53,677 nucleotides of DNA from Muribaculaceae bacterium (lineage in GTDB: Bacteria; Bacteroidota; Bacteroidia; Bacteroidales; Muribaculaceae), in the NCBI GenBank assembly GCA_029060285.1, contig JAIDUH010000101.1, positions 1-53,677 on the forward strand, in the 5' to 3' direction. Positions 1 to 53,677 of this stretch are shown in pieces (within the stretch, counting starts at the first letter, position 1; each line of letters starts with the position of its first letter). The notes beneath the pieces were generated by a model. It saw nothing but the letters and a program-made list of their open reading frames with translations, was not told the origin of the DNA and ran no database searches. The translations under genes were made by a program, and so were the position numbers.

Positions 1-58
1 CCCCTATAGCCCTTAAAGCCCTTAAAGCCCTTAAAGCCCTTAGCCCCTAATGCCCCTA
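1..58. repeat. 9-bp tandem repeat
   Basis: The left edge holds several direct copies of a 9-base unit close to AGCCCTTAA, decaying to AGCCCCTAATG at the right end. It is strongly C-rich and G-poor on this strand. It ends just before a small ORF. It probably arose by replication slippage, and no function is evident. Confidence 0.7.
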
Positions 59-72
59 AAGCTCCTACCCCA

Positions 73-336
73 ATGCCAACGCCAACGCCGAAAACGATGA
101 CAACCATCTCAGATATTACTACCCAACTGACTGCAAGCTTAAGGAAGCCCACCTCTCGCACCCTCCGCCTCCTCGAAAAAGCCCTCAATCTCCTTACCCC
201 TTTCGAAAGCCCCCGGGCCAACGTAACCTCCCCCTCCGAACGCCAAGATCTCCTGACCCTCCTCCAAGTCCACGCCAACATCCTCTCCCCTTACCTCGAT
301 CTCAACCGCATAGAATCAAACCTCCGCCGCCGATAA
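73..336 (+). CDS. small hypothetical protein
   Basis: An 87-residue open frame with ATG at 73 and a second in-frame ATG at 97. The second is more credible, because the first eight residues are a Pro-Thr repeat that continues the repetitive DNA upstream. From residue 9 on it reads as a soluble, helix-rich protein with many Leu and Arg and no signal peptide. I recognise no family. The DNA is C-rich like the flanking repeats, so the frame could be fortuitous. No ribosome binding site or promoter is clear. Confidence 0.3.
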   Translation: MPTPTPKTMTTISDITTQLTASLRKPTSRTLRLLEKALNLLTPFESPRANVTSPSERQDLLTLLQVHANILSPYLDLNRIESNLRRR

Positions 337-345
337 TCCCCCCAA

Positions 346-748
346 CCTGCTCCCCCTCAGAGCGAAGCAGGTTTGTCGAAGGTGAAAATCCCTCCTAATC
401 CCAAAGCAAGCGATTGTGGTGCGAACGCAGTGAGCACTCCATCCTGCTCCCCCACAGAGCGAAGCAGGTTTGTCGAAGGTGAAAAATTCCTCTCCCTCCT
501 AATCCCAAAGCAAGCGATTGTGGTGCGAACGCAGTGAGCACTCCATCCTGCTCCTCCACAGAGCGAAGCAGGTTTGTCGAAGGTGAAAAATTCCTCTCCC
601 TCCTAATCCCAAAGCAAGCGATTGTGGTGCGAACGCAGTGAGCACTCCATCCTGCTCCTCCACAGAGCGAAGCAGGTTTGTCGAAGGTGAAAAATTCCTC
701 TCCCTCCTAATCCCAAAGCAAGCGATTGTGGTGCGAACGCAGTGAGCA
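346..748. repeat. four-copy ~104-bp tandem repeat
   Basis: Four direct copies start near 346, 443, 547 and 651, so the period is 97 and then 104 bases. The first copy lacks a short C/T-rich piece. Each unit begins CCTGCTCC, contains AGCGAAGCAGG (an inverted match to the start of the unit), and ends with GTGGTGCGAACGCAGTGAGCAC. The last segment recurs inverted near 25352-25379 and 26084-26110. The copies give open frames on both strands that are artefacts. This is the only content of the stretch between the small ORF and the gene at 778. Confidence 0.85.
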
Positions 749-777
749 CACCCAAAGCCCCCAAATAAAAAAATCAA

Positions 778-1215
778 ATGAAAAAGCAACTCATCTTTTA
801 TATCTTATCGCTAATCTTTATTGCCTCCCTCCCAGCCGTAGCGGCAAACAAAGCCGAAGGCAATCCCATCAACATAGCCGTCTCACTAACCCAGAAAGAG
901 GACACTACCTCAATGGCATCAACCTGCGAATACTACGGCTATGTCCGCCAGCAGCCCCAAGACGGCTACACCGTCTACACCCACCCCAACGGCTCCAAGA
1001 TCCGCTATAAATACTCAGATGCTGATCTAAGGAATTCAAATATAGAAGTGACCACCAAGTCAACTGCCAAAGAAAAGGATAACATACTGACAGAACTAAG
1101 GTTTGAAAAGAACGGTAACGTCTACGAGCGCAAATACACAGGCTTCATAGTCCGCTGCACAAACGGCCCCCGCAACTCTCTTATCCTTACCACCCAAAGG
1201 ACCCACCGCCCCTAA
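778..1215 (+). CDS. secreted hypothetical protein
   Basis: A 145-residue protein starting at ATG 778. The first 23 or so residues form a clear Sec signal peptide: two lysines, a hydrophobic stretch, then AVAA as a likely cleavage site. No lipobox cysteine follows, so it is probably periplasmic or exported rather than a lipoprotein. The mature part is polar, with a YGYVRQQPQDGYTVYTHPNG segment suggesting beta strands, and it holds only a few cysteines. I do not recognise the family. It sits directly after the tandem repeat and about 90 bases before another unknown gene on the same strand. The C-rich DNA matches the local region. Confidence 0.6.
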   Translation: MKKQLIFYILSLIFIASLPAVAANKAEGNPINIAVSLTQKEDTTSMASTCEYYGYVRQQPQDGYTVYTHPNGSKIRYKYSDADLRNSNIEVTTKSTAKEKDNILTELRFEKNGNVYERKYTGFIVRCTNGPRNSLILTTQRTHRP

Positions 1216-1303
1216 AGCGACAATCAGAGTAGTTAGCACTCTCCGAGTGCGTCCTCCCGCGACGCGAAGCCCCAGCCCCACCGACGCGAAGCCCAGCCCC
1301 CCG

Positions 1304-2344
1304 ATGCCCTCAGATTTCAGCAAAATAAGCCCATATCAAGATCGTCTGAGACTCCTCGAAGATTCCGATCTCCTCAGCCTTATCAACAAGGCTAAGGCAT
1401 CCGTGCTCTCTCCGAAGGCAAAGGACTGCCAACGCCAGCTAAACAAAGCCACTTCCGTTTGGGCCGTAGACGGCAGGAAATTCCTATTCACCTTTTCCGA
1501 AACCAATACCGACGGCTCTCAGAAGGCGACAGTATGGGCACAAAAGTCTCCGGGCAACTATCAGCGCATCAAGACCGTATGGGTATCTTGTCATAACAAC
1601 ATATTCGAGGCGATAGCCCTTTTCCTCATCGAATACTTCGAGCTCTTCATCCTTACCAAGACATACCTTTCAGATGTCAGCATGCTCAAGGACATTCAGG
1701 ACAAACTGAACGAGGCTCTGAGGTATACGCCCTCAAACCTGAAACTGAAGCTGAAACTCCTTCGCACCTGGAGCGACATAATGCCGAGGTTCAACAGGAT
1801 GGTGGAACAGCTCGATGAGCGCATCGCCATAAGTAACGCACCAAAGCAAACAAAAAGCAAGACACGGATGAAGACCTTCCTCCAAGACAAAGGGGCAACC
1901 TATAATGCAGGTGACAACTTTACTGTAGCTGTCCGCAAGGATTACATCGAATATTACATAAAGCTAAAGAAAGGGCACGCCGTAGCGAATATAGAACTGT
2001 TTAGCGATGCCGTAAGGATCTCAATAGCATGCAAGCAGTTTGTAGACCAGCTCTTCGGCAACGCTATCCGGGAAGGGATTGACGTGGACCGACATCCCAA
2101 GCTTAATGAACTGCTCATAGACAACAGGTATACGATACTTACTGACAGGACCGGCACCGAAGCCGAGACACGGATCTTCCTTGACATCGAGAAGACCTTA
2201 CCCAACTGGCTGGAGGCAATCGGAGACAGTGACGTGAGAAAGGAGATCAACGACATGATAAGCTTCTTCCTCACCGTCTACAACGAGCTTGTCAAGTCAC
2301 CCTCCCCGACAATTAAAGCTCTCGCCCGCAATTTCTACGACTGA
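1304..2344 (+). CDS. hypothetical protein, 346 aa
   Basis: I chose ATG 1304. An in-frame GTG at 1247 exists, but the 19 residues it would add come from GACGCGAAGCCC-type repeat DNA and are not protein-like. The product is a soluble, mostly helical protein without signal peptide or membrane segments. It contains WVSCHNNIFEAIALFLIEYF around residues 90-110 and a charged C-terminal half. I do not recognise a domain or catalytic motif. It lies between a small secreted protein and a GIY-YIG protein in what looks like an accessory region. From residue 1 onward, base composition is more balanced than in the repeat-rich DNA to its left. Confidence 0.6.
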   Translation: MPSDFSKISPYQDRLRLLEDSDLLSLINKAKASVLSPKAKDCQRQLNKATSVWAVDGRKFLFTFSETNTDGSQKATVWAQKSPGNYQRIKTVWVSCHNNIFEAIALFLIEYFELFILTKTYLSDVSMLKDIQDKLNEALRYTPSNLKLKLKLLRTWSDIMPRFNRMVEQLDERIAISNAPKQTKSKTRMKTFLQDKGATYNAGDNFTVAVRKDYIEYYIKLKKGHAVANIELFSDAVRISIACKQFVDQLFGNAIREGIDVDRHPKLNELLIDNRYTILTDRTGTEAETRIFLDIEKTLPNWLEAIGDSDVRKEINDMISFFLTVYNELVKSPSPTIKALARNFYD

Positions 2345-2442
2345 CATAGATAGCCTCCCCAATTCTTCGATGCCTTTAGTTTACTGGCAAGACCACAATC
2401 AGAGTCTGAAACGATTTGAATAACAATAAACAATCCGGTAAA

Positions 2443-2889
2443 ATGATAAATTTGCAATTCGATGGATATTGGGAGAATATTAACGATCTTCCAACTTATA
2501 CAGGTATTTACACAGTATGTGCCGTTAGCGGCTACAAATGCGTAGCAAGGTCTAGAATTCTTTATATAGGCAAGACAGATAATATTAAGGACCGCCATTA
2601 CAAAGGACACGAACATCTTTACGATTTCCTTGATCATCTCCATATAGGAGAACGCCTTGCATATACGGCTGCTCCAGTCGATGGCCGTGAGTTATCGAAA
2701 GTGGAGAATGCTCTCGTCTACATGCAGCAGCCTCCCATTAATGATGGGTTAACAGAATCTTACAACCACGAAGCTGACGAATTCAAAATTAATGGGGTAG
2801 GCTCCGATGATTTCAAACACGACCATTTCGGATTTTCGACAGACAATGATTGTGACTCATTTTATCCAATAGAAGATGAAGAATTATAA
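2443..2889 (+). CDS. GIY-YIG nuclease-like protein
   Basis: A 148-residue protein read from ATG 2443; an upstream in-frame TTG at 2416 is less likely. The N-terminal 100 residues carry the full GIY-YIG signature: G21-I22-Y23, Y41-I42-G43-K-T, an arginine at R51 in KDRHYKGHEH, a glutamate at E88 and an asparagine at N100 after PPI. These are the conserved metal-binding and catalytic positions of the superfamily, so the fold and probably nuclease activity are intact. The last 45 or so residues are acidic and unstructured. Family members range from homing endonucleases to repair and restriction enzymes; context does not say which this is. The gene ends before a strong terminator-like hairpin. 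Confidence 0.75.
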   Translation: MINLQFDGYWENINDLPTYTGIYTVCAVSGYKCVARSRILYIGKTDNIKDRHYKGHEHLYDFLDHLHIGERLAYTAAPVDGRELSKVENALVYMQQPPINDGLTESYNHEADEFKINGVGSDDFKHDHFGFSTDNDCDSFYPIEDEEL

Positions 2890-2950
2890 ACGATGGATAT
2901 ATACATTCTTCAAATCATCTTTAATAATTTATCATTCATCATTAAAGCAC

Positions 2951-3026
2951 AGCGCAATGGCAAGCCCGGAGGCCTTCATATCCACACATCCACACATATT
3001 CGCCTCCGGCTTCGCCATCGCTTTTT
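2951..3026 (+). terminator. long hairpin with T-run
   Basis: AGCGCAATGGCAAGCCCGGAGGC at the left pairs almost completely with GCCTCCGGCTTCGCCATCGCT at the right, around a loop of roughly 28 bases, followed by TTTTT. It ends 24 bases before the first gene of the polysaccharide cluster. It may terminate transcription from the GIY-YIG gene, or act as an attenuator in the leader of the polysaccharide operon. Confidence 0.7.
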
Positions 3027-3049
3027 CAATAAATTAGATTTTATTTTAA

Positions 3050-4867
3050 ATGCAAGCCATAATCTTAGCAGCCGGCATGGGCCGCAGATTAGGCGAGTTT
3101 ACCGCTGACAACACCAAGTGCATGCTTGAAGTCAACGGTGTTCGCCTTATTGACCGTATGTTGCAACAACTGGAGGCGTTAAACCTCAACAGGATAGTCA
3201 TCGTCACCGGATACGAAGGCGAGAAACTCCGCAATTATCTCGTCAAGAACTATCCGGCGAAAAAGATCGTATTTGTAAACAATCCCATATACGACAAGAC
3301 CAACAACATTTATTCCCTATGGCTTGCCCGGGGATATATGGCAGAGGAAGACACCCTACTTCTGGAGAGTGACCTTATCTTTGACAACTCCATTCTCGAG
3401 GCAGCGGTAACTTCGGAAAACCCGAACGTGGCACTTGTCGCCAAGTATCAGACATGGATGGACGGCACCATGGTAAGGATAGACGATGAACTCAACATTG
3501 TCAACTTCATTCCCAAGAAGGCATTCAAATACGAGGATGTGCCCTTCTACTACAAGACTGTCAACGTATACAAGTTCAGCAAGGAATTCTGCAGGGACCA
3601 TTACCTGCCGTTCCTGGATGCTTATATTAAGGTACTTGGAGAAAATGAATACTACGAGCAGGTGCTTCGGGTCATAACCCTCATCGACAATGCCAACATA
3701 AAGGCCCTTCCCATCGGGAATGCGCCCTGGTATGAGATTGACGACGTCCAAGATCTTCGGATAGCCGAGACAATCTTCTCCACTCCTGAAGAGAAGCTGA
3801 AGAAACTTCAGCACAGTTTCGGAGGATACTGGCGCTATCCCGGGCTTGTTGACTTCTGCTACCTGGTCAATCCCTATTATCCGAGAAAGAGGATGATCGA
3901 TGAGATGAAGGCCAACTTCGAGCCGCTTCTCCGCAATTACCCTTCCGGCATGGGAGTCAACTCCCTGCTTGCCGGAAAATATTTCGGGATAAGGCAAAAA
4001 TACATAGTTGTCGGTAACGGGGCGGCAGAACTGATCAAGGGGCTCATGGAGGGGCATAAAGGCAACCTCGGCGTAATCTATCCCACATTTGAAGAATATC
4101 CGAACCGCCACGATCCAAGCTCGCTTGTGATCTATCATCCCGACAACGCCGACTTCTCATACTCAGCAGACGATCTCATGGCATTCTTCTCCGACAAATG
4201 CATCACGTCCCTGCTTGTCGTCAATCCGGACAACCCATCCGGCAACTTCATCCCACTTCAGGATCTATTGCGCCTTGCAGAATGGTCAGCGGAAAAGAGG
4301 ATAAGGCTGATCATCGACGAGTCATTCGTTGATTTCTCCGATGGAGGCGTTGAGAACACACTCCTTAAAAACGATATACTTGAAAAATATCCTACCATGT
4401 GCGTCATGAAGAGCATCTCGAAGTCCTACGGTGTACCCGGTCTGAGGCTCGGCGTGCTGGCATCTGCGGATGAAAGGCTCATCTCGGCAATGAAGAAGGA
4501 TGTATCAATCTGGAATATAAACTCATTCGCAGAGTTCTACATGCAGATCTACGGCAAGTACGAGAAAGACTATGCCCGGGCATGCAACAGATACAGGGAA
4601 GAGCGGGCAATGTTTGAGAAAGGGCTCATGGACATTCCCTTCATCCGCGTCATCCCGTCGCAGGCGAACTATTTCCTTTGTGAGGTGCTGAAGCCGTTCA
4701 CGTCATATGGACTTGCCCTCCGGTTGCTTACCGAACATGACATACTAATCAAGGACTGCACCCATAAGAAAGGTTTCGGAAACGATGGCAGAGAATACAT
4801 ACGGATAGCCATACGTGACCGGCACGACAACGAAAAACTGATCAACGTCCTAAAAGAAATGTCATGA
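3050..4867 (+). CDS. fused nucleotidyltransferase and PLP aminotransferase/decarboxylase
   Basis: A 605-residue two-domain protein. Residues 1-240 are a sugar-nucleotidyltransferase/LicC-like domain with the nucleotide loop ILAAGMGRRLGEFT and an acidic metal site near LLLESDLIFD. Residues 260-605 are a fold-type I PLP domain of the HisC/CobD kind: N392-P-D-N-P-S-G, D423 in DESFVDF, PLP lysine K458 in SISKSYG, then PGLRLG. LicC-like domains make CDP-choline. Related fusions (PntC with a transaminase) make CMP-aminoethylphosphonate, and CobD-like enzymes decarboxylate phospho-amino acids. A plausible inference is that one domain makes a phosphorylated amine and the other activates it with CTP. 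LicD at 9723 would be the user. No PEP mutase is nearby, so the phosphonate option lacks support here. First gene of the cluster; its stop overlaps the next start. Confidence 0.85.
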   Translation: MQAIILAAGMGRRLGEFTADNTKCMLEVNGVRLIDRMLQQLEALNLNRIVIVTGYEGEKLRNYLVKNYPAKKIVFVNNPIYDKTNNIYSLWLARGYMAEEDTLLLESDLIFDNSILEAAVTSENPNVALVAKYQTWMDGTMVRIDDELNIVNFIPKKAFKYEDVPFYYKTVNVYKFSKEFCRDHYLPFLDAYIKVLGENEYYEQVLRVITLIDNANIKALPIGNAPWYEIDDVQDLRIAETIFSTPEEKLKKLQHSFGGYWRYPGLVDFCYLVNPYYPRKRMIDEMKANFEPLLRNYPSGMGVNSLLAGKYFGIRQKYIVVGNGAAELIKGLMEGHKGNLGVIYPTFEEYPNRHDPSSLVIYHPDNADFSYSADDLMAFFSDKCITSLLVVNPDNPSGNFIPLQDLLRLAEWSAEKRIRLIIDESFVDFSDGGVENTLLKNDILEKYPTMCVMKSISKSYGVPGLRLGVLASADERLISAMKKDVSIWNINSFAEFYMQIYGKYEKDYARACNRYREERAMFEKGLMDIPFIRVIPSQANYFLCEVLKPFTSYGLALRLLTEHDILIKDCTHKKGFGNDGREYIRIAIRDRHDNEKLINVLKEMS

Positions 4868-5766
4868 AGATAATTACAGACGAAGAGATACGAGCACTCG
4901 ACATCGACCCCCGGAAGTGTGTCGAATGGGTCAGGGAGGCGTTCCTCATCAAGGGTGAATGCCAGTTGCCGCCAAAGGTTTCACTCCACCCGCAGGGGAC
5001 AGACTTCATCAATACCATGCCGTGCATTCTCCCTCCTGAATATCATACATTCGGTTGCAAGGTCGTGTCGCGCATAAAAGGCCAGCATCCGGCGCTCAAC
5101 AGCGAGATGATGATGTTCGACACATTGACCGGGAAAATGACCGCGCTTGTGAACACTGACTGGATTACGGCCATGAGGACCGGTGCTGTTGCGGCACTCG
5201 CCATAAACACACTGCGAAAACCTGATGCCGAAGTATACTCCTTCATAGGCTTGGGCGCCATGGGTCATTCCACATTGGATTGCTTTCTTGCGACCAACAA
5301 GGACCGGGAAATCACCGTAAGGCTTAAAAAATACAAGGACCATGCCGAAAAGACCATAGAGAAGTATGAGGGTCATGAGAATGTCTGCTGGCAGATATCC
5401 GAGACGATGGAGGATCTCGTGTCGTATGCAGACGTGGTGGTGTCATGCATTACAGACGCCGACGGCCTTTTGGTGGAAGACACCAGTCTTTTAAAGCCGG
5501 GGGTGCTTGTCGTGCCTGTACACACACGTGGTTTCCAGAACTGCGACACTGTGTTTGACAAGGTCTTTGCCGATGACGAGGGTCACGTAAGAGGGTTCCG
5601 GTATTTCAGCCAGTTTAAAAAATTCGGTGAGCTCTCACAGGTGTTGAAAGGAGAGATGCCTGGAAGAGAGCATGACAAAGAACGGATTCTCTCTTACAAT
5701 ATCGGTATTGGCATTCATGACTTATACTTTGCCTCAAAAATATTGGAGAATCAAAGAATGATATAA
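4864..5766 (+). CDS. ornithine cyclodeaminase/mu-crystallin family protein
   Basis: A 300-residue protein whose ATG overlaps the stop of the preceding fusion gene (ATGA), implying translational coupling. It has the family's substrate-side segment DWITAMRTGAVAALAI around residues 98-113 and a Rossmann NAD(P) loop, FIGLGAMGHSTLDCFLA, around 124-140. The family includes ornithine cyclodeaminases, alanine dehydrogenases, ketimine reductases and SbnB-type enzymes that make amino-acid precursors. It is therefore likely an NAD(P)-dependent oxidoreductase acting on an amino or imino acid. In this position it probably supplies or reworks the substrate of the fused PLP enzyme. The exact reaction cannot be read from sequence. 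Confidence 0.8.
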   Translation: MKIITDEEIRALDIDPRKCVEWVREAFLIKGECQLPPKVSLHPQGTDFINTMPCILPPEYHTFGCKVVSRIKGQHPALNSEMMMFDTLTGKMTALVNTDWITAMRTGAVAALAINTLRKPDAEVYSFIGLGAMGHSTLDCFLATNKDREITVRLKKYKDHAEKTIEKYEGHENVCWQISETMEDLVSYADVVVSCITDADGLLVEDTSLLKPGVLVVPVHTRGFQNCDTVFDKVFADDEGHVRGFRYFSQFKKFGELSQVLKGEMPGREHDKERILSYNIGIGIHDLYFASKILENQRMI

Positions 5767-5781
5767 ATCCTAGCACAGATT

Positions 5782-7221
5782 ATGCCCACTGAAAGTCTGA
5801 GGAACAAAGCCCTGAAAGCAGTTATCTGGAACGCCTGTCAGAAATACGGTGGGCTGATCATTGCTTTCTGCGCGAATATTATATTGGCAAGAAAACTTTC
5901 TGCAGATGACTATGGTCTGATAGGTTTGCTTACTGTTTTTATTTCCATTGCAAATTCCATTACAGAATCCGGATTCTCTTCAGCCTTGATTCAAAAGAAA
6001 AATGTAACTCAGACGGATTACTGTACGGTCTTCTTGTGGAATATAGGGGTGTCATTCCTATTATATGCACTATTGTTCATATTTGCACCGCAACTTGGAA
6101 TATATTTTAATAATCCCTTATTGGGCTCTGTCCTACGGGCTCAAGGAGTAATCATCATTATCAATGGACTGTGTACAATACAGACTACGCGTCTGACCAA
6201 GGATCTTGATTTCAAAGCATTGGCCATTAGAAACCTGGTGGCTACTTGCATGGGGTCGCTGACCGGAGTTGCGTTGGTATTGCTCGATTACGGTGTCTGG
6301 GCACTTGTTTGGCAGGCTGTCGTAAATTCCATAGTGGGATGTATTCTGCTATGGTACGTGTCGAAATGGCGTCCTGAATGGATTTTCAACAAGTCTTCTT
6401 TCAAGGGAATGCTGAAATTCGGATCATATATTTTTTTGTCAGGTATCTGTAATACGATCTATATCAACATTCAGTCGTTTATTATCGGCAAGGTTTTCTC
6501 AGTTAAAGATTTAGGCTACTATTCCCAAGCAAAACGTCTTGAGCAGGTCCCGGTAGAAGGGACCTCCGCAGTCTTATCCCAGGTCTTGTTCCCCATTTAT
6601 TCCTCCATAGCAGAAGACAGGAATCGACATATTCAAGCTGTAAGGAAAAATATTAAGATTATCACCTATATCACTTTCCCTATGATGATGCTCCTGATAG
6701 TAATAGCTCATCCTTTGATTGTAGGTCTATTTACGGAGAAGTGGGAGCCGTCGGTTCCGATGTTCCAGATTATATGTATTGTCGGGATGTTCAGTCCTGT
6801 AAATGTTGCAAACACTGAAATCTTTCGATCCATAGGTGCGGGGCTAATTTATTTTAATCTCCAAACCACAAAACGTGTAGTTGGGTTGATTTTCATTTTG
6901 GCTTCAGTGCCATTTGGATTATATGCCATGTTGTGGACCATAGCAGCAATGAGTATTGTAACTTATATGATGAATCTATACTGCACTAATAAGTATTTTG
7001 GATATTCATATTCAAAACAGTTGAAGGACATTATTCCCAATCTGATACTATCTGTCGCGGTTGGAGTGGTAGTCGCGTTATCTCTCCATTTTATCAACAT
7101 AGAGTCAAATATTTTAAATATAATTTTTGGATCCACCCTTTATTTATGCATGTATATGGGCATTTCAATGGCATGTCATATGGCTGCTCCAAAACTTATA
7201 CTTTCTTTCAGGAAACGTTAA
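5782..7221 (+). CDS. polysaccharide flippase, Wzx/PST family
   Basis: A 479-residue integral membrane protein with about 12-14 hydrophobic segments, typical of MOP-superfamily oligosaccharide flippases. The N-terminus (KALKAVIWNACQKYGGLI) and LARKLSADDYGLIGLLTVF match the WzxC/PST branch, often annotated as lipopolysaccharide biosynthesis protein. Its role would be to move the lipid-linked repeat unit across the inner membrane before polymerisation. It starts 15 bases after the preceding stop and ends 4 bases before the next start, so it is part of the operon. Length is normal for the family. Confidence 0.9.
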   Translation: MPTESLRNKALKAVIWNACQKYGGLIIAFCANIILARKLSADDYGLIGLLTVFISIANSITESGFSSALIQKKNVTQTDYCTVFLWNIGVSFLLYALLFIFAPQLGIYFNNPLLGSVLRAQGVIIIINGLCTIQTTRLTKDLDFKALAIRNLVATCMGSLTGVALVLLDYGVWALVWQAVVNSIVGCILLWYVSKWRPEWIFNKSSFKGMLKFGSYIFLSGICNTIYINIQSFIIGKVFSVKDLGYYSQAKRLEQVPVEGTSAVLSQVLFPIYSSIAEDRNRHIQAVRKNIKIITYITFPMMMLLIVIAHPLIVGLFTEKWEPSVPMFQIICIVGMFSPVNVANTEIFRSIGAGLIYFNLQTTKRVVGLIFILASVPFGLYAMLWTIAAMSIVTYMMNLYCTNKYFGYSYSKQLKDIIPNLILSVAVGVVVALSLHFINIESNILNIIFGSTLYLCMYMGISMACHMAAPKLILSFRKR

Positions 7222-7225
7222 TAAA

Positions 7226-8326
7226 ATGATTTTTAAAGAAGCGATCAAAAATTCATTGAGTAACTATCTTCTTAATCGTTACTCTCATAGAGGTTTGGCA
7301 GACGACCATAAGATGCTTACCTCATATCCTAGAACAGCCCTTACCAAGGAAGAGAAAGAGCAAGTATGTAATCTATGGGGACAAATACATCCCCATCCTG
7401 AAATGGGGCTGCGGTATTACGAAATACAAAAGGCGGTAGATGTCTTTGACGAAAGACTGGTTGCTGGAAGTGTATACTATCCCTTAATTTTGCGTTCATT
7501 GAATCCTAAAGAGTACTACAAGACGCTTATTCATAAAAGTCTTTTCAGGCATATACTATCAGATTTACCTCAGCCTATCACGCTGGCAAGCAGCACAAAT
7601 CGCAGCATTCTTGACATAGAAAACAAGCCCATATCCAAGCAAGCTCTTATAGATTTTCTCTTAAATTATAAAAAAGATTATATCATAAAGAAATCGGTAG
7701 AGACAAGTGGAGGTCGAGGAGTTCAATTTATAAAGAATAGTGATAGAACAAATCTTAATGCCATAATAGAAAGTTTTGGAGATAATTTTGTTATACAAGA
7801 AATTATCTCTGGATCAAAAGATTTGGAAAAATTCAACCCATCATCACTGAATACTTTACGGATTTCAACCCTCATGTTAAACGGAGAAGTTTCACTCTGT
7901 GCTTGTGTTTTTAGGGTAGGAGCGAAAGGACAAATTCTAGATAATCTCCAACAGGGTGGTTTAATGATTGGAATAGATACAGAAACCGGAAGATTGAAAA
8001 AAAATGGATTGGCTATCGATGGAACTAAGGAAACAGAAAGAAATGGTTTCATTTTTGAAGGGTTCCAGATACCTAATTTTGACAAAGTGATAGACGCAGC
8101 CTTTGAAGGACACCGTCGTATAGCTCCATGTGCGCTTGCGTCATGGGATTTTGCTTTAGATATTAATAATACTCCAAGATTTATTGAGGTAAATTTATAT
8201 TGGCCTGGCATTCGTGTGCAACAATTAGCTGGCGGTCCCATATTCCAAAACAGGACTCAAGAAGTCATTGATTTCGTAAAAGATAAAAAAATTAAAAACC
8301 GATTCTTTTTCATTGAAAAAATATAA
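7226..8326 (+). CDS. sugar-transfer associated ATP-grasp protein (first copy)
   Basis: A 366-residue protein. I chose ATG 7226, four bases after the flippase stop; the longer frame from 7127 would overlap the flippase gene by 95 bases. It resembles the ATPgrasp_ST family. Around residues 150-165 it has KKSVETSGGRGVQFIK, a nucleotide-binding lysine and glycine loop. Later come SLNTLRISTL, the QQGGLMIGID motif, and the metal-site end DFALDINNTPRFIEVNL. ATP-grasp enzymes activate a carboxylate as acyl phosphate and join it to an amine or other nucleophile. Members of this branch sit in surface polysaccharide clusters and are thought to modify the glycan. The gene at 8471 is a paralogue. Substrate unknown. 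Confidence 0.8.
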   Translation: MIFKEAIKNSLSNYLLNRYSHRGLADDHKMLTSYPRTALTKEEKEQVCNLWGQIHPHPEMGLRYYEIQKAVDVFDERLVAGSVYYPLILRSLNPKEYYKTLIHKSLFRHILSDLPQPITLASSTNRSILDIENKPISKQALIDFLLNYKKDYIIKKSVETSGGRGVQFIKNSDRTNLNAIIESFGDNFVIQEIISGSKDLEKFNPSSLNTLRISTLMLNGEVSLCACVFRVGAKGQILDNLQQGGLMIGIDTETGRLKKNGLAIDGTKETERNGFIFEGFQIPNFDKVIDAAFEGHRRIAPCALASWDFALDINNTPRFIEVNLYWPGIRVQQLAGGPIFQNRTQEVIDFVKDKKIKNRFFFIEKI

Positions 8327-8394
8327 ATACCTGTATAATGGCAGAAAGAACATTTTGACAAATGTATTTTTTCCTCTATAAATATAAAACGTAT

Positions 8395-8427
8395 TTTGAT
8401 CGGCTCGAAAATTTAGGTGTAACTTTG
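8395..8427 (+). promoter_or_regulatory. Bacteroidota-type promoter
   Basis: TTTG at 8395-8398 and TAACTTTG at 8420-8427, 21 bases apart, fit the Bacteroidota -33/-7 consensus. It lies 44 bases upstream of the second ATP-grasp gene and may be an internal start site within the cluster. Confidence 0.5.
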
Positions 8428-8470
8428 TGGTAATAAACCATTATCCTTAGTTCAAATACTATACAAAATT

Positions 8471-9601
8471 ATGCGAAAAGTAGAAAAAATAAGGAAACCT
8501 TTCTTTTTGACAGCAAGAATTTTATATAGATATTTCTATGCAAGACCAATAGAGATAATTCGGCTGACAATGAACCTAAACCGTTGGTGTTCGCATAAAA
8601 GCTATTATCCTGAACTTAAACCAAAATCGAAGTTACGAATATACTTTGATCAAATCTTACAAGTATATAAATTTGGATATCCTAACGAATACTATTTCTC
8701 GTATGGTTTTGATGTGAAATCCTCCAAGCAAATGGACGAGTATTTCCATTATGGACCGTTTATGCAACTCCGTGATAAATACAATTTATCTCAGCATGGC
8801 TCCACATGTATTCTTAGAAACAAGTTTTTCTTCGGAATGTTTTGTGATTATTTAGGCATAAAATCTGGAGAAATACTTGGATTGTTAAGCGACAATAGAG
8901 TTTTCCAGCCATCTACAAAACAGTCTATTGTACTTGATGATTTTTGCAAATCAAATAATGGCGAATTCTTCGTCAAGAAGATTGACGGTGAGTGTGGAAA
9001 AGGGATATTTAAATTGCTACTGAAAGATGGGAATATATATTTGGATGGCAAAAATAGCGATGTTTCAGAAATAGACAATCTTTGCGAAAGAAGTACATAC
9101 ATTATTCAGAGGACTGTTGTGCAACATCCAGATATGGCTAAACTCCATCCTCAGTCGTTAAACACCATGCGCTTGGTAACGATAAAAAATATAAATACAG
9201 GTCAGATAAGCATTTTACCTTCCATACTTCGCATCGGTACGGGATCATCTTATGTTGATAATACTTCTCAGGGTGGAGTCGCGGTCGGAATAGATTTTTC
9301 TACAGGCAACCTTAAGACTCACGGATTTTTAAAGCCTCAATTTGGAGGAAGAGTTGATCGACATCCTGATTCCAACATCAAATTTGATGAATTTCAAATT
9401 CCATTCTTAAATCAAGCCATTGAACAAGCAAAATTTCTCCACTCTAAATTGCCGGACATTCACTCAATAGGGTGGGATATCGCAATTTCTCCAGAAGGTC
9501 CGGTTTTTATTGAAGGAAATGATAACTGGGAAATTAATGGACCTCAAATCTGCAACGGAGGATTAAAAAAACAATTCTTAGAATGTTTAGCTCTTTTCTA
9601 A
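8471..9601 (+). CDS. sugar-transfer associated ATP-grasp protein (second copy)
   Basis: A 376-residue paralogue of the preceding ATP-grasp protein. Shared landmarks in order: FFVKKIDGECGKGIFKLL (nucleotide lysine and glycine loop, around residues 167-184), SLNTMRLVTI, SQGGVAVGIDFSTG, and the terminal metal-site region GWDIAISPEGPVFIEGNDNW. These match the ATPgrasp_ST family. The two copies differ clearly along their lengths, so this is not a recent duplication, and they could add two different groups or act in sequence. A possible promoter precedes it and a gap of about 120 bases follows. Ligation of a carboxylate to an amine or sugar is expected from the superfamily; the substrate is unknown. 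Confidence 0.8.
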   Translation: MRKVEKIRKPFFLTARILYRYFYARPIEIIRLTMNLNRWCSHKSYYPELKPKSKLRIYFDQILQVYKFGYPNEYYFSYGFDVKSSKQMDEYFHYGPFMQLRDKYNLSQHGSTCILRNKFFFGMFCDYLGIKSGEILGLLSDNRVFQPSTKQSIVLDDFCKSNNGEFFVKKIDGECGKGIFKLLLKDGNIYLDGKNSDVSEIDNLCERSTYIIQRTVVQHPDMAKLHPQSLNTMRLVTIKNINTGQISILPSILRIGTGSSYVDNTSQGGVAVGIDFSTGNLKTHGFLKPQFGGRVDRHPDSNIKFDEFQIPFLNQAIEQAKFLHSKLPDIHSIGWDIAISPEGPVFIEGNDNWEINGPQICNGGLKKQFLECLALF

Positions 9602-9722
9602 ATATTTATACAGAAAAATAAGCAATACATTCTTATGATTAAAAAAGGAATGAAAGTTAATGTTAGATGTCTTAATAATTCAATCTCATAAAACAAGCGA
9701 GTGAAAATCGATAGTAAGCACT

Positions 9723-10535
9723 ATGATAGACAAAGAACAACAAGCGGAATTAAGAGCAAAATTCAATCCAGATGGTTCTGATTTGCGAAAGATGCAACTC
9801 AGGATGCTGGAGATGCTTAAGTATATTGATAAAATATGCCGTGAAAATGATATAAAATATTGGCTTTCATCTGGGACTTGTTTAGGTGCCATAAGACATG
9901 GTGGATTCATTCCTTGGGATGATGATGTAGATATTGAAATGTGTAAAAAAGACTACAAAAAACTGATTGATATTCTTAAGAAACAAAATAACGATTATAA
10001 ACTACAAGACCATTCACAAGATAATGAATATCTAGCGCCTTATGCTAAGTTACGTGATACTAAATCCTATTTAAAAGAGAGCAATACAAATGATATTCAT
10101 TATAAATATCGTGGAATATATATAGATATTTTTTGTATTGAACCATCATCTTCATTATGGATATTTAAATTAACATCAATCATACAATATAGATTTATAT
10201 ATAGTTTGGCTAAGATTAAAAATAATGTTTTGAGAAAAGTGTTAATATTCTTATTATTTCCATCAATTACTAAAATAATATATCCATTTTTTTCTTTGTT
10301 ATCTAAATATAATAGTAATAAATGGTTTAGGCATATTCCCGGAAGCGGATTCTTTAAAAGAAGACACAGACAAGATTTTGATATAATACTTAAAGTTCCT
10401 TTTGAAGATACTTTTTTACCAGTTCCAAAAGAATCTGATAGTTATTTAAAACGTTTATATGGAGAGTCATATATGTGTTTGCCACCTCTTGATTCTATAA
10501 AACCACACATTTCAAAGATAATGTTTTTTGAATGA
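9723..10535 (+). CDS. LicD family phosphotransferase
   Basis: A 270-residue protein with the LicD core at residues 48-73: LSSGTCLGAIRHGGFIPWDD then DVDIEM. The aspartates are the expected metal-binding residues of this nucleotidyltransferase-fold family. LicD enzymes move phosphocholine or a similar phospho-group from a CDP-activated donor to a cell-surface glycan. In this cluster the obvious donor-maker is the fused nucleotidyltransferase/PLP enzyme at 3050, so the two probably form one decoration pathway. From here to about 14500 the DNA is noticeably more AT-rich than the first genes of the cluster. Length is normal for LicD domains. Confidence 0.85.
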   Translation: MIDKEQQAELRAKFNPDGSDLRKMQLRMLEMLKYIDKICRENDIKYWLSSGTCLGAIRHGGFIPWDDDVDIEMCKKDYKKLIDILKKQNNDYKLQDHSQDNEYLAPYAKLRDTKSYLKESNTNDIHYKYRGIYIDIFCIEPSSSLWIFKLTSIIQYRFIYSLAKIKNNVLRKVLIFLLFPSITKIIYPFFSLLSKYNSNKWFRHIPGSGFFKRRHRQDFDIILKVPFEDTFLPVPKESDSYLKRLYGESYMCLPPLDSIKPHISKIMFFE

Positions 10536-10678
10536 TATACTTGATTGGTAATTATACTATTATCTAAGTCGCCCAAGTTATACCTATTATCCATCAATAT
10601 AGTAGTGCTTTCCAATTAAGTCTTTGGTATGGTTGAGAGATACAGATAATATTTTATATGTTACACTAAGAATAAACG

Positions 10679-11890
10679 ATGATTTTAGCATTTTTATTTA
10701 TTTGCGGAATCACTTATTTCAAAGGAAAAACACTAAATCCAATAAGAAGAAATCTGATATTATTATTTCTCTTATTATACTTAATAATCTCATTTCTTGA
10801 TATGCTATGGCTATTTAGTGTAGAGGAACGCCCATTGCATCCAAGTGATCCAACAGAATATTATGAAAAAGTGAAAGATCTAAACTTTACTCAGGTCTTA
10901 GATCTTGAGAGTAGTAATTCATTCTATTTTATTGTTAATTGGTTTCTTAATTTATTTTGGGATAATCCTTATTGGATTAGCATATGGGTTAAAATTGATA
11001 ACTGTTTATTAGCAGTTTTTATATATCTCCTTTTAACTCATAATAGGCACAACGTAACAAAATGGGATTATATTTTAATGCTTAATCCTTATATGATATT
11101 GACCATTAATAGAAATGTCAGAGATCTATACATCATTCTATTTGTGTTAGTTATTCTTATCGGTCTTCATACAATAAAAAACTTAAGGTTGCCAAAAATT
11201 TGTGTTTTATGTGCAATATTTTCTTTGTCCATTACGAGAATAATATTATTTGCACCAATTTTAGCAGTATGGTTATTTCAGAAGTGGAACACTCTTAGTA
11301 AGAAGATGCGCTACTTTGGAGTGTTAATAGTCGTTGTTGCTATCTTTTGCGCCTTTACCTTCATAATGAAGACTATGGTAAATCAGATGGTTAGTAGTAT
11401 GGATTTTGGTGGTGAAAATATTGAAGAATTGATGCCTTTAATTTCCGGCAATTATTCATTAGGATCTTTTGTCGCTTTATTTAAAAGATTATTAATCGCA
11501 ACCTTTGTTTTCGTTTTCACTCCAAATCCAATTAATTTTTTTAATAGTTGGATGACAACTATGAATGACATTGGCGGAAGTAATATATATACAGGTATTG
11601 ATAATTTCATAATTCTCATAGGAAGTTTATATTATTATATTTTTATTGTCCCCTATATTTTTTATTGCATTTTTCGTATCAGGACTATTAACAAATCATT
11701 AATTCTATTCACAGTTATCTTTTCAATATTATATATTATAAGTTATTTAGGTCAAACTGATATAAGGAATCACAATACTGCAATTTTCTTTTTTATAGTA
11801 AGTCTAATGAATTCCCACTCAGCGATAAAACTAAAGACAAAAGATTATCTTTTGTCTTTAGGGGCTTGTTTTGGTCTAAGTATAATATAA
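10679..11890 (+). CDS. Wzy-like polysaccharide polymerase
   Basis: A 403-residue membrane protein with about ten hydrophobic segments and one longer polar loop containing SDPTEYYEKVKDLNFTQVL. The topology, length and position (between LicD and WecB in a glycan cluster with a Wzx flippase) fit an O-antigen or capsule polymerase of the Wzy/EpsG type. These enzymes join flipped repeat units on the periplasmic face. Wzy proteins are poorly conserved, so the call rests on topology and context. The DNA is very AT-rich. It ends 13 bases before the next start. Confidence 0.7.
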   Translation: MILAFLFICGITYFKGKTLNPIRRNLILLFLLLYLIISFLDMLWLFSVEERPLHPSDPTEYYEKVKDLNFTQVLDLESSNSFYFIVNWFLNLFWDNPYWISIWVKIDNCLLAVFIYLLLTHNRHNVTKWDYILMLNPYMILTINRNVRDLYIILFVLVILIGLHTIKNLRLPKICVLCAIFSLSITRIILFAPILAVWLFQKWNTLSKKMRYFGVLIVVVAIFCAFTFIMKTMVNQMVSSMDFGGENIEELMPLISGNYSLGSFVALFKRLLIATFVFVFTPNPINFFNSWMTTMNDIGGSNIYTGIDNFIILIGSLYYYIFIVPYIFYCIFRIRTINKSLILFTVIFSILYIISYLGQTDIRNHNTAIFFFIVSLMNSHSAIKLKTKDYLLSLGACFGLSII

Positions 11891-11903
11891 AACATTAAAA
11901 AAC

Positions 11904-13055
11904 ATGAAAAAAATAATGCTTGTATTTGGTACTCGTCCAGAGGCAATTAAGATGGCACCTTTGGTAAAAGAGTTTCAAAAGTATCCAATGTATTTCAAGA
12001 CCATAGTTTGTGTGACAGGTCAGCATCGGGAAATGCTAGATCAAGTCTTACAAATATTTGAGATTACCCCTGACTATGATCTTAATATAATGAAGCATGG
12101 ACAAGATTTGTATGATGTGACCGCACGAGTACTCATAGGAATGCGTGAAGTTCTGCTAGAAACAAAGCCAGATGTTGTGCTCGTTCATGGAGATACAACT
12201 ACCTCGACAGCGGCTGCATTAGCAGCATTTTATCAGCAGATTCCAGTTGGTCACGTTGAGGCAGGTCTTCGTACTCATAATATTTATTCTCCATGGCCTG
12301 AGGAAATGAATCGTCAGATAACAGGAAGAATCGCTGAATATGATTTTGCACCTACACCTTTAAGCAGAGAAAATCTGATCAAAGAGAATGTGGATAAAGA
12401 AAAAATTACTGTCACAGGTAATACTGTTATTGATGCTCTTTATATGGTTGTAGATAAAATTAAGAACAATCCAGAACTTAGTATGGAACTCAAAAATGTT
12501 CTTAAGTCTGCCGGATACGATGTAGAGAGGTTGTCTAATGGTAAAAAACTTGTGCTTATTACTGGGCATCGACGTGAAAACTTTGGAGATGGTTTTATTT
12601 CCATATGCAATGCTATAAAAGCTCTTACGGATAAGTATCCGGGGGTTGACTTCGTATACCCAATGCATCTTAATCCTAATGTTCGAAAGCCCATTCATAA
12701 AGTGTTTGGTGAAGATCTTAAGGGGCTTGGAAACATGTTCTTTATCGAACCGCTCGAATATCTCTCTTTTGTATATTTGATGGAGAAATCTAATGTTGTG
12801 CTCACTGATAGCGGTGGTATTCAGGAAGAGGCGCCAGGGCTTGGTAAACCAGTACTTGTAATGCGTGATACAACAGAAAGACCGGAAGCACTAACTGCCG
12901 GAACAGTGAAACTTGTCGGAACGAATTATGATAATATAATCAACGAAGTGTCACATCTTCTTGATGATGAAAAATATTATAATACTATGTCACAAGCCAT
13001 CAATCCATATGGAGACGGGAAAGCTTGTGAAAGAATAATTTCTCGCTTTACTTGA
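11904..13055 (+). CDS. wecB: UDP-N-acetylglucosamine 2-epimerase
   Basis: A 383-residue cytoplasmic enzyme that interconverts UDP-GlcNAc and UDP-ManNAc. Landmarks in order: FGTRPEAIKMAPLVKEF at the start, TGQHREMLDQV, VHGDTTTS, VEAGLRT, EEMNRQ, GHRRENFG and DSGGIQEEAPGLGKPVLVMR. These are the conserved substrate and UDP-binding elements of the non-hydrolysing WecB/MnaA family, and the length is normal. It implies ManNAc, or a derivative such as ManNAcA, in the repeat unit, but no UDP-ManNAc dehydrogenase (WecC) is in the window. The next gene begins within a few bases of its stop. Confidence 0.95.
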   Translation: MKKIMLVFGTRPEAIKMAPLVKEFQKYPMYFKTIVCVTGQHREMLDQVLQIFEITPDYDLNIMKHGQDLYDVTARVLIGMREVLLETKPDVVLVHGDTTTSTAAALAAFYQQIPVGHVEAGLRTHNIYSPWPEEMNRQITGRIAEYDFAPTPLSRENLIKENVDKEKITVTGNTVIDALYMVVDKIKNNPELSMELKNVLKSAGYDVERLSNGKKLVLITGHRRENFGDGFISICNAIKALTDKYPGVDFVYPMHLNPNVRKPIHKVFGEDLKGLGNMFFIEPLEYLSFVYLMEKSNVVLTDSGGIQEEAPGLGKPVLVMRDTTERPEALTAGTVKLVGTNYDNIINEVSHLLDDEKYYNTMSQAINPYGDGKACERIISRFT

Positions 13056-13057
13056 TT

Positions 13058-14290
13058 ATGGCAAACATTTTATTTATAGCTCCAAGTTCTTATCCTCTTA
13101 ATGGCCCTGAGGCATATGTAAATGCTAAAGTAGTAAAAATTTTATCGGAAGCTGGCCATATTATTGATATAGTGAGTTTAAAATCAGAAAGACGGGATCG
13201 ACATTATCCTCCAGAATCAAATAATTTTTATTTCCAAAAAGCAAACTCCATTAATGTTGTAAAAGTAAATACTGGTAAAAATATTTCAACTGTTTTAAAT
13301 CATATTGGGTGTTTTCTTAAGACAGGATTCGTTTATAAGGGTAGCGATTGGGCTTTCAAAGCTATAAAAAAGTGCGAAGAATTAGTCAGGAAAAATGACT
13401 ATGAGTTCATATATACATACGACTATCCTTCTGAAATAGTAGGTTTATATCTAACTAAGAAGTATAAAATAAAATGGGTAGCAACATGGAATGATCCTTA
13501 CATAATGCAAAAATATCCAAAGCCATATGGTAATGGAATAAATGCAAACATTCCAGCAAATAGATTAAAACTAATTAAAGAGATAGGAAAATGGACTTAT
13601 AAAAACATTTTTCCTAATGAAAGATTAAGAGATTATATGTTGAGGTACATGGATACAATGAATCCAGATTCTTGTATAATCTCTCCACATATTGTATTAG
13701 AAGATTATGTCACTAATAATAAGCATAAATCTAAGATTTTAAGGATGGTTCATTCGGGCTCAATAGGTAAAGAACGAGATCCTAGAAATTTTTTCATTGC
13801 TTTGCATAATATATTAAAAAAGAACCCAGATTATAAAATAGAGGTCACGTTCTTAGGAATAAATGATAGAGGGAAACCCGAATACATTGAAAACTTAATT
13901 CGAGAGTTAGATCTTGAGAATGTAATCAAGTTCCATCCGCCAATTCCTTATTCTCAAAGTCTAGAGTTTATTAGAGATTATGATATTTGTTTAATCATTG
14001 AAGCACAATGTGAGGAAGGAATCTTTTTGCCCAGTAAGGTTGCTGATTACCTTCAAGCGTTAAAATCAATATTCTCATTAAGCCCTAATACTGGAGTCTT
14101 GAATGACTTGTGGAATAACAAGCTAATTCCATATTTTGGAGATATAGCCTCTGTACAGTCAATAGAAAATGAAATAGAGGTTATAATATCGGATTATAAT
14201 AATCAATCACTAAAATTTGAATCAAAAGCGATAAGTTACTTTGGAAATAAAAGAGTTTGTCAAATCCACACAGATTTATTATCAAAATGA
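13058..14290 (+). CDS. glycosyltransferase family 4 protein
   Basis: A 410-residue protein read from ATG 13058, just after the wecB stop; an in-frame TTG at 13052 is less likely. The N-terminus ANILFIAPSSYPLNGPEAYV is a typical GT-B Rossmann start of family 4 retaining glycosyltransferases. The C-terminal half has the nucleotide-sugar region with HSGSIGKERDPRNF, KVEV-like strands and an acidic patch near LIIEAQCEEGIFLPSKVADY, where the conserved glutamates of the family are expected. It would add one sugar of the repeat unit at the inner-membrane face. Donor and linkage cannot be read. A 230-base AT-rich gap follows. Confidence 0.8.
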   Translation: MANILFIAPSSYPLNGPEAYVNAKVVKILSEAGHIIDIVSLKSERRDRHYPPESNNFYFQKANSINVVKVNTGKNISTVLNHIGCFLKTGFVYKGSDWAFKAIKKCEELVRKNDYEFIYTYDYPSEIVGLYLTKKYKIKWVATWNDPYIMQKYPKPYGNGINANIPANRLKLIKEIGKWTYKNIFPNERLRDYMLRYMDTMNPDSCIISPHIVLEDYVTNNKHKSKILRMVHSGSIGKERDPRNFFIALHNILKKNPDYKIEVTFLGINDRGKPEYIENLIRELDLENVIKFHPPIPYSQSLEFIRDYDICLIIEAQCEEGIFLPSKVADYLQALKSIFSLSPNTGVLNDLWNNKLIPYFGDIASVQSIENEIEVIISDYNNQSLKFESKAISYFGNKRVCQIHTDLLSK

Positions 14291-14520
14291 ACTGAAAATA
14301 ATCTTAATATTTTTTAATTTGTTATCTATGCAATCATTTCTCTCAAGTTATTAATTAAGAATTTGAGCATATGATTTATGTATTGAAAAATTGTTATAAA
14401 TTTCTCAAACCTTCTATTAGTAACTATGCAGTCATGTAAATCTGTTTATTTAACCGGCATAAAACCGAATGTTCTTTAGGTTTGAAATTACCCAAATAGA
14501 ATTAAGATTTTAAGTTATAT

Positions 14521-15198
14521 ATGAAATCTTTAATGAGTGCGATTATTGAGAAGATCTCCGGGATAAAATTGGATTCGTCTGTTCCTTTAGGATACTTATA
14601 CAGGTTTATAGTAGATAAAATTATTGACAGATTGTATGGCTCCATTCGTTTACAAACATTTAAACCCGTCTACATATCTCCGAGAGTTACAATTAAAGGT
14701 AGAAGATTCATAAAATTTGGTAATAATTTATTTATATCAAAAGGGTGTCATATAGATGCTCTGGGTTCTGAAGGTATAAAATTAGGAGATAGGGTGTCTT
14801 TTGGACTGAATACAACAATGATTGTTACTGGATCTTTACGACAAATAGGGAGAGGTATTATTATAGGAAATAATGTAGGTTTAGGTTCTCATGGTTATTA
14901 TGGAGGGGCTGGGCGAGTAGAGATTGGAGACGATACCATCTTCGGTAATTATGTTAGTGTTCATCCTGAAAATCATAATTATGATAGCTTAGAGACGCCT
15001 ATAAGATTACAAGGAGTTAACCATAAAGGGATAACGATTGGTAAAGGATGTTGGATTGGAGCTAAAGCAACAATTCTTGATGGTGCAGATATTGGAGACG
15101 GGTGCATTGTTGCTGCAGGTGCAGTTGTTAGAGGAAAAATTCCTCCAAATTCTATAATTGGTGGTGTGCCTGCCAAGATAATTAAAATGCGAACTTAA
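14521..15198 (+). CDS. hexapeptide-repeat acyltransferase
   Basis: A 225-residue protein with many isoleucine-rich hexapeptide steps between residues 55 and 215 (for example IKLGDRVSFG, IIIGNNVGLG, ITIGKGCWIG, ATILDGADIGDGCIV), forming a left-handed beta-helix. The ending VVRGKIPPNSIIGGVPAKII is the usual cap of the WcaF/maltose O-acetyltransferase group. A histidine in VHPENHNYD is a likely catalytic base. It probably acetylates a sugar of the polysaccharide using acetyl-CoA. It is 12 bases from the following glycosyltransferase. The 55-residue N-terminal extension is helical and could contact membrane or partner enzymes. Confidence 0.85.
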   Translation: MKSLMSAIIEKISGIKLDSSVPLGYLYRFIVDKIIDRLYGSIRLQTFKPVYISPRVTIKGRRFIKFGNNLFISKGCHIDALGSEGIKLGDRVSFGLNTTMIVTGSLRQIGRGIIIGNNVGLGSHGYYGGAGRVEIGDDTIFGNYVSVHPENHNYDSLETPIRLQGVNHKGITIGKGCWIGAKATILDGADIGDGCIVAAGAVVRGKIPPNSIIGGVPAKIIKMRT

Positions 15199-15210
15199 GG
15201 AAATTCTTTT

Positions 15211-16578
15211 ATGAATATTCTCCATTACACTATTGGTCTTCCTCCTTATAGACATGGAGGAAGTATTCAGTATGCAAATGATCTGATACAAGAACAAAGT
15301 AAAAATAATAATGTGTTTGCTTTGACTTGCGGAGATACTTTATTTAAACCATCAAAAGTAATTATCAAATTTAAATATCAAAAAGACAATATAAAAGTAT
15401 ATTCATTAGAGAATCCAATAACACCCACATTGATTTATGGAACATCAAACCCTAAATCTCAACATAAATCACTAAAAATTGATTATAACAACATAAAGAG
15501 ATTTATAGAAGACAATAATATTGAAGTATTACATATGCATACCCTAATGGGTATGCATCAAGATATTATCAAATATATAAAGCATTTAGGTGTGAAAATA
15601 TTCTATACAACACACGATTTCCACGGTATATGTCCTCACTATAACTTACTTGATTATGAGGGCAACTTATGTCATTCTGTATCTTCTATTAGGTGTGCCA
15701 TATGTAATTTGCAAGAACCGTCTGAAATATTTCTTAAATTAGTAAATTCTTCTTTATTTCAAAAACTTAAATCAAGGGGAATTCTTAATACATTCATAAA
15801 ATCAAAACCTCACTTTATACACCAGAAAGAAATTTGCCTATCCTCCAAAGATTATGAAAAAGCTCAAAAAAAGTCTGAAGAGTACGATGACTTAATTGAA
15901 TATTACAAAGAATATCTAAGTCTTTTTGATAAAATACACTTCAATAGTCAGCAGACTAAAGACATAATAACATCTTTTATCCCATCTGCGAAAGGTGAAG
16001 TTGTTAATGTAATAACAAGTGGGATAAAGGATAAAAGAAGATTAGTATCCCCCTCTCAAACAATTGCACTTGGGTTTATAGGTAGCCTAAATGACTACAA
16101 GGGTTTTCCAATTCTTAAACGCGCAATAGTAGAATTAAAAAATGAAAATATCAATAATTTATTTATAAAAGTGTATGGAAATGATAAAGTGGGTATAGAC
16201 GAAGAATGTAACAATATTGAGTATTACCCCTCCTATAAATACGATGAGCTTTCAGATATTTTATATAATTTAGATGGAGTAATAGTTCCCTCTAAGTGGT
16301 ACGAAACTTTTAGTCTTGTTACCCTTGAATCTCTCGCTCACGGTCGTCCGGTATTTGTATCTGATCACGTGGGAGCTAAAGATATCGTAGCGCAATACTA
16401 CCCTAAAGGTATTTTTTCTACCCCAGAACAATTAAAAACACTTCTACGGCAAATTTCATCTGATACTTCAATTCTTACAGAATACTCCCATTTGATACTT
16501 GAGAATCCGTGGCCATTCAGCATTAAAAATCATGTCTCCGATATGTTAAAATTTTACAAAATAGATAATCATGAATGA
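15211..16578 (+). CDS. glycosyltransferase family 4 protein
   Basis: A 455-residue GT-B glycosyltransferase. The N-terminus ILHYTIGLPPYRHGGSIQYA has the glycine-rich acceptor loop. TTHDFHGICPHYNLLDYEG followed by C...C..C (HSVSSIRCAICNL) is a cysteine-containing segment common in this subgroup. The donor region includes LGFIGSLNDYKGFPILKRAI and, near the end, VPSKWYETFSLVTLESLAHG with the conserved ExxxxxxxE-type glutamates. Its stop overlaps the next start by 8 bases. It is expected to add one residue of the repeat unit in the cytoplasm; sugar specificity is unknown. Confidence 0.85.
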   Translation: MNILHYTIGLPPYRHGGSIQYANDLIQEQSKNNNVFALTCGDTLFKPSKVIIKFKYQKDNIKVYSLENPITPTLIYGTSNPKSQHKSLKIDYNNIKRFIEDNNIEVLHMHTLMGMHQDIIKYIKHLGVKIFYTTHDFHGICPHYNLLDYEGNLCHSVSSIRCAICNLQEPSEIFLKLVNSSLFQKLKSRGILNTFIKSKPHFIHQKEICLSSKDYEKAQKKSEEYDDLIEYYKEYLSLFDKIHFNSQQTKDIITSFIPSAKGEVVNVITSGIKDKRRLVSPSQTIALGFIGSLNDYKGFPILKRAIVELKNENINNLFIKVYGNDKVGIDEECNNIEYYPSYKYDELSDILYNLDGVIVPSKWYETFSLVTLESLAHGRPVFVSDHVGAKDIVAQYYPKGIFSTPEQLKTLLRQISSDTSILTEYSHLILENPWPFSIKNHVSDMLKFYKIDNHE

Positions 16579-17029
16579 TCAAACTCTAATTTCAAAACCT
16601 CCATATAACTTAAAAAGAATATTCAGTAAGATTTGTATGGTAGTTTCTACATTTCCTCTTTTACCTCCATATTTTCGTTTCAAATTTTTACAATGGGGCG
16701 GAGTAAGATTTAGAGGAAGGTGTTATATCGGTGGCAATGTGGAATTTGATGGTATTTATCCAAATCTTATACAAATTGGTCAAGGATGTATTATAACAAC
16801 AGGTACACACATATTATCACATTTTTTTAACACGTCTGATCGACGATTCTATGCCGGAAAAATTAAAATTGGGAATCGTGTATTTATTGGCATGAACACT
16901 TTAATTGTAAATTCTGTGACAATTGGAGATGATTCAGTGATTGCTGCAGGTAGCGTAATAACAAAAGACATTCCAGCTAAGGAAGTCTGGGGAGGAAATC
17001 CAGCCAAATTTATAAAGAAATTATCATAA
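16571..17029 (+). CDS. hexapeptide-repeat acyltransferase, short
   Basis: A 152-residue acyltransferase overlapping the preceding glycosyltransferase by 8 bases. It carries left-handed beta-helix steps (VEFDGIYPNLIQIGQGCIIT, KIGNRVFIGMNTLIVN, VTIGDDSVIAAGSVITKDI) and the cap VWGGNPAKFIKKLS. This is the serine/maltose O-acetyltransferase-like group. With the protein at 14521 it gives two predicted O- or N-acylation steps on the polysaccharide. The N-terminal 40 residues include a hydrophobic segment (ICMVVSTFPLLPPYF) that could bind the membrane. Confidence 0.85.
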   Translation: MNDQTLISKPPYNLKRIFSKICMVVSTFPLLPPYFRFKFLQWGGVRFRGRCYIGGNVEFDGIYPNLIQIGQGCIITTGTHILSHFFNTSDRRFYAGKIKIGNRVFIGMNTLIVNSVTIGDDSVIAAGSVITKDIPAKEVWGGNPAKFIKKLS

Positions 17030-17033
17030 ACAT

Positions 17034-18119
17034 ATGAAAGTCGCAATAATTGGCACAGTTGGAGTACCAGCTAAATACGGTGGTTTTGAGACTTTGGTTG
17101 AGCAGTTGGTTAAACACAATTCTTCGGATGAAATTCAGTATGCCGTATACTGCAGTAAAAAGTCGTATGATGATGAGCGATGGGTATACAATGGTGCAAA
17201 GACCGAGTATGTAAACCTTAATGCCAATGGAATGCAAAGTGTGCTTTATGATATAATATCTCTTATCAAAGCTTCTCGTAAAAGTAATGCCGTGCTTATT
17301 CTTGGAGTTTCAGGATGCTCTTTCCTTCCTGTCTTTAGGTTGTTTTCTAAAAAGAAACTTATCATAAATATAGATGGACTTGAACACCGTCGAGATAAAT
17401 GGAATAAATGGGCAAAAAGATTCCTTAAATTTTCAGAAAAAAAAGCCGTAAAGTATGGTGATATAATCATTTCTGACAATAAAGGTATTGCCGATTACGT
17501 AAATGATGAATATGGCGTCAATTCAGAACTTATCGCTTATGGAGGAGATCAAGTTCTCCAGAATCTGAACCAAGATGAGTGTGATGATATCTTGTCGAGC
17601 TACGGATTGAGATCAAAGGATTATTCCCTCGGCATTTGTCGCATAGAACCGGAAAATAATGTTCATGTTGTTCTTGAAGCATACAGCAAGATGCCCGATA
17701 AAAAATTAGTATTTATCGGCAATTGGCAGAAAAGTCAATATGGAAAGGACTTGATAAAGCAGTATTCAAAACATCATAACATCAAGTTGCTTCCGGCTCA
17801 ATATGATTTAAAAGTTTTGCATGCATTGCGAACCAACTGTAGCTTTTACCTCCACGGTCATAGTGCAGGTGGAACCAACCCTTCACTTGTGGAGGCAATG
17901 TTCTTTGGCGTCCCAATCATCGCTTTTGACTGCGTGTATAATAGGGAATCTACAGAACATAAGGCCAATTACTTCAAGTCTGCCGATGCACTTATTTCTA
18001 TTATTTCGTCTGATAAGATCAACTTTGAAAAGAACGGAGAAGATATGAGCGAGATTGCAGACAGACGTTACCGTTGGTCTACCATAGCACGCCAATACGA
18101 GGCTTTATACTCCAAATAG
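17034..18119 (+). CDS. DUF1972-type glycosyltransferase
   Basis: A 361-residue GT-B protein. The start [20 protein letters not shown] is diagnostic of the DUF1972 N-terminal domain found in rhamnosyltransferase-like family 4 enzymes. The C-terminal donor domain has [20 protein letters not shown] and [19 protein letters not shown], with the acidic residue expected to hold the donor. Because rfbA and rfbC follow immediately, rhamnose transfer is a sensible guess, not shown. It is 4 bases from the preceding acyltransferase stop. Confidence 0.85.
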
Positions 18120-18189
18120 TATTATTGCTTATTCCCAATACACTGATCATATTCCTTATATTTGTATTTCCCACTCTCAACAAAATCCC

Positions 18190-19086
18190 ATGAAAGGTAT
18201 CGTCTTAGCCGGCGGATCCGGCACTCGTCTCTACCCAATTACGAAGGGTGTTTCTAAGCAACTGCTCCCTATATTTGATAAGCCGATGGTATATTATCCC
18301 ATATCCGCCCTTATGCTTGCCGGGATAAGGGATATACTTATCATCTCAACGCCTCAGGATCTTCCCGGATTCAAGCGGCTTCTCGGTGATGGCTCTGACT
18401 ATGGCATAAACCTCTCATATGCTGAACAGCCCTCCCCCGACGGGCTCGCACAAGCCTTCATAATCGGGAAGGAGTTCATTGGCAATGATTCGGCTTGCCT
18501 TGTGCTTGGCGACAATATCTTCCATGGCGCACGCTTCTCTGAAGTACTTAAGGAGGCAGTCAAGACTGCTGAGCATGAGAATAAAGCTACTGTCTTCGGT
18601 TACTGGGTCAATGATCCGCAAAGATACGGCGTAGCCGAATTCGACAAGGATGGTAACTGCCTTTCAATAGAAGAGAAACCGGAGCATCCAAAGAGCAATT
18701 ATGCAGTGGTAGGTCTTTACTTCTATCCCAACAAAGTGGTCGAAGTAGCCCACAGCATCAAGCCATCAGCAAGAGGTGAGCTTGAGATAACGACTGTAAA
18801 TCAGGAATTCCTGAAGGATGGAGAGCTCAAAGTCCAGACCCTCCCAAGAGGTTTCGCGTGGCTCGATACCGGTACCCATGATTCCTTGTCGGAGGCAAGT
18901 ATCTACGTCGAAGTCCTCGAAAAACGCCAGGGCCTAAAGATAGCTTGTCTCGAAGGTATTGCTTACATGAATGGCTGGATCTCCGCTGACAAGCTCCGCA
19001 ATTTAGCGAAGCCTATGCTCAAGAACCAGTATGGACAGTATTTAATGAAGATAGCTGATGAGCCGTCAATTCAAAGTTTTGATTGA
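18190..19086 (+). CDS. rfbA: glucose-1-phosphate thymidylyltransferase
   Basis: A 298-residue enzyme joining dTTP and glucose-1-phosphate to dTDP-glucose, the first step of dTDP-rhamnose synthesis. The N-terminal nucleotide loop is [20 protein letters not shown]. Further landmarks are [39 protein letters not shown] and [19 protein letters not shown]. Length is standard. It is followed after 78 bases by rfbC. rfbB and rfbD, often in the same cluster, are absent here, so either they are elsewhere or the final sugar differs from rhamnose. Confidence 0.97.
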
Positions 19087-19090
19087 AGAT

Positions 19091-19106
19091 GCGGCACAAG
19101 TGCCGC
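19091..19106. other. perfect 7-bp hairpin between rfbA and rfbC
   Basis: GCGGCAC AA GTGCCGC is a perfect inverted repeat with a two-base spacer, 5 bases after the rfbA stop. No T-run follows, so it is unlikely to be an intrinsic terminator. It may stabilise the upstream mRNA end or slow polymerase. Confidence 0.5.
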
Positions 19107-19164
19107 AAGCGGAAAACAAATCGACACACGCCAGTTTCGTAAGACTAAAGTCTGAAAATTAATT

Positions 19165-19740
19165 ATGAATATTATCAAAACAGATATAGAGGGAGTTGTA
19201 ATAATTGAGCCACGCATCTTCAAAGATGCAAGAGGCTACTTTTTCGAAAGCTATAACAAGCAAGTCTTTGACGAAGAAGTCGCCAAGGTAGATTTCTTAC
19301 AGGACAACGAGTCCTGTTCCACTTATGGCGTCATGCGCGGACTCCACTTCCAACGCCCTCCCTTCGCTCAGGCAAAGCTCGTACGTTGCGTCAAAGGCTC
19401 TGTCCTTGACGTTGCCGTTGACATCCGCAAAGGTTCTCCAACCTATGGTCAGCATGTAGCGGTCGAACTCTCTGAGGATAACCATCGCCAATTCTTCATT
19501 CCAAGAGGTTTTGCACATGGCTTTGCAGTTCTGAGCGATATAGCCATCTTCCAATACAAATGCGATAACTACTACCATCCCGAAGCCGATGGTGGCATCT
19601 CCATTCTCGATGCAAGCCTCGGCATAAATTGGAAGATTGATTCTTCACAGGCAATTCTTTCTGAAAAAGATCTTAAACATCCTCTATTGAAGGATTTTGA
19701 CTCGCCATTTGAATTCCGAATGCCCATCAAAGATTATTGA
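19165..19740 (+). CDS. rfbC: dTDP-4-dehydrorhamnose 3,5-epimerase
   Basis: A 191-residue cupin enzyme acting on dTDP-4-keto-6-deoxyglucose in dTDP-rhamnose synthesis. Landmarks: an N-terminal IIEPRIFKDARGYFFESYNK strand pair, the active-site segment VMRGLHFQRPPFAQAKLVRC with the catalytic histidine, VDIRKGSPTYGQH, and PRGFAHGFAVLSD. Length is normal. It is the last gene of the polysaccharide cluster and is followed by a hairpin at 19793-19830. Confidence 0.97.
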   Translation: MNIIKTDIEGVVIIEPRIFKDARGYFFESYNKQVFDEEVAKVDFLQDNESCSTYGVMRGLHFQRPPFAQAKLVRCVKGSVLDVAVDIRKGSPTYGQHVAVELSEDNHRQFFIPRGFAHGFAVLSDIAIFQYKCDNYYHPEADGGISILDASLGINWKIDSSQAILSEKDLKHPLLKDFDSPFEFRMPIKDY

Positions 19741-19765
19741 CATCTCCGAATAATAAGCTTATCTA

Positions 19766-19852
19766 ATGTTGGTAGAATATATAATTATTGCTTTTATCGC
19801 CGCCGGTCTGGCGGCGATTGCTGTTTTTAAGTTTCGGTCTAAACGTGAATAG
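19766..19852 (+). CDS. possible 28-aa membrane peptide
   Basis: A tiny ATG-to-stop frame giving one transmembrane segment (IIIAFIAAGLAAIAVFKF) and a basic tail. The IAAGLAAIA part is encoded by the hairpin described separately, and the same peptide segment can be read in frame near 23900. It may be a decayed member of the tiny Bacteroidales proteins often found beside surface polysaccharide clusters, or simply the coding shadow of a terminator. Confidence 0.25.
   Translation: MLVEYIIIAFIAAGLAAIAVFKFRSKRE
19793..19830 (+). terminator. GC-rich hairpin, copy 1
   Basis: ATCGCCGCC GGTCT GGCGGCGAT is a perfect 9-bp stem, followed by TGCTGTTTTT. It lies about 50 bases after rfbC and would end the polysaccharide operon. 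A second copy differing at two positions lies at 23901-23937, beyond the next three genes. Confidence 0.6.
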
Positions 19853-19863
19853 ATGGCTCTGCT

Positions 19864-19926
19864 ATGGTAAAGAAGATGTCCGAAACAGCCTTGAAAATTG
19901 TTAAATGGATAGGAATTTGTTCTTGA
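19864..19926 (+). CDS. possible 20-aa peptide
   Basis: A short frame starting ATG 19864 that encodes MVKKMSETALKIVKWIGICS. The KIVKWIG pattern recalls the start of tiny membrane proteins in Bacteroidales, but here it stops after 20 residues. Likely a remnant; shown because it lies between two clusters beside the 38-base repeat. Confidence 0.15.
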   Translation: MVKKMSETALKIVKWIGICS

Positions 19927-19978
19927 CTAAGTATTTTCATTAAAATAACAATCATTACCACTAACAAATAATTTGAAT

Positions 19979-21475
19979 ATGGATTTTATAGATTACTATA
20001 TCAATAAACCGGGAAGATTGATTACTTTTGCCTTAGAAAGGGATATGAAATTCTATAATGTGCTTACTATTATAGAAGCATACCCCGAAGGTATGCCTGT
20101 TGATCGTCAATTTGCTCCCAACATCAATGCCCATGCCTTTTGCGCCAGAACCAAAGCTCCAGGGAAAAAGGATAAGGTTTATCTTGGTATCGAAGAAATC
20201 ATTGTATCTAAGAATCTGTTGACTGATCCGCAGAATCACAGTGTATTTAATGGTGTCAACATATATAATTTAACTCAGGATTTCCAATCCTTTTATACGG
20301 ATTGGATCCAATTGCCTGACAGTTCTTCTGAAATTGCTTCGTTGCTTCCTTCGAGAATGACTTCCGTCAAGGCACACATCTGGAAACCGACAGAGATTCC
20401 CAAAGATGAGATGGAAATTCTTATGAATGCGAAGATTTCCTCTCAATTGCGTGAGCTTTCACAAGGTAATCTCGGCTATGATATAACTAAATACCATAGC
20501 TTATATGGAAGTTACATTACGGCATGCTACACTCCTATATATAGAAATCTTAGATTCAAAGCCAACTCCGACAAAACCGGACTTTACTGCCGTATAGATT
20601 ACCGAACAGCAGATCATCCCATACTTAAGTTTAAAATCCAAACGCATACGCGTGAAAATACTCCGTTGGAGACAAAGAATTTTGAATCCTCAGGTGAGTT
20701 CCTTAATCTGTTTAAATTCGACCATTCGTTCCATCATATAGATATTTCGGTAACTGATGACTTCGATAACACAATAGATCATTATGAATCAATGAATTTC
20801 ATAAGTTCAATTCATTTTACACCCAGTATCAAGACAAAGGATGTGAAGTATATTGATGAAAACGGTAATTCTAAGATAGTGGAGAAATTTGTAGAAGATT
20901 CAACTACTATTATTGGTAAAGAAGAGACTATAGCTTCTCTCTTCAACTCATCGCCTGAGTTCACGTACGAACAGTTTGAGAAATCGCTTGATTTCATTTT
21001 CTTCGACGGTGACAAGAATGACATTGACAAGAATGTGAAGAGAGCCAAGGAATGCATATTGAAAATATTGAACGGTGCTCACAAGACCTGCTACATCTGC
21101 GATATTTTTTTCAGTGCAGCAACCTTTACGACTTTTCTTCTTGATCTCATAAACCTCAATACCAATGTCAGAATCATCTCAAGCAAAGAAAATCTCAATA
21201 AAGATGATCAGAAAAAGCTGCACGACTTAATCAAAAAGTCTAATGAAGAAGTGGGGCACAATATAGAATGCCGCCTGCTGAGGGGAGATAAGGCTGCTCT
21301 TCACGACCGCATCATTGTGGCGGATGATAACGTCTGGATGATAGGTTGCTCTCTTGATGAATTCGGAGTGAGAGCAACTTCCCTCATCCGAGTGCCTGCC
21401 AAATACGCACCCAAGATAATCTCAGGGGTAGAGAAATGGTGGAATGATGATAACTTTACGGAGAAACTGGCATGA
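19979..21475 (+). CDS. VPA1262-like protein with PLD-type C-terminal domain
   Basis: A 498-residue protein from ATG 19979. The first 300 residues are mixed alpha/beta with no motif I know by catalytic function, but the overall pattern fits what is annotated as VPA1262 family N-terminal region. The last 180 residues look phospholipase D-like: TCYICDIFFSAATFTTFLL (D plus FF strand), a strand NVRIISS, then H442-D-R444-xxxx-D449 with DDNVWMIGCSLDEFG after it. This is the HxK(x)4D motif with arginine in place of lysine, common in PLD-like proteins of mobile and defence loci. Only one HKD-like motif is visible, so a dimer or partner would complete the site. It overlaps the next gene by 4 bases. Confidence 0.65.
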   Translation: MDFIDYYINKPGRLITFALERDMKFYNVLTIIEAYPEGMPVDRQFAPNINAHAFCARTKAPGKKDKVYLGIEEIIVSKNLLTDPQNHSVFNGVNIYNLTQDFQSFYTDWIQLPDSSSEIASLLPSRMTSVKAHIWKPTEIPKDEMEILMNAKISSQLRELSQGNLGYDITKYHSLYGSYITACYTPIYRNLRFKANSDKTGLYCRIDYRTADHPILKFKIQTHTRENTPLETKNFESSGEFLNLFKFDHSFHHIDISVTDDFDNTIDHYESMNFISSIHFTPSIKTKDVKYIDENGNSKIVEKFVEDSTTIIGKEETIASLFNSSPEFTYEQFEKSLDFIFFDGDKNDIDKNVKRAKECILKILNGAHKTCYICDIFFSAATFTTFLLDLINLNTNVRIISSKENLNKDDQKKLHDLIKKSNEEVGHNIECRLLRGDKAALHDRIIVADDNVWMIGCSLDEFGVRATSLIRVPAKYAPKIISGVEKWWNDDNFTEKLA

Positions 21476-22092
21476 ACACGTCTAATAAGATTCAGCTTCC
21501 AAACACATCAAAAAAGGTAAGCGGAGACCCAACTATAAAAACTGGAACAAACTATACAATTTTCGATCCTTCAGCCAGACCAGATAAATTCTTCAAACCT
21601 TCACTCATTGGAGCAAAGCTGCTAAAAGGACGAAAGAAAATTATTATTTGGGATCCTCATTTCTCACCCGATAAGGATCATGAATTCTTTTCGTTTGTGG
21701 ATCAGGAAGATGCCCATATAGAAATTCTTACCACATTCAATAATAATAATGGTATATGCAAAAGTCAAGTTGAGACTTTAGCAGATAACATTTGCGAGGT
21801 GTTGAATAAAAATATAGAGACCTATACTCTCCTCATGCAGGGGATTAAGTATGATGAAATGACGGATCTACGTTCCTATAGAATATTCCTCTGGCATGAT
21901 AGGTTCATGATCCTGGACGATGACTTCTATCTAATGGGAACTTCAATGTCAAGCCAGCTAACAGGCAACAAACTTTTTGGTATTTATAAGGTTGAGGATC
22001 CAACTGATAAGGATATAATTGGAGAATTGTATCAAAAGTACAGTCAGTTTTCCCAAAATAAAAAAAATGGCTTTACCCTAAAAAGAGAATAA
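21472..22092 (+). CDS. small PLD-like protein
   Basis: A 206-residue protein whose ATG overlaps the stop of the preceding gene (ATGA). It contains KIIIWDPHFSPDKDHEFFSF, matching the first strand and aspartate of PLD-like domains, and H142-D-R144-xxxx-D149 followed by DDDFYLMGTSMSSQLTGNK. It therefore carries the same HDR(x)4D variant motif as its neighbour, again once only. The pair may form a heteromeric two-motif active site cutting nucleic acid or a phosphodiester. The N-terminal 30 residues are polar and disordered. The third gene starts one base after its stop. Confidence 0.65.
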   Translation: MNTSNKIQLPNTSKKVSGDPTIKTGTNYTIFDPSARPDKFFKPSLIGAKLLKGRKKIIIWDPHFSPDKDHEFFSFVDQEDAHIEILTTFNNNNGICKSQVETLADNICEVLNKNIETYTLLMQGIKYDEMTDLRSYRIFLWHDRFMILDDDFYLMGTSMSSQLTGNKLFGIYKVEDPTDKDIIGELYQKYSQFSQNKKNGFTLKRE

Positions 22093-22093
22093 T

Positions 22094-23857
22094 ATGATTT
22101 CTACAGAATACATTAAGAACCTCTATTTCACTTGCTCCGACTATTTTCTATCGAAATTCCTAAATACACTGAAATATATAGAAAATCTATTTGATAATGA
22201 CTATGAGCACGGCAGTGACACCATTAAAGGTATTGATTCTCTTGCAAACGATATATGTACTGGAAAAATATCCCCGAAAACTATTACTCATGAATATGTG
22301 GGAAACTTCTTTTCTGAGGAAGACTACATGAAGCAGGAATGCATATACTCAGCTATCTTCTATAGGGCAGGCAAGATTATGTCTTCCTGCCCCAACCGGC
22401 TCACACTTGAAAAGATCGGACGACTCTACGAAAAGATGCAATCCCCTTTCTTCTGGGGATTTGAATTGCTGAAAGAAGACATCGGTTCTCTCCTTGATGA
22501 ACTTGAAACTAAATTTAATGATATCATACTGGAAAAATCCAGAACAATGTCGTATTCAAACGCTTCATTTAAAGAGGAATTGATGGCCCTCGGGAAGCTT
22601 ACACCAGAGGAATCTCTCGATAAGATAAACATGTATAATGATGGGGAATATGTGACATTGCCTTCATGCGTGCATGGCATAGCATATATATGCAAACTCT
22701 ATGACTACTCGGATGAATGGTTAAGACTTTATGATATACTGAGACTGTTCCCCCTCAAGGGTGCATTGCTATATGGGCTTGCTACTCCGGAAGGCTGCCT
22801 GAGGGTTGCCGAAAGACAGTCTGGAAAGAATTCGGACAAGATCGACATGACCCTGCTTCAGAACATTTTCTTTCTGAAATCGTGCGACTGTATGGAGAAT
22901 CTTTCAAGGAATTCAGAAAGCCGACATCTGACAGAGAAGCAGAGACAGAAGTCTCAAGATCTGATGAATGACTTTCAAGTCCAGCAACGTGGAGTAGCAG
23001 AAAAATTCATCGATTTTTGCTGGAACACTCTCGGAATCGAAAAGACTGTAACATGGATTGTCGACCTCTATAAAAGATATAATGAAGAGAATAGGTTTAC
23101 CCATTTTCAATGTCTCACGGCCAACCTCCTCAATTCTATTCTGAAGGGTAAGATAGAGAATATTGATCCTAAATTACTGTCGTCGTCAAATTACGAGAAT
23201 CTACTTTTCTATCTTTCCTCTTTGGATAAAAAAAACACAGAGATTGACGGCAGTTTGATAGCCTCATTGATGAAAGTGACGTATTCTGGCTTTTTCCAGA
23301 TGCCTGAGACCAATGAAGAAGGATTTGAGAAGTTAAGGGGAGTATACACGCATCTTAGTGGAGACAGCAAAGAGACCTGGGCTAAGGTGTGCACATTCCG
23401 ACACGCAACCGAAGGCTTTAAGGTGGATGATGATGACAGATATCATACTGTCAACGGAGATGTTTTCTGGCTATCTGTGCTATTACTGCAGCTTGAATCG
23501 ACAGCAGATAAAGAAAATCTACGATTTCTTGCAGAGCTTGCACTTGAATCGGCATCCAACTCATTGGATAGGGGAAATTTCTTCATCTCGCTCTATATTG
23601 CGGAATTGATAGTCTCCCAGGTAATACCTGAATACAAGGATTGGTTTGAGCTAAAACTTATAAATGAATACTGTGATCTTGTAGAGGTGTTGAGAATCAT
23701 ATCCGGTAACAATGGAGCCTTCTCAGACAAAGTCAAAGCAGCTTTAAAGAGAAGAGTTGACAGAGAATGGAAGCTTGAAAAAGAGATCAAAGGAAGCTAC
23801 AATAAGGAGATGCTGGAATTTCTTGATGAATTCCTTCATCGCTCACATATTATTTGA
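22094..23857 (+). CDS. 587-aa helical protein of unknown family
   Basis: A large, almost entirely alpha-helical soluble protein without signal peptide or membrane segments. It has many tyrosine, leucine and aspartate residues. I found no Walker, protease or nuclease motif. A pair of cysteines (FLKSCDCMENL) lies near residues 265-275. The helices recur in a way that could be a solenoid or scaffold, as in sensor subunits, but this is a guess. It begins 1 base after the small PLD-like gene, so the three genes are one transcription unit. An inverted repeat (TAATCCTA/TAGGATTA, 23859-23881) follows the stop. Confidence 0.7.
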   Translation: MISTEYIKNLYFTCSDYFLSKFLNTLKYIENLFDNDYEHGSDTIKGIDSLANDICTGKISPKTITHEYVGNFFSEEDYMKQECIYSAIFYRAGKIMSSCPNRLTLEKIGRLYEKMQSPFFWGFELLKEDIGSLLDELETKFNDIILEKSRTMSYSNASFKEELMALGKLTPEESLDKINMYNDGEYVTLPSCVHGIAYICKLYDYSDEWLRLYDILRLFPLKGALLYGLATPEGCLRVAERQSGKNSDKIDMTLLQNIFFLKSCDCMENLSRNSESRHLTEKQRQKSQDLMNDFQVQQRGVAEKFIDFCWNTLGIEKTVTWIVDLYKRYNEENRFTHFQCLTANLLNSILKGKIENIDPKLLSSSNYENLLFYLSSLDKKNTEIDGSLIASLMKVTYSGFFQMPETNEEGFEKLRGVYTHLSGDSKETWAKVCTFRHATEGFKVDDDDRYHTVNGDVFWLSVLLLQLESTADKENLRFLAELALESASNSLDRGNFFISLYIAELIVSQVIPEYKDWFELKLINEYCDLVEVLRIISGNNGAFSDKVKAALKRRVDREWKLEKEIKGSYNKEMLEFLDEFLHRSHII

Positions 23858-23900
23858 CTAATCCTACGTAACATAGGATTATGAATGATGTTAAATTGGA

Positions 23901-23937
23901 TTTATCGCCGCCGGTTTGGCGGCGATTGCTGTTTTAA
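23901..23937 (+). terminator. GC-rich hairpin, copy 2
   Basis: ATCGCCGCC GGTTT GGCGGCGAT followed by TGCTGTTTT, nearly identical to 19793-19830. It lies 44 bases after the last gene of the PLD cassette and between convergent genes, so termination is a reasonable role. Confidence 0.6.
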
Positions 23938-24059
23938 CGTGGAAAAGGGGGAGATTTTGACTTATTTTTTGGGACAGATTATTAAAAGGAATGGGGGTTA
24001 TTGGCGAGGGGATGCTTTAGATTGGGGCTTGAATGGAAAGGAATATGGGACGTAATTTA

Positions 24060-25196
24060 TCAAATATCCCGGATGTTCAAGAGAAGGGGGGCGGAAGTAG
24101 GACCATCGTAAATGACAGTGCGTTGTGAAACATCGGGTATCAATTCTGACACATACTTCATATTAGTCATGAATTCGGGCTTGAACGTGCTACCTGCCTT
24201 GATCTCGTAGATATTCAGTCCGTCACGATTCCTTACCATTACGTCAACCTCCTTGCCTGAGCGCTCCCGATAGAAGTTGACATTAGGTAATCTTGCCTGA
24301 TTATACTGATTCTTTATCAACTCTGAGACTGCCATATTCTCAAATATTGCTCCCCTTATAGTGCTTGATTGATACTGTTGTTCGCTTTCTATCCCGAGCA
24401 AGTAGCATAGAAGCCCCGTATCATAGAAATATACTTTGGGCATCTTGGTTAATTGCTTTGGAATATTCGCAAAGTATGGGTGCAGGGTAAAGGTGATATA
24501 GGAGGCATCAAGTATCGAAAGCCATTCGGTAATAGTTGGAGCTGAGACCCCAGCTTCCTTTGCTATCTGCGATGCGTTGAATTCGCTTCCAACACGTGCG
24601 GCCAGCAAGCGGACGAATGTGTCGAAACGCATAATGTTTTTTAGCTTCATCAGATCTCTCACGTCTCGTTCGACATATGTGGTATAATAATTGGGATAGA
24701 ATATTTCTTCGGGAATTCCGTTTACGAGGATACCGGGGTATTGTCCGCGTGAGAGTAGCTTCCATGTGAGTACAGATTTTTCCTGTTCCGTCATTTCCTT
24801 CAACGAGAAAGGAAGAAGGGTAAACAGGGCAACTCTTCCGGCAAGAGACTGAGTCATACGATGCAGCAGACTGAAGTTTGAGCTTCCGGTAAGAATGAAA
24901 CGTTTTTCCGAATCCTCGTCGACCCTTACCTGAATCATCGAAAGGAGTTCCGGTACATTCTGCACTTCATCAATAATAGCTCTATTTCCAAGAGAATCTA
25001 TGAATCCGGTAGGATCTTCAATGGCTCTTCCTCGAATAGAAAAATCTTCAAGATTGACATATTTGAAATCAGGGAATAGATGACGGCAAAGAGATGTCTT
25101 GCCTGACTGGCGTGGTCCTGTTATAGTAGTGACAGGATAATATTTCTGTACATCAAGTATCTTATCGGATATTTCCCTTCTTACATATTTGGGCAT
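24060..25196 (-). CDS. ATP-binding protein with DUF4143
   Basis: A 378-residue protein of the AAA_14/DUF4143 family, very common in Bacteroidales. Walker A is ITGPRQSGKTSLCRHLF near residue 25. Walker B is RAIIDEVQ, followed by the sensor LTGSSNF. The middle has a winged-helix-like SQIAKEAGVSAPTITEWLSI. The C-terminal DUF4143 shows KVYFYDTGLLCYLLG and FYRERSGKEVDVMV...YEIKAG, resembling a PD-(D/E)xK nuclease core. The biological role of the family is unsettled; some copies behave as accessory or mobile genes. It is transcribed toward the PLD cassette and has its own promoter. Confidence 0.9.
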   Translation of the reverse strand: MPKYVRREISDKILDVQKYYPVTTITGPRQSGKTSLCRHLFPDFKYVNLEDFSIRGRAIEDPTGFIDSLGNRAIIDEVQNVPELLSMIQVRVDEDSEKRFILTGSSNFSLLHRMTQSLAGRVALFTLLPFSLKEMTEQEKSVLTWKLLSRGQYPGILVNGIPEEIFYPNYYTTYVERDVRDLMKLKNIMRFDTFVRLLAARVGSEFNASQIAKEAGVSAPTITEWLSILDASYITFTLHPYFANIPKQLTKMPKVYFYDTGLLCYLLGIESEQQYQSSTIRGAIFENMAVSELIKNQYNQARLPNVNFYRERSGKEVDVMVRNRDGLNIYEIKAGSTFKPEFMTNMKYVSELIPDVSQRTVIYDGPTSAPLLLNIRDI

Positions 25197-25231
25197 ACTT
25201 TAAAAATTTAAAAGTTCTACTTTTAATTTTG

Positions 25232-25262
25232 CAAAGTTAACAATTAGATCTTATATTTGCAA
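25232..25262 (-). promoter_or_regulatory. promoter of the DUF4143 ATPase
   Basis: On the minus strand TTG (rc of 25260-25262), a 20-base spacer and TAACTTTG (rc of 25232-25239) form a textbook Bacteroidota -33/-7 pair, about 35 bases upstream of the start. Confidence 0.75.
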
Positions 25263-25351
25263 TACTAAGCCATTAAATATTTCTGATTTCGTTGTCGGAG
25301 TGCAAGTAGATTATACAAAATTAGCGGCTGTACGCCGAAGGACGCACGCGG

Positions 25352-25379
25352 ATTGTGCTCACTGCGTTCGCACCACAAT
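25352..25379. repeat. dispersed repeat copy
   Basis: ATTGTGCTCACTGCGTTCGC plus ACCACAAT is the reverse complement of the end of the tandem repeat unit at 346-748. It sits downstream of nadD, where it creates spurious open frames. Confidence 0.7.
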
Positions 25380-25421
25380 TCGTTACTTTGGGGATTTATT
25401 GGGGAGGCTTGTGGTGAGGAT

Positions 25422-26039
25422 TTAGAGTGGGGATTGGTAAAGACTGTGGATGTGGATGTAGGTTGAGACTTTTTGATTAAGTGGCAGGGATGAAGAGGCA
25501 TGTTTCAAATCGGGCTGCTGTGACGCTAAGAGATGGCGGATTTGGGTGGAGGAGATGGGCATTTTGGGGGCATTGTCGAGGATGGTGACGTTTTGGGTGT
25601 TGTATGTTGGGTTTTGGGTTGATGGGATAATGGATTCGTTGGGGCGGGGATAGATGATGATACTGAATTCTTTGAGGATTTCGTCGGGATTCTTCCACTT
25701 GTCGAAGTCTGCCCAGTTGTCACCGCCTATGATAAGGCGGAAGTCATGGTCGGGATAGGATTTTTTTAGTTCGGTTAGAGTCTTATAGGTGTAGGATGGT
25801 ATGGGAAGATGGAATTCAAAGTCGCTTACGCGGATGCCGGGAATGCCTTCGACGGCGAGCCGCGCCATCTCGAGGCGCTGCTCATTGGTGGCGACGTAAC
25901 CTTGCGGCTTGAGTGGATTCAAGGGGGAAACCATCAGCCAGACTTCGTCTAAGTCGGTGTGGTCAAGGACGTATTTTGCCAAGTTTGCGTGGCCCTCGTG
26001 GATGGGGTCGAAAGAGCCACCGAAGATGCCGATATTCAT
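25422..26039 (-). CDS. nadD: nicotinate-nucleotide adenylyltransferase
   Basis: A 205-residue enzyme transferring AMP from ATP to nicotinate mononucleotide in NAD synthesis. The N-terminal GIFGGSFDPIHEGHANLAKY holds the (H/T)xGH nucleotidyl-transfer motif, and MVSPLNPLKPQ follows. RLIIGGDNWADFDKWKNP and the C-terminal STQIRHLLA (the ISSTxIR signature) complete the family pattern. Length is normal. It is flanked on both sides by copies of the dispersed GTGCTCA...CACCACAAT repeat. Confidence 0.95.
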   Translation of the reverse strand: MNIGIFGGSFDPIHEGHANLAKYVLDHTDLDEVWLMVSPLNPLKPQGYVATNEQRLEMARLAVEGIPGIRVSDFEFHLPIPSYTYKTLTELKKSYPDHDFRLIIGGDNWADFDKWKNPDEILKEFSIIIYPRPNESIIPSTQNPTYNTQNVTILDNAPKMPISSTQIRHLLASQQPDLKHASSSLPLNQKVSTYIHIHSLYQSPL

Positions 26040-26083
26040 CTAATATAATTAGGGATGGAGAATTTAAATTTTGTATGGATTTT

Positions 26084-26110
26084 TTGTGCTCATTTCGTTC
26101 GCACCACAAT
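26084..26110. repeat. dispersed repeat copy, diverged
   Basis: TTGTGCTCATTTCGTTCGCA plus CCACAAT resembles the copy at 25352-25379 with two changes. It lies in the short gap between nadD and the flavin reductase gene. Confidence 0.6.
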
Positions 26111-26155
26111 CCCTTCTTTTCGGATTCAGCTACTAGGATCGGGCTGATTGCTTCC

Positions 26156-26725
26156 TTAGTGCTTTTTCCTTTTTACGGAGTAGCCGAAGTGGCCGAGGAG
26201 GTCGCCGAGGGCGAAGTATTGGCCGTGGCTGTAGACGAGCATGCCGGCTTTCTCGAGCTCGAGTTTGCCGGTTTGTTCATTTATATAGCGGGAGTCGGCA
26301 CGGACGTTGAGGACATCGGCTATGAACATGTCGTGGCTGCCGAGATGAGTCACATTCTTGACACGGCATTCGATGCTAAGGGGGGATTCTTCAATGGTAG
26401 GGGATTTTACCATCTCTCCGGGGATAGGATGCAAGCCGGTTTCTTTCCACTTGTCATAATCACGGCCTGATCGGACTCCAGCCCAATCGGTGGCTCGCGC
26501 CATGTCGACAGTGGTGAGGTTGAGGGTAAATTCCATATTCTTGATAAGGAGCGCATGAGAATGGCGCTCGGGGCGGACCGATATATAACACATAGCGGGG
26601 TCGGAACAAATTGTTCCAACCCACGCTACAGTTATCATGTTCCATTCTTCCGGCGTTGCGCCACAAGTGGCGAGTACGGCCGGAAGAGGATATATAATAG
26701 TCCCTGGTCTCCAGGAAAGCTTCAT
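26156..26725 (-). CDS. flavin reductase family protein
   Basis: A 189-residue FMN-binding split-barrel protein, flavoredoxin-like. The beginning LPAVLATCGATPEEWNMITV, then SDPAMCYISVRPERHSHALL and EFTLNLTTVDMARATDW, match the pattern of the family that reduces or binds flavin. It ends with a basic KRKKH tail. Likely cytoplasmic electron transfer using NAD(P)H or a partner such as a flavodoxin; the natural partner is not visible. Its start overlaps the stop of the phosphoglucomutase gene upstream, so they share a transcript. Confidence 0.85.
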   Translation of the reverse strand: MKLSWRPGTIIYPLPAVLATCGATPEEWNMITVAWVGTICSDPAMCYISVRPERHSHALLIKNMEFTLNLTTVDMARATDWAGVRSGRDYDKWKETGLHPIPGEMVKSPTIEESPLSIECRVKNVTHLGSHDMFIADVLNVRADSRYINEQTGKLELEKAGMLVYSHGQYFALGDLLGHFGYSVKRKKH

Positions 26726-28470
26726 ACGTTGAGGTCTTTTAGGACTTGGTCGATGTGGGCGTCGGCTTTCTTTACGACTTCCTCATATTGATCCTTATCT
26801 TTATAGTCTTCGCGGACTTCTACGTAGAACTTGATCTTCGGTTCTGTGCCTGAAGGACGGATGGAAACCTTGTCGCCTGCTTCTGTGAAGAACTGGAGCA
26901 CGTTGCTTGTAGTCGGCATATCCATCTTTGTGAGCTCACCGGTCTTGAGGTTCTTGCAGTTGAGGTCGAGATAGTCTTTCACCAATACCACGTCGCTTCC
27001 GGCAATCTGCTTTGGAGGATTCTCGCGGAAATTCTTCATCATCGCAACGATCTCCTCTGCCCCACTCTTTCCGGGACGGACTACGCTTACGCCACGCTCG
27101 CGGCTGAAGCCGATCTCGAAGTAGATTTCCTTAAGAAGCTCGTAGAGGTCCATGCCCTTGTCAGCAGCCCAAGCTGCGATCTCGCACATGAGAGGCACTG
27201 CGGAGATGGAATCCTTGTCGCGTACGAATGTCTCAGCAAGGAAACCGTAGCTTTCTTCGCCGCCGCCGATGTAGCGACCTGTACCCTCTTGCTCACGCAT
27301 TACGTTGGCAATCCACTTGAAGCCTGTGAACACGTCGAACATACGCACATTGTTCTTATCGGCAATACGCTTTACAGCTTCTGTAGAAACGATAGTCTTC
27401 ACTACATACTCATTGCCTTTCATGAGACCAAGCTCATTATTGCGGGTCATAAGATAATAGAGGAAGATCATAAGGATCTGGTTGCCATTGACAAGCTGGT
27501 ATTCGCCCTTGCCATCACGGACTACGAGACCTACACGGTCAGCGTCAGGATCGGAAGCAAGCACGAGGCTTGCACCTACTTCCTTAGCCTTAGCGATACC
27601 CATAGCCATAGCTTCAGGATTCTCGGGATTAGGAGAAACCACTGTCGGGAAATCGCCGGACTGAACATCCTGCTCAGGAACATGGATCACATTTTCGAAG
27701 CCCCACATCTTGAGGGAATCATACATAAGCATGGAGCCTGTGCCATGGATCGGGGTATAGACGATCTTCATGTCGGCGTGACGCTTGTCGGCTTCAGGCG
27801 ACAGAGAAAGAGCGTGGATTTCCTTCAAGTAGGGTTCGTCGACATCCTTGCCGATGATCTGGATAAGATCTTTGTTTGGAGTGAACTTGATCTGATCTAC
27901 TGAGGTGATCTTATTAACATATGCGATGGTCTCGACATCATGAGGGGCGATCATCTGGGCGCCATCACTCCAATAAGCCTTGTAGCCGTTGTATTCCTTG
28001 GGATTGTGGCTTGCAGTCACCATAACTCCGCTCTGGCATCCGAGGTGACGGATAGCGTAGCTTACTTCCGGAGTAGGACGGCAAGCGTCGAAAAGATATA
28101 CCTTGATACCGTTGGCAGAGAAAATGTCGGCTGCGAGTTCTGCAAACTTGCGTGAGTTGTTGCGGACGTCATGACCGATGGCAACAGAAATCTGAGGGAG
28201 ATCCTTAAAGCAATCCTTCAGATAGTTGGCAAGACCTTGGGTAGCCATGCCGACAGTGTATATGTTCATGCGGTTGGTGCCGGGACCCATGATGCCACGG
28301 AGACCACCCGTACCGAATTCGAGATCCTTATAGAAAGCCTCAATGAGGTCGGTTTTGTCTTCAGCGTCAAGCAGAGCCTTGACAGCTGCGCGAGTTTCTT
28401 CATCGTACTGAGGGCCGAGCCACTGTTCGGCTTTTGCCTTCACTTGATTCAACAATTCTTCGTTGTTCAT
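26722..28470 (-). CDS. phospho-sugar mutase (phosphoglucomutase/phosphomannomutase)
   Basis: A 582-residue alpha-D-phosphohexomutase, probably converting glucose-1-phosphate and glucose-6-phosphate (PgcA-like). The catalytic phosphoserine loop is VMVTASHNPKEYNGYKAYW near residue 140. The metal loop is ASDPDADRVG, the sugar-binding loop GGGEESYGF, and the phosphate loop RPSGTEPKIKFY. The FGTGGLRGIMGPGTNRMN start is typical of the long bacterial form. It could supply glucose-1-phosphate for RfbA. It has its own promoter divergent from yicC and is followed by the flavin reductase gene. Confidence 0.95.
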   Translation of the reverse strand: MNNEELLNQVKAKAEQWLGPQYDEETRAAVKALLDAEDKTDLIEAFYKDLEFGTGGLRGIMGPGTNRMNIYTVGMATQGLANYLKDCFKDLPQISVAIGHDVRNNSRKFAELAADIFSANGIKVYLFDACRPTPEVSYAIRHLGCQSGVMVTASHNPKEYNGYKAYWSDGAQMIAPHDVETIAYVNKITSVDQIKFTPNKDLIQIIGKDVDEPYLKEIHALSLSPEADKRHADMKIVYTPIHGTGSMLMYDSLKMWGFENVIHVPEQDVQSGDFPTVVSPNPENPEAMAMGIAKAKEVGASLVLASDPDADRVGLVVRDGKGEYQLVNGNQILMIFLYYLMTRNNELGLMKGNEYVVKTIVSTEAVKRIADKNNVRMFDVFTGFKWIANVMREQEGTGRYIGGGEESYGFLAETFVRDKDSISAVPLMCEIAAWAADKGMDLYELLKEIYFEIGFSRERGVSVVRPGKSGAEEIVAMMKNFRENPPKQIAGSDVVLVKDYLDLNCKNLKTGELTKMDMPTTSNVLQFFTEAGDKVSIRPSGTEPKIKFYVEVREDYKDKDQYEEVVKKADAHIDQVLKDLNV

Positions 28471-28544
28471 ATTCTGGGTTATATTTTAAGTTAATGCGTT
28501 TTGCGTTATGCGGGGTGCGTTATGCTTCCTTTATAAATTAAACG

Positions 28545-28575
28545 CAAATATAGCGATTTTGGATGATAACGGCAA
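28545..28575 (-). promoter_or_regulatory. promoter of the phosphoglucomutase gene
   Basis: Reading the minus strand, TTG (rc of 28573-28575), a 20-base spacer and TATATTTG (rc of 28545-28552). It is divergent from the yicC promoter beside it. Confidence 0.75.
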
Positions 28576-28592
28576 GAGAAATTTAAATAATA

Positions 28593-28624
28593 TTTGCCTT
28601 TATGGTAATAATTCGTTAACTTTG
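28593..28624 (+). promoter_or_regulatory. promoter of yicC
   Basis: TTTG at 28593-28596, a 20-base spacer and TAACTTTG at 28617-28624. The expected start of transcription near 28632 gives a leader of about 90 bases containing a CGTTTTGCGTTTTGCGTTTT repeat. Confidence 0.75.
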
Positions 28625-28723
28625 CATAATGAAACAGAGTTTGAGGACGTTTTGCGTTTTGCGTTTTACGTTTTTCGAATGAACTTCACGGCATATATTA
28701 CCCAGAAAAACTATAAATCGGCC

Positions 28724-29611
28724 ATGATATACTCAATGACGGGTTTCGGACGCGGCACGGCGACAGCTCCGACGAAGAAAATAACAATAGAAATAAAGAG
28801 CCTCAACTCCAAGCAACTGGATCTCAGCATGAGAGTGCCGGGATATTTCAGAGAACTTGAGGTGGAGGTGCGCAACACTCTGCTGAAGAAGCTTGAGCGC
28901 GGAAAGGTGGATCTTTCGGTGATGGTGGAGAACACGGCTCCGGAGGCTCCAGCCAGTGTCAATACAGAAGTGTTGAGTGCTTACAAAAACCAGATAGAAG
29001 TAGCTTCAGAACAACTTGGCGTCAGGGTCCCTGAGGATTGGTTTTCAATCTTGATGAGGATGCCGGAATCGGTGAAGACCCAGCTCCAGGCACTTGATGA
29101 ATCAGATATCAAGGCATTCAGGGACGCATGTAGCGAGGCAGCCCGGAAACTGACAGACTTCAGGGAGACCGAGGGAAGGAAACTCTACACTTTTTTTCAG
29201 GAAAAGACTGCAAACATCGCATCGCTTCTTGAGAAAGTGGAACCATTTGAAAAGGATAGGGTCGTCAAGATAAGAGAACGGCTTGAGACCCAGCTTTCTC
29301 GCCTCAATACCATTGAATATGACAAGGGACGACTGGAGCAGGAACTGATCTTTTATATTGAGAAACTTGACGTGACGGAAGAAAAGCTTCGCCTTCGCAG
29401 CCATATAAATTATTTCCTCGAGACCATGGGAGCACCGGATGAAAAGCCAGCTTCCGGACAAGGGAAGAAGCTTGGGTTCATAGCCCAGGAGATGGGCAGA
29501 GAAATCAACACGCTCGGATCGAAATCGAATGATGCCGAGATGCAGAAGATTGTAGTCATGATGAAAGATGAACTCGAGCAGATTAAGGAGCAGGTGCTGA
29601 ATGTTCTTTAA
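28724..29611 (+). CDS. yicC: YicC/YloC family endoribonuclease
   Basis: A 295-residue protein. I chose ATG 28724, because the family begins MIYSMTGFGRG; the frame extends upstream to 28508, but that part lies in and before the promoter. The N-terminal domain has EIKSLNSKQLDLSMRVPGYF, and the C-terminal DUF1732 region ends LGSKSNDAEMQKIVVMMKDE. Characterised members are stress-linked endoribonucleases. Length matches the family. It is followed by gmk after an AT-rich gap, a pairing common in bacteria. Confidence 0.93.
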   Translation: MIYSMTGFGRGTATAPTKKITIEIKSLNSKQLDLSMRVPGYFRELEVEVRNTLLKKLERGKVDLSVMVENTAPEAPASVNTEVLSAYKNQIEVASEQLGVRVPEDWFSILMRMPESVKTQLQALDESDIKAFRDACSEAARKLTDFRETEGRKLYTFFQEKTANIASLLEKVEPFEKDRVVKIRERLETQLSRLNTIEYDKGRLEQELIFYIEKLDVTEEKLRLRSHINYFLETMGAPDEKPASGQGKKLGFIAQEMGREINTLGSKSNDAEMQKIVVMMKDELEQIKEQVLNVL

Positions 29612-29695
29612 TTTTGAATTTTGAATTTAGAATTATTCTTTAATAATTTAGAATTTGAATTTAGAATTATACTTTAATTTTGAATTTAGTTTTTT
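29612..29695. repeat. AT-rich GAATTT microsatellite
   Basis: Repeated TTTAGAATT and TTTTGAATTT blocks fill the gap between yicC and gmk. Similar blocks occur at 36660-36695 and 49450-49500, always between genes. Confidence 0.6.
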
Positions 29696-29698
29696 CTG

Positions 29699-30262
29699 AT
29701 GAAGAAAGGGAAGATAATAGTGCTTTCGGCGCCCAGCGGGACAGGAAAGTCATCAATAATAAAAAAACTGCTTGATTATCCTGAGCTTAATTTGGGATTC
29801 TCAGTGTCGGCTACATCACGTGCGCCACGCGGTGCGGAACAGCATGGAGTGGAATATTATTTCATCACTCATGAGGAATTCAAGAAAAAGGCTGATGCCG
29901 GAGATTTCGTCGAGTGGGAGGAAGTGTATCCTGGCACTTGCTACGGGACGCTCAAAAGTGAGGTGCAACGAGTGACAGAAGCAGGGAAAAACCTCATCAT
30001 GGACATTGACGTAAAAGGGGGACTAAATGTGAAGAGATGCTTCGGAGAGCAGGCCATCACAATCTTCATTCTTCCACCGAGCAAGGAAGAGCTCGAAAGA
30101 AGGCTGAGAGGGAGAGGCACTGATGCAGAAGAAGTGATCAGGAAAAGACTCGATAAAGCTGATTTTGAGCTTAGCTTTGCTCCGGAATTTGATATCAGAG
30201 TGGTAAATGATGATCTGGAGAGAGCTGTCGAGGAAGTACGGGGGGTAATTCATGGGGCGTAG
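29699..30262 (+). CDS. gmk: guanylate kinase
   Basis: A 187-residue enzyme phosphorylating GMP to GDP. The P-loop is LSAPSGTGKSSIIKKLL at residues 8-24. The GMP-binding part has SATSRAPRGAEQHGVEYYFI and FVEWEEVYPGTCYGT, and the lid region RRLRGRGTDAEEVIRKRLD. Length is slightly short of many bacterial forms but complete. It is followed by a bidirectional terminator facing the Wzc gene. Confidence 0.97.
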   Translation: MKKGKIIVLSAPSGTGKSSIIKKLLDYPELNLGFSVSATSRAPRGAEQHGVEYYFITHEEFKKKADAGDFVEWEEVYPGTCYGTLKSEVQRVTEAGKNLIMDIDVKGGLNVKRCFGEQAITIFILPPSKEELERRLRGRGTDAEEVIRKRLDKADFELSFAPEFDIRVVNDDLERAVEEVRGVIHGA

Positions 30263-30291
30263 TGCCTGGAGCGTTAGGCGTTAGGCGTAAT

Positions 30292-30321
30292 AAAAAAGCA
30301 TCGCAAAAGCGATGCTTTTTT
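30292..30321. terminator. bidirectional terminator
   Basis: AAAAAAGCATCGC AAAA GCGATGCTTTTTT is a perfect stem with A- and T-runs on both sides. It sits between convergent gmk and the Wzc-type kinase gene and can serve both. Confidence 0.93.
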
Positions 30322-30336
30322 ATTTGCCTTGAATCT

Positions 30337-32721
30337 TTATTCCGATTGGGCGTAATAGCCTTTGCTTGAACCATAACCACCATAGCCACCGTAGCTGCCA
30401 CCGGAATCTGTACCGTTGAGGAGAAGACACATATTATTGTATTCTTTGCTGCGGTAGACGTTTTCAAGCTCTGAGAGAAGTCCTCTTTCGAAGAGACCTG
30501 CACGGAGCACGAATATGGTGTTGGTGCAGACCGTGCTGAAGATGCGACCATCGGCAATCATCTGGATTGGAGGACAGTCAATGAAAATCACATCGTATTC
30601 CTGACGCAACTTCTCTATCATAGGCCTAAGGCGTCCATTCTCGAGAAGCTCAGTCGGATTTGGAGGAGTCTTGCCACCGGGAAGAACGTCAAGATTTTGC
30701 TGAAGCTGACCCTTGACTATGACATCATTTACATCAGCCACCTTGCCAAGGAGACATTGGGCAAGACCTTTCTCCGGATTACTAACGAAAACAGAAGAAG
30801 AGTTTCGACGCATGTCGCCATCAATCACCAGCACTTTCTTACCACGAATAGCAAGCGACATAGCAAGATTGATTGCTATAAAGCTCTTTCCGGAACCGGG
30901 ATTGAAGCTTGTCAGCATGACTACAGGACATTTTTCCTCGCCATCGAGCATAAAGTTGAGGTTAGTACGCACAACGCGGTAAGCCTCATTGACGACATTC
31001 CTGTTACCCTGGCTGACAACCACCATATGATCCTTATCGTCGTATTTCTTAGGATTGACTTTGGGAATTTCGCCAAGGAACGGAATGCTAAGCCCCCTGA
31101 GATCATTCTTATCACGAACCTTGGTATTTGAAACTTCACGCACATAAATTGTGCCGATAGGAAAACCGAGTCCCAAAATAAATGCAATCATAAGGATTGA
31201 CATGGAATTTGGGGATGAAGGTTTCGAATCACCGTGAGGGCGTGCAATGATTCGGGTATTATAAGGAGTAAATGCCTGGTTGAGCTGATTCTCTTCCTTC
31301 TTCTGAAGAAGATAGAGATATAACTGCTCCTTCACTTTCTGCTGGCGCTCCACGCTAAGGAGATAGCGAGCCTGCTCAGGATTGGAAGCCAGATTCTTCT
31401 TAAATGAGAGTCTTTCCTTATTGACGTTTGCCATCTCTTGGGAAAGCATCTTGACCTGATTGTCAAGAGAAATCAGCACGGCATTTTTGGAAGCTTCAAT
31501 CTGGGAATCCAATGACTTGACGAGAGGGTTATTCTCGGAAGAGCCCTCAACGACGGAATTACGATTGAGCACCAGATTATTGTGGTTGGCAATCTGCTCA
31601 CCAAGCACCTGACTTTTCAAACCGAGATTGGCAGGAAGAGTCTTCGAGGGGGTATAATTCTGCTCAATAAATTCCTTAAGATAGCGCGTCATCTGCATCT
31701 GATTATTGAGTTCCATCATTGCATTACGCGCATTTTGCTCCTCAGTAAGATTAATGGTCGCAGTAGCAATGAGGTCAGGTATCTGATTTTCTGACTTGTA
31801 ATCGGATATATCAGAATCAACGTCGCTAAGTTCCTTCGACAAAGAAGTGAGACGATTGTCGATGAAATCGGAAGAGGACAGCGCCACTTCGTTTTTACTT
31901 AAGATCCAATCTTCATTATAGACTTGAATAATAGTGGAGAGAACATCTTCAGCCCTAATCGGAGAACCGTCGACAACCATAAGATCGATCACCGAAGCTT
32001 CCTTACGGAGCTCGTTGACAGAGAGTTTTGTGAGCCATGCCTTTATTGCTTGCTGCAGGGATGAGCGCACAACGGAGATAGTGTAATCCTTGTCGTCATC
32101 TTCTTCCTTATCTTTACCGAAGAAAGGAGTCTTTTCGATCTTTATCTTTCCGAGAGGTGTCATGACAGACTGACCGAAAGCAATCGGGGATTTTTGCTCA
32201 AAGGAGACCTTTTTATTCTTAACCTTAAATTTGCTGAGAAAAATTTCATCATTCTCATTGATTTTGATCTTGAAACTTCCCCCTATATTTTGCGAAAGGG
32301 TTTCAAATGTCACAGCAATCGGCTGATTTGGACCGTAAAGGAGGGTCCCCCTGAGACCTTTTTTCATGTAATAGCTGGTCTGAAGACCAAGACGCTCTAT
32401 CACTTGAGCGATAAGATCCGGGGACTCGAAATATGCCATCTCGTTGTAAAGATTGTTGGTGGCATTACCAATTCCAAGGTCGGCAAACATAGAAAGAGCT
32501 GAAGAGGATCCGGAATCGGAATCTTCTTTTATTTCCACTTGAGCCTCACGAGTATAGCTAAAAGGTTTCCAAGCAAGGTAGAGCACTGCAAGTCCCAAGC
32601 AAACCATCAGGGAAAGAAGAATCCATTTCCATTGACGCAGAATAGCTGCAAAAAGCTCTCGAGGAGTCAATTTCTGCTCCGTAGAGATTGTCTTCGATGT
32701 CTTATCGATGTTGGGTTCCAT
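30337..32721 (-). CDS. Wzc-type polysaccharide tyrosine autokinase
   Basis: A 794-residue inner-membrane protein. Order: cytoplasmic N-terminus, membrane helix around residues 34-53, long periplasmic Wzz-like region with coiled-coil stretches, second helix around 510-530, then a BY-kinase domain. Walker A is NPGSGKSFIAINLAMSLA, Walker A-prime VLVIDGDMRR, Walker B IFIDCPP. The C-terminus is a tyrosine-rich tail (SYGGYGGYGSSKGYYAQSE), the usual autophosphorylation cluster. Such proteins control capsule or EPS chain length and assembly with an outer-membrane Wza channel, which is not next to it. It stands alone with its own promoter and may serve the cluster at 3050-19740. Confidence 0.93.
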   Translation of the reverse strand: MEPNIDKTSKTISTEQKLTPRELFAAILRQWKWILLSLMVCLGLAVLYLAWKPFSYTREAQVEIKEDSDSGSSSALSMFADLGIGNATNNLYNEMAYFESPDLIAQVIERLGLQTSYYMKKGLRGTLLYGPNQPIAVTFETLSQNIGGSFKIKINENDEIFLSKFKVKNKKVSFEQKSPIAFGQSVMTPLGKIKIEKTPFFGKDKEEDDDKDYTISVVRSSLQQAIKAWLTKLSVNELRKEASVIDLMVVDGSPIRAEDVLSTIIQVYNEDWILSKNEVALSSSDFIDNRLTSLSKELSDVDSDISDYKSENQIPDLIATATINLTEEQNARNAMMELNNQMQMTRYLKEFIEQNYTPSKTLPANLGLKSQVLGEQIANHNNLVLNRNSVVEGSSENNPLVKSLDSQIEASKNAVLISLDNQVKMLSQEMANVNKERLSFKKNLASNPEQARYLLSVERQQKVKEQLYLYLLQKKEENQLNQAFTPYNTRIIARPHGDSKPSSPNSMSILMIAFILGLGFPIGTIYVREVSNTKVRDKNDLRGLSIPFLGEIPKVNPKKYDDKDHMVVVSQGNRNVVNEAYRVVRTNLNFMLDGEEKCPVVMLTSFNPGSGKSFIAINLAMSLAIRGKKVLVIDGDMRRNSSSVFVSNPEKGLAQCLLGKVADVNDVIVKGQLQQNLDVLPGGKTPPNPTELLENGRLRPMIEKLRQEYDVIFIDCPPIQMIADGRIFSTVCTNTIFVLRAGLFERGLLSELENVYRSKEYNNMCLLLNGTDSGGSYGGYGGYGSSKGYYAQSE

Positions 32722-32801
32722 ATATAAATTTCTTATACTAACAAAGTTTTATCACTTATAGATATTAACCGATAACTCTATAACATAACGTAAAAGTGAG
32801 A

Positions 32802-32834
32802 ATTTAAGTATGCAGAAAGGAGGCATACTTAAAT
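32802..32834 (-). promoter_or_regulatory. 12-bp inverted repeat at the Wzc transcript start
   Basis: ATTTAAGTATGC and GCATACTTAAAT are perfect reverse complements around a 9-base loop. Given the -7 element at 32841-32848, transcription should begin near 32833, so the repeat would form a hairpin at the very 5' end of the mRNA or an operator at +1. Confidence 0.65.
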
Positions 32835-32840
32835 ATTTTA

Positions 32841-32872
32841 CAAAATTAGTAAAAAAAATTGAAATTTGCAAA
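32841..32872 (-). promoter_or_regulatory. promoter of the Wzc-type kinase gene
   Basis: On the minus strand TTTG (rc of 32869-32872), a 20-base spacer and TAATTTTG (rc of 32841-32848). The leader to the ATG is about 110 bases. Confidence 0.75.
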
Positions 32873-32883
32873 GGGGGATGGGG

Positions 32884-33300
32884 TCAGTATTGGCGGGAGG
32901 AGAGATAGTCGTTGAGGATTATTGTGGCGGCTATTTCATCTACGAGCTCTTTGTCGCGGCGAGCCATACGCCGGAGGCCACCGTCGATCATCGCACGGTG
33001 GGCGAGTGTAGACGTGAATCGCTCGTCGTAACGCTCCACTGTCATATCTGGCATCTCTCGATGAAGATGCTTTAGGAAAGGCTCTATGTAGCGGCTGCTT
33101 TCTGATGGCGACCCATCCATTTGCTTAGGAAGGCCTACAATAATCTTATCTACAGATTCTTTGCTGCAGTAGTCTTTTAGGAAAGACATAAGGTCGCATG
33201 CGCGGACGGTCGTCAGACCGTTTGCACATATCTGAAGAGTATCCGTCACGGCTATTCCGCAACGCTTTCTTCCGTAGTCGATGGCGAGAAGTCTACCCAC
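32884..33300 (-). CDS. ruvX: RuvX/YqgF family putative Holliday junction resolvase
   Basis: A 138-residue RNase H-fold protein. Landmarks: LLAIDYGRKRCGIAVTD with the first catalytic aspartate, IIVGLPKQMDGSPSES, YDERFTSTLAHRAM with the glutamate, and KELVDEIAATIILNDYL with the last aspartate. Known roles are 16S rRNA end processing and possibly junction resolution. The start is GTG at 33298-33300; no better ATG lies upstream. An AACGATT tandem repeat precedes it. Confidence 0.93.
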   Translation of the reverse strand: MGRLLAIDYGRKRCGIAVTDTLQICANGLTTVRACDLMSFLKDYCSKESVDKIIVGLPKQMDGSPSESSRYIEPFLKHLHREMPDMTVERYDERFTSTLAHRAMIDGGLRRMARRDKELVDEIAATIILNDYLSSRQY

Positions 33301-33340
33301 GATTTTAACGATTAACGATTAACTGGCTGTAAAAGAGAAG

Positions 33341-33370
33341 GCCCACACTCCCTTTGAGAGGGTGTGGGTC
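33341..33370 (-). terminator. terminator of the rubrerythrin gene
   Basis: GACCCACACCCTCTC AAA GGGAGTGTGGGC in the minus-strand RNA makes a strong stem, followed by CTTCTCTTTT. It is about 30 bases after the rubrerythrin stop. Confidence 0.7.
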
Positions 33371-33398
33371 TTGGGAATAATTTTTTTGATTTCAATGG

Positions 33399-33956
33399 TT
33401 ATTTCTTGTTAGCGAAGAAACGCTGGTAGAGACCATAGAAGCCCTGACCGTGGCGAGCTTCGTCTTTTGCCATCTCATGAACGGTGTCGTGGATAGCATC
33501 AAGATTTGCTGCCTTAGCATTCTTGGCTATTCTCATCTTGTCTTCATTTGCGCCTGCCTCAGCGTGCATACGCTTTTCGAGGTTGGTCTTGGTGTCCCAA
33601 ACCATATCACCAAGGAGTTCGGCAAACTTAGCAGCGTGTTCAGCCTCTTCTAAAGCATAACGCTTGAAGGCATCAGCAATCTCAGGATATCCTTCACGAT
33701 CAGCCTGACGAGACATTGCAAGGTACATACCAACTTCGGTGCATTCACCCATAAAGTGGTTGTTGAGGTCCTTCTTCATTTCGTCGTCAACGTCTTTAGC
33801 TACGCCTACAACATGTTCGGTGACAAATTTGAGAAGGTCTTCTTGATTGAGTTCTTTAAATTTAGATGCTGGAGCGCCACACTGCGGGCATTTTTCAGGA
33901 GCATTCTCGCCTTCTGCAACGTAACCGCAGATAGTGCATATCCATTCTTTAGCCAT
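33399..33956 (-). CDS. reverse rubrerythrin (NADH peroxidase type)
   Basis: A 185-residue protein with the domain order of reverse rubrerythrins. A rubredoxin-like zinc/iron knuckle lies at residues 6-27 (CTICGY and CPQCGA), followed by a diiron four-helix domain with [18 protein letters not shown] and DEARHGQGF supplying the Glu and His ligands. In anaerobes these reduce hydrogen peroxide with electrons from NADH-linked carriers. The expected sites are complete. A minus-strand TATCTTTG (rc of 34030-34037) may be its -7 element, but the -33 element is poor. Confidence 0.93.
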
Positions 33957-34089
33957 AATTATTTCTTCAATTTTTTAGATTTAACTTCGGATTATATACT
34001 GCCGGCATCTCGTGTCGGCAAGAATAGAACAAAGATATATGGAGGATGGTTTAAATTCTTTTGAAAAAAGTTTTCTTGGCTGGTGGGGA

Positions 34090-34160
34090 TAGGGGCAGAT
34101 GGGGCTAATGAGAGTAATTGGGCTAATTGGACGAATTAGGCTAATTAGGCTAATTGGAAT
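34090..34160. repeat. CTAATTAGG-type tandem repeat
   Basis: Imperfect copies of a 9-base unit (GGGCTAATT, TAGGCTAAT) run up to the 3' end of the trmH-family gene. A similar but distinct repeat lies at 37270-37375. Confidence 0.6.
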
Positions 34161-34962
34161 TTATGGGGCGGGTGAGTTCGTAGAAAGCTATGGCGGAGGC
34201 AGCTGCGACGTTGAGAGAGTCCACGGAATGGTGCATGGGGATTTTCACTACATAGTCGGCTGAATCTATTGTGGATATAGGCAGGCCCTCCCCTTCTGTG
34301 CCCATTACAATCGCAAGCTTGGGCTCACGCTTAAGTATAGGATCGGAGATGTCGACAGAATTGTGGCGAAGAGCCATGGCTACTGACTTGAAGCCATAAC
34401 CGCGCAATTCGCCGATGCCTCCCCGAAGCCTTGTCCAAGGAATCAGAAAAACAGATCCCATCGACACCCGGATTGCCCTGCGGTTGAGGGGATCGCAAGC
34501 TGTAGGAGTCAGAAAGACCGCATCCATACCTAAAGCAGCTGCGGAGCGGAAAATGGAACCGATATTGGTGGTGTCGCTCACATCGTCGATGACCACTACC
34601 CTACCTGCATTCCTGCACAAGCTCTCCACAGAAGGGAGCGACGGGCGACGCATAGCACAGAGCACCCCGCGAGTGAGAGTGTAGCCCGTAATCGCAGCAA
34701 GCACTTCGCGACTGCCCGTATAGACAGGAACATCAGGCATCCTGGCTATGATATCAGCAGCATCCCCGCCGATGTGCCTGCGTTCACACAAAAGGGCAGT
34801 GGGCTCCACGCCGGAATCGAGAGCCACCCGAATCACTTTCGGACTTTCAGCAATGAAGATCCCCTCCTCAGGATGAAGAGAATTGCGGAGCTGAGCTTCT
34901 GTCAGCCCCGCAAATACCTTAATCCGAGGATCGCAGGAAGATGCAATCTCAATAGGAGTCAT
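34150..34962 (-). CDS. TrmH/SpoU family RNA 2'-O-methyltransferase
   Basis: A 270-residue SPOUT methyltransferase. The N-terminal substrate-binding part (HPEEGIFIAESPKVIRVAL) is followed by the knotted catalytic domain: VIDDVSDTTNIGSIFRSAAA with the catalytic Asn/Arg region, then AIVMGTEGEGLP, and IPMHHSVDSLNVAAASAIAF as the SAM-binding knot. It probably methylates a ribose in tRNA or rRNA; the target cannot be read. Start ATG 34962 overlaps the ettA stop as TGATG; a GTG one codon upstream is also possible. It is the last gene of def-ettA-trmH. Confidence 0.92.
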   Translation of the reverse strand: MTPIEIASSCDPRIKVFAGLTEAQLRNSLHPEEGIFIAESPKVIRVALDSGVEPTALLCERRHIGGDAADIIARMPDVPVYTGSREVLAAITGYTLTRGVLCAMRRPSLPSVESLCRNAGRVVVIDDVSDTTNIGSIFRSAAALGMDAVFLTPTACDPLNRRAIRVSMGSVFLIPWTRLRGGIGELRGYGFKSVAMALRHNSVDISDPILKREPKLAIVMGTEGEGLPISTIDSADYVVKIPMHHSVDSLNVAAASAIAFYELTRPINSN

Positions 34963-36650
34963 CACATCAATTTCTTATAACGAATCCTATGGGGAGTCTC
35001 CGCGTCAATGCCATCGCGCTTCTTTCGGAATTCCTCATAGTCGGAATATCCACCCTCATAGAAAGTGATCTTTGAATCCCCTTCGAATGCGAGGATGTGG
35101 GTGGCAATACGGTCGAGGAACCAACGATCGTGGCTAATGACGACTGCACATCCGGCAAAATTCTCAAGACCTTCTTCAAGTGCACGGAGAGTATTGACGT
35201 CAATGTCATTGGTGGGCTCGTCGAGAAGAAGAACATTGCCCTCTTCCTTGAGTGCCATGGCAAGGTGGAGACGGTTGCGCTCTCCACCCGAAAGGACGCC
35301 TATCTTCTTTTCCTGATCAGCACCGGTGAAATTGAACTTCGACAGATATGCACGAGCATTCATATCACGCCCGCCCATACGGAAAGACTCCACACCTTGA
35401 GAGATCACTTCATATACGCTTTTTTCAGGATCGAGATCCTTGTGCGACTGGTCGACATATGCGATCTTGACGGTCTCGCCTACTTCAAAATCGCCTCCAT
35501 CCTGCTTTTCCAGTCCCATAATAAGACGGAACAGTGTAGTCTTGCCGGCACCGTTAGGACCTATCACACCTACGATTCCATTTGGAGGAAGCATGAAATT
35601 GAGATCGTCGAAAAGATTCTTTTCTCCGAATGCCTTTGCCACATGATTGGCAAGTATCACCTTATTGCCAAGTCTCGGACCATTGGGAATAAATATCTCG
35701 AGTTTCTCCTCACGCTGCTTCTGATCTTCATTAAGGAGACGATCATAGCTTGCAAGACGAGCCTTACCCTTTGCCTGACGAGCCTTTGGGGCCATGCGCA
35801 CCCATTCGAGCTCACGTTCGAGAGTCTTGCGGCGCTTGCTTGCCTGCTTTTCTTCCTGCGCCATACGCTTAGTCTTCTGGTCGAGCCAAGAAGAGTAATT
35901 GCCTTTCCAAGGGATACCTTCGCCACGGTCGAGTTCGAGAATCCATCCGGCAACATGGTCGAGGAAGTAACGGTCGTGAGTCACGGCAATCACGGTGCCG
36001 GGATATTGCTGAAGGTGCTGCTCAAGCCAGTCGATTGACTCTGCATCGAGGTGGTTGGTAGGTTCGTCGAGAAGCAGGACATCCGGTTGCTGAAGCAGGA
36101 GACGGCACAGCGCCACACGGCGACGCTCACCACCGGACAGCTGGCTTACCGGTTGGTCGTCAGGAGGACAACGGAGCGCATCCATAGCCCGCTCGAGCTT
36201 ATTGTCGATATTCCACGCGTCGGCAGCATCAAGTTTGTCTTGAAGCTGAGCCTGGCGCTCCATAAGCTTATCCATTTTTTCAGGATCCTCCAAGACCTCA
36301 GGATCGCAAAAAGCATTGTTGACTTCCTCATATTCGGCAAGGAGATCCATGATTGGTTTCACGCCCTCTTCCACCACCTGACGGACAGTCTTGTCGGGAT
36401 CGAGTTTTGGATCCTGCTCCAGATAACCTACGGAATAACCGGGAGAGAACACCACTTCTCCCTGAAAGTTCTTGTCGATACCGGCGATAATCTTCATGAG
36501 TGTAGACTTACCGCTGCCGTTGAGGCCTATGATACCGATTTTAGCACCATAGAAGAAAGACAGATATATATTTTTTAAAATCTGACGCTGTGGGGGAATC
36601 ACTTTTGATACTCCCACCATTGAGAAAATTATTTTTTTGTCGTCGGCCAT
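34962..36650 (-). CDS. ettA: energy-dependent translational throttle protein EttA
   Basis: A 562-residue ABC-F protein with two ATPase halves. Walker A motifs are GLNGSGKSTLMK and GPNGAGKTTLFR, and signatures QLSGGERRRVALC and VLSGGERNRLHLA. Both Walker B regions read LLLDEPTN. The interdomain arm and linker (KRRKTLERELEWVRMAPKAR) and the beginning KIIFSMVGVSKVIPPQRQIL are typical of EttA. It binds the ribosomal E site and gates early elongation according to ATP level. It starts 46 bases after def and overlaps the trmH start. Confidence 0.97.
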   Translation of the reverse strand: MADDKKIIFSMVGVSKVIPPQRQILKNIYLSFFYGAKIGIIGLNGSGKSTLMKIIAGIDKNFQGEVVFSPGYSVGYLEQDPKLDPDKTVRQVVEEGVKPIMDLLAEYEEVNNAFCDPEVLEDPEKMDKLMERQAQLQDKLDAADAWNIDNKLERAMDALRCPPDDQPVSQLSGGERRRVALCRLLLQQPDVLLLDEPTNHLDAESIDWLEQHLQQYPGTVIAVTHDRYFLDHVAGWILELDRGEGIPWKGNYSSWLDQKTKRMAQEEKQASKRRKTLERELEWVRMAPKARQAKGKARLASYDRLLNEDQKQREEKLEIFIPNGPRLGNKVILANHVAKAFGEKNLFDDLNFMLPPNGIVGVIGPNGAGKTTLFRLIMGLEKQDGGDFEVGETVKIAYVDQSHKDLDPEKSVYEVISQGVESFRMGGRDMNARAYLSKFNFTGADQEKKIGVLSGGERNRLHLAMALKEEGNVLLLDEPTNDIDVNTLRALEEGLENFAGCAVVISHDRWFLDRIATHILAFEGDSKITFYEGGYSDYEEFRKKRDGIDAETPHRIRYKKLM

Positions 36651-36659
36651 TTGCTTGAT

Positions 36660-36696
36660 TCAGAATTTTGAATTTTGAATTTGAATTTTGAATTGA
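36660..36696. repeat. GAATTTT microsatellite
   Basis: GAATTTTGAATTTTGAATTT and continuation fill the def-ettA gap; same type as 29612-29695. Confidence 0.6.
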
Positions 36697-37257
36697 TCAC
36701 TTGGAGGCGGATTTTGTGCGATAGTCGCAGCGGACTTTGCCTTTTACTATATTATTCAGCTTTGACTTTATGAGTTGCTTGCGTATCGGGGCTATGTGGT
36801 CGGTGTAGACCTCGCCTTCGAGATGATCACATTCATGCTGAATGATTCGGCTTAGGAAGCCTGTGAATTCTTTTTCGTGCTCCACGAAATTCTCATCAAG
36901 CCAGTTAAGACGTATGTGCTCCACACGCTTGACATTCTCAGAAAGCCCGGGAATAGACAGGCATCCTTCAGAACGACTCACGGGAGACATGTCTCCGATT
37001 ACATCGAGCTCAGGATTGATCAATACCATCTTAGAGTCTTTACATTCAGGGAAATCCTCCGCGAGGACACTTCCGTCGAGGACTATAAGGCGAATGGATC
37101 GGCCTATTTGCGGAGCCGCGAGACCTACGCCTTCAGAATTATACATAGTCTCCCACATATCAGCAATGAGTTTCTGAAGCTCAGGATAATCTGGAGTGAC
37201 TTCTTCAGTTTCAGCTCTTAGAACCGGGTGACCGTATAGGTAAATTGGAAGTAGCAT
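36697..37257 (-). CDS. def: peptide deformylase
   Basis: A 186-residue metallohydrolase removing N-formyl groups from new proteins. All three family motifs are present: EGVGLAAPQIG (motif 1), EGCLSIPGL with the metal cysteine (motif 2), and IQHECDHLEG with both metal histidines and the catalytic glutamate (motif 3). Length is normal for a type 1 enzyme. A tandem repeat fills the DNA upstream, so no promoter is clear. Confidence 0.97.
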   Translation of the reverse strand: MLLPIYLYGHPVLRAETEEVTPDYPELQKLIADMWETMYNSEGVGLAAPQIGRSIRLIVLDGSVLAEDFPECKDSKMVLINPELDVIGDMSPVSRSEGCLSIPGLSENVKRVEHIRLNWLDENFVEHEKEFTGFLSRIIQHECDHLEGEVYTDHIAPIRKQLIKSKLNNIVKGKVRCDYRTKSASK

Positions 37258-37269
37258 ATTTTTAATTTA

Positions 37270-37375
37270 TTATATTAGTCTTGTTTGTATGATTTGTCTT
37301 ATTAGTCTTATTAGCCTGATTAGTCTTATTAGTCTAATTAGTCTAATTAGTCTGATTCGTCTTATCAGGCTTATG
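37270..37375. repeat. ATTAGTCTT-type tandem repeat
   Basis: About ten imperfect 9- to 10-base units such as TTAGTCTTA and TTAGTCTAA lie between def and the AraC gene, upstream of def. It could vary the distance between promoter and def if the unit count changes. Confidence 0.7.
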
Positions 37376-37400
37376 GCTGACAGGGTTATTATAATTTATA

Positions 37401-38273
37401 TTAGGAATTGCGGTAGAGTTTTGGGGAGAGACCCACGTTTTTCTTGAAGTATTTGCCGAAGAAAGATTGAGTAGGGAAATTGAGATTGTCGCTGATCTGC
37501 TGGATAGTGAGATTGGTGGATTTCAGAAGAATCTTGGCCTCAAGAATCAGGAAACGCTCAATCCAAGAAGCAGCGGAATAACCGGTCTGAGCCTTCACGG
37601 TGCGGGATAGATGCTTGGTAGTGACACCAAGTTCTTCGGCATAATACTCAAGAAACCTCTCAGTCTTGAACTTCGCTTTCACCAGCTTAATGAAGCGATC
37701 ACTGAGTCTGGCAGCCGAATCAGCAGTGGAATTGAGAAAATCGAAACAGCGATATGCATATCGATAGTAGAAAGCTATAATGGAATGTTGGAGAGCCTTT
37801 ATAAGCTGAGGGTTTGAGACATCTGCCGACACTAAGCTGAGTGACTTGTAAAGGCTCTCAAACTTTGGAAGAATATCGAGAGGAATTTTCACCACGGGCT
37901 GACGCGTCATAGCGCTAAGATTCTGCATATCATTGATGTGCAGAAAAATATCCTCCACAAAGAATTTAGACATCACTATGAATGACGCATTGAAATCAGG
38001 GCTGATGGAAAGGAGCTGGAGAGTCTCTCCATTACGGATGTTCACAATGGCCGGACCTTCAAAATCATAGACAATGAGATTATTGCTGAATTTGAATTTC
38101 CCCTTCCTGACAAAAATGGAAATACTCGCCGTGAGCTTCACCGGTTCTGTGAAAGAAGGAAGCATGGCCGCCGTGATATTTTCAAACAACCAGAAATCCT
38201 TACCAAGAATTTCATCAACATTCATAGGAAGGTTGACATAACCGTAGTCGAGCCTGTTGTTTTCTTCACTCAT
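37401..38273 (-). CDS. AraC family transcriptional regulator
   Basis: A 290-residue regulator. The N-terminal 170 residues form a cupin-like sensing domain. The C-terminal 100 residues contain two helix-turn-helix units: FLEYYAEELGVTTKHLSRTV with KAQTGYSAASW, then LTIQQISDNLNFPTQSFFGK with KYFKKNVGLSPKLYR, the AraC signature. It starts 7 bases after the DMT transporter stop on the same strand, so the two are co-transcribed and it may regulate that exporter. Confidence 0.93.
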   Translation of the reverse strand: MSEENNRLDYGYVNLPMNVDEILGKDFWLFENITAAMLPSFTEPVKLTASISIFVRKGKFKFSNNLIVYDFEGPAIVNIRNGETLQLLSISPDFNASFIVMSKFFVEDIFLHINDMQNLSAMTRQPVVKIPLDILPKFESLYKSLSLVSADVSNPQLIKALQHSIIAFYYRYAYRCFDFLNSTADSAARLSDRFIKLVKAKFKTERFLEYYAEELGVTTKHLSRTVKAQTGYSAASWIERFLILEAKILLKSTNLTIQQISDNLNFPTQSFFGKYFKKNVGLSPKLYRNS

Positions 38274-38280
38274 GATGGTA

Positions 38281-39207
38281 TCATTTTTTCATTTTGTCAG
38301 CAATCACCAGACCCAACAGCACAAGGGCACATCCCACATATCCGAACGGATAGATGGTTTCGCCCAGAAGCAAGCAACCGGCAAACATCGTGACAGGGGG
38401 CTGAATATAGAGATAGTTGTTTGTGGCGAGAGGACCTATTATCTTCATCGATTCGTTCCAAAGCAGATAAGCCATCGAGGAACACATCACAGCAAGGAAA
38501 AGGAGATTCAACAGGTAGACGGGATGTGAAAAATCAAAGAGAACTCCCAAATGCAGAGGCTCCCGCTGAATGAGAAGAAGAGGCATAGAAGTGATCAAAC
38601 CATAGAAAAACAGTTTTCTTGTCAGGAAAAGAGTATTATATAAAGGTATCAATCGTTTGATCGCAATAGAATATACAGCCCAGGAGAGGGCACAGAGAAT
38701 CGCAAGAAAATCTCCGGTAGGATGGATCTCCATACCCAAACCTTTACTGATGGACTCACTCAAAATGACGAAAGCAACACCGGCAAAAGCCACAACGGAA
38801 CCTAATATCTCGCCGCGCTTCATTTTTGTTTTGTAAATCACAGAAAGGAGAATCGCGATAAAAATTGGGGAGATCGCTGACAACAGCGAGACATTACCGG
38901 TGGTGGTATAAATCAATGCATAGTTTTCCAAGAGGAAATAAAGAGTGCCTGAGCAAATGCCGCAAAGAGCCATCTGGAGTTCGTCTTTCCAAGTTTTGGA
39001 GCGAATCTCCCTGAAGGTGAAAGCGAGCATCATAAGATATGCGAGCAAGAAACGATATACGTAGACTTCGACAGGAGTCATTCCAGCACCTTCCATCAAC
39101 ACCTTGGATGCAATAAAGCTGCAACCCCAACAGATGACAGTGATGAGGGCACCAATATGACCTGTAATCTTATTATTTTTCCAACTGTTCTTCTTTTCGA
39201 GAATCAT
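38281..39207 (-). CDS. DMT (EamA) family transporter
   Basis: A 308-residue inner-membrane protein with ten predicted helices and two EamA repeats, the fold of drug/metabolite exporters. I chose ATG 39207; the frame continues to 39249 but would run into a 5'-leader hairpin. Landmarks: GALITVICWGCSFIASKVLM, LVPVEVYVYR-like loop TPVEVYVYRFLLAY, and LGETIYPFGYVGCALVLLGL at the end. Substrate is unknown; relatives move amino acids and small metabolites. It is followed by an AraC regulator. Confidence 0.88.
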   Translation of the reverse strand: MILEKKNSWKNNKITGHIGALITVICWGCSFIASKVLMEGAGMTPVEVYVYRFLLAYLMMLAFTFREIRSKTWKDELQMALCGICSGTLYFLLENYALIYTTTGNVSLLSAISPIFIAILLSVIYKTKMKRGEILGSVVAFAGVAFVILSESISKGLGMEIHPTGDFLAILCALSWAVYSIAIKRLIPLYNTLFLTRKLFFYGLITSMPLLLIQREPLHLGVLFDFSHPVYLLNLLFLAVMCSSMAYLLWNESMKIIGPLATNNYLYIQPPVTMFAGCLLLGETIYPFGYVGCALVLLGLVIADKMKK

Positions 39208-39226
39208 ATCAGATGTAGGGTTATGC

Positions 39227-39255
39227 GGGACTCTTGAGAGGAAAAACAAGAGCCC
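39227..39255 (-). promoter_or_regulatory. leader hairpin of the DMT transporter
   Basis: In the minus-strand RNA, GGGCTCTTG and CAAGAGTCCC pair around a pyrimidine-rich loop. The stem is 20 bases upstream of the start codon. It could affect translation or act as an attenuator. Confidence 0.45.
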
Positions 39256-39270
39256 TTTTCATTCACGCTA

Positions 39271-39302
39271 CAAATTTAATGAAAATTCGGCTAAATCGGA
39301 AA
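39271..39302 (-). promoter_or_regulatory. promoter of the DMT transporter
   Basis: Minus strand TTTC (rc of 39299-39302), 20 bases, TAAATTTG (rc of 39271-39278). The -33 element has one mismatch from TTTG. Confidence 0.55.
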
Positions 39303-39345
39303 TATTTTATAAAATTTCGCGCCAGACATACACGGCACTTTCATT

Positions 39346-39455
39346 TATGATGCCCTCCCGATGGCTGCATCGCGAAGAGTGCGCAGATGAGGTGGGGATG
39401 CAGAGGCAACTTAGCTTCGCCTGCCACTGACTGCGAAAAGCTAAATGAAAGAGCA
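39346..39455. other. large nested inverted-repeat region
   Basis: CTTTCATTTA at 39348-39357 pairs perfectly with TAAATGAAAG at 39442-39451. Inside are two smaller stems, CTGCATC/GATGCAG and TTAGCTT-CGC/GCGAAAAGCTAA. This is the main content of the 450-base gap between the DMT transporter and the PNPOx gene. It lies upstream of the + strand promoter, so if transcribed it is a separate RNA or belongs to the minus strand. It matches no RNA class I can name. Confidence 0.5.
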
Positions 39456-39501
39456 GCCCCGGGCATATGGAGAGACCAAAAGCTAACGAGTAATGAAAAG
39501 A

Positions 39502-39533
39502 TTTGTAAGAATGGAAGAATTTAATTACTTTTG
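39502..39533 (+). promoter_or_regulatory. promoter of the PNPOx-family gene
   Basis: TTTG at 39502-39505, 20 bases, TACTTTTG at 39526-39533. The leader to ATG 39658 is about 115 bases and includes the 19-base repeat at 39623. Confidence 0.75.
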
Positions 39534-39622
39534 CACTCCGACTCCACTAATAATCATGAACCTTGAACCAGGAACGATTAACTATCAAATTTAGCGTCGC
39601 GTCGCGGTTGTGGCGGAGAGGA

Positions 39623-39641
39623 CAAGCGAAACTTGAATTAT
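39623..39641. repeat. 19-bp repeat, copy 1
   Basis: CAAGCGAAACTTGAATTAT, identical to 46642-46660. The preceding bases GGAGAGGA and GCAGAGAC are also alike. It ends 16 bases before a start codon, so it forms the 5' leader here. Confidence 0.7.
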
Positions 39642-39657
39642 ACAAACAAAACGACAA

Positions 39658-40080
39658 ATGATCAAAGATTTTGAAAAGACTATAGGAAATATGGCGGATA
39701 AGCTAAAGACCGCATTCATAGGTTCTGTGGATACTGAAGGGTATCCTAATATAAAAGCAATGCTTCAGCCAAGAAAAAGAGAAGGAATCAAGACATTTTA
39801 TTTCACCACCAATACTTCATCGATGAGAGTAGGACAATACATGCACGACAATAAAGCATGTGTTTACTTCTGCGACAACAGGTTTTTCAGAGGAGTATTG
39901 TTGCGGGGACTAATGGAAGTGCTCACGGATACTTCAAGCAAGGAGATGATCTGGAGAGACGGCGACACACAATATTATTCAGAAGGAGTTACAGATCCTG
40001 ATTATTGCGTGCTAAAATTCACCGCTCTTTCGGGAAGATACTATAGCAACTTCAAATCAGAGGATTTCAAAATTGAATAA
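39658..40080 (+). CDS. pyridoxamine 5'-phosphate oxidase family protein
   Basis: A 140-residue split-barrel flavin-binding protein. KTAFIGSVDTEGYPNIKAML and KTFYFTTNTSSMRVGQY are the typical strands of the general stress/PNPOx-like group, and ACVYFCDNRFFRGVLLRGLM follows. These small members usually bind FMN or F420-like cofactors and are not true PdxH enzymes. Role here is unknown. It starts from its own promoter and ends 5 bases before the PrdX-like gene. Confidence 0.85.
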   Translation: MIKDFEKTIGNMADKLKTAFIGSVDTEGYPNIKAMLQPRKREGIKTFYFTTNTSSMRVGQYMHDNKACVYFCDNRFFRGVLLRGLMEVLTDTSSKEMIWRDGDTQYYSEGVTDPDYCVLKFTALSGRYYSNFKSEDFKIE

Positions 40081-40085
40081 GCACC

Positions 40086-40631
40086 ATGGGATTTTATACG
40101 AGTGAGATAATGAAAGGGGCACCGGCAGAATTCAAGACCGAGACCCAGAAGATGATATATCGTGCACTTGAGAAAGCTGGATTAGATTATACCCGTATTG
40201 AGAGCGATCCGGGGATATCTATGGACGATTGCCTGAATATCGACAAGGCCTTCGGCATTGACACAGTGAAGACAATCTTACTTACCAACAGGCAAAAGAA
40301 TAAATTCTGGCTTTACGTGACACACGCAAGGAAAGCCTTTATCACCAAAGAGTTCGGAGCATCTCTACAGATACCCCGCGTCTCTTTTGCCGATGAAGAA
40401 TTGATGAAGAATATACTCGGGACAGCCCACGGCGCCGCTACCCCATTCGGGCTTCTAAGGGAGGAAGCGAAAGAGGTGACTTTTGTCATGGACCGTGATG
40501 TGGCGTCAAGGGAGAGCATAGTCATCACAGACGGAGACCCTTGTGGCTTTATCGCAATTAAAAATGAAGATCTTTTCAGTTTGATAGGCGAGAGACCAAT
40601 ACTAATAGAGAACCCGGCAGAAATCATTTGA
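40086..40631 (+). CDS. PrdX-like YbaK-domain tRNA editing protein
   Basis: A 181-residue YbaK/ProX-domain protein that probably clears alanine (or a similar amino acid) from mischarged tRNA-Pro in trans. Landmarks: IDKAFGIDTVKTILLTNRQK with the conserved lysine, FWLYVTHARKAFITKEFGAS, and the GTAHGAATPFGLL loop, close to the GxxxP-type loop of ProXp. It is clearly different from the YbaK at 49558, so the genome has two such proteins. It is co-transcribed with the PNPOx-family gene. Confidence 0.88.
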   Translation: MGFYTSEIMKGAPAEFKTETQKMIYRALEKAGLDYTRIESDPGISMDDCLNIDKAFGIDTVKTILLTNRQKNKFWLYVTHARKAFITKEFGASLQIPRVSFADEELMKNILGTAHGAATPFGLLREEAKEVTFVMDRDVASRESIVITDGDPCGFIAIKNEDLFSLIGERPILIENPAEII

Positions 40632-40640
40632 AGGATTTTC

Positions 40641-40671
40641 TTTGCAGAATGAAATTAATTTTGTAATTTTG
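40641..40671 (+). promoter_or_regulatory. promoter of lysC-lysA
   Basis: TTTG at 40641-40644, 19 bases, TAATTTTG at 40664-40671. Transcription should start near 40680, about 45 bases before lysC. Confidence 0.75.
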
Positions 40672-40722
40672 CACACGAAGTTGATTAAACTTCGACGAAA
40701 AGCAAAATCTCAGGTAAAATAA

Positions 40723-42033
40723 ATGAAGGTAAAGAAATTTGGTGGAACTTCCGTAGGCAGTGCCGAAAGAATCCAAAATGTAGGGAAACTAATTTCCGGA
40801 TGCAAAAAAGATGTCGTGGTGCTCTCGGCAATGAGCGGCACCACCAACTCCCTGCTTGAAATATCCTCAGCAATAAAAAAGGAAGATAAAATCCAGGCAG
40901 CCAATCTCATTTGTCAGCTCCGAAAAAAGTATGCCGACACCATTGACGCCCTTTTCAAATCAGAGGAATATAAGAGCCAAGCCACTGAAGCTATCAATGA
41001 AATCTTCAGCGAACTGAACGACCTTGCTGAAAAGCCTTTCAGCACTAAGCTGGAAAAGGAGATAGTAGCAAAGGGGGAACTGATGTCGACTCGCCTGATG
41101 GACCTTCATCTGCATGAAGAAGGCATCAACTCTGTCTTGCTCCCAGCCCTCGACTTTATGAAGACAGATCGACATGGCGAGCCAGTCGAAGACTTCATAA
41201 AAGAGGAAGCCTCCAAAGCCATATCCAAGCATCCGGACGCCGACCTTTACATCACTCAAGGCTTCATATGCCGCAACGAGAATGGAGAGACCGACAACCT
41301 TCAGCGTGGCGGAAGCGACTATACTGCTTCAATTCTTGGAGCCCTGCTGGGCGCCGAAGAGATTGAGATATGGACAGACATCGACGGGATGCACAACAAT
41401 GATCCCCGATACGTAGAAGATACCCGCCCGGTGCATAACCTTCACTTCGAGGAAGCGGCAGAGCTGGCATATTTTGGGGCAAAGATCCTGCACCCGACTT
41501 GCATATTGCCTGCTCGCGAGCACAATGTGCCGGTACGCTTGCTCAACACGATGGACCCGGAAGCAGAAGGGACACTCATCGAAAACAATCTGGAACGCAA
41601 TTCCATTAAAGCAGTAGCAGCCAAAGACAACATCACGGCAATCAAGATAAAATCAGGGCGGATGCTGCTCGCATATGGTTTTCTGAAAAAGGTGTTTGAA
41701 ATATTCGAGAAGTATGAGACATCGATAGATATGATCACTACCTCAGAAGTCGGAGTATCCCTGACCATCGACAATGAAAAGAACCTGCCACAGATAGAGG
41801 AAGAGCTGAGCAAGCTCGGAGCCGTGACAATAGACCGCGATATGGTGATAATCTGCGTGGTGGGCGACCTTGAATGGACCAACAAGGGATTTGAGGCCGC
41901 TGCTCTTGACGCTCTCCGCAACGTGCCGGTGCGTATGATCTCTTATGGCGGAAGCAATTACAACATATCCTTTCTTATAAGAAAAGAAGACAAGACAAAA
42001 GCTCTACGCTTATTATCATACCATCTTTTTTAA
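40723..42033 (+). CDS. lysC: aspartate kinase
   Basis: A 436-residue monofunctional enzyme phosphorylating aspartate at the head of the lysine, threonine and methionine pathways. The start MKVKKFGGTSVGSAERIQNV is the ATP/aspartate-binding motif. FICRNENGETDNLQRGGSDYTAS and EIWTDIDGMHNNDPR complete the catalytic domain. Two ACT domains follow from about residue 300 (KIKSGRMLLAYGFLKKVFEI, VVGDLEWTNKGFEAAALDAL), the usual feedback-control site. It is followed after 10 bases by lysA. Confidence 0.96.
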   Translation: MKVKKFGGTSVGSAERIQNVGKLISGCKKDVVVLSAMSGTTNSLLEISSAIKKEDKIQAANLICQLRKKYADTIDALFKSEEYKSQATEAINEIFSELNDLAEKPFSTKLEKEIVAKGELMSTRLMDLHLHEEGINSVLLPALDFMKTDRHGEPVEDFIKEEASKAISKHPDADLYITQGFICRNENGETDNLQRGGSDYTASILGALLGAEEIEIWTDIDGMHNNDPRYVEDTRPVHNLHFEEAAELAYFGAKILHPTCILPAREHNVPVRLLNTMDPEAEGTLIENNLERNSIKAVAAKDNITAIKIKSGRMLLAYGFLKKVFEIFEKYETSIDMITTSEVGVSLTIDNEKNLPQIEEELSKLGAVTIDRDMVIICVVGDLEWTNKGFEAAALDALRNVPVRMISYGGSNYNISFLIRKEDKTKALRLLSYHLF

Positions 42034-42043
42034 ACCGGCAGAT

Positions 42044-43183
42044 ATGGATATCAAGATATTCGAAGGGGTCAAGACACCTTTTTATTATTACGATAAAGAA
42101 TTGCTCGAACGCACGCTCGATGCAGTAGAAGCATGCACGGCCGGAACAAAAATGAAAGTGCATTATGCAATCAAGGCCAATTCAGAGCCGGAGATATTGC
42201 GAATCATATCATCCCGGGGATTTGGAGCAGACTGTGTGAGCGGCAACGAGATAAAAGCCGCCATAGAATGCGGGTTCCGTCCGGAAAACATCTGCTATGC
42301 AGGAGTGGGGAAAACCGACGAAGAGATCCTTACAGGTATCGACGCAGACATCGGATGCTTCAATATCGAATCGATAGAAGAAATAGACATATTGTCGACT
42401 CTCGCCGCTAAACGAGGGAAGCGAGTGACAGTGGCATTGCGTGTAAATCCAAACATCGATGCCCACACCCATGAATACATCACCACAGGACTGAAGGAAA
42501 ACAAGTTTGGCATCGATCTGAGAGTGATCGAAGACGCAGTAAGGAAAGTCAAGGAATCACAAAACCTTGATCTTGGAGGACTGCATTTCCATATCGGATC
42601 GCAAATCACGATCAGCGAGCCATTCAAGATACTCTGCGAGCGAATCAACGACCTGCAAGCAAAATTCAGATTTGAAGGAACAGATTTCCGCTTCTTCAAT
42701 GTGGGTGGTGGGCTTGGTATCAATTACGACAATCCTGACGAAAATCCCATTCCGGATTTCGCTTCATATTTCGACACCATACTTTCCTGCCTGCATCTTG
42801 AAGAAGGGCAGGAGGTGCATTGTGAGCTTGGAAGGGCTATCGTTGCTCAATGCGGGTCACTTATAAGCAAAGTAGTGCTTGTAAAAAAAGGCTTGGAAAA
42901 GAATTTTGTGATCATAGATGCAGGGATGTCAGACCTTATTCGTCCGGCACTCTACGGAGCCCATCACAAAATTGAAAACATAAGTGCGGCAGGGAAGTCT
43001 GCCGACAAGATTTATGATGTAGTAGGACCTATATGCGAGTCAAGCGATGTTTTCGGGAAAGACGAACTGCTTCCAGAGACAAAGCGCGGCGACCTCATTG
43101 CTCTGCGAAGCGCAGGAGCATATGGCGTAGCAATGGCAAGCCGCTACAACATGCGTGATCTTCCTGGTCACCTCATCAAATAG
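42044..43183 (+). CDS. lysA: diaminopimelate decarboxylase
   Basis: A 379-residue PLP enzyme (alanine racemase fold III) making L-lysine from meso-diaminopimelate. The PLP lysine is in VHYAIKANSEPEIL. GGLHFHIGSQI is the HIGSQ motif, and FFNVGGGLGINY and CELGRAIVAQCG bind the cofactor phosphate. PICESSDVFGKDE carries the substrate-binding cysteine. Length is slightly short of the common 410-420 residues but intact. The terminator at 43189 ends the lysC-lysA operon. Confidence 0.96.
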   Translation: MDIKIFEGVKTPFYYYDKELLERTLDAVEACTAGTKMKVHYAIKANSEPEILRIISSRGFGADCVSGNEIKAAIECGFRPENICYAGVGKTDEEILTGIDADIGCFNIESIEEIDILSTLAAKRGKRVTVALRVNPNIDAHTHEYITTGLKENKFGIDLRVIEDAVRKVKESQNLDLGGLHFHIGSQITISEPFKILCERINDLQAKFRFEGTDFRFFNVGGGLGINYDNPDENPIPDFASYFDTILSCLHLEEGQEVHCELGRAIVAQCGSLISKVVLVKKGLEKNFVIIDAGMSDLIRPALYGAHHKIENISAAGKSADKIYDVVGPICESSDVFGKDELLPETKRGDLIALRSAGAYGVAMASRYNMRDLPGHLIK

Positions 43184-43188
43184 CTACC

Positions 43189-43225
43189 AATCCCGACTCA
43201 CCCCGTTGAGTTCGGGATTTTTTTT
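43189..43225 (+). terminator. terminator of lysC-lysA
   Basis: AATCCCGACTCA CCCCGT TGAGTTCGGGATT followed by TTTTTT is a clear intrinsic terminator 6 bases after the lysA stop. Confidence 0.9.
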
Positions 43226-43245
43226 GGTCGAAAACATTATTAAGT

Positions 43246-43277
43246 TTTGGATTTTTGAGTAAAAAGAATTAATTTTG
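43246..43277 (+). promoter_or_regulatory. promoter of carB
   Basis: TTTG at 43246-43249, 20 bases, TAATTTTG at 43270-43277; start codon at 43307. Confidence 0.75.
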
Positions 43278-43306
43278 AAAAAAATTTCATATTCCATCAA
43301 CGAACG

Positions 43307-46300
43307 ATGAAAAAAGTATTGCTACTCGGCTCGGGAGCCCTCAAGATAGGACAGGCGGGCGAATTTGACTATTCAGGATCACAGGCGCTCAAAGCGCTCC
43401 GTGAAGAAGGAATCGAATCAGTGCTGATCAATCCGAACATCGCAACAATCCAAACATCGGAAGGCGTTGCGGATAAGGTCTATTTCCTTCCCATCACCCC
43501 ACAATTCGTAGAAGAAGTAATCAAGAAAGAGCGACCGGACGGCATCCTGCTTGCATTCGGCGGACAGACAGCCCTCAACTGCGGCACCCAGCTTTATCTT
43601 GACGGAACCCTTGAGAAATACGGAGTGAAAGTACTCGGCACTTCAGTCGAAGCCATCATGATCACTGAAGACAGAGATCTCTTCGTGAAAAAACTTGACG
43701 AGATCGACATCAAGACCCCAGTTTCGCAGGCAGTGGAGAATCTTGAAGACGCCATCGCAGTAGCTCACAGAATCGGGTATCCTGTGATGGTGCGTTCGGG
43801 CTATGCCCTTGGAGGCCTGGGCTCAGGCATCTGCAACAATGATGAAGAATTCATCAAGCATTGCGAAAGCGCCCTCGCCTACTCCCGCCAGATTCTTGTA
43901 GAAGAATCACTTAAGGGTTGGAAAGAAATCGAGTTTGAAGTGATCCGCGACAAGAATGACCTCTGCTTCACCGTAGTACCGATGGAAAATTTCGACCCTC
44001 TCGGCATACACACAGGTGAAAGTATCGTAGTGGCACCGATCGTATCTCTCAAGCCTGAGCAGATAAAGATGCTCGAGGATATCGCAACAAAGGTGGTGCG
44101 CCACATCGGCATCGTAGGCGAGTGCAACATACAGTATGCCTTCAACGCAGAGACCAACGACTATCGAATCATCGAGATCAATGCGCGCCTTAGCCGCTCC
44201 TCTGCCCTTGCTTCAAAAGCATCGGGATATCCTTTGGCATTTGTGGCAGCTAAGCTTGCATTAGGCTATACACTCGACCAAATAGGGGAACCGGGCACAC
44301 CTAATTCAGCAGCAAAAGCTCCTTCAGTAGACTACATGATAGTAAAGATCCCGCGTTGGGACCTTTCGAAGTTTGTCGGAGTTGACCGTGAGATCGGCAG
44401 CTCTATGAAATCAGTAGGCGAAATCATGTCGATCGGCAAGTCATTTGAGGAAATCATGCAGAAGGGTCTGCGTATGATTGGACAAGGAATGCACGGATTT
44501 GTCGGCAACAACGACTTCCACGTAGACGACCTTGACCATGCCCTCACCCACCCGACAGATTCACGCATATTTGCAATAGCACAGGCACTCGAGGAAGGAT
44601 ATACCCCAGAAAAGGTGGCAGATCTGACGAAGATCGATATCTGGTTTATCGATCGACTCAATAATATAGTGAAGTTCGCCAACAAGCTCAAAGAGCAAGG
44701 GGGCAATATCTCCGACCTTGACCGTGAGACCTTGCTTGAAGCAAAGAAACTCGGATTTTCTGACTTCCAGATTGCACGACTTGTGGAGAATCCATCAGGC
44801 AACATGGAGACAGAGATGCTGAAAGTAAGAAGCCGTAGAAAGGAACTTAACGTCACTCCATTCGTGCGCCGCATAAATACTGTTGCTTCAGAATATCCGG
44901 AACTGACAAACTATCTCTACGTCACCTACGGAGCCACAGAGAATTCAATCCCCTACGAATTCAATGCACGCAACAACATCATCGTGCTGGGTTCCGGAGC
45001 TTACCGTATCGGTAGCTCAGTGGAGTTTGACTGGTGTTCAGTGAATGCCGCTACCACATGCCGCAAGCTTGGATACAAGGCGGTCATGATCAACTATAAC
45101 CCGGAGACAGTTTCGACAGACTACGACATGTGCGACCGTCTATATTTCGATGAGCTGAGCTTCGAGAGAGTAATGGATATCATCGACCTTGAGACTCCTT
45201 ATGGTGTGATTGTCAGCGTAGGAGGCCAGATACCCAACAACCTGGCGATGAAGCTATATAGAAGCCACGTCCCGGTGCTCGGCACTTCTCCTATCTCCAT
45301 CGACCGAGCAGAAAACCGCCACAAATTTTCTGCCATGCTTGATCAGCTTGGCATCGACCAGCCAAGATGGAAAGAACTTACTACAGAAGAAGAGATCCAT
45401 AAGTTTGTAGAAGAAGTAGGATTCCCGGTGCTCATCCGCCCAAGCTACGTGCTTTCTGGCGCGGCAATGAACGTATGCTACGACTACGAACAGATGCATG
45501 AATTCCTGGGGCAAGCTGCCAAGGTGTCAAAGGAATATCCTGTCGTAATCTCAGAGTTCCTTGAGAACACAAAGGAAATCGAATTTGATGCAGTGGCAAG
45601 AAACGGCAAGATAGTAGAATACGCAATTTCAGAACATGTAGAATATGCCGGAGTCCACTCTGGTGATGCCACGCTTGTCTTCCCAGCACAGAGAATCTAC
45701 ATGACGACAGCGCGCCGCATCAAACGCATTAGTGCACAAATTGCTGAAGCACTCAACATATCTGGACCGTTCAACATCCAGTATCTTGCTAAAGACAACT
45801 ATGTGAAAGTGATCGAGTGCAATCTCCGCGCATCCCGTTCGTTCCCATTCGTGAGCAAGGTCCTCAAGAAGAACTTCATCGACACTGCCACACGCATCAT
45901 GCTTGGAGAAAAGCCTGCAGTAGTAGACACTTCAACATTCGACATCAACTATATCGGTGTGAAGGCTTCTCAGTTCTCATTTGCACGTCTGCACAAAGCA
46001 GACCCGGTGCTCGGCGTGGACATGTCTTCAACGGGCGAAGTAGGATGTCTTGGCAAAGACTTCGACGAAGCACTTCTCAACGCCCTTATTTCTGTAGGAC
46101 ACCATGTTCCGGAAAAGGGAGTACTAGTAAGTTCAGGCGATCCTAAGGCAAAAGTCAATATGCTTGAGGCTTGCCGTCTGCTTCAGAGCAAGAACATTCC
46201 AATATATGCTACTCCTGGCACATATATATACTTGATGCAAAATGGAGTGAAGGCCACTCAGGTATGTTGGCCAGATGAAGAAGGCATCTCAGTGCTCGAC

Positions 46301-46510
46301 GTGATAGCCGACCATAAGGTAGACTTAGTCATCAACATACCAAAGAACCACACAAAACGCGAGTTGACCAACGGCTACAAAATACGCCGTGCAGCCATCG
46401 ACCACAATATTCCATTGATGACCAACGCCCGCCTCGCGCTCGCATTCGTAAAAGCATTCGTAGCGCGGCCGGTAGAAAGCATCGGCATCACTGCATGGCA
46501 GGAGTATTGA
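43307..46510 (+). CDS. carB: carbamoyl-phosphate synthase large subunit
   Basis: A 1067-residue enzyme making carbamoyl phosphate for pyrimidines and arginine. It shows the expected internal duplication of two ATP-grasp halves: the first starts LLLGSGALKIGQAGEFDYSG, the second IVLGSGAYRIGSSVEFDWCS near residue 560. VMVRSGYALGGLGSG and VLIRPSYVLSGAAMNVCYD are the nucleotide loops. The last 140 residues are the MGS-like allosteric domain. carA is not adjacent, and carB has its own promoter. Length is normal for CarB. Confidence 0.97.
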   Translation: MKKVLLLGSGALKIGQAGEFDYSGSQALKALREEGIESVLINPNIATIQTSEGVADKVYFLPITPQFVEEVIKKERPDGILLAFGGQTALNCGTQLYLDGTLEKYGVKVLGTSVEAIMITEDRDLFVKKLDEIDIKTPVSQAVENLEDAIAVAHRIGYPVMVRSGYALGGLGSGICNNDEEFIKHCESALAYSRQILVEESLKGWKEIEFEVIRDKNDLCFTVVPMENFDPLGIHTGESIVVAPIVSLKPEQIKMLEDIATKVVRHIGIVGECNIQYAFNAETNDYRIIEINARLSRSSALASKASGYPLAFVAAKLALGYTLDQIGEPGTPNSAAKAPSVDYMIVKIPRWDLSKFVGVDREIGSSMKSVGEIMSIGKSFEEIMQKGLRMIGQGMHGFVGNNDFHVDDLDHALTHPTDSRIFAIAQALEEGYTPEKVADLTKIDIWFIDRLNNIVKFANKLKEQGGNISDLDRETLLEAKKLGFSDFQIARLVENPSGNMETEMLKVRSRRKELNVTPFVRRINTVASEYPELTNYLYVTYGATENSIPYEFNARNNIIVLGSGAYRIGSSVEFDWCSVNAATTCRKLGYKAVMINYNPETVSTDYDMCDRLYFDELSFERVMDIIDLETPYGVIVSVGGQIPNNLAMKLYRSHVPVLGTSPISIDRAENRHKFSAMLDQLGIDQPRWKELTTEEEIHKFVEEVGFPVLIRPSYVLSGAAMNVCYDYEQMHEFLGQAAKVSKEYPVVISEFLENTKEIEFDAVARNGKIVEYAISEHVEYAGVHSGDATLVFPAQRIYMTTARRIKRISAQIAEALNISGPFNIQYLAKDNYVKVIECNLRASRSFPFVSKVLKKNFIDTATRIMLGEKPAVVDTSTFDINYIGVKASQFSFARLHKADPVLGVDMSSTGEVGCLGKDFDEALLNALISVGHHVPEKGVLVSSGDPKAKVNMLEACRLLQSKNIPIYATPGTYIYLMQNGVKATQVCWPDEEGISVLDVIADHKVDLVINIPKNHTKRELTNGYKIRRAAIDHNIPLMTNARLALAFVKAFVARPVESIGITAWQEY

Positions 46511-46679
46511 TCACTTACTCAACTTTCGTATGCACTAAAAATCGCACGCAGAGGGCGCAAAGGATCAGAGGTCAGATCAACGATTAACGATCAACGATCA
46601 ACGATCAATTGAGCTACGCATCGCCCGGGGATCGCAGAGACCAAGCGAAACTTGAATTATTTAATATACAGATATGACG
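46511..46679. other. intergenic repeats after carB
   Basis: This gap holds an AACGATC-type 7-base tandem repeat (about 46582-46610) and the second copy of the 19-base repeat (46642-46660). No gene is apparent. Confidence 0.5.
46642..46660. repeat. 19-bp repeat, copy 2
   Basis: CAAGCGAAACTTGAATTAT, identical to 39623-39641. Here it precedes a terminator, not a gene. Confidence 0.7.
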
Positions 46680-46708
46680 AAAGGCGTGGAATTCTCCACG
46701 CCTTTTTT
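46680..46708 (+). terminator. intrinsic terminator
   Basis: AAAGGCGTGG AATT CTCCACGCCTTTTTT forms a strong stem with T-run. It would end carB on the + strand, or the remnant on the minus strand. Confidence 0.85.
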
Positions 46709-46731
46709 ATGTAAATCAAACAACCGGAATA

Positions 46732-46923
46732 TTATTTAAGGATCTTGCTCACAGATCCATCAGCATTACGGACTATGTTAATGCCTTTCATCATTCGTTC
46801 GAGTTTACGACCATCTACAGAATAAATAGCGCCAGCAAGTGATTGATCATTGGAACCAACCTGGTAGACTCCATCTTCTGTCGAGCCAAGAGATAAGACA
46901 TAATACCAAGAGGCACCCCTTCA
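46732..46923 (-). pseudogene. 3' remnant of a surface protein with a C-terminal sorting-type domain
   Basis: On the minus strand a frame of about 60 codons ends at a TAA (rc of 46732-46734) and encodes AGAIYSVDGRKLERMMKG then INIVRNADGSVSKILK. This is the ending seen on many Bacteroidales surface and leucine-rich proteins, similar to type IX secretion-type C-terminal signals. Going upstream the frame hits a stop within about 64 codons, and no start codon with a leader is present. The rest of the gene is missing, so this is a 5'-truncated relic, probably left by deletion or rearrangement between carB and rho. Confidence 0.65.
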
Positions 46924-46971
46924 GCCCACGCTATGAGAACCACAATATTTAATGAATTTACCCCCCAACTA

Positions 46972-47002
46972 TTGCATATAAAGAAAAAAATTTATAATTT
47001 TG
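46972..47002 (+). promoter_or_regulatory. promoter of rho
   Basis: TTG at 46972-46974, 20 bases, TAATTTTG at 46995-47002. The predicted leader is about 160 bases. Confidence 0.7.
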
Positions 47003-47066
47003 CAGAAAATCCTGATGACATTTAGAAAAAACACAAAAAAGAGTCGTCAAGACTTAGACCCAAAAC

Positions 47067-47152
47067 CTTTATTCGCCATACCGCTTGATGAATAAAGAGA
47101 TGTGAAATCCCTAAACCATCACAAATTTAAATCAACGCCCTCGTCGGAGGGC
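47067..47152 (+). promoter_or_regulatory. structured leader of rho
   Basis: Two hairpins precede rho: CTTTATTC (47067-47074) with GAATAAAG (47090-47097), and the perfect GCCCTC GTCG GAGGGC at 47137-47152. The second ends 19 bases before the start codon, where it could affect ribosome binding. rho is autoregulated in well-studied bacteria, so control in the leader is plausible. Confidence 0.5.
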
Positions 47153-47171
47153 AGTCCTCAAAAGATTACTT

Positions 47172-49448
47172 ATGCTCACATACGAAGAACTTATTTCGTG
47201 GGATGACGATCGCCTAATGAAGACCGCCGAAGAAGTAGGCGTGCCCAATCCTTCACTCGAGAACCGCGAAAATCTCGCTTTTGACATCATAGACCAAAAC
47301 GCCATAAACACGGCTAAAGAAGTCGTAAACTCCGGCCGTAAGCTCAAAGGAGACAAAGCGAAGGCACAGGAAGGGGAGGCAGAAGTAGCCCAACCTAAGA
47401 AACGAGGTCGTAAGCCCAAGGCAAAAGCAGAAAAAACGGAAAAAGCCGAGACTGTAGAGAAAAACGATAAAGAGAAAAAAACAGGTAAAAAAGGAAAAGG
47501 CACAATCAAAAAAACCGAAAGCACACCACAGGACACACCCGAACCCCAGGCTCCAACGGTGAATGCTGAAACCGCAGATTCCACCACACCCCCGACACCT
47601 AAAAAAAGAGGAAGAAAATCAAAGGCTGAACTTGCTGCAATCCAAGCACAGCAAGAGGAAGAAGTAAAAGCCACAGCCAATGAAGAAACAGCCTCAGACA
47701 CCACTGAGACTACCTCGACAGAAAAAAACCAGCAGAAAAAACGAGGCAGGAAACCGGGATCTAAAAATTCTGCAAAGCAGGAGAAAAAGGTTGCGGATTC
47801 AGAAGATACATCTACAAACGTCCCTGATGCAATAGACAATACGGAAGAGATCCCAACTGTAGAAACTTCCGTCGAAATTATTCCGACTGAACCTACGGCA
47901 GAAAACCAAATTGAACCGGAAACAAAACCTCAGAAAAACCAACCCAAGAAACGCGATTTCCAAAATCACAAGAATGACGGTTTTGATTCATTCTTCGGAA
48001 AATCCAAAGGGCGGACATTCAAACCCAGAAACTCCCAGGAACATCAGGAACCGGCTCCTGCAGAGCAGCCCTCTGCAGAAACGGCAGCAGAGACACCACA
48101 AGAACCTAAGCCACAGGAAAACATCCAGAATGTGGCCGCAGAACCGCAGGCTCCAATCATCATAGCCGAACCGGGAGCCAACTCACAGTTCACCAAGGCC
48201 AACCTGATGCCAAACAATTATGGCAACAACCAAGGCAACAAGCACTTGACGAAGCGTCAACGAGCCATGGAACGCAAGCAAATGCAACAGCAACGCAGGC
48301 AGATGATGCAGGCGGAAACTGTATTTGACTTTGACGGCATACTCAGCGCTTATGGAGTTTTAGAAATCATGCCGGAAGGGTTTGGATTTCTAAGGTCGAG
48401 CGACTATAACTATCTTGCATCCCCGGATGACGTATATGTCTCTCAAATACAGATTAAAGAATATGGTCTTAAGTCAGGCGATGTAGTGGAATGTGCCATT
48501 CGTCCGCCAAGAGAAGGAGAGAAATACTATCCATTGTGCAAAGTATTGAGCATAAACGGGCTCTCACCGGAAGCTATAAGAGACCGCATACCCTTCGAAC
48601 ATCTTGTGCCGCTTTTCCCAGACGAAAAATTCAATCTTACAGGAGGACGGACCACTAACATATCTACACGAGTAGTGGATATGTTCGCGCCTATCGGCAA
48701 AGGCCAGCGTGCCCTGATCGTAGCACCCCCAAAGACCGGCAAAACAATTCTCCTAAAGGATATTGCCAATGCCATCGCAGAGAATCATCCTGAGACATAC
48801 ATCATAATGCTCTTAATTGATGAGCGACCTGAGGAAGTGACAGATATGGCCCGCAGCGTGAACGCGGAAGTCATAGCATCTACATTTGATGAGCCGGCAG
48901 AACGCCATGTGAAAATTGCCGGCATTGTCCTTGAAAAAGCAAAGCGTCTCGTGGAAAGTGGACATGATGTAGTGATTATGCTCGACTCCATCACCCGCTT
49001 AGCACGTGCATACAATACAGTCAGCCCGGCAAGTGGAAAGATTCTTTCAGGAGGTGTCGACGCCAATGCCCTCCAAAAGCCAAAACGATTCTTCGGAGCT
49101 GCACGAAACATCGAGCATGGAGGCTCTCTGACAATTATCGCAACTGCCCTTACAGAGACATCGAGCAAGATGGACGAAGTGATCTTCGAGGAATTCAAGG
49201 GTACAGGCAACATGGAGCTTCAGCTTGATCGCAAACTGAGCAACAAGCGTATCTTCCCGGCTGTAGACATCATAGCATCATCAACTCGTAGAGACGACCT
49301 TCTGCTCAGCGATGAAGTGCTCAACCGCATGTGGGTGCTCCGCAATTTCCTTGGAGACATGACATCACTCGAAGCGATGGAATTCATACGCAAAAGAATG
49401 GAACTTACGCGAAACAACGAGGAGCTTCTTGTGACTATGGATAAGTAA
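47172..49448 (+). CDS. rho: transcription termination factor Rho with large N-terminal insertion
   Basis: A 758-residue Rho, against 419 in E. coli. Residues 1-45 are the Rho N-terminal helical fold. Residues 50-375 are a low-complexity insertion rich in Lys, Glu, Pro, Thr and Gln with three KKRGRK motifs (near residues 75, 143 and 188) resembling AT-hooks. From 380 the RNA-binding domain begins ([20 protein letters not shown]). Walker A is [15 protein letters not shown] near 518. Walker B is [16 protein letters not shown], and the Q/R loops follow. It is a hexameric RNA translocase ending transcription. A disordered insertion is known in Bacteroides Rho, where it drives condensate formation in the gut. 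Confidence 0.96.
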
Positions 49449-49513
49449 GATAATTTAGAATTATATCTATTTTAGAATTATTGCTATTTTAGAATTGAGA
49501 TAATGATAACAAT

Positions 49514-49546
49514 GGGCAAGACAGAGATTTCAGTCTTGCCCTTTAT
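49514..49546 (+). terminator. terminator of rho
   Basis: GGGCAAGAC AGAGATTTCA GTCTTGCCC followed by TTTATAG. It stands 12 bases before the ybaK start, so it may also act on the ybaK leader. Confidence 0.7.
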
Positions 49547-49557
49547 AGAATAGACGA

Positions 49558-50052
49558 ATGGCAAATAAAATACAGAAGACAAATGCAGCGAGACTTCTTG
49601 ATAAAATGAAAATCGGGTATGAGCTCGTGCCATACGCATTTGACCCGGAAGACTTGGCGGCTGAGCATGTGGCTGAGGAACTTGGAGAGCCTATAGAACA
49701 GGTTTTTAAGACCCTCGTTTTGCGTGGGGATAAGACGGGGCTCTTTGTTTGCGTTGTGGCAGGCAATAGGGAAGTGGATCTTAAATTGGCTGCCAAGGCT
49801 TCCGGAAATAAAAAGGCTGAAATGCTTCCGCTGAAAGAGCTTCTGCCAAATACAGGATATATCAGAGGAGGATGCACATCGATTGGGATGAAGAAGCATT
49901 ATCCCACATATTTCAGTGAGGAAATGCGACAATTTGATGTGGTCTACGTAAGTGCCGGACAGCGGGGGCTACAGCTGAAGCTCTCCCCTATCGATTTAGC
50001 AAAAGCTGCACAGGCTACTTTCGCAAAAATTACAGAAGACCCGGAAACATGA
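49558..50052 (+). CDS. ybaK: Cys-tRNA(Pro) deacylase, YbaK/EbsC family
   Basis: A 164-residue YbaK protein that hydrolyses cysteine from mischarged tRNA-Pro. NKIQKTNAARLLDKMKIGYEL begins the family, PIEQVFKTLVLRGDKTGLFV has the catalytic lysine, and GYIRGGCTSIGMKKHYPTYF the GxxxP-like substrate loop. Length is normal. Its stop overlaps the aroC start by 4 bases (ATGA), so the two are translationally coupled. Confidence 0.95.
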   Translation: MANKIQKTNAARLLDKMKIGYELVPYAFDPEDLAAEHVAEELGEPIEQVFKTLVLRGDKTGLFVCVVAGNREVDLKLAAKASGNKKAEMLPLKELLPNTGYIRGGCTSIGMKKHYPTYFSEEMRQFDVVYVSAGQRGLQLKLSPIDLAKAAQATFAKITEDPET

Positions 50053-51050
50053 ACACATTTGGACGCAATTTAAGGCTTACCACCTTTGGAGAAAGCCACG
50101 GGAAAGCAATGGGTGGCATCCTCGACGGCATGCCGGGAGGAATAAAGATCGATATGGATATCATCCTGCGAGAGACTGCAAGAAGACGTCCCGGACAGAG
50201 TCATCTTGTGACAGCTCGCAATGAAAAGGATATTCCGGAATTATTATCCGGGCTGACGGATGATATGGTCACGCTCGGCACTCCGATCGGATTTATCGTG
50301 CGCAACACCGACCAGCGAAGCGGAGACTATGGCGAGATGGCTGAACTATACCGACCCAATCACGCAGATTTCACTTACGATATGCGCTACGGGCTTCATG
50401 AGCCACGCGGAGGAGGACGGGCATCTGCGCGAGAGACCCTTAACTGGGTGATAGGAGGAGCTATAGCCCGACAACTTCCTTGCATGAAAAATATATCCGT
50501 TAAAGCTAATGTGGCATCTATCGGAGGAATCAAAGGAACCCGGGAAGAGCTTGAGAAAGTTGTGGAAAGTGCCATGAAAAGAGGCGACTCTGTAGGAGGC
50601 GTAGTGGAGTGTGTGATCGAGGGTGTGCCTGCCGGCATCGGGAATCCTGTTTTCGGAAAACTCCATGCGCGTCTCGCACAGGCTATGATGAGCATTAACG
50701 CTGCGAAGGGATTCGAATATGGTGATGGTTTTTCAGCTGCATCCGCCTACGGGACCGAACAGGCGGATATCTTCACCTCGGATGCCGGACATATCCACAC
50801 CCTGACCAATCATAGCGGAGGAATACAGGGAGGCATCAGCAACGGAATGCCGATCACTTTTAAGGTGGCATTCAAACCGACTCCTACCCTTTTGTGCGAT
50901 ATTGAGACAGTAGACAAAGAGGGGCACACAAGGATTCTCAGGGGAAAGGGACGACATGATCCATGCGTTGCCCTGCGGGCAGTGCCTGTCGTGGAAGCGA
51001 TGACCGTGCTCGTATTAGCTGATGAGATGCTTGAAAGAAACATTAAATGA
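50049..51050 (+). CDS. aroC: chorismate synthase
   Basis: A 333-residue FMN-dependent enzyme making chorismate from EPSP, the last step of the shikimate pathway. Signatures: GESHGKAMGGILDGMPGGIK at residues 12-31, HADFTYDMRYGLHEPRGGGR with the RGGGRASARET active-site loop, and RGKGRHDPCVALRAVPVVEA at the end. Slightly short of the 360-residue norm but with all motifs. Coupled to ybaK. Confidence 0.96.
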   Translation: MNTFGRNLRLTTFGESHGKAMGGILDGMPGGIKIDMDIILRETARRRPGQSHLVTARNEKDIPELLSGLTDDMVTLGTPIGFIVRNTDQRSGDYGEMAELYRPNHADFTYDMRYGLHEPRGGGRASARETLNWVIGGAIARQLPCMKNISVKANVASIGGIKGTREELEKVVESAMKRGDSVGGVVECVIEGVPAGIGNPVFGKLHARLAQAMMSINAAKGFEYGDGFSAASAYGTEQADIFTSDAGHIHTLTNHSGGIQGGISNGMPITFKVAFKPTPTLLCDIETVDKEGHTRILRGKGRHDPCVALRAVPVVEAMTVLVLADEMLERNIK

Positions 51051-51108
51051 GAAAGGTAGGATTCTTGATTTATCAGGATGCCTCATGATGAGACATGATT
51101 GATCTTGA

Positions 51109-52038
51109 ATGATTCAGATACCAATGAACAGATACTACAAAGACTTCGGCGAATACATGCAGGAAGTGTTTCCCGGAATAAAGGTACAGAAGCTGTCGAT
51201 TGATGCGGGATTCACTTGCCCTAACCGTGACGGCAGTATCGGACGCGGAGGATGCATTTACTGCAATAACGCTTCTTTCACACCGGGTTATTGCTCACCG
51301 CAAGATCCGGTGGAGCTTCAAATAGAGAAAGGGAAAGCTTTTTTCAGGAAAAAATATCCTGAGATGAAATACTTGGCGTATTTTCAAAGCTATACCAACA
51401 CCTTTGGGAAAAGTATAGATATACTCGCCGAAATGTATCGGAGGGCGGCAGGGAGTGAAGATGTAGTCGGAATCATAATAGGGACACGCCCTGATTGTCT
51501 TCCTGATGAATTGCTCGATGTGCTTGCCGAGCTAAATAAAGAAAAGCCGGTCATCGTAGAGATTGGGGCAGAGACATCATCTGACCATACTTTGCAACTT
51601 ATCAATCGCAACCATACGTGGAAGCAAGTTGAAGAAGCAGCGGAGCGTCTTAATTCCAGAGGCATCCGCACAGGACTTCATCTCATCGCAGGACTTCCCG
51701 GAGAAGATGCCAATGATGTGCTTGAGACTATAAGAAAAGCATGCAGCCTTCCTATTGACTCTATAAAGCTGCATCAGCTTCAAATAGTCAAAGGCACTCC
51801 CTTATTGAAAAAATGGGAAGCGGGAGAGATAAATGTCGTTCCTTTCTCACTTGAAGAGTACCTGGAACTATGCGTAAAAATTGTGCTTTCCGTGCCCCAC
51901 CATATATGTATCGAGCGCTTCCTCTCATCATCTCCTCCTGATATGGTAGTGGCGCCGAAATGGGGACTGAAAAACTATCAGTTCACCAACCTTCTGATGA
52001 ACAGAATAGCAAAGAAAGACATACGACCCCATTTCTAA
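51109..52038 (+). CDS. TIGR01212 family radical SAM protein (YhcC-like)
   Basis: A 309-residue radical SAM protein. The cluster-binding cysteines lie in FTCPNRDGSIGRGGCIYCNN. IGTRPDCLPDELLDVLAEL and EIGAETSSDHTLQLINRNHT form the TIM barrel, then HLIAGLPGEDANDVLETI. The family is widespread, but its reaction is not established. ATG 51109 is used; ATG 51124 is also possible. Its stop codon lies inside the terminator shared with the convergent oxidoreductase gene. Confidence 0.88.
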   Translation: MIQIPMNRYYKDFGEYMQEVFPGIKVQKLSIDAGFTCPNRDGSIGRGGCIYCNNASFTPGYCSPQDPVELQIEKGKAFFRKKYPEMKYLAYFQSYTNTFGKSIDILAEMYRRAAGSEDVVGIIIGTRPDCLPDELLDVLAELNKEKPVIVEIGAETSSDHTLQLINRNHTWKQVEEAAERLNSRGIRTGLHLIAGLPGEDANDVLETIRKACSLPIDSIKLHQLQIVKGTPLLKKWEAGEINVVPFSLEEYLELCVKIVLSVPHHICIERFLSSSPPDMVVAPKWGLKNYQFTNLLMNRIAKKDIRPHF

Positions 52039-52053
52039 AACAGAAACGGGGTC
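52025..52053. terminator. terminator overlapping a stop codon
   Basis: GACCCCATTTCT AAAA CAGAAACGGGGTC is a stem spanning the last codons and stop of the radical SAM gene. It lies between convergent genes and can serve both. Confidence 0.75.
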
Positions 52054-52063
52054 GCATATTTGT

Positions 52064-53677
52064 TTAACTTAGTTTTTTCAAAGCTTCATTCTCGAGATTA
52101 CAGTCTTCCTGCAGACGAGGACGGAGGATTCCCGCTCTGTGCGGGGAGACCATCTGAAGGTCCATATAACGGTCGTCGCCCATGATGAACCCATGCACAT
52201 CGTCAAGGGGTTCAGGAGCACCGGGATATTCGGGCGATTCAGTAAGCGGTGACGACCCGTTGTGCCCACTGTTGTCCGAGCCCGGAATTACATTGTCAAT
52301 CGTCAGAGGGGAATCCTCATTTTGAGGATTGAATCGATATAACGGCCAGTAACCAGCCTCCACTGCCCTGCGTTCCTCTACAATAGAATGACCGAGACCG
52401 GGACGAATGCCATGGTTCAGACATGGACAATAAGCTATGACAATTGCCGGACCGGGATATCGCTCAGCTTCCGTAAGGGCATCTATGGCTTGCTGATAGT
52501 TGGCGCCTAAAGCTATTGAAGCGACATAGACATTTCCATAAGTCATCATCATTCTTCCCAAGTTTTTCTTCGGCGTCGACTTGCCTGCAGGAGCATACTT
52601 TGCTACTGCGGCACGAGGGGTGGCCTTAGAAAGCTGACCGCCGGTGTTTGAGTAACACTCCGTATCCATCACCAATATCTTGATGGGTTCGCCGGAGGCG
52701 AGCACATGATCGAGACCGGCAAAACCAATATCGTATGCCCAGCCGTCACCTCCGATAGCCCAGACTGTCTTGGAGGCGAACATGTCGCTCTGGTCAAGCA
52801 CAGACTTCAAATCCGGATATTCCTTTGCCATTGGAGCAAGCATCGAAAGCAATTGATCTGCCGTTGCAATAGAATCCACCGCCTCGTCTCTGCTGTTGAG
52901 CCAAGCCTCAAGAGGAGCCTTAAGGAATGAGGGCGTAGAAGAGGATGCGATCAGATCCGTGACACTTTTTTCCAGCCGACGGCGACGATGACGCATAGCA
53001 AGGAGAATACCATAACCGAACTCTGCATTGTCTTCAAAAAGCGAGTTCGCCCATGCCGGTCCTCTACCGGAAAGATCGGTGGCACAGTATGCCGATGAAG
53101 GATAGTCTGCTCCCCATATTGAGCTACATCCGGTAGCATTAGCGATAAGCAGATGGTTGCCAAACAACTGGGTAAGCAATTTGACATATGGAGTCTCTCC
53201 GCAACCGGCACATGCGCCCGAGAACTGAAGGCCCGGAGTGCGCAACTGCGAACCGTTGACTGTAGCAGCCGGGAGAAGCCATGGTTTAGGCTCGACATGG
53301 GTCTTGAGCCATTCGAGATTTGACATCTCACGGTCAAGCACTTCATTGACCGGAGTCATGGTCAGTGCATTACCCGGACATATAAGCGAGCACGATGAAC
53401 ACCCAAGGCAATCCTCAGGATAATTCTGAATCCTGAAGCGGTAGCCTGACAGTCTCGATGAACCCTTAGCCTCCTTTGTTACGATCGTGTCAGGCGCATC
53501 AGCGGATTCAGATGGAGAGAGAACGAACGGACGGATGGCTGCGTGAGGACAGACAAGCGAACATTCAGCGCATTCGACACATTTCTCAGCTTCCCAAACC
53601 GGAACTCGAGTAGCGATGCGTCGGTGTTCGTAAGCGGTCGATCCGTTAGGAATCACGCCATCGGGAGAGAGAGCCGA
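52064..53677 (-). CDS. nifJ: pyruvate:ferredoxin (flavodoxin) oxidoreductase, C-terminal part
   Basis: About 537 residues run in frame off the right edge, so the N-terminal two thirds are missing. Two 4Fe-4S motifs near the left of the fragment read CVECAECSLVCPHAAI and CLGCSSCSLICPGNAL. Then comes the cysteine-bearing ACAGCGETPYVKLLTQLFG. The thiamine-diphosphate site is GGDGWAYDIGFAGLDHVLAS with DTECYSNTGGQLSKATPR. The enzyme oxidises pyruvate to acetyl-CoA and reduces ferredoxin or flavodoxin, and is central to anaerobic energy metabolism. The C-terminus has a long acidic and Ser/Pro-rich insertion (NEDSPLTIDNVIPGSDNSG) before the end. Confidence 0.95.
   Translation of the reverse strand, partial: SALSPDGVIPNGSTAYEHRRIATRVPVWEAEKCVECAECSLVCPHAAIRPFVLSPSESADAPDTIVTKEAKGSSRLSGYRFRIQNYPEDCLGCSSCSLICPGNALTMTPVNEVLDREMSNLEWLKTHVEPKPWLLPAATVNGSQLRTPGLQFSGACAGCGETPYVKLLTQLFGNHLLIANATGCSSIWGADYPSSAYCATDLSGRGPAWANSLFEDNAEFGYGILLAMRHRRRRLEKSVTDLIASSSTPSFLKAPLEAWLNSRDEAVDSIATADQLLSMLAPMAKEYPDLKSVLDQSDMFASKTVWAIGGDGWAYDIGFAGLDHVLASGEPIKILVMDTECYSNTGGQLSKATPRAAVAKYAPAGKSTPKKNLGRMMMTYGNVYVASIALGANYQQAIDALTEAERYPGPAIVIAYCPCLNHGIRPGLGHSIVEERRAVEAGYWPLYRFNPQNEDSPLTIDNVIPGSDNSGHNGSSPLTESPEYPGAPEPLDDVHGFIMGDDRYMDLQMVSPHRAGILRPRLQEDCNLENEALKKLS

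Follow-up and report, generated by a model that had tools for sequence, protein, structure and literature searches.

A three-gene cassette in the genome of a Muribaculaceae bacterium is most likely a candidate virus-defense operon of the PLD-nuclease type. This assignment draws on features that were directly observed, namely the operon itself, a PLD motif in both of its first two proteins, a gene layout encountered in two phyla, a sparse accessory distribution, and single-chain relatives built to a similar plan. The analysis was based on a window of 53,677 nucleotides, that is, the whole stretch of DNA under consideration, in which the following features were located.

19787..19832, + strand: left copy of a 46-nt direct repeat, containing a terminator-like hairpin (19796-19818)
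19979..21475, + strand: gene A, 498 aa from ATG; VPA1262-type N-terminal region and C-terminal PLD domain
21472..22092, + strand: gene B, 206 aa; lone PLD-type domain
22094..23857, + strand: gene C, 587 aa; large helical protein without known family
23895..23940, + strand: right copy of the 46-nt direct repeat, containing a terminator-like hairpin (23904-23926)

Organization of the Cassette and Its Flanks

The three genes are tightly packed, with an overlap of 4 nt between A and B and a spacing of 1 nt between B and C, in agreement with the coordinates, overlap, and spacing given in an earlier sequence-only reading of this DNA. For gene A, an in-frame TTG is present at position 19973, ahead of the ATG start. 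The near-identical hairpins that had been described on both sides of the cassette proved to be real and are contained in the two repeat copies, which are 89% identical. Both hairpins are terminator-like according to a consensus scan, with folding energies of -18.2 and -17.5 kcal/mol that were reached by 0 and 5 of 200 shuffled sequences, respectively. The 23-nt core of the repeat, allowing up to 3 mismatches, was absent elsewhere in the assembly (3.29 Mb, 224 contigs, 81% complete). The cassette may have been inserted at a terminator. With regard to the neighboring genes, those upstream appear, from their translations alone, to form a polysaccharide operon, and the presence of a DUF4143 ATPase was borne out by the Pfam scan, the latter corresponding to the PADLOC candidate PDC-S01.

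Sequence Features of the A and B Proteins

Gene A matched the profile VPA1262_N_dom (NF040700) with 90.7 bits over profile positions 110-477 of 478, above the curated cut-off of 80, making it a member of the VPA1262 N-terminal domain family by NCBI's own cut-off. Gene B matched the PLD end of the same profile with a score below this cut-off (E 1.2e-9, 37.4 bits). Against PLDc_2, for which the Pfam cut-off is 27 bits, gene A scored slightly below the cut-off (E 1.4e-5, 25.3 bits) and gene B reached 14 bits (E 0.047), while other A proteins scored 32.1 (genome G055), 38.7 (Klebsiella), and 33.1 bits (B. glumae). The orthologues in G055 are 48% (A) and 38% (B) identical to the proteins of the window. 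A match to A in genome G164 was rejected, as the protein was read as an outer-membrane protein.

The claim that A and B each carry one HDR(x)4D motif preceded by a D-x-(F/H)F strand is borne out by the residue positions. The motif occurs once per protein, as H442-D-R444-(x)4-D449-(x)6-G456-C-S458-L in A and H142-D-R144-(x)4-D149-(x)6-G156-T-S158-M in B, and the strand ahead of it consists of D375-I-F-F in A and D61-P-H-F in B. The G055 orthologues of both proteins have the same residues at the motif positions, and an alignment of seven A proteins, with identities to the A protein of the window down to 13%, shows that the motif spacing is kept and that D375, H442, D443, R444, D449, W453, G456, S458, and G463 are invariant, indicating that these motifs are not due to chance. 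The canonical PLD motif is HxK(x)4D(x)6GSxN, as quoted in the available portion of PMC11442185, whereas A and B have HxR(x)4D(x)6GxS(L/M), with the spacing retained. Given this departure from the HxK form, catalysis by A and B is a prediction. In a PLD tree of 23 rows, the domains of A (89/82) and B (86/79) are separated, which disfavors a recent duplication as the origin of the pair; B is placed beside RhuM-type tails with modest support (81/79), the B protein of the window lying on a long branch.

Sequence Features of the C Protein

The description of the third gene as encoding a 587-residue helical protein without a known domain was upheld by both library scans and structural modeling. No match better than E 0.04 was obtained for C in Pfam, NCBIfam, PADLOC, or PHROG, and the AlphaFold2 model, built from an alignment of two sequences, is nearly all helix (mean pLDDT 64.8, pTM 0.59). 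C is 37% identical to its G055 orthologue. The C proteins of Bacteroidia could not be linked to those of proteobacteria by sequence or profile comparison, and the C protein of Gluconobacter, when compared, grouped with neither. The C protein of another genome, G292, is collinear with the other Bacteroidia C loci and weakly linked to their products by BLAST (E 0.008 and 0.017); comparison with their profiles gave a probability of 7%, and a two-row profile gave E 0.14.

Distribution and Genomic Context

Whether the genes travel together, a point raised from the sequence, is answered by their co-occurrence at 12 of 12 A loci. At each of these, a large gene adjoins A or B, and the genes are kept together in differing genomic settings, a criterion for anti-phage systems. 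Besides the window, the combination of A with the large gene, with or without B, is also found in eight plasmid records of proteobacteria (five of them conjugative plasmids) and in three further genomes of Bacteroidia, so that the same gene order, A-(B)-C, extends across two phyla in a small number of distantly related bacteria and plasmids. B is absent between A and C at 5 of the 12 loci and shortened at 2, and pairing of A with B is therefore not general. Furthermore, the cassette is accessory rather than part of the core genome: C is present in 2 of 200 relatives and absent from the closest ones (G005 and G012), and among 393 genomes of the order, the same two possess both A and C. The phage collection searched yielded no match to the cassette.

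PADLOC models were matched near some of the single-chain relatives, including PglZ and BrxA (BREX), DUF2290 with a helicase, NucC, PifA, and IetA, among ten neighbors chosen by hand. The window has no recognizable defense island, the DUF4143 ATPase being the sole PADLOC candidate neighbor, and defense genes, when counted by product name, show no excess around the plasmid loci over control stretches of the same plasmids. Toxin-antitoxin genes adjoin the Gluconobacter locus and the single-chain VPA1262 gene of Agrobacterium, and DNA-repair or SOS genes adjoin the Burkholderia and Bradyrhizobium loci. The proposal of a possible undescribed defense system is thus supported in part, by gene co-occurrence and accessory status; the siting in defense islands is supported for some single-chain relatives, near BREX, NucC, or DUF2290-helicase genes, but neither for the window nor, by product name, for the plasmid loci. 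As for "undescribed", no published function of the VPA1262 family was found in the open-license literature, which mostly leaves aside subscription papers, although A does belong to a family already named by NCBI.

Proposed Mechanism and Alternative Explanations

The chances are about even that the three genes form an immune operon of the VPA1262-PLD type that was acquired horizontally and whose A:B nuclease is kept silent by the N-terminal region of A together with C. A and B would pair through their PLD domains, each contributing one HxR half-site to a single nuclease active site, while helical C and the N-terminal part of A would hold the enzyme silent and sense infection. Upon entry of a phage or plasmid, C would free the enzyme, leading to cleavage of nucleic acid. 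Nuclease rather than lipase activity, the A:B pairing, the function of C as sensor or inhibitor, the target, the trigger, and the purpose of defense are elements that we infer. A broader reading, which is conceivable and put forward tentatively, assumes a cross-phylum immune family not described in print that exists in three builds (single-chain VPA1262, A-C, and A-B-C), with an unequal pair of HxR half-sites acting as the nuclease and C diverging so rapidly that a relationship between its Bacteroidia and proteobacterial versions can no longer be recognized; such rapid divergence would be expected of the component that encounters the virus.

Several other explanations can be considered. A and B might together act as a PLD toxin that is counteracted by C, in a toxin-antitoxin-like maintenance element that stabilizes plasmids or islands and is not directed against phages. 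The eight plasmid records of A, the compact and overlapping genes, and the toxin-antitoxin neighbors in Gluconobacter and of the Agrobacterium single-chain gene are in line with this explanation, but C is much bigger than usual antitoxins and the single-chain family has no separate antidote gene; the explanation is considered unlikely. It is also rather improbable that the PLD domains act on phospholipids, by cleavage or exchange, and thus serve as a membrane effector that kills the infected cell instead of cutting nucleic acid: although the PLD superfamily includes lipid enzymes and Pfam assigns just a PLD-like domain, each of the two chains has a single motif, as in small PLD nucleases, and neither the models nor the translations showed an evident membrane segment or signal.

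To a similarly low degree, the HxR domains might lack enzymatic activity and function in nucleic-acid binding, with the operon taking part in repair or mobile-element biology, as suggested by the arginine in place of the lysine of HxK, the altered GSxN in both proteins, and the DNA-repair or SOS neighbors; yet the invariance of the H, R, D, G, and S residues across seven A proteins that otherwise share very little sequence identity is as expected of a working site. Finally, the cassette closely follows an rfbC-like gene of the same orientation, which could indicate a part of the neighboring polysaccharide cluster or a housekeeping role. This explanation is scarcely credible and was rejected, as a gap of about 230 nt with a terminator-like hairpin separates the rfbC-like gene from A, homologues elsewhere have unrelated neighbors, and the operon is missing from nearly all relatives searched.

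If the immune-operon reading is true, a family whose only database name derives from a Vibrio island gene would be provided with an operon structure, with the HxR PLD half-sites of A and B as a hypothesis for catalysis, and with C as a partner protein. PLD nucleases in immunity would then extend past the canonical HxK motif, and a defense module would be known in two forms, single-chain and divided over the genes of an operon.

Comparison with Known Systems

A PLD-like domain within a defense system is what A and B have in common with Mokosh, Azaca, and DrmC of DISARM. These three systems have a helicase partner, whereas no helicase domain was detected in A, B, or C by a Pfam scan at E up to 1. 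The PADLOC model of DrmC matched gene A weakly (E 0.022) and that of MkoC matched only the A protein of B. glumae (E 0.0092), so that these scans gave the cassette neither a helicase partner nor, beyond the weak DrmC score, a match to the PADLOC models of Mokosh or DISARM. The PLD-like domain of Mokosh and Azaca is listed in the accessible part of PMC10952713. The PADLOC candidate PDC-S05 and RhuM-like proteins carry, as a tail, a PLD domain of the HDR type that is also seen in A and B, and PDC-S05 matched both (E 3.5e-6 for A, 2e-7 for B), partially and in the PLD part alone; however, these proteins have a different N-terminal domain and are encoded by a single gene.

Other PLD nucleases function in immunity, according to the available text of PMC11442185. 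As described there, the haloarchaeal Argonaute-associated PLD protein AgaP is likewise small, bears a variant motif, and acts in immunity jointly with a partner, but it retains HxK, with GSxN displaced, and no Argonaute is present here. Further counterparts are the plasmid operons annotated as "VPA1262 family N-terminal domain-containing" (Klebsiella variicola pML9ba2, Burkholderia glumae, Azospirillum, and others), which share the order A-(B)-C, similar gene sizes, and a homologous A, and differ in that their C is not linked to the Bacteroidia C and that four of them lack B between A and C.

The VPA1262 family takes its name from VPA1262 of V. parahaemolyticus, located in island VPaI-6, an integrase-bearing island with direct repeats according to the accessible part of PMC1464126. 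The single-chain proteins of this family (NF040700) are about 1130 aa long and, like the cassette, combine the N-terminal region, one HDR PLD domain, and then a long C-terminal part, whereas the window splits this plan over three genes and adds a second PLD domain, B. Since there are three genes, and no profile-profile match links C to the tail of the single-chain proteins, the likeness between the two is one of layout.

Gene Organization and the PLD Motif

The operon comprises three genes on the plus strand, referred to here as A, B and C, and the features of the locus are as follows.

19787-19832: left copy of a 46-nt direct repeat, terminator-like, folding well
19979-21475, plus strand: gene A, ATG start at 19979, with an in-frame TTG at 19973
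21472-22092, plus strand: gene B, overlapping A by 4 bases
22094-23857, plus strand: gene C, separated from B by 1 base
23895-23940: right copy of the direct repeat, terminator-like, folding well
24060-25196, minus strand: DUF4143/AAA_14 ATPase, matching PADLOC candidate PDC-S01 (E 5.5e-94)

This layout agrees with the sequence-only reading, which had described overlapping or one-base-apart genes beside a DUF4143 ATPase; PDC-S01 is characterized in PMC12988326 as very common and untested. Protein A scores 90.7 bits against the NCBI VPA1262 N-terminal domain model (cut-off 80 bits), with profile positions 110-477 of 478 aligned to A residues 155-489, while for B the PLD end alone is aligned and the score lies under the cut-off. 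The PLDc_2 match of A (E 1.4e-5) falls slightly under the Pfam cut-off, which is passed by the A proteins of the related genome G055, Klebsiella and Burkholderia glumae. Scans of C with domain and family models yielded no family assignment, as expected of the large third protein without known domain that had been proposed. Its predicted helical nature is likewise supported by a model from two aligned sequences, which is almost all helix (pLDDT 64.8, pTM 0.59) and bears a general resemblance only to helical-repeat proteins; the corresponding two-sequence model of A is poor (pLDDT 48), with a strand-rich N-terminal part.

A and B each carry one copy of the motif H-x-R-(x)4-D-(x)6-G-x-S-(L/M), so that the shared variant HDR(x)4D motif noticed earlier is confirmed. 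Compared with the canonical HxK(x)4D(x)6GSxN, as given in PMC11442185, the spacing is unchanged, whereas lysine is replaced by arginine and GSxN is altered. In an alignment of seven A proteins, taken from the window, G055, Klebsiella, B. glumae, Azospirillum, Rhizobium and Methylorubrum out of the 12 loci with A described below, and with identity to the window A as low as 13%, the residues D375, H442, D443, R444, D449, W453, G456, S458 and G463 are invariant; the Gluconobacter A, outside this alignment, has no aspartate at the motif spacing. One-motif PLD proteins are usually dimers when working, and with one motif per chain a putative pairing of A with B through their PLD domains is therefore attractive.

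Distribution in Bacteroidia

Among 101 relatives, B gave strong matches in two genomes, the window's own and G055, and weak matches in ten (E 1e-4 to 1e-3); six of these ten were inspected, and by reading they are proteins of ~300 aa that begin like RhuM or end in an HDR PLD domain. A search for C in 200 relatives returned the same two genomes as the strong B matches. The G055 operon retains the order A-B-C at 48, 38 and 37% identity, respectively, and its neighbours differ from those of the window. Across 393 genomes of the order, A was matched in the window's genome and G292, a further match in G164 being judged false, and C in the same two, using a three-row profile that included the G292 C itself. 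In G292, a 147-aa PLD frame of A type begins 151 bases from the contig edge, and the large gene 7 bases past it is weakly linked to C. A seven-row A profile matched 20 of 385 genomes of the class, with the match extending past the PLD part only in the window's genome and G902. The G902 A matches the window A over its length (E 4e-42); after it come a B frame that is shortened and lacks the HDR motif, and then C (E 6.8e-14 against the Bacteroidia C profile, nominal 1000 sequences).

Several neighbouring or related proteins were also recorded. Membrane-like proteins lie beside the G055 operon (L015:14930-17710, minus strand), of which one has a match resembling Csx27 (E 2e-5) and another matches DUF7931 weakly (E 0.0014). 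A recurrent ~300-aa Bacteroidota protein, found in loci L005, L008, L009, L026, L027, L030, L035 and L037, joins a RhuM-like N-terminus (by reading) to an HDR PLD tail ending in HDRF(L/M/I)IID...GAS(L/F)KDLGK and is drawn next to B in the PLD tree.

Plasmid Operons in Proteobacteria and Kinship of the Genes

With the window B as query (E 2e-3), a Klebsiella variicola plasmid was found to carry A (590 aa), B (213 aa) and C (639 aa), with A and B overlapping by 8 bases and B and C 2 bases apart. The Klebsiella A led to seven further plasmid records. Two B. glumae plasmids share the A-B-C order, with identical B and C protein accessions; in an Azospirillum plasmid a shortened B frame stands between A and C; and in Bradyrhizobium, Rhizobium, Methylorubrum and Gluconobacter plasmids the large gene directly follows A, with no B between. 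The short B frames end ahead of the HDR motif in G902 (L100:8569-9042) and Azospirillum (L071:11398-11880), lie 187 and 199 nt from C, respectively, and may reflect decay or assembly error. In Methylorubrum (L073:13398-14180), the end of C overlaps an additional gene of 260 aa, which has neither a Pfam match nor an HDR motif.

The proposal that the three genes travel together is upheld for the large gene, as each of the 12 loci with A (or 11, taking the two B. glumae records as one) has such a gene, of 491 to 659 aa, adjoining A or B; the searches that gave the plasmid set and G902 used A and not C as query. B itself has the HDR motif at five of these loci, is shortened at two and does not lie between A and C at five. 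Because the G902 A matches that of the window as well as those of Azospirillum (E 1e-26), Klebsiella and B. glumae (both 8e-20), A is by homology one family across both phyla. The C proteins of the window, G055 and G902 form a Bacteroidia group, which G292 joins weakly. Those of B. glumae, Azospirillum, Bradyrhizobium, Rhizobium and Methylorubrum are linked by BLAST (E 4e-37 to 0.01), and a profile comparison adds the Klebsiella C to this group (probability 72%, E 3.5e-5). Profile comparisons gave no link between the two groups, and the Gluconobacter C matched neither.

Acquisition and Flanking Repeats

The near-identical hairpins reported to flank the cassette are borne out by the 46-nt direct repeat, the two copies of which bracket it, are 89% identical and have a core unique within the assembly. 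The simplest reading is that the cassette was inserted at a terminator, leaving one copy at each end. A scan of twelve relative loci (two from the same record), including the G055 and G292 operons, did not detect the hairpin pattern, so the repeat is not a general part of the operon. A core-genome role, which would have opposed the defence interpretation, did not hold, with C present in two of 200 relatives and none found in G005 and G012 (assemblies 85 and 86% complete), which have the most similar neighbouring pgm (96% identity) among nine relatives compared. Different genes follow nadD in G005, and the G012 contig ends ~0.8 kb past it.

At that place in G005 (L051:4444-14155), the frames appear by reading to encode protein kinase, phosphatase, FHA and caspase-like proteins. 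The left repeat copy lies within a 28-codon frame (19766-19852, plus strand), the peptide product of which would be small and hydrophobic, with a basic tail. By reading, the right copy has no corresponding ATG frame, and a search of 12 relative loci gave no similar peptide (best E 1.5).

Defence-Gene Neighbourhoods and Possible Functions

The suggestion that such genes sit in defence islands stood in part. Near single-chain VPA1262 members, PADLOC models matched eight of ten neighbours hand-picked as promising, including PglZ and BrxA directly upstream on an IMG/VR contig (whose remaining frames resemble phage tail and lysis genes by reading). The other matches were the DUF2290-helicase pair of Nostoc, NucC of Agrobacterium, ATPases resembling IetA in Anabaena and PifA in Shewanella, and, also in Anabaena, a RecD-like helicase. 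By product name, Abi, abortive-infection, TIR and two SIR2 genes also occur near split operons; with one restriction-modification set, they fall in four of 12 plasmid loci (stretches of 19 to 24 kb, ~254 kb in total, B. glumae counted once; TrlF, DUF2290 and toxin-antitoxin genes left out). However, five 50-kb control stretches from five of the same plasmids, away from the operon (250 kb), hold Shedu, a type I restriction endonuclease, NACHT, caspase and Abi genes in three stretches, and the Klebsiella stretch additionally holds a TerB-ATPase-helicase trio that recalls Shango. Thus, by product name, the plasmid loci show no enrichment over this control, and the plasmids carrying these operons are rich in defence genes throughout.

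The earlier observation holds, and its interpretation as a defence system with a PLD pair is largely sensible, in that the cassette is a compact, mobile, cross-phylum and sparsely distributed PLD operon. Immunity by a putative PLD nuclease has about even odds, and the main alternatives are a toxin-antitoxin role, a lipid-attacking effector, and an inactive PLD domain that binds nucleic acid.

Comparison with Single-Chain VPA1262 Proteins

Among 395 genomes of the phylum, the cut-off of the VPA1262 family (NF040700) was passed in three, namely that of the window and two others whose matches are single frames (1133 and 1142 codons), and single-chain proteins of this type also occur in five plasmid records and one IMG/VR contig. 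Seven aligned single-chain members have in common an N-region and a single HDR PLD, after which come G(F/Y)(H/N)(L/F)SNS and a long tail. Long proteins in L023, L024 and L033, whose open frames span 605 to 1644 codons, carry an HDR PLD at the C-terminus behind a long helical-looking region and perhaps represent another fused plan. VPA1262 itself lies in VPaI-6, described in PMC1464126 as an integrase-bearing island flanked by direct repeats. The single-chain plan is like A and C on one chain, a likeness of layout only, since profile comparison gave no match between C and the tail. As A belongs to this named family, the operon is not wholly new; no earlier account of its split A-B-C form, paired HxR half-sites or divergent C appears to exist in the literature searched.
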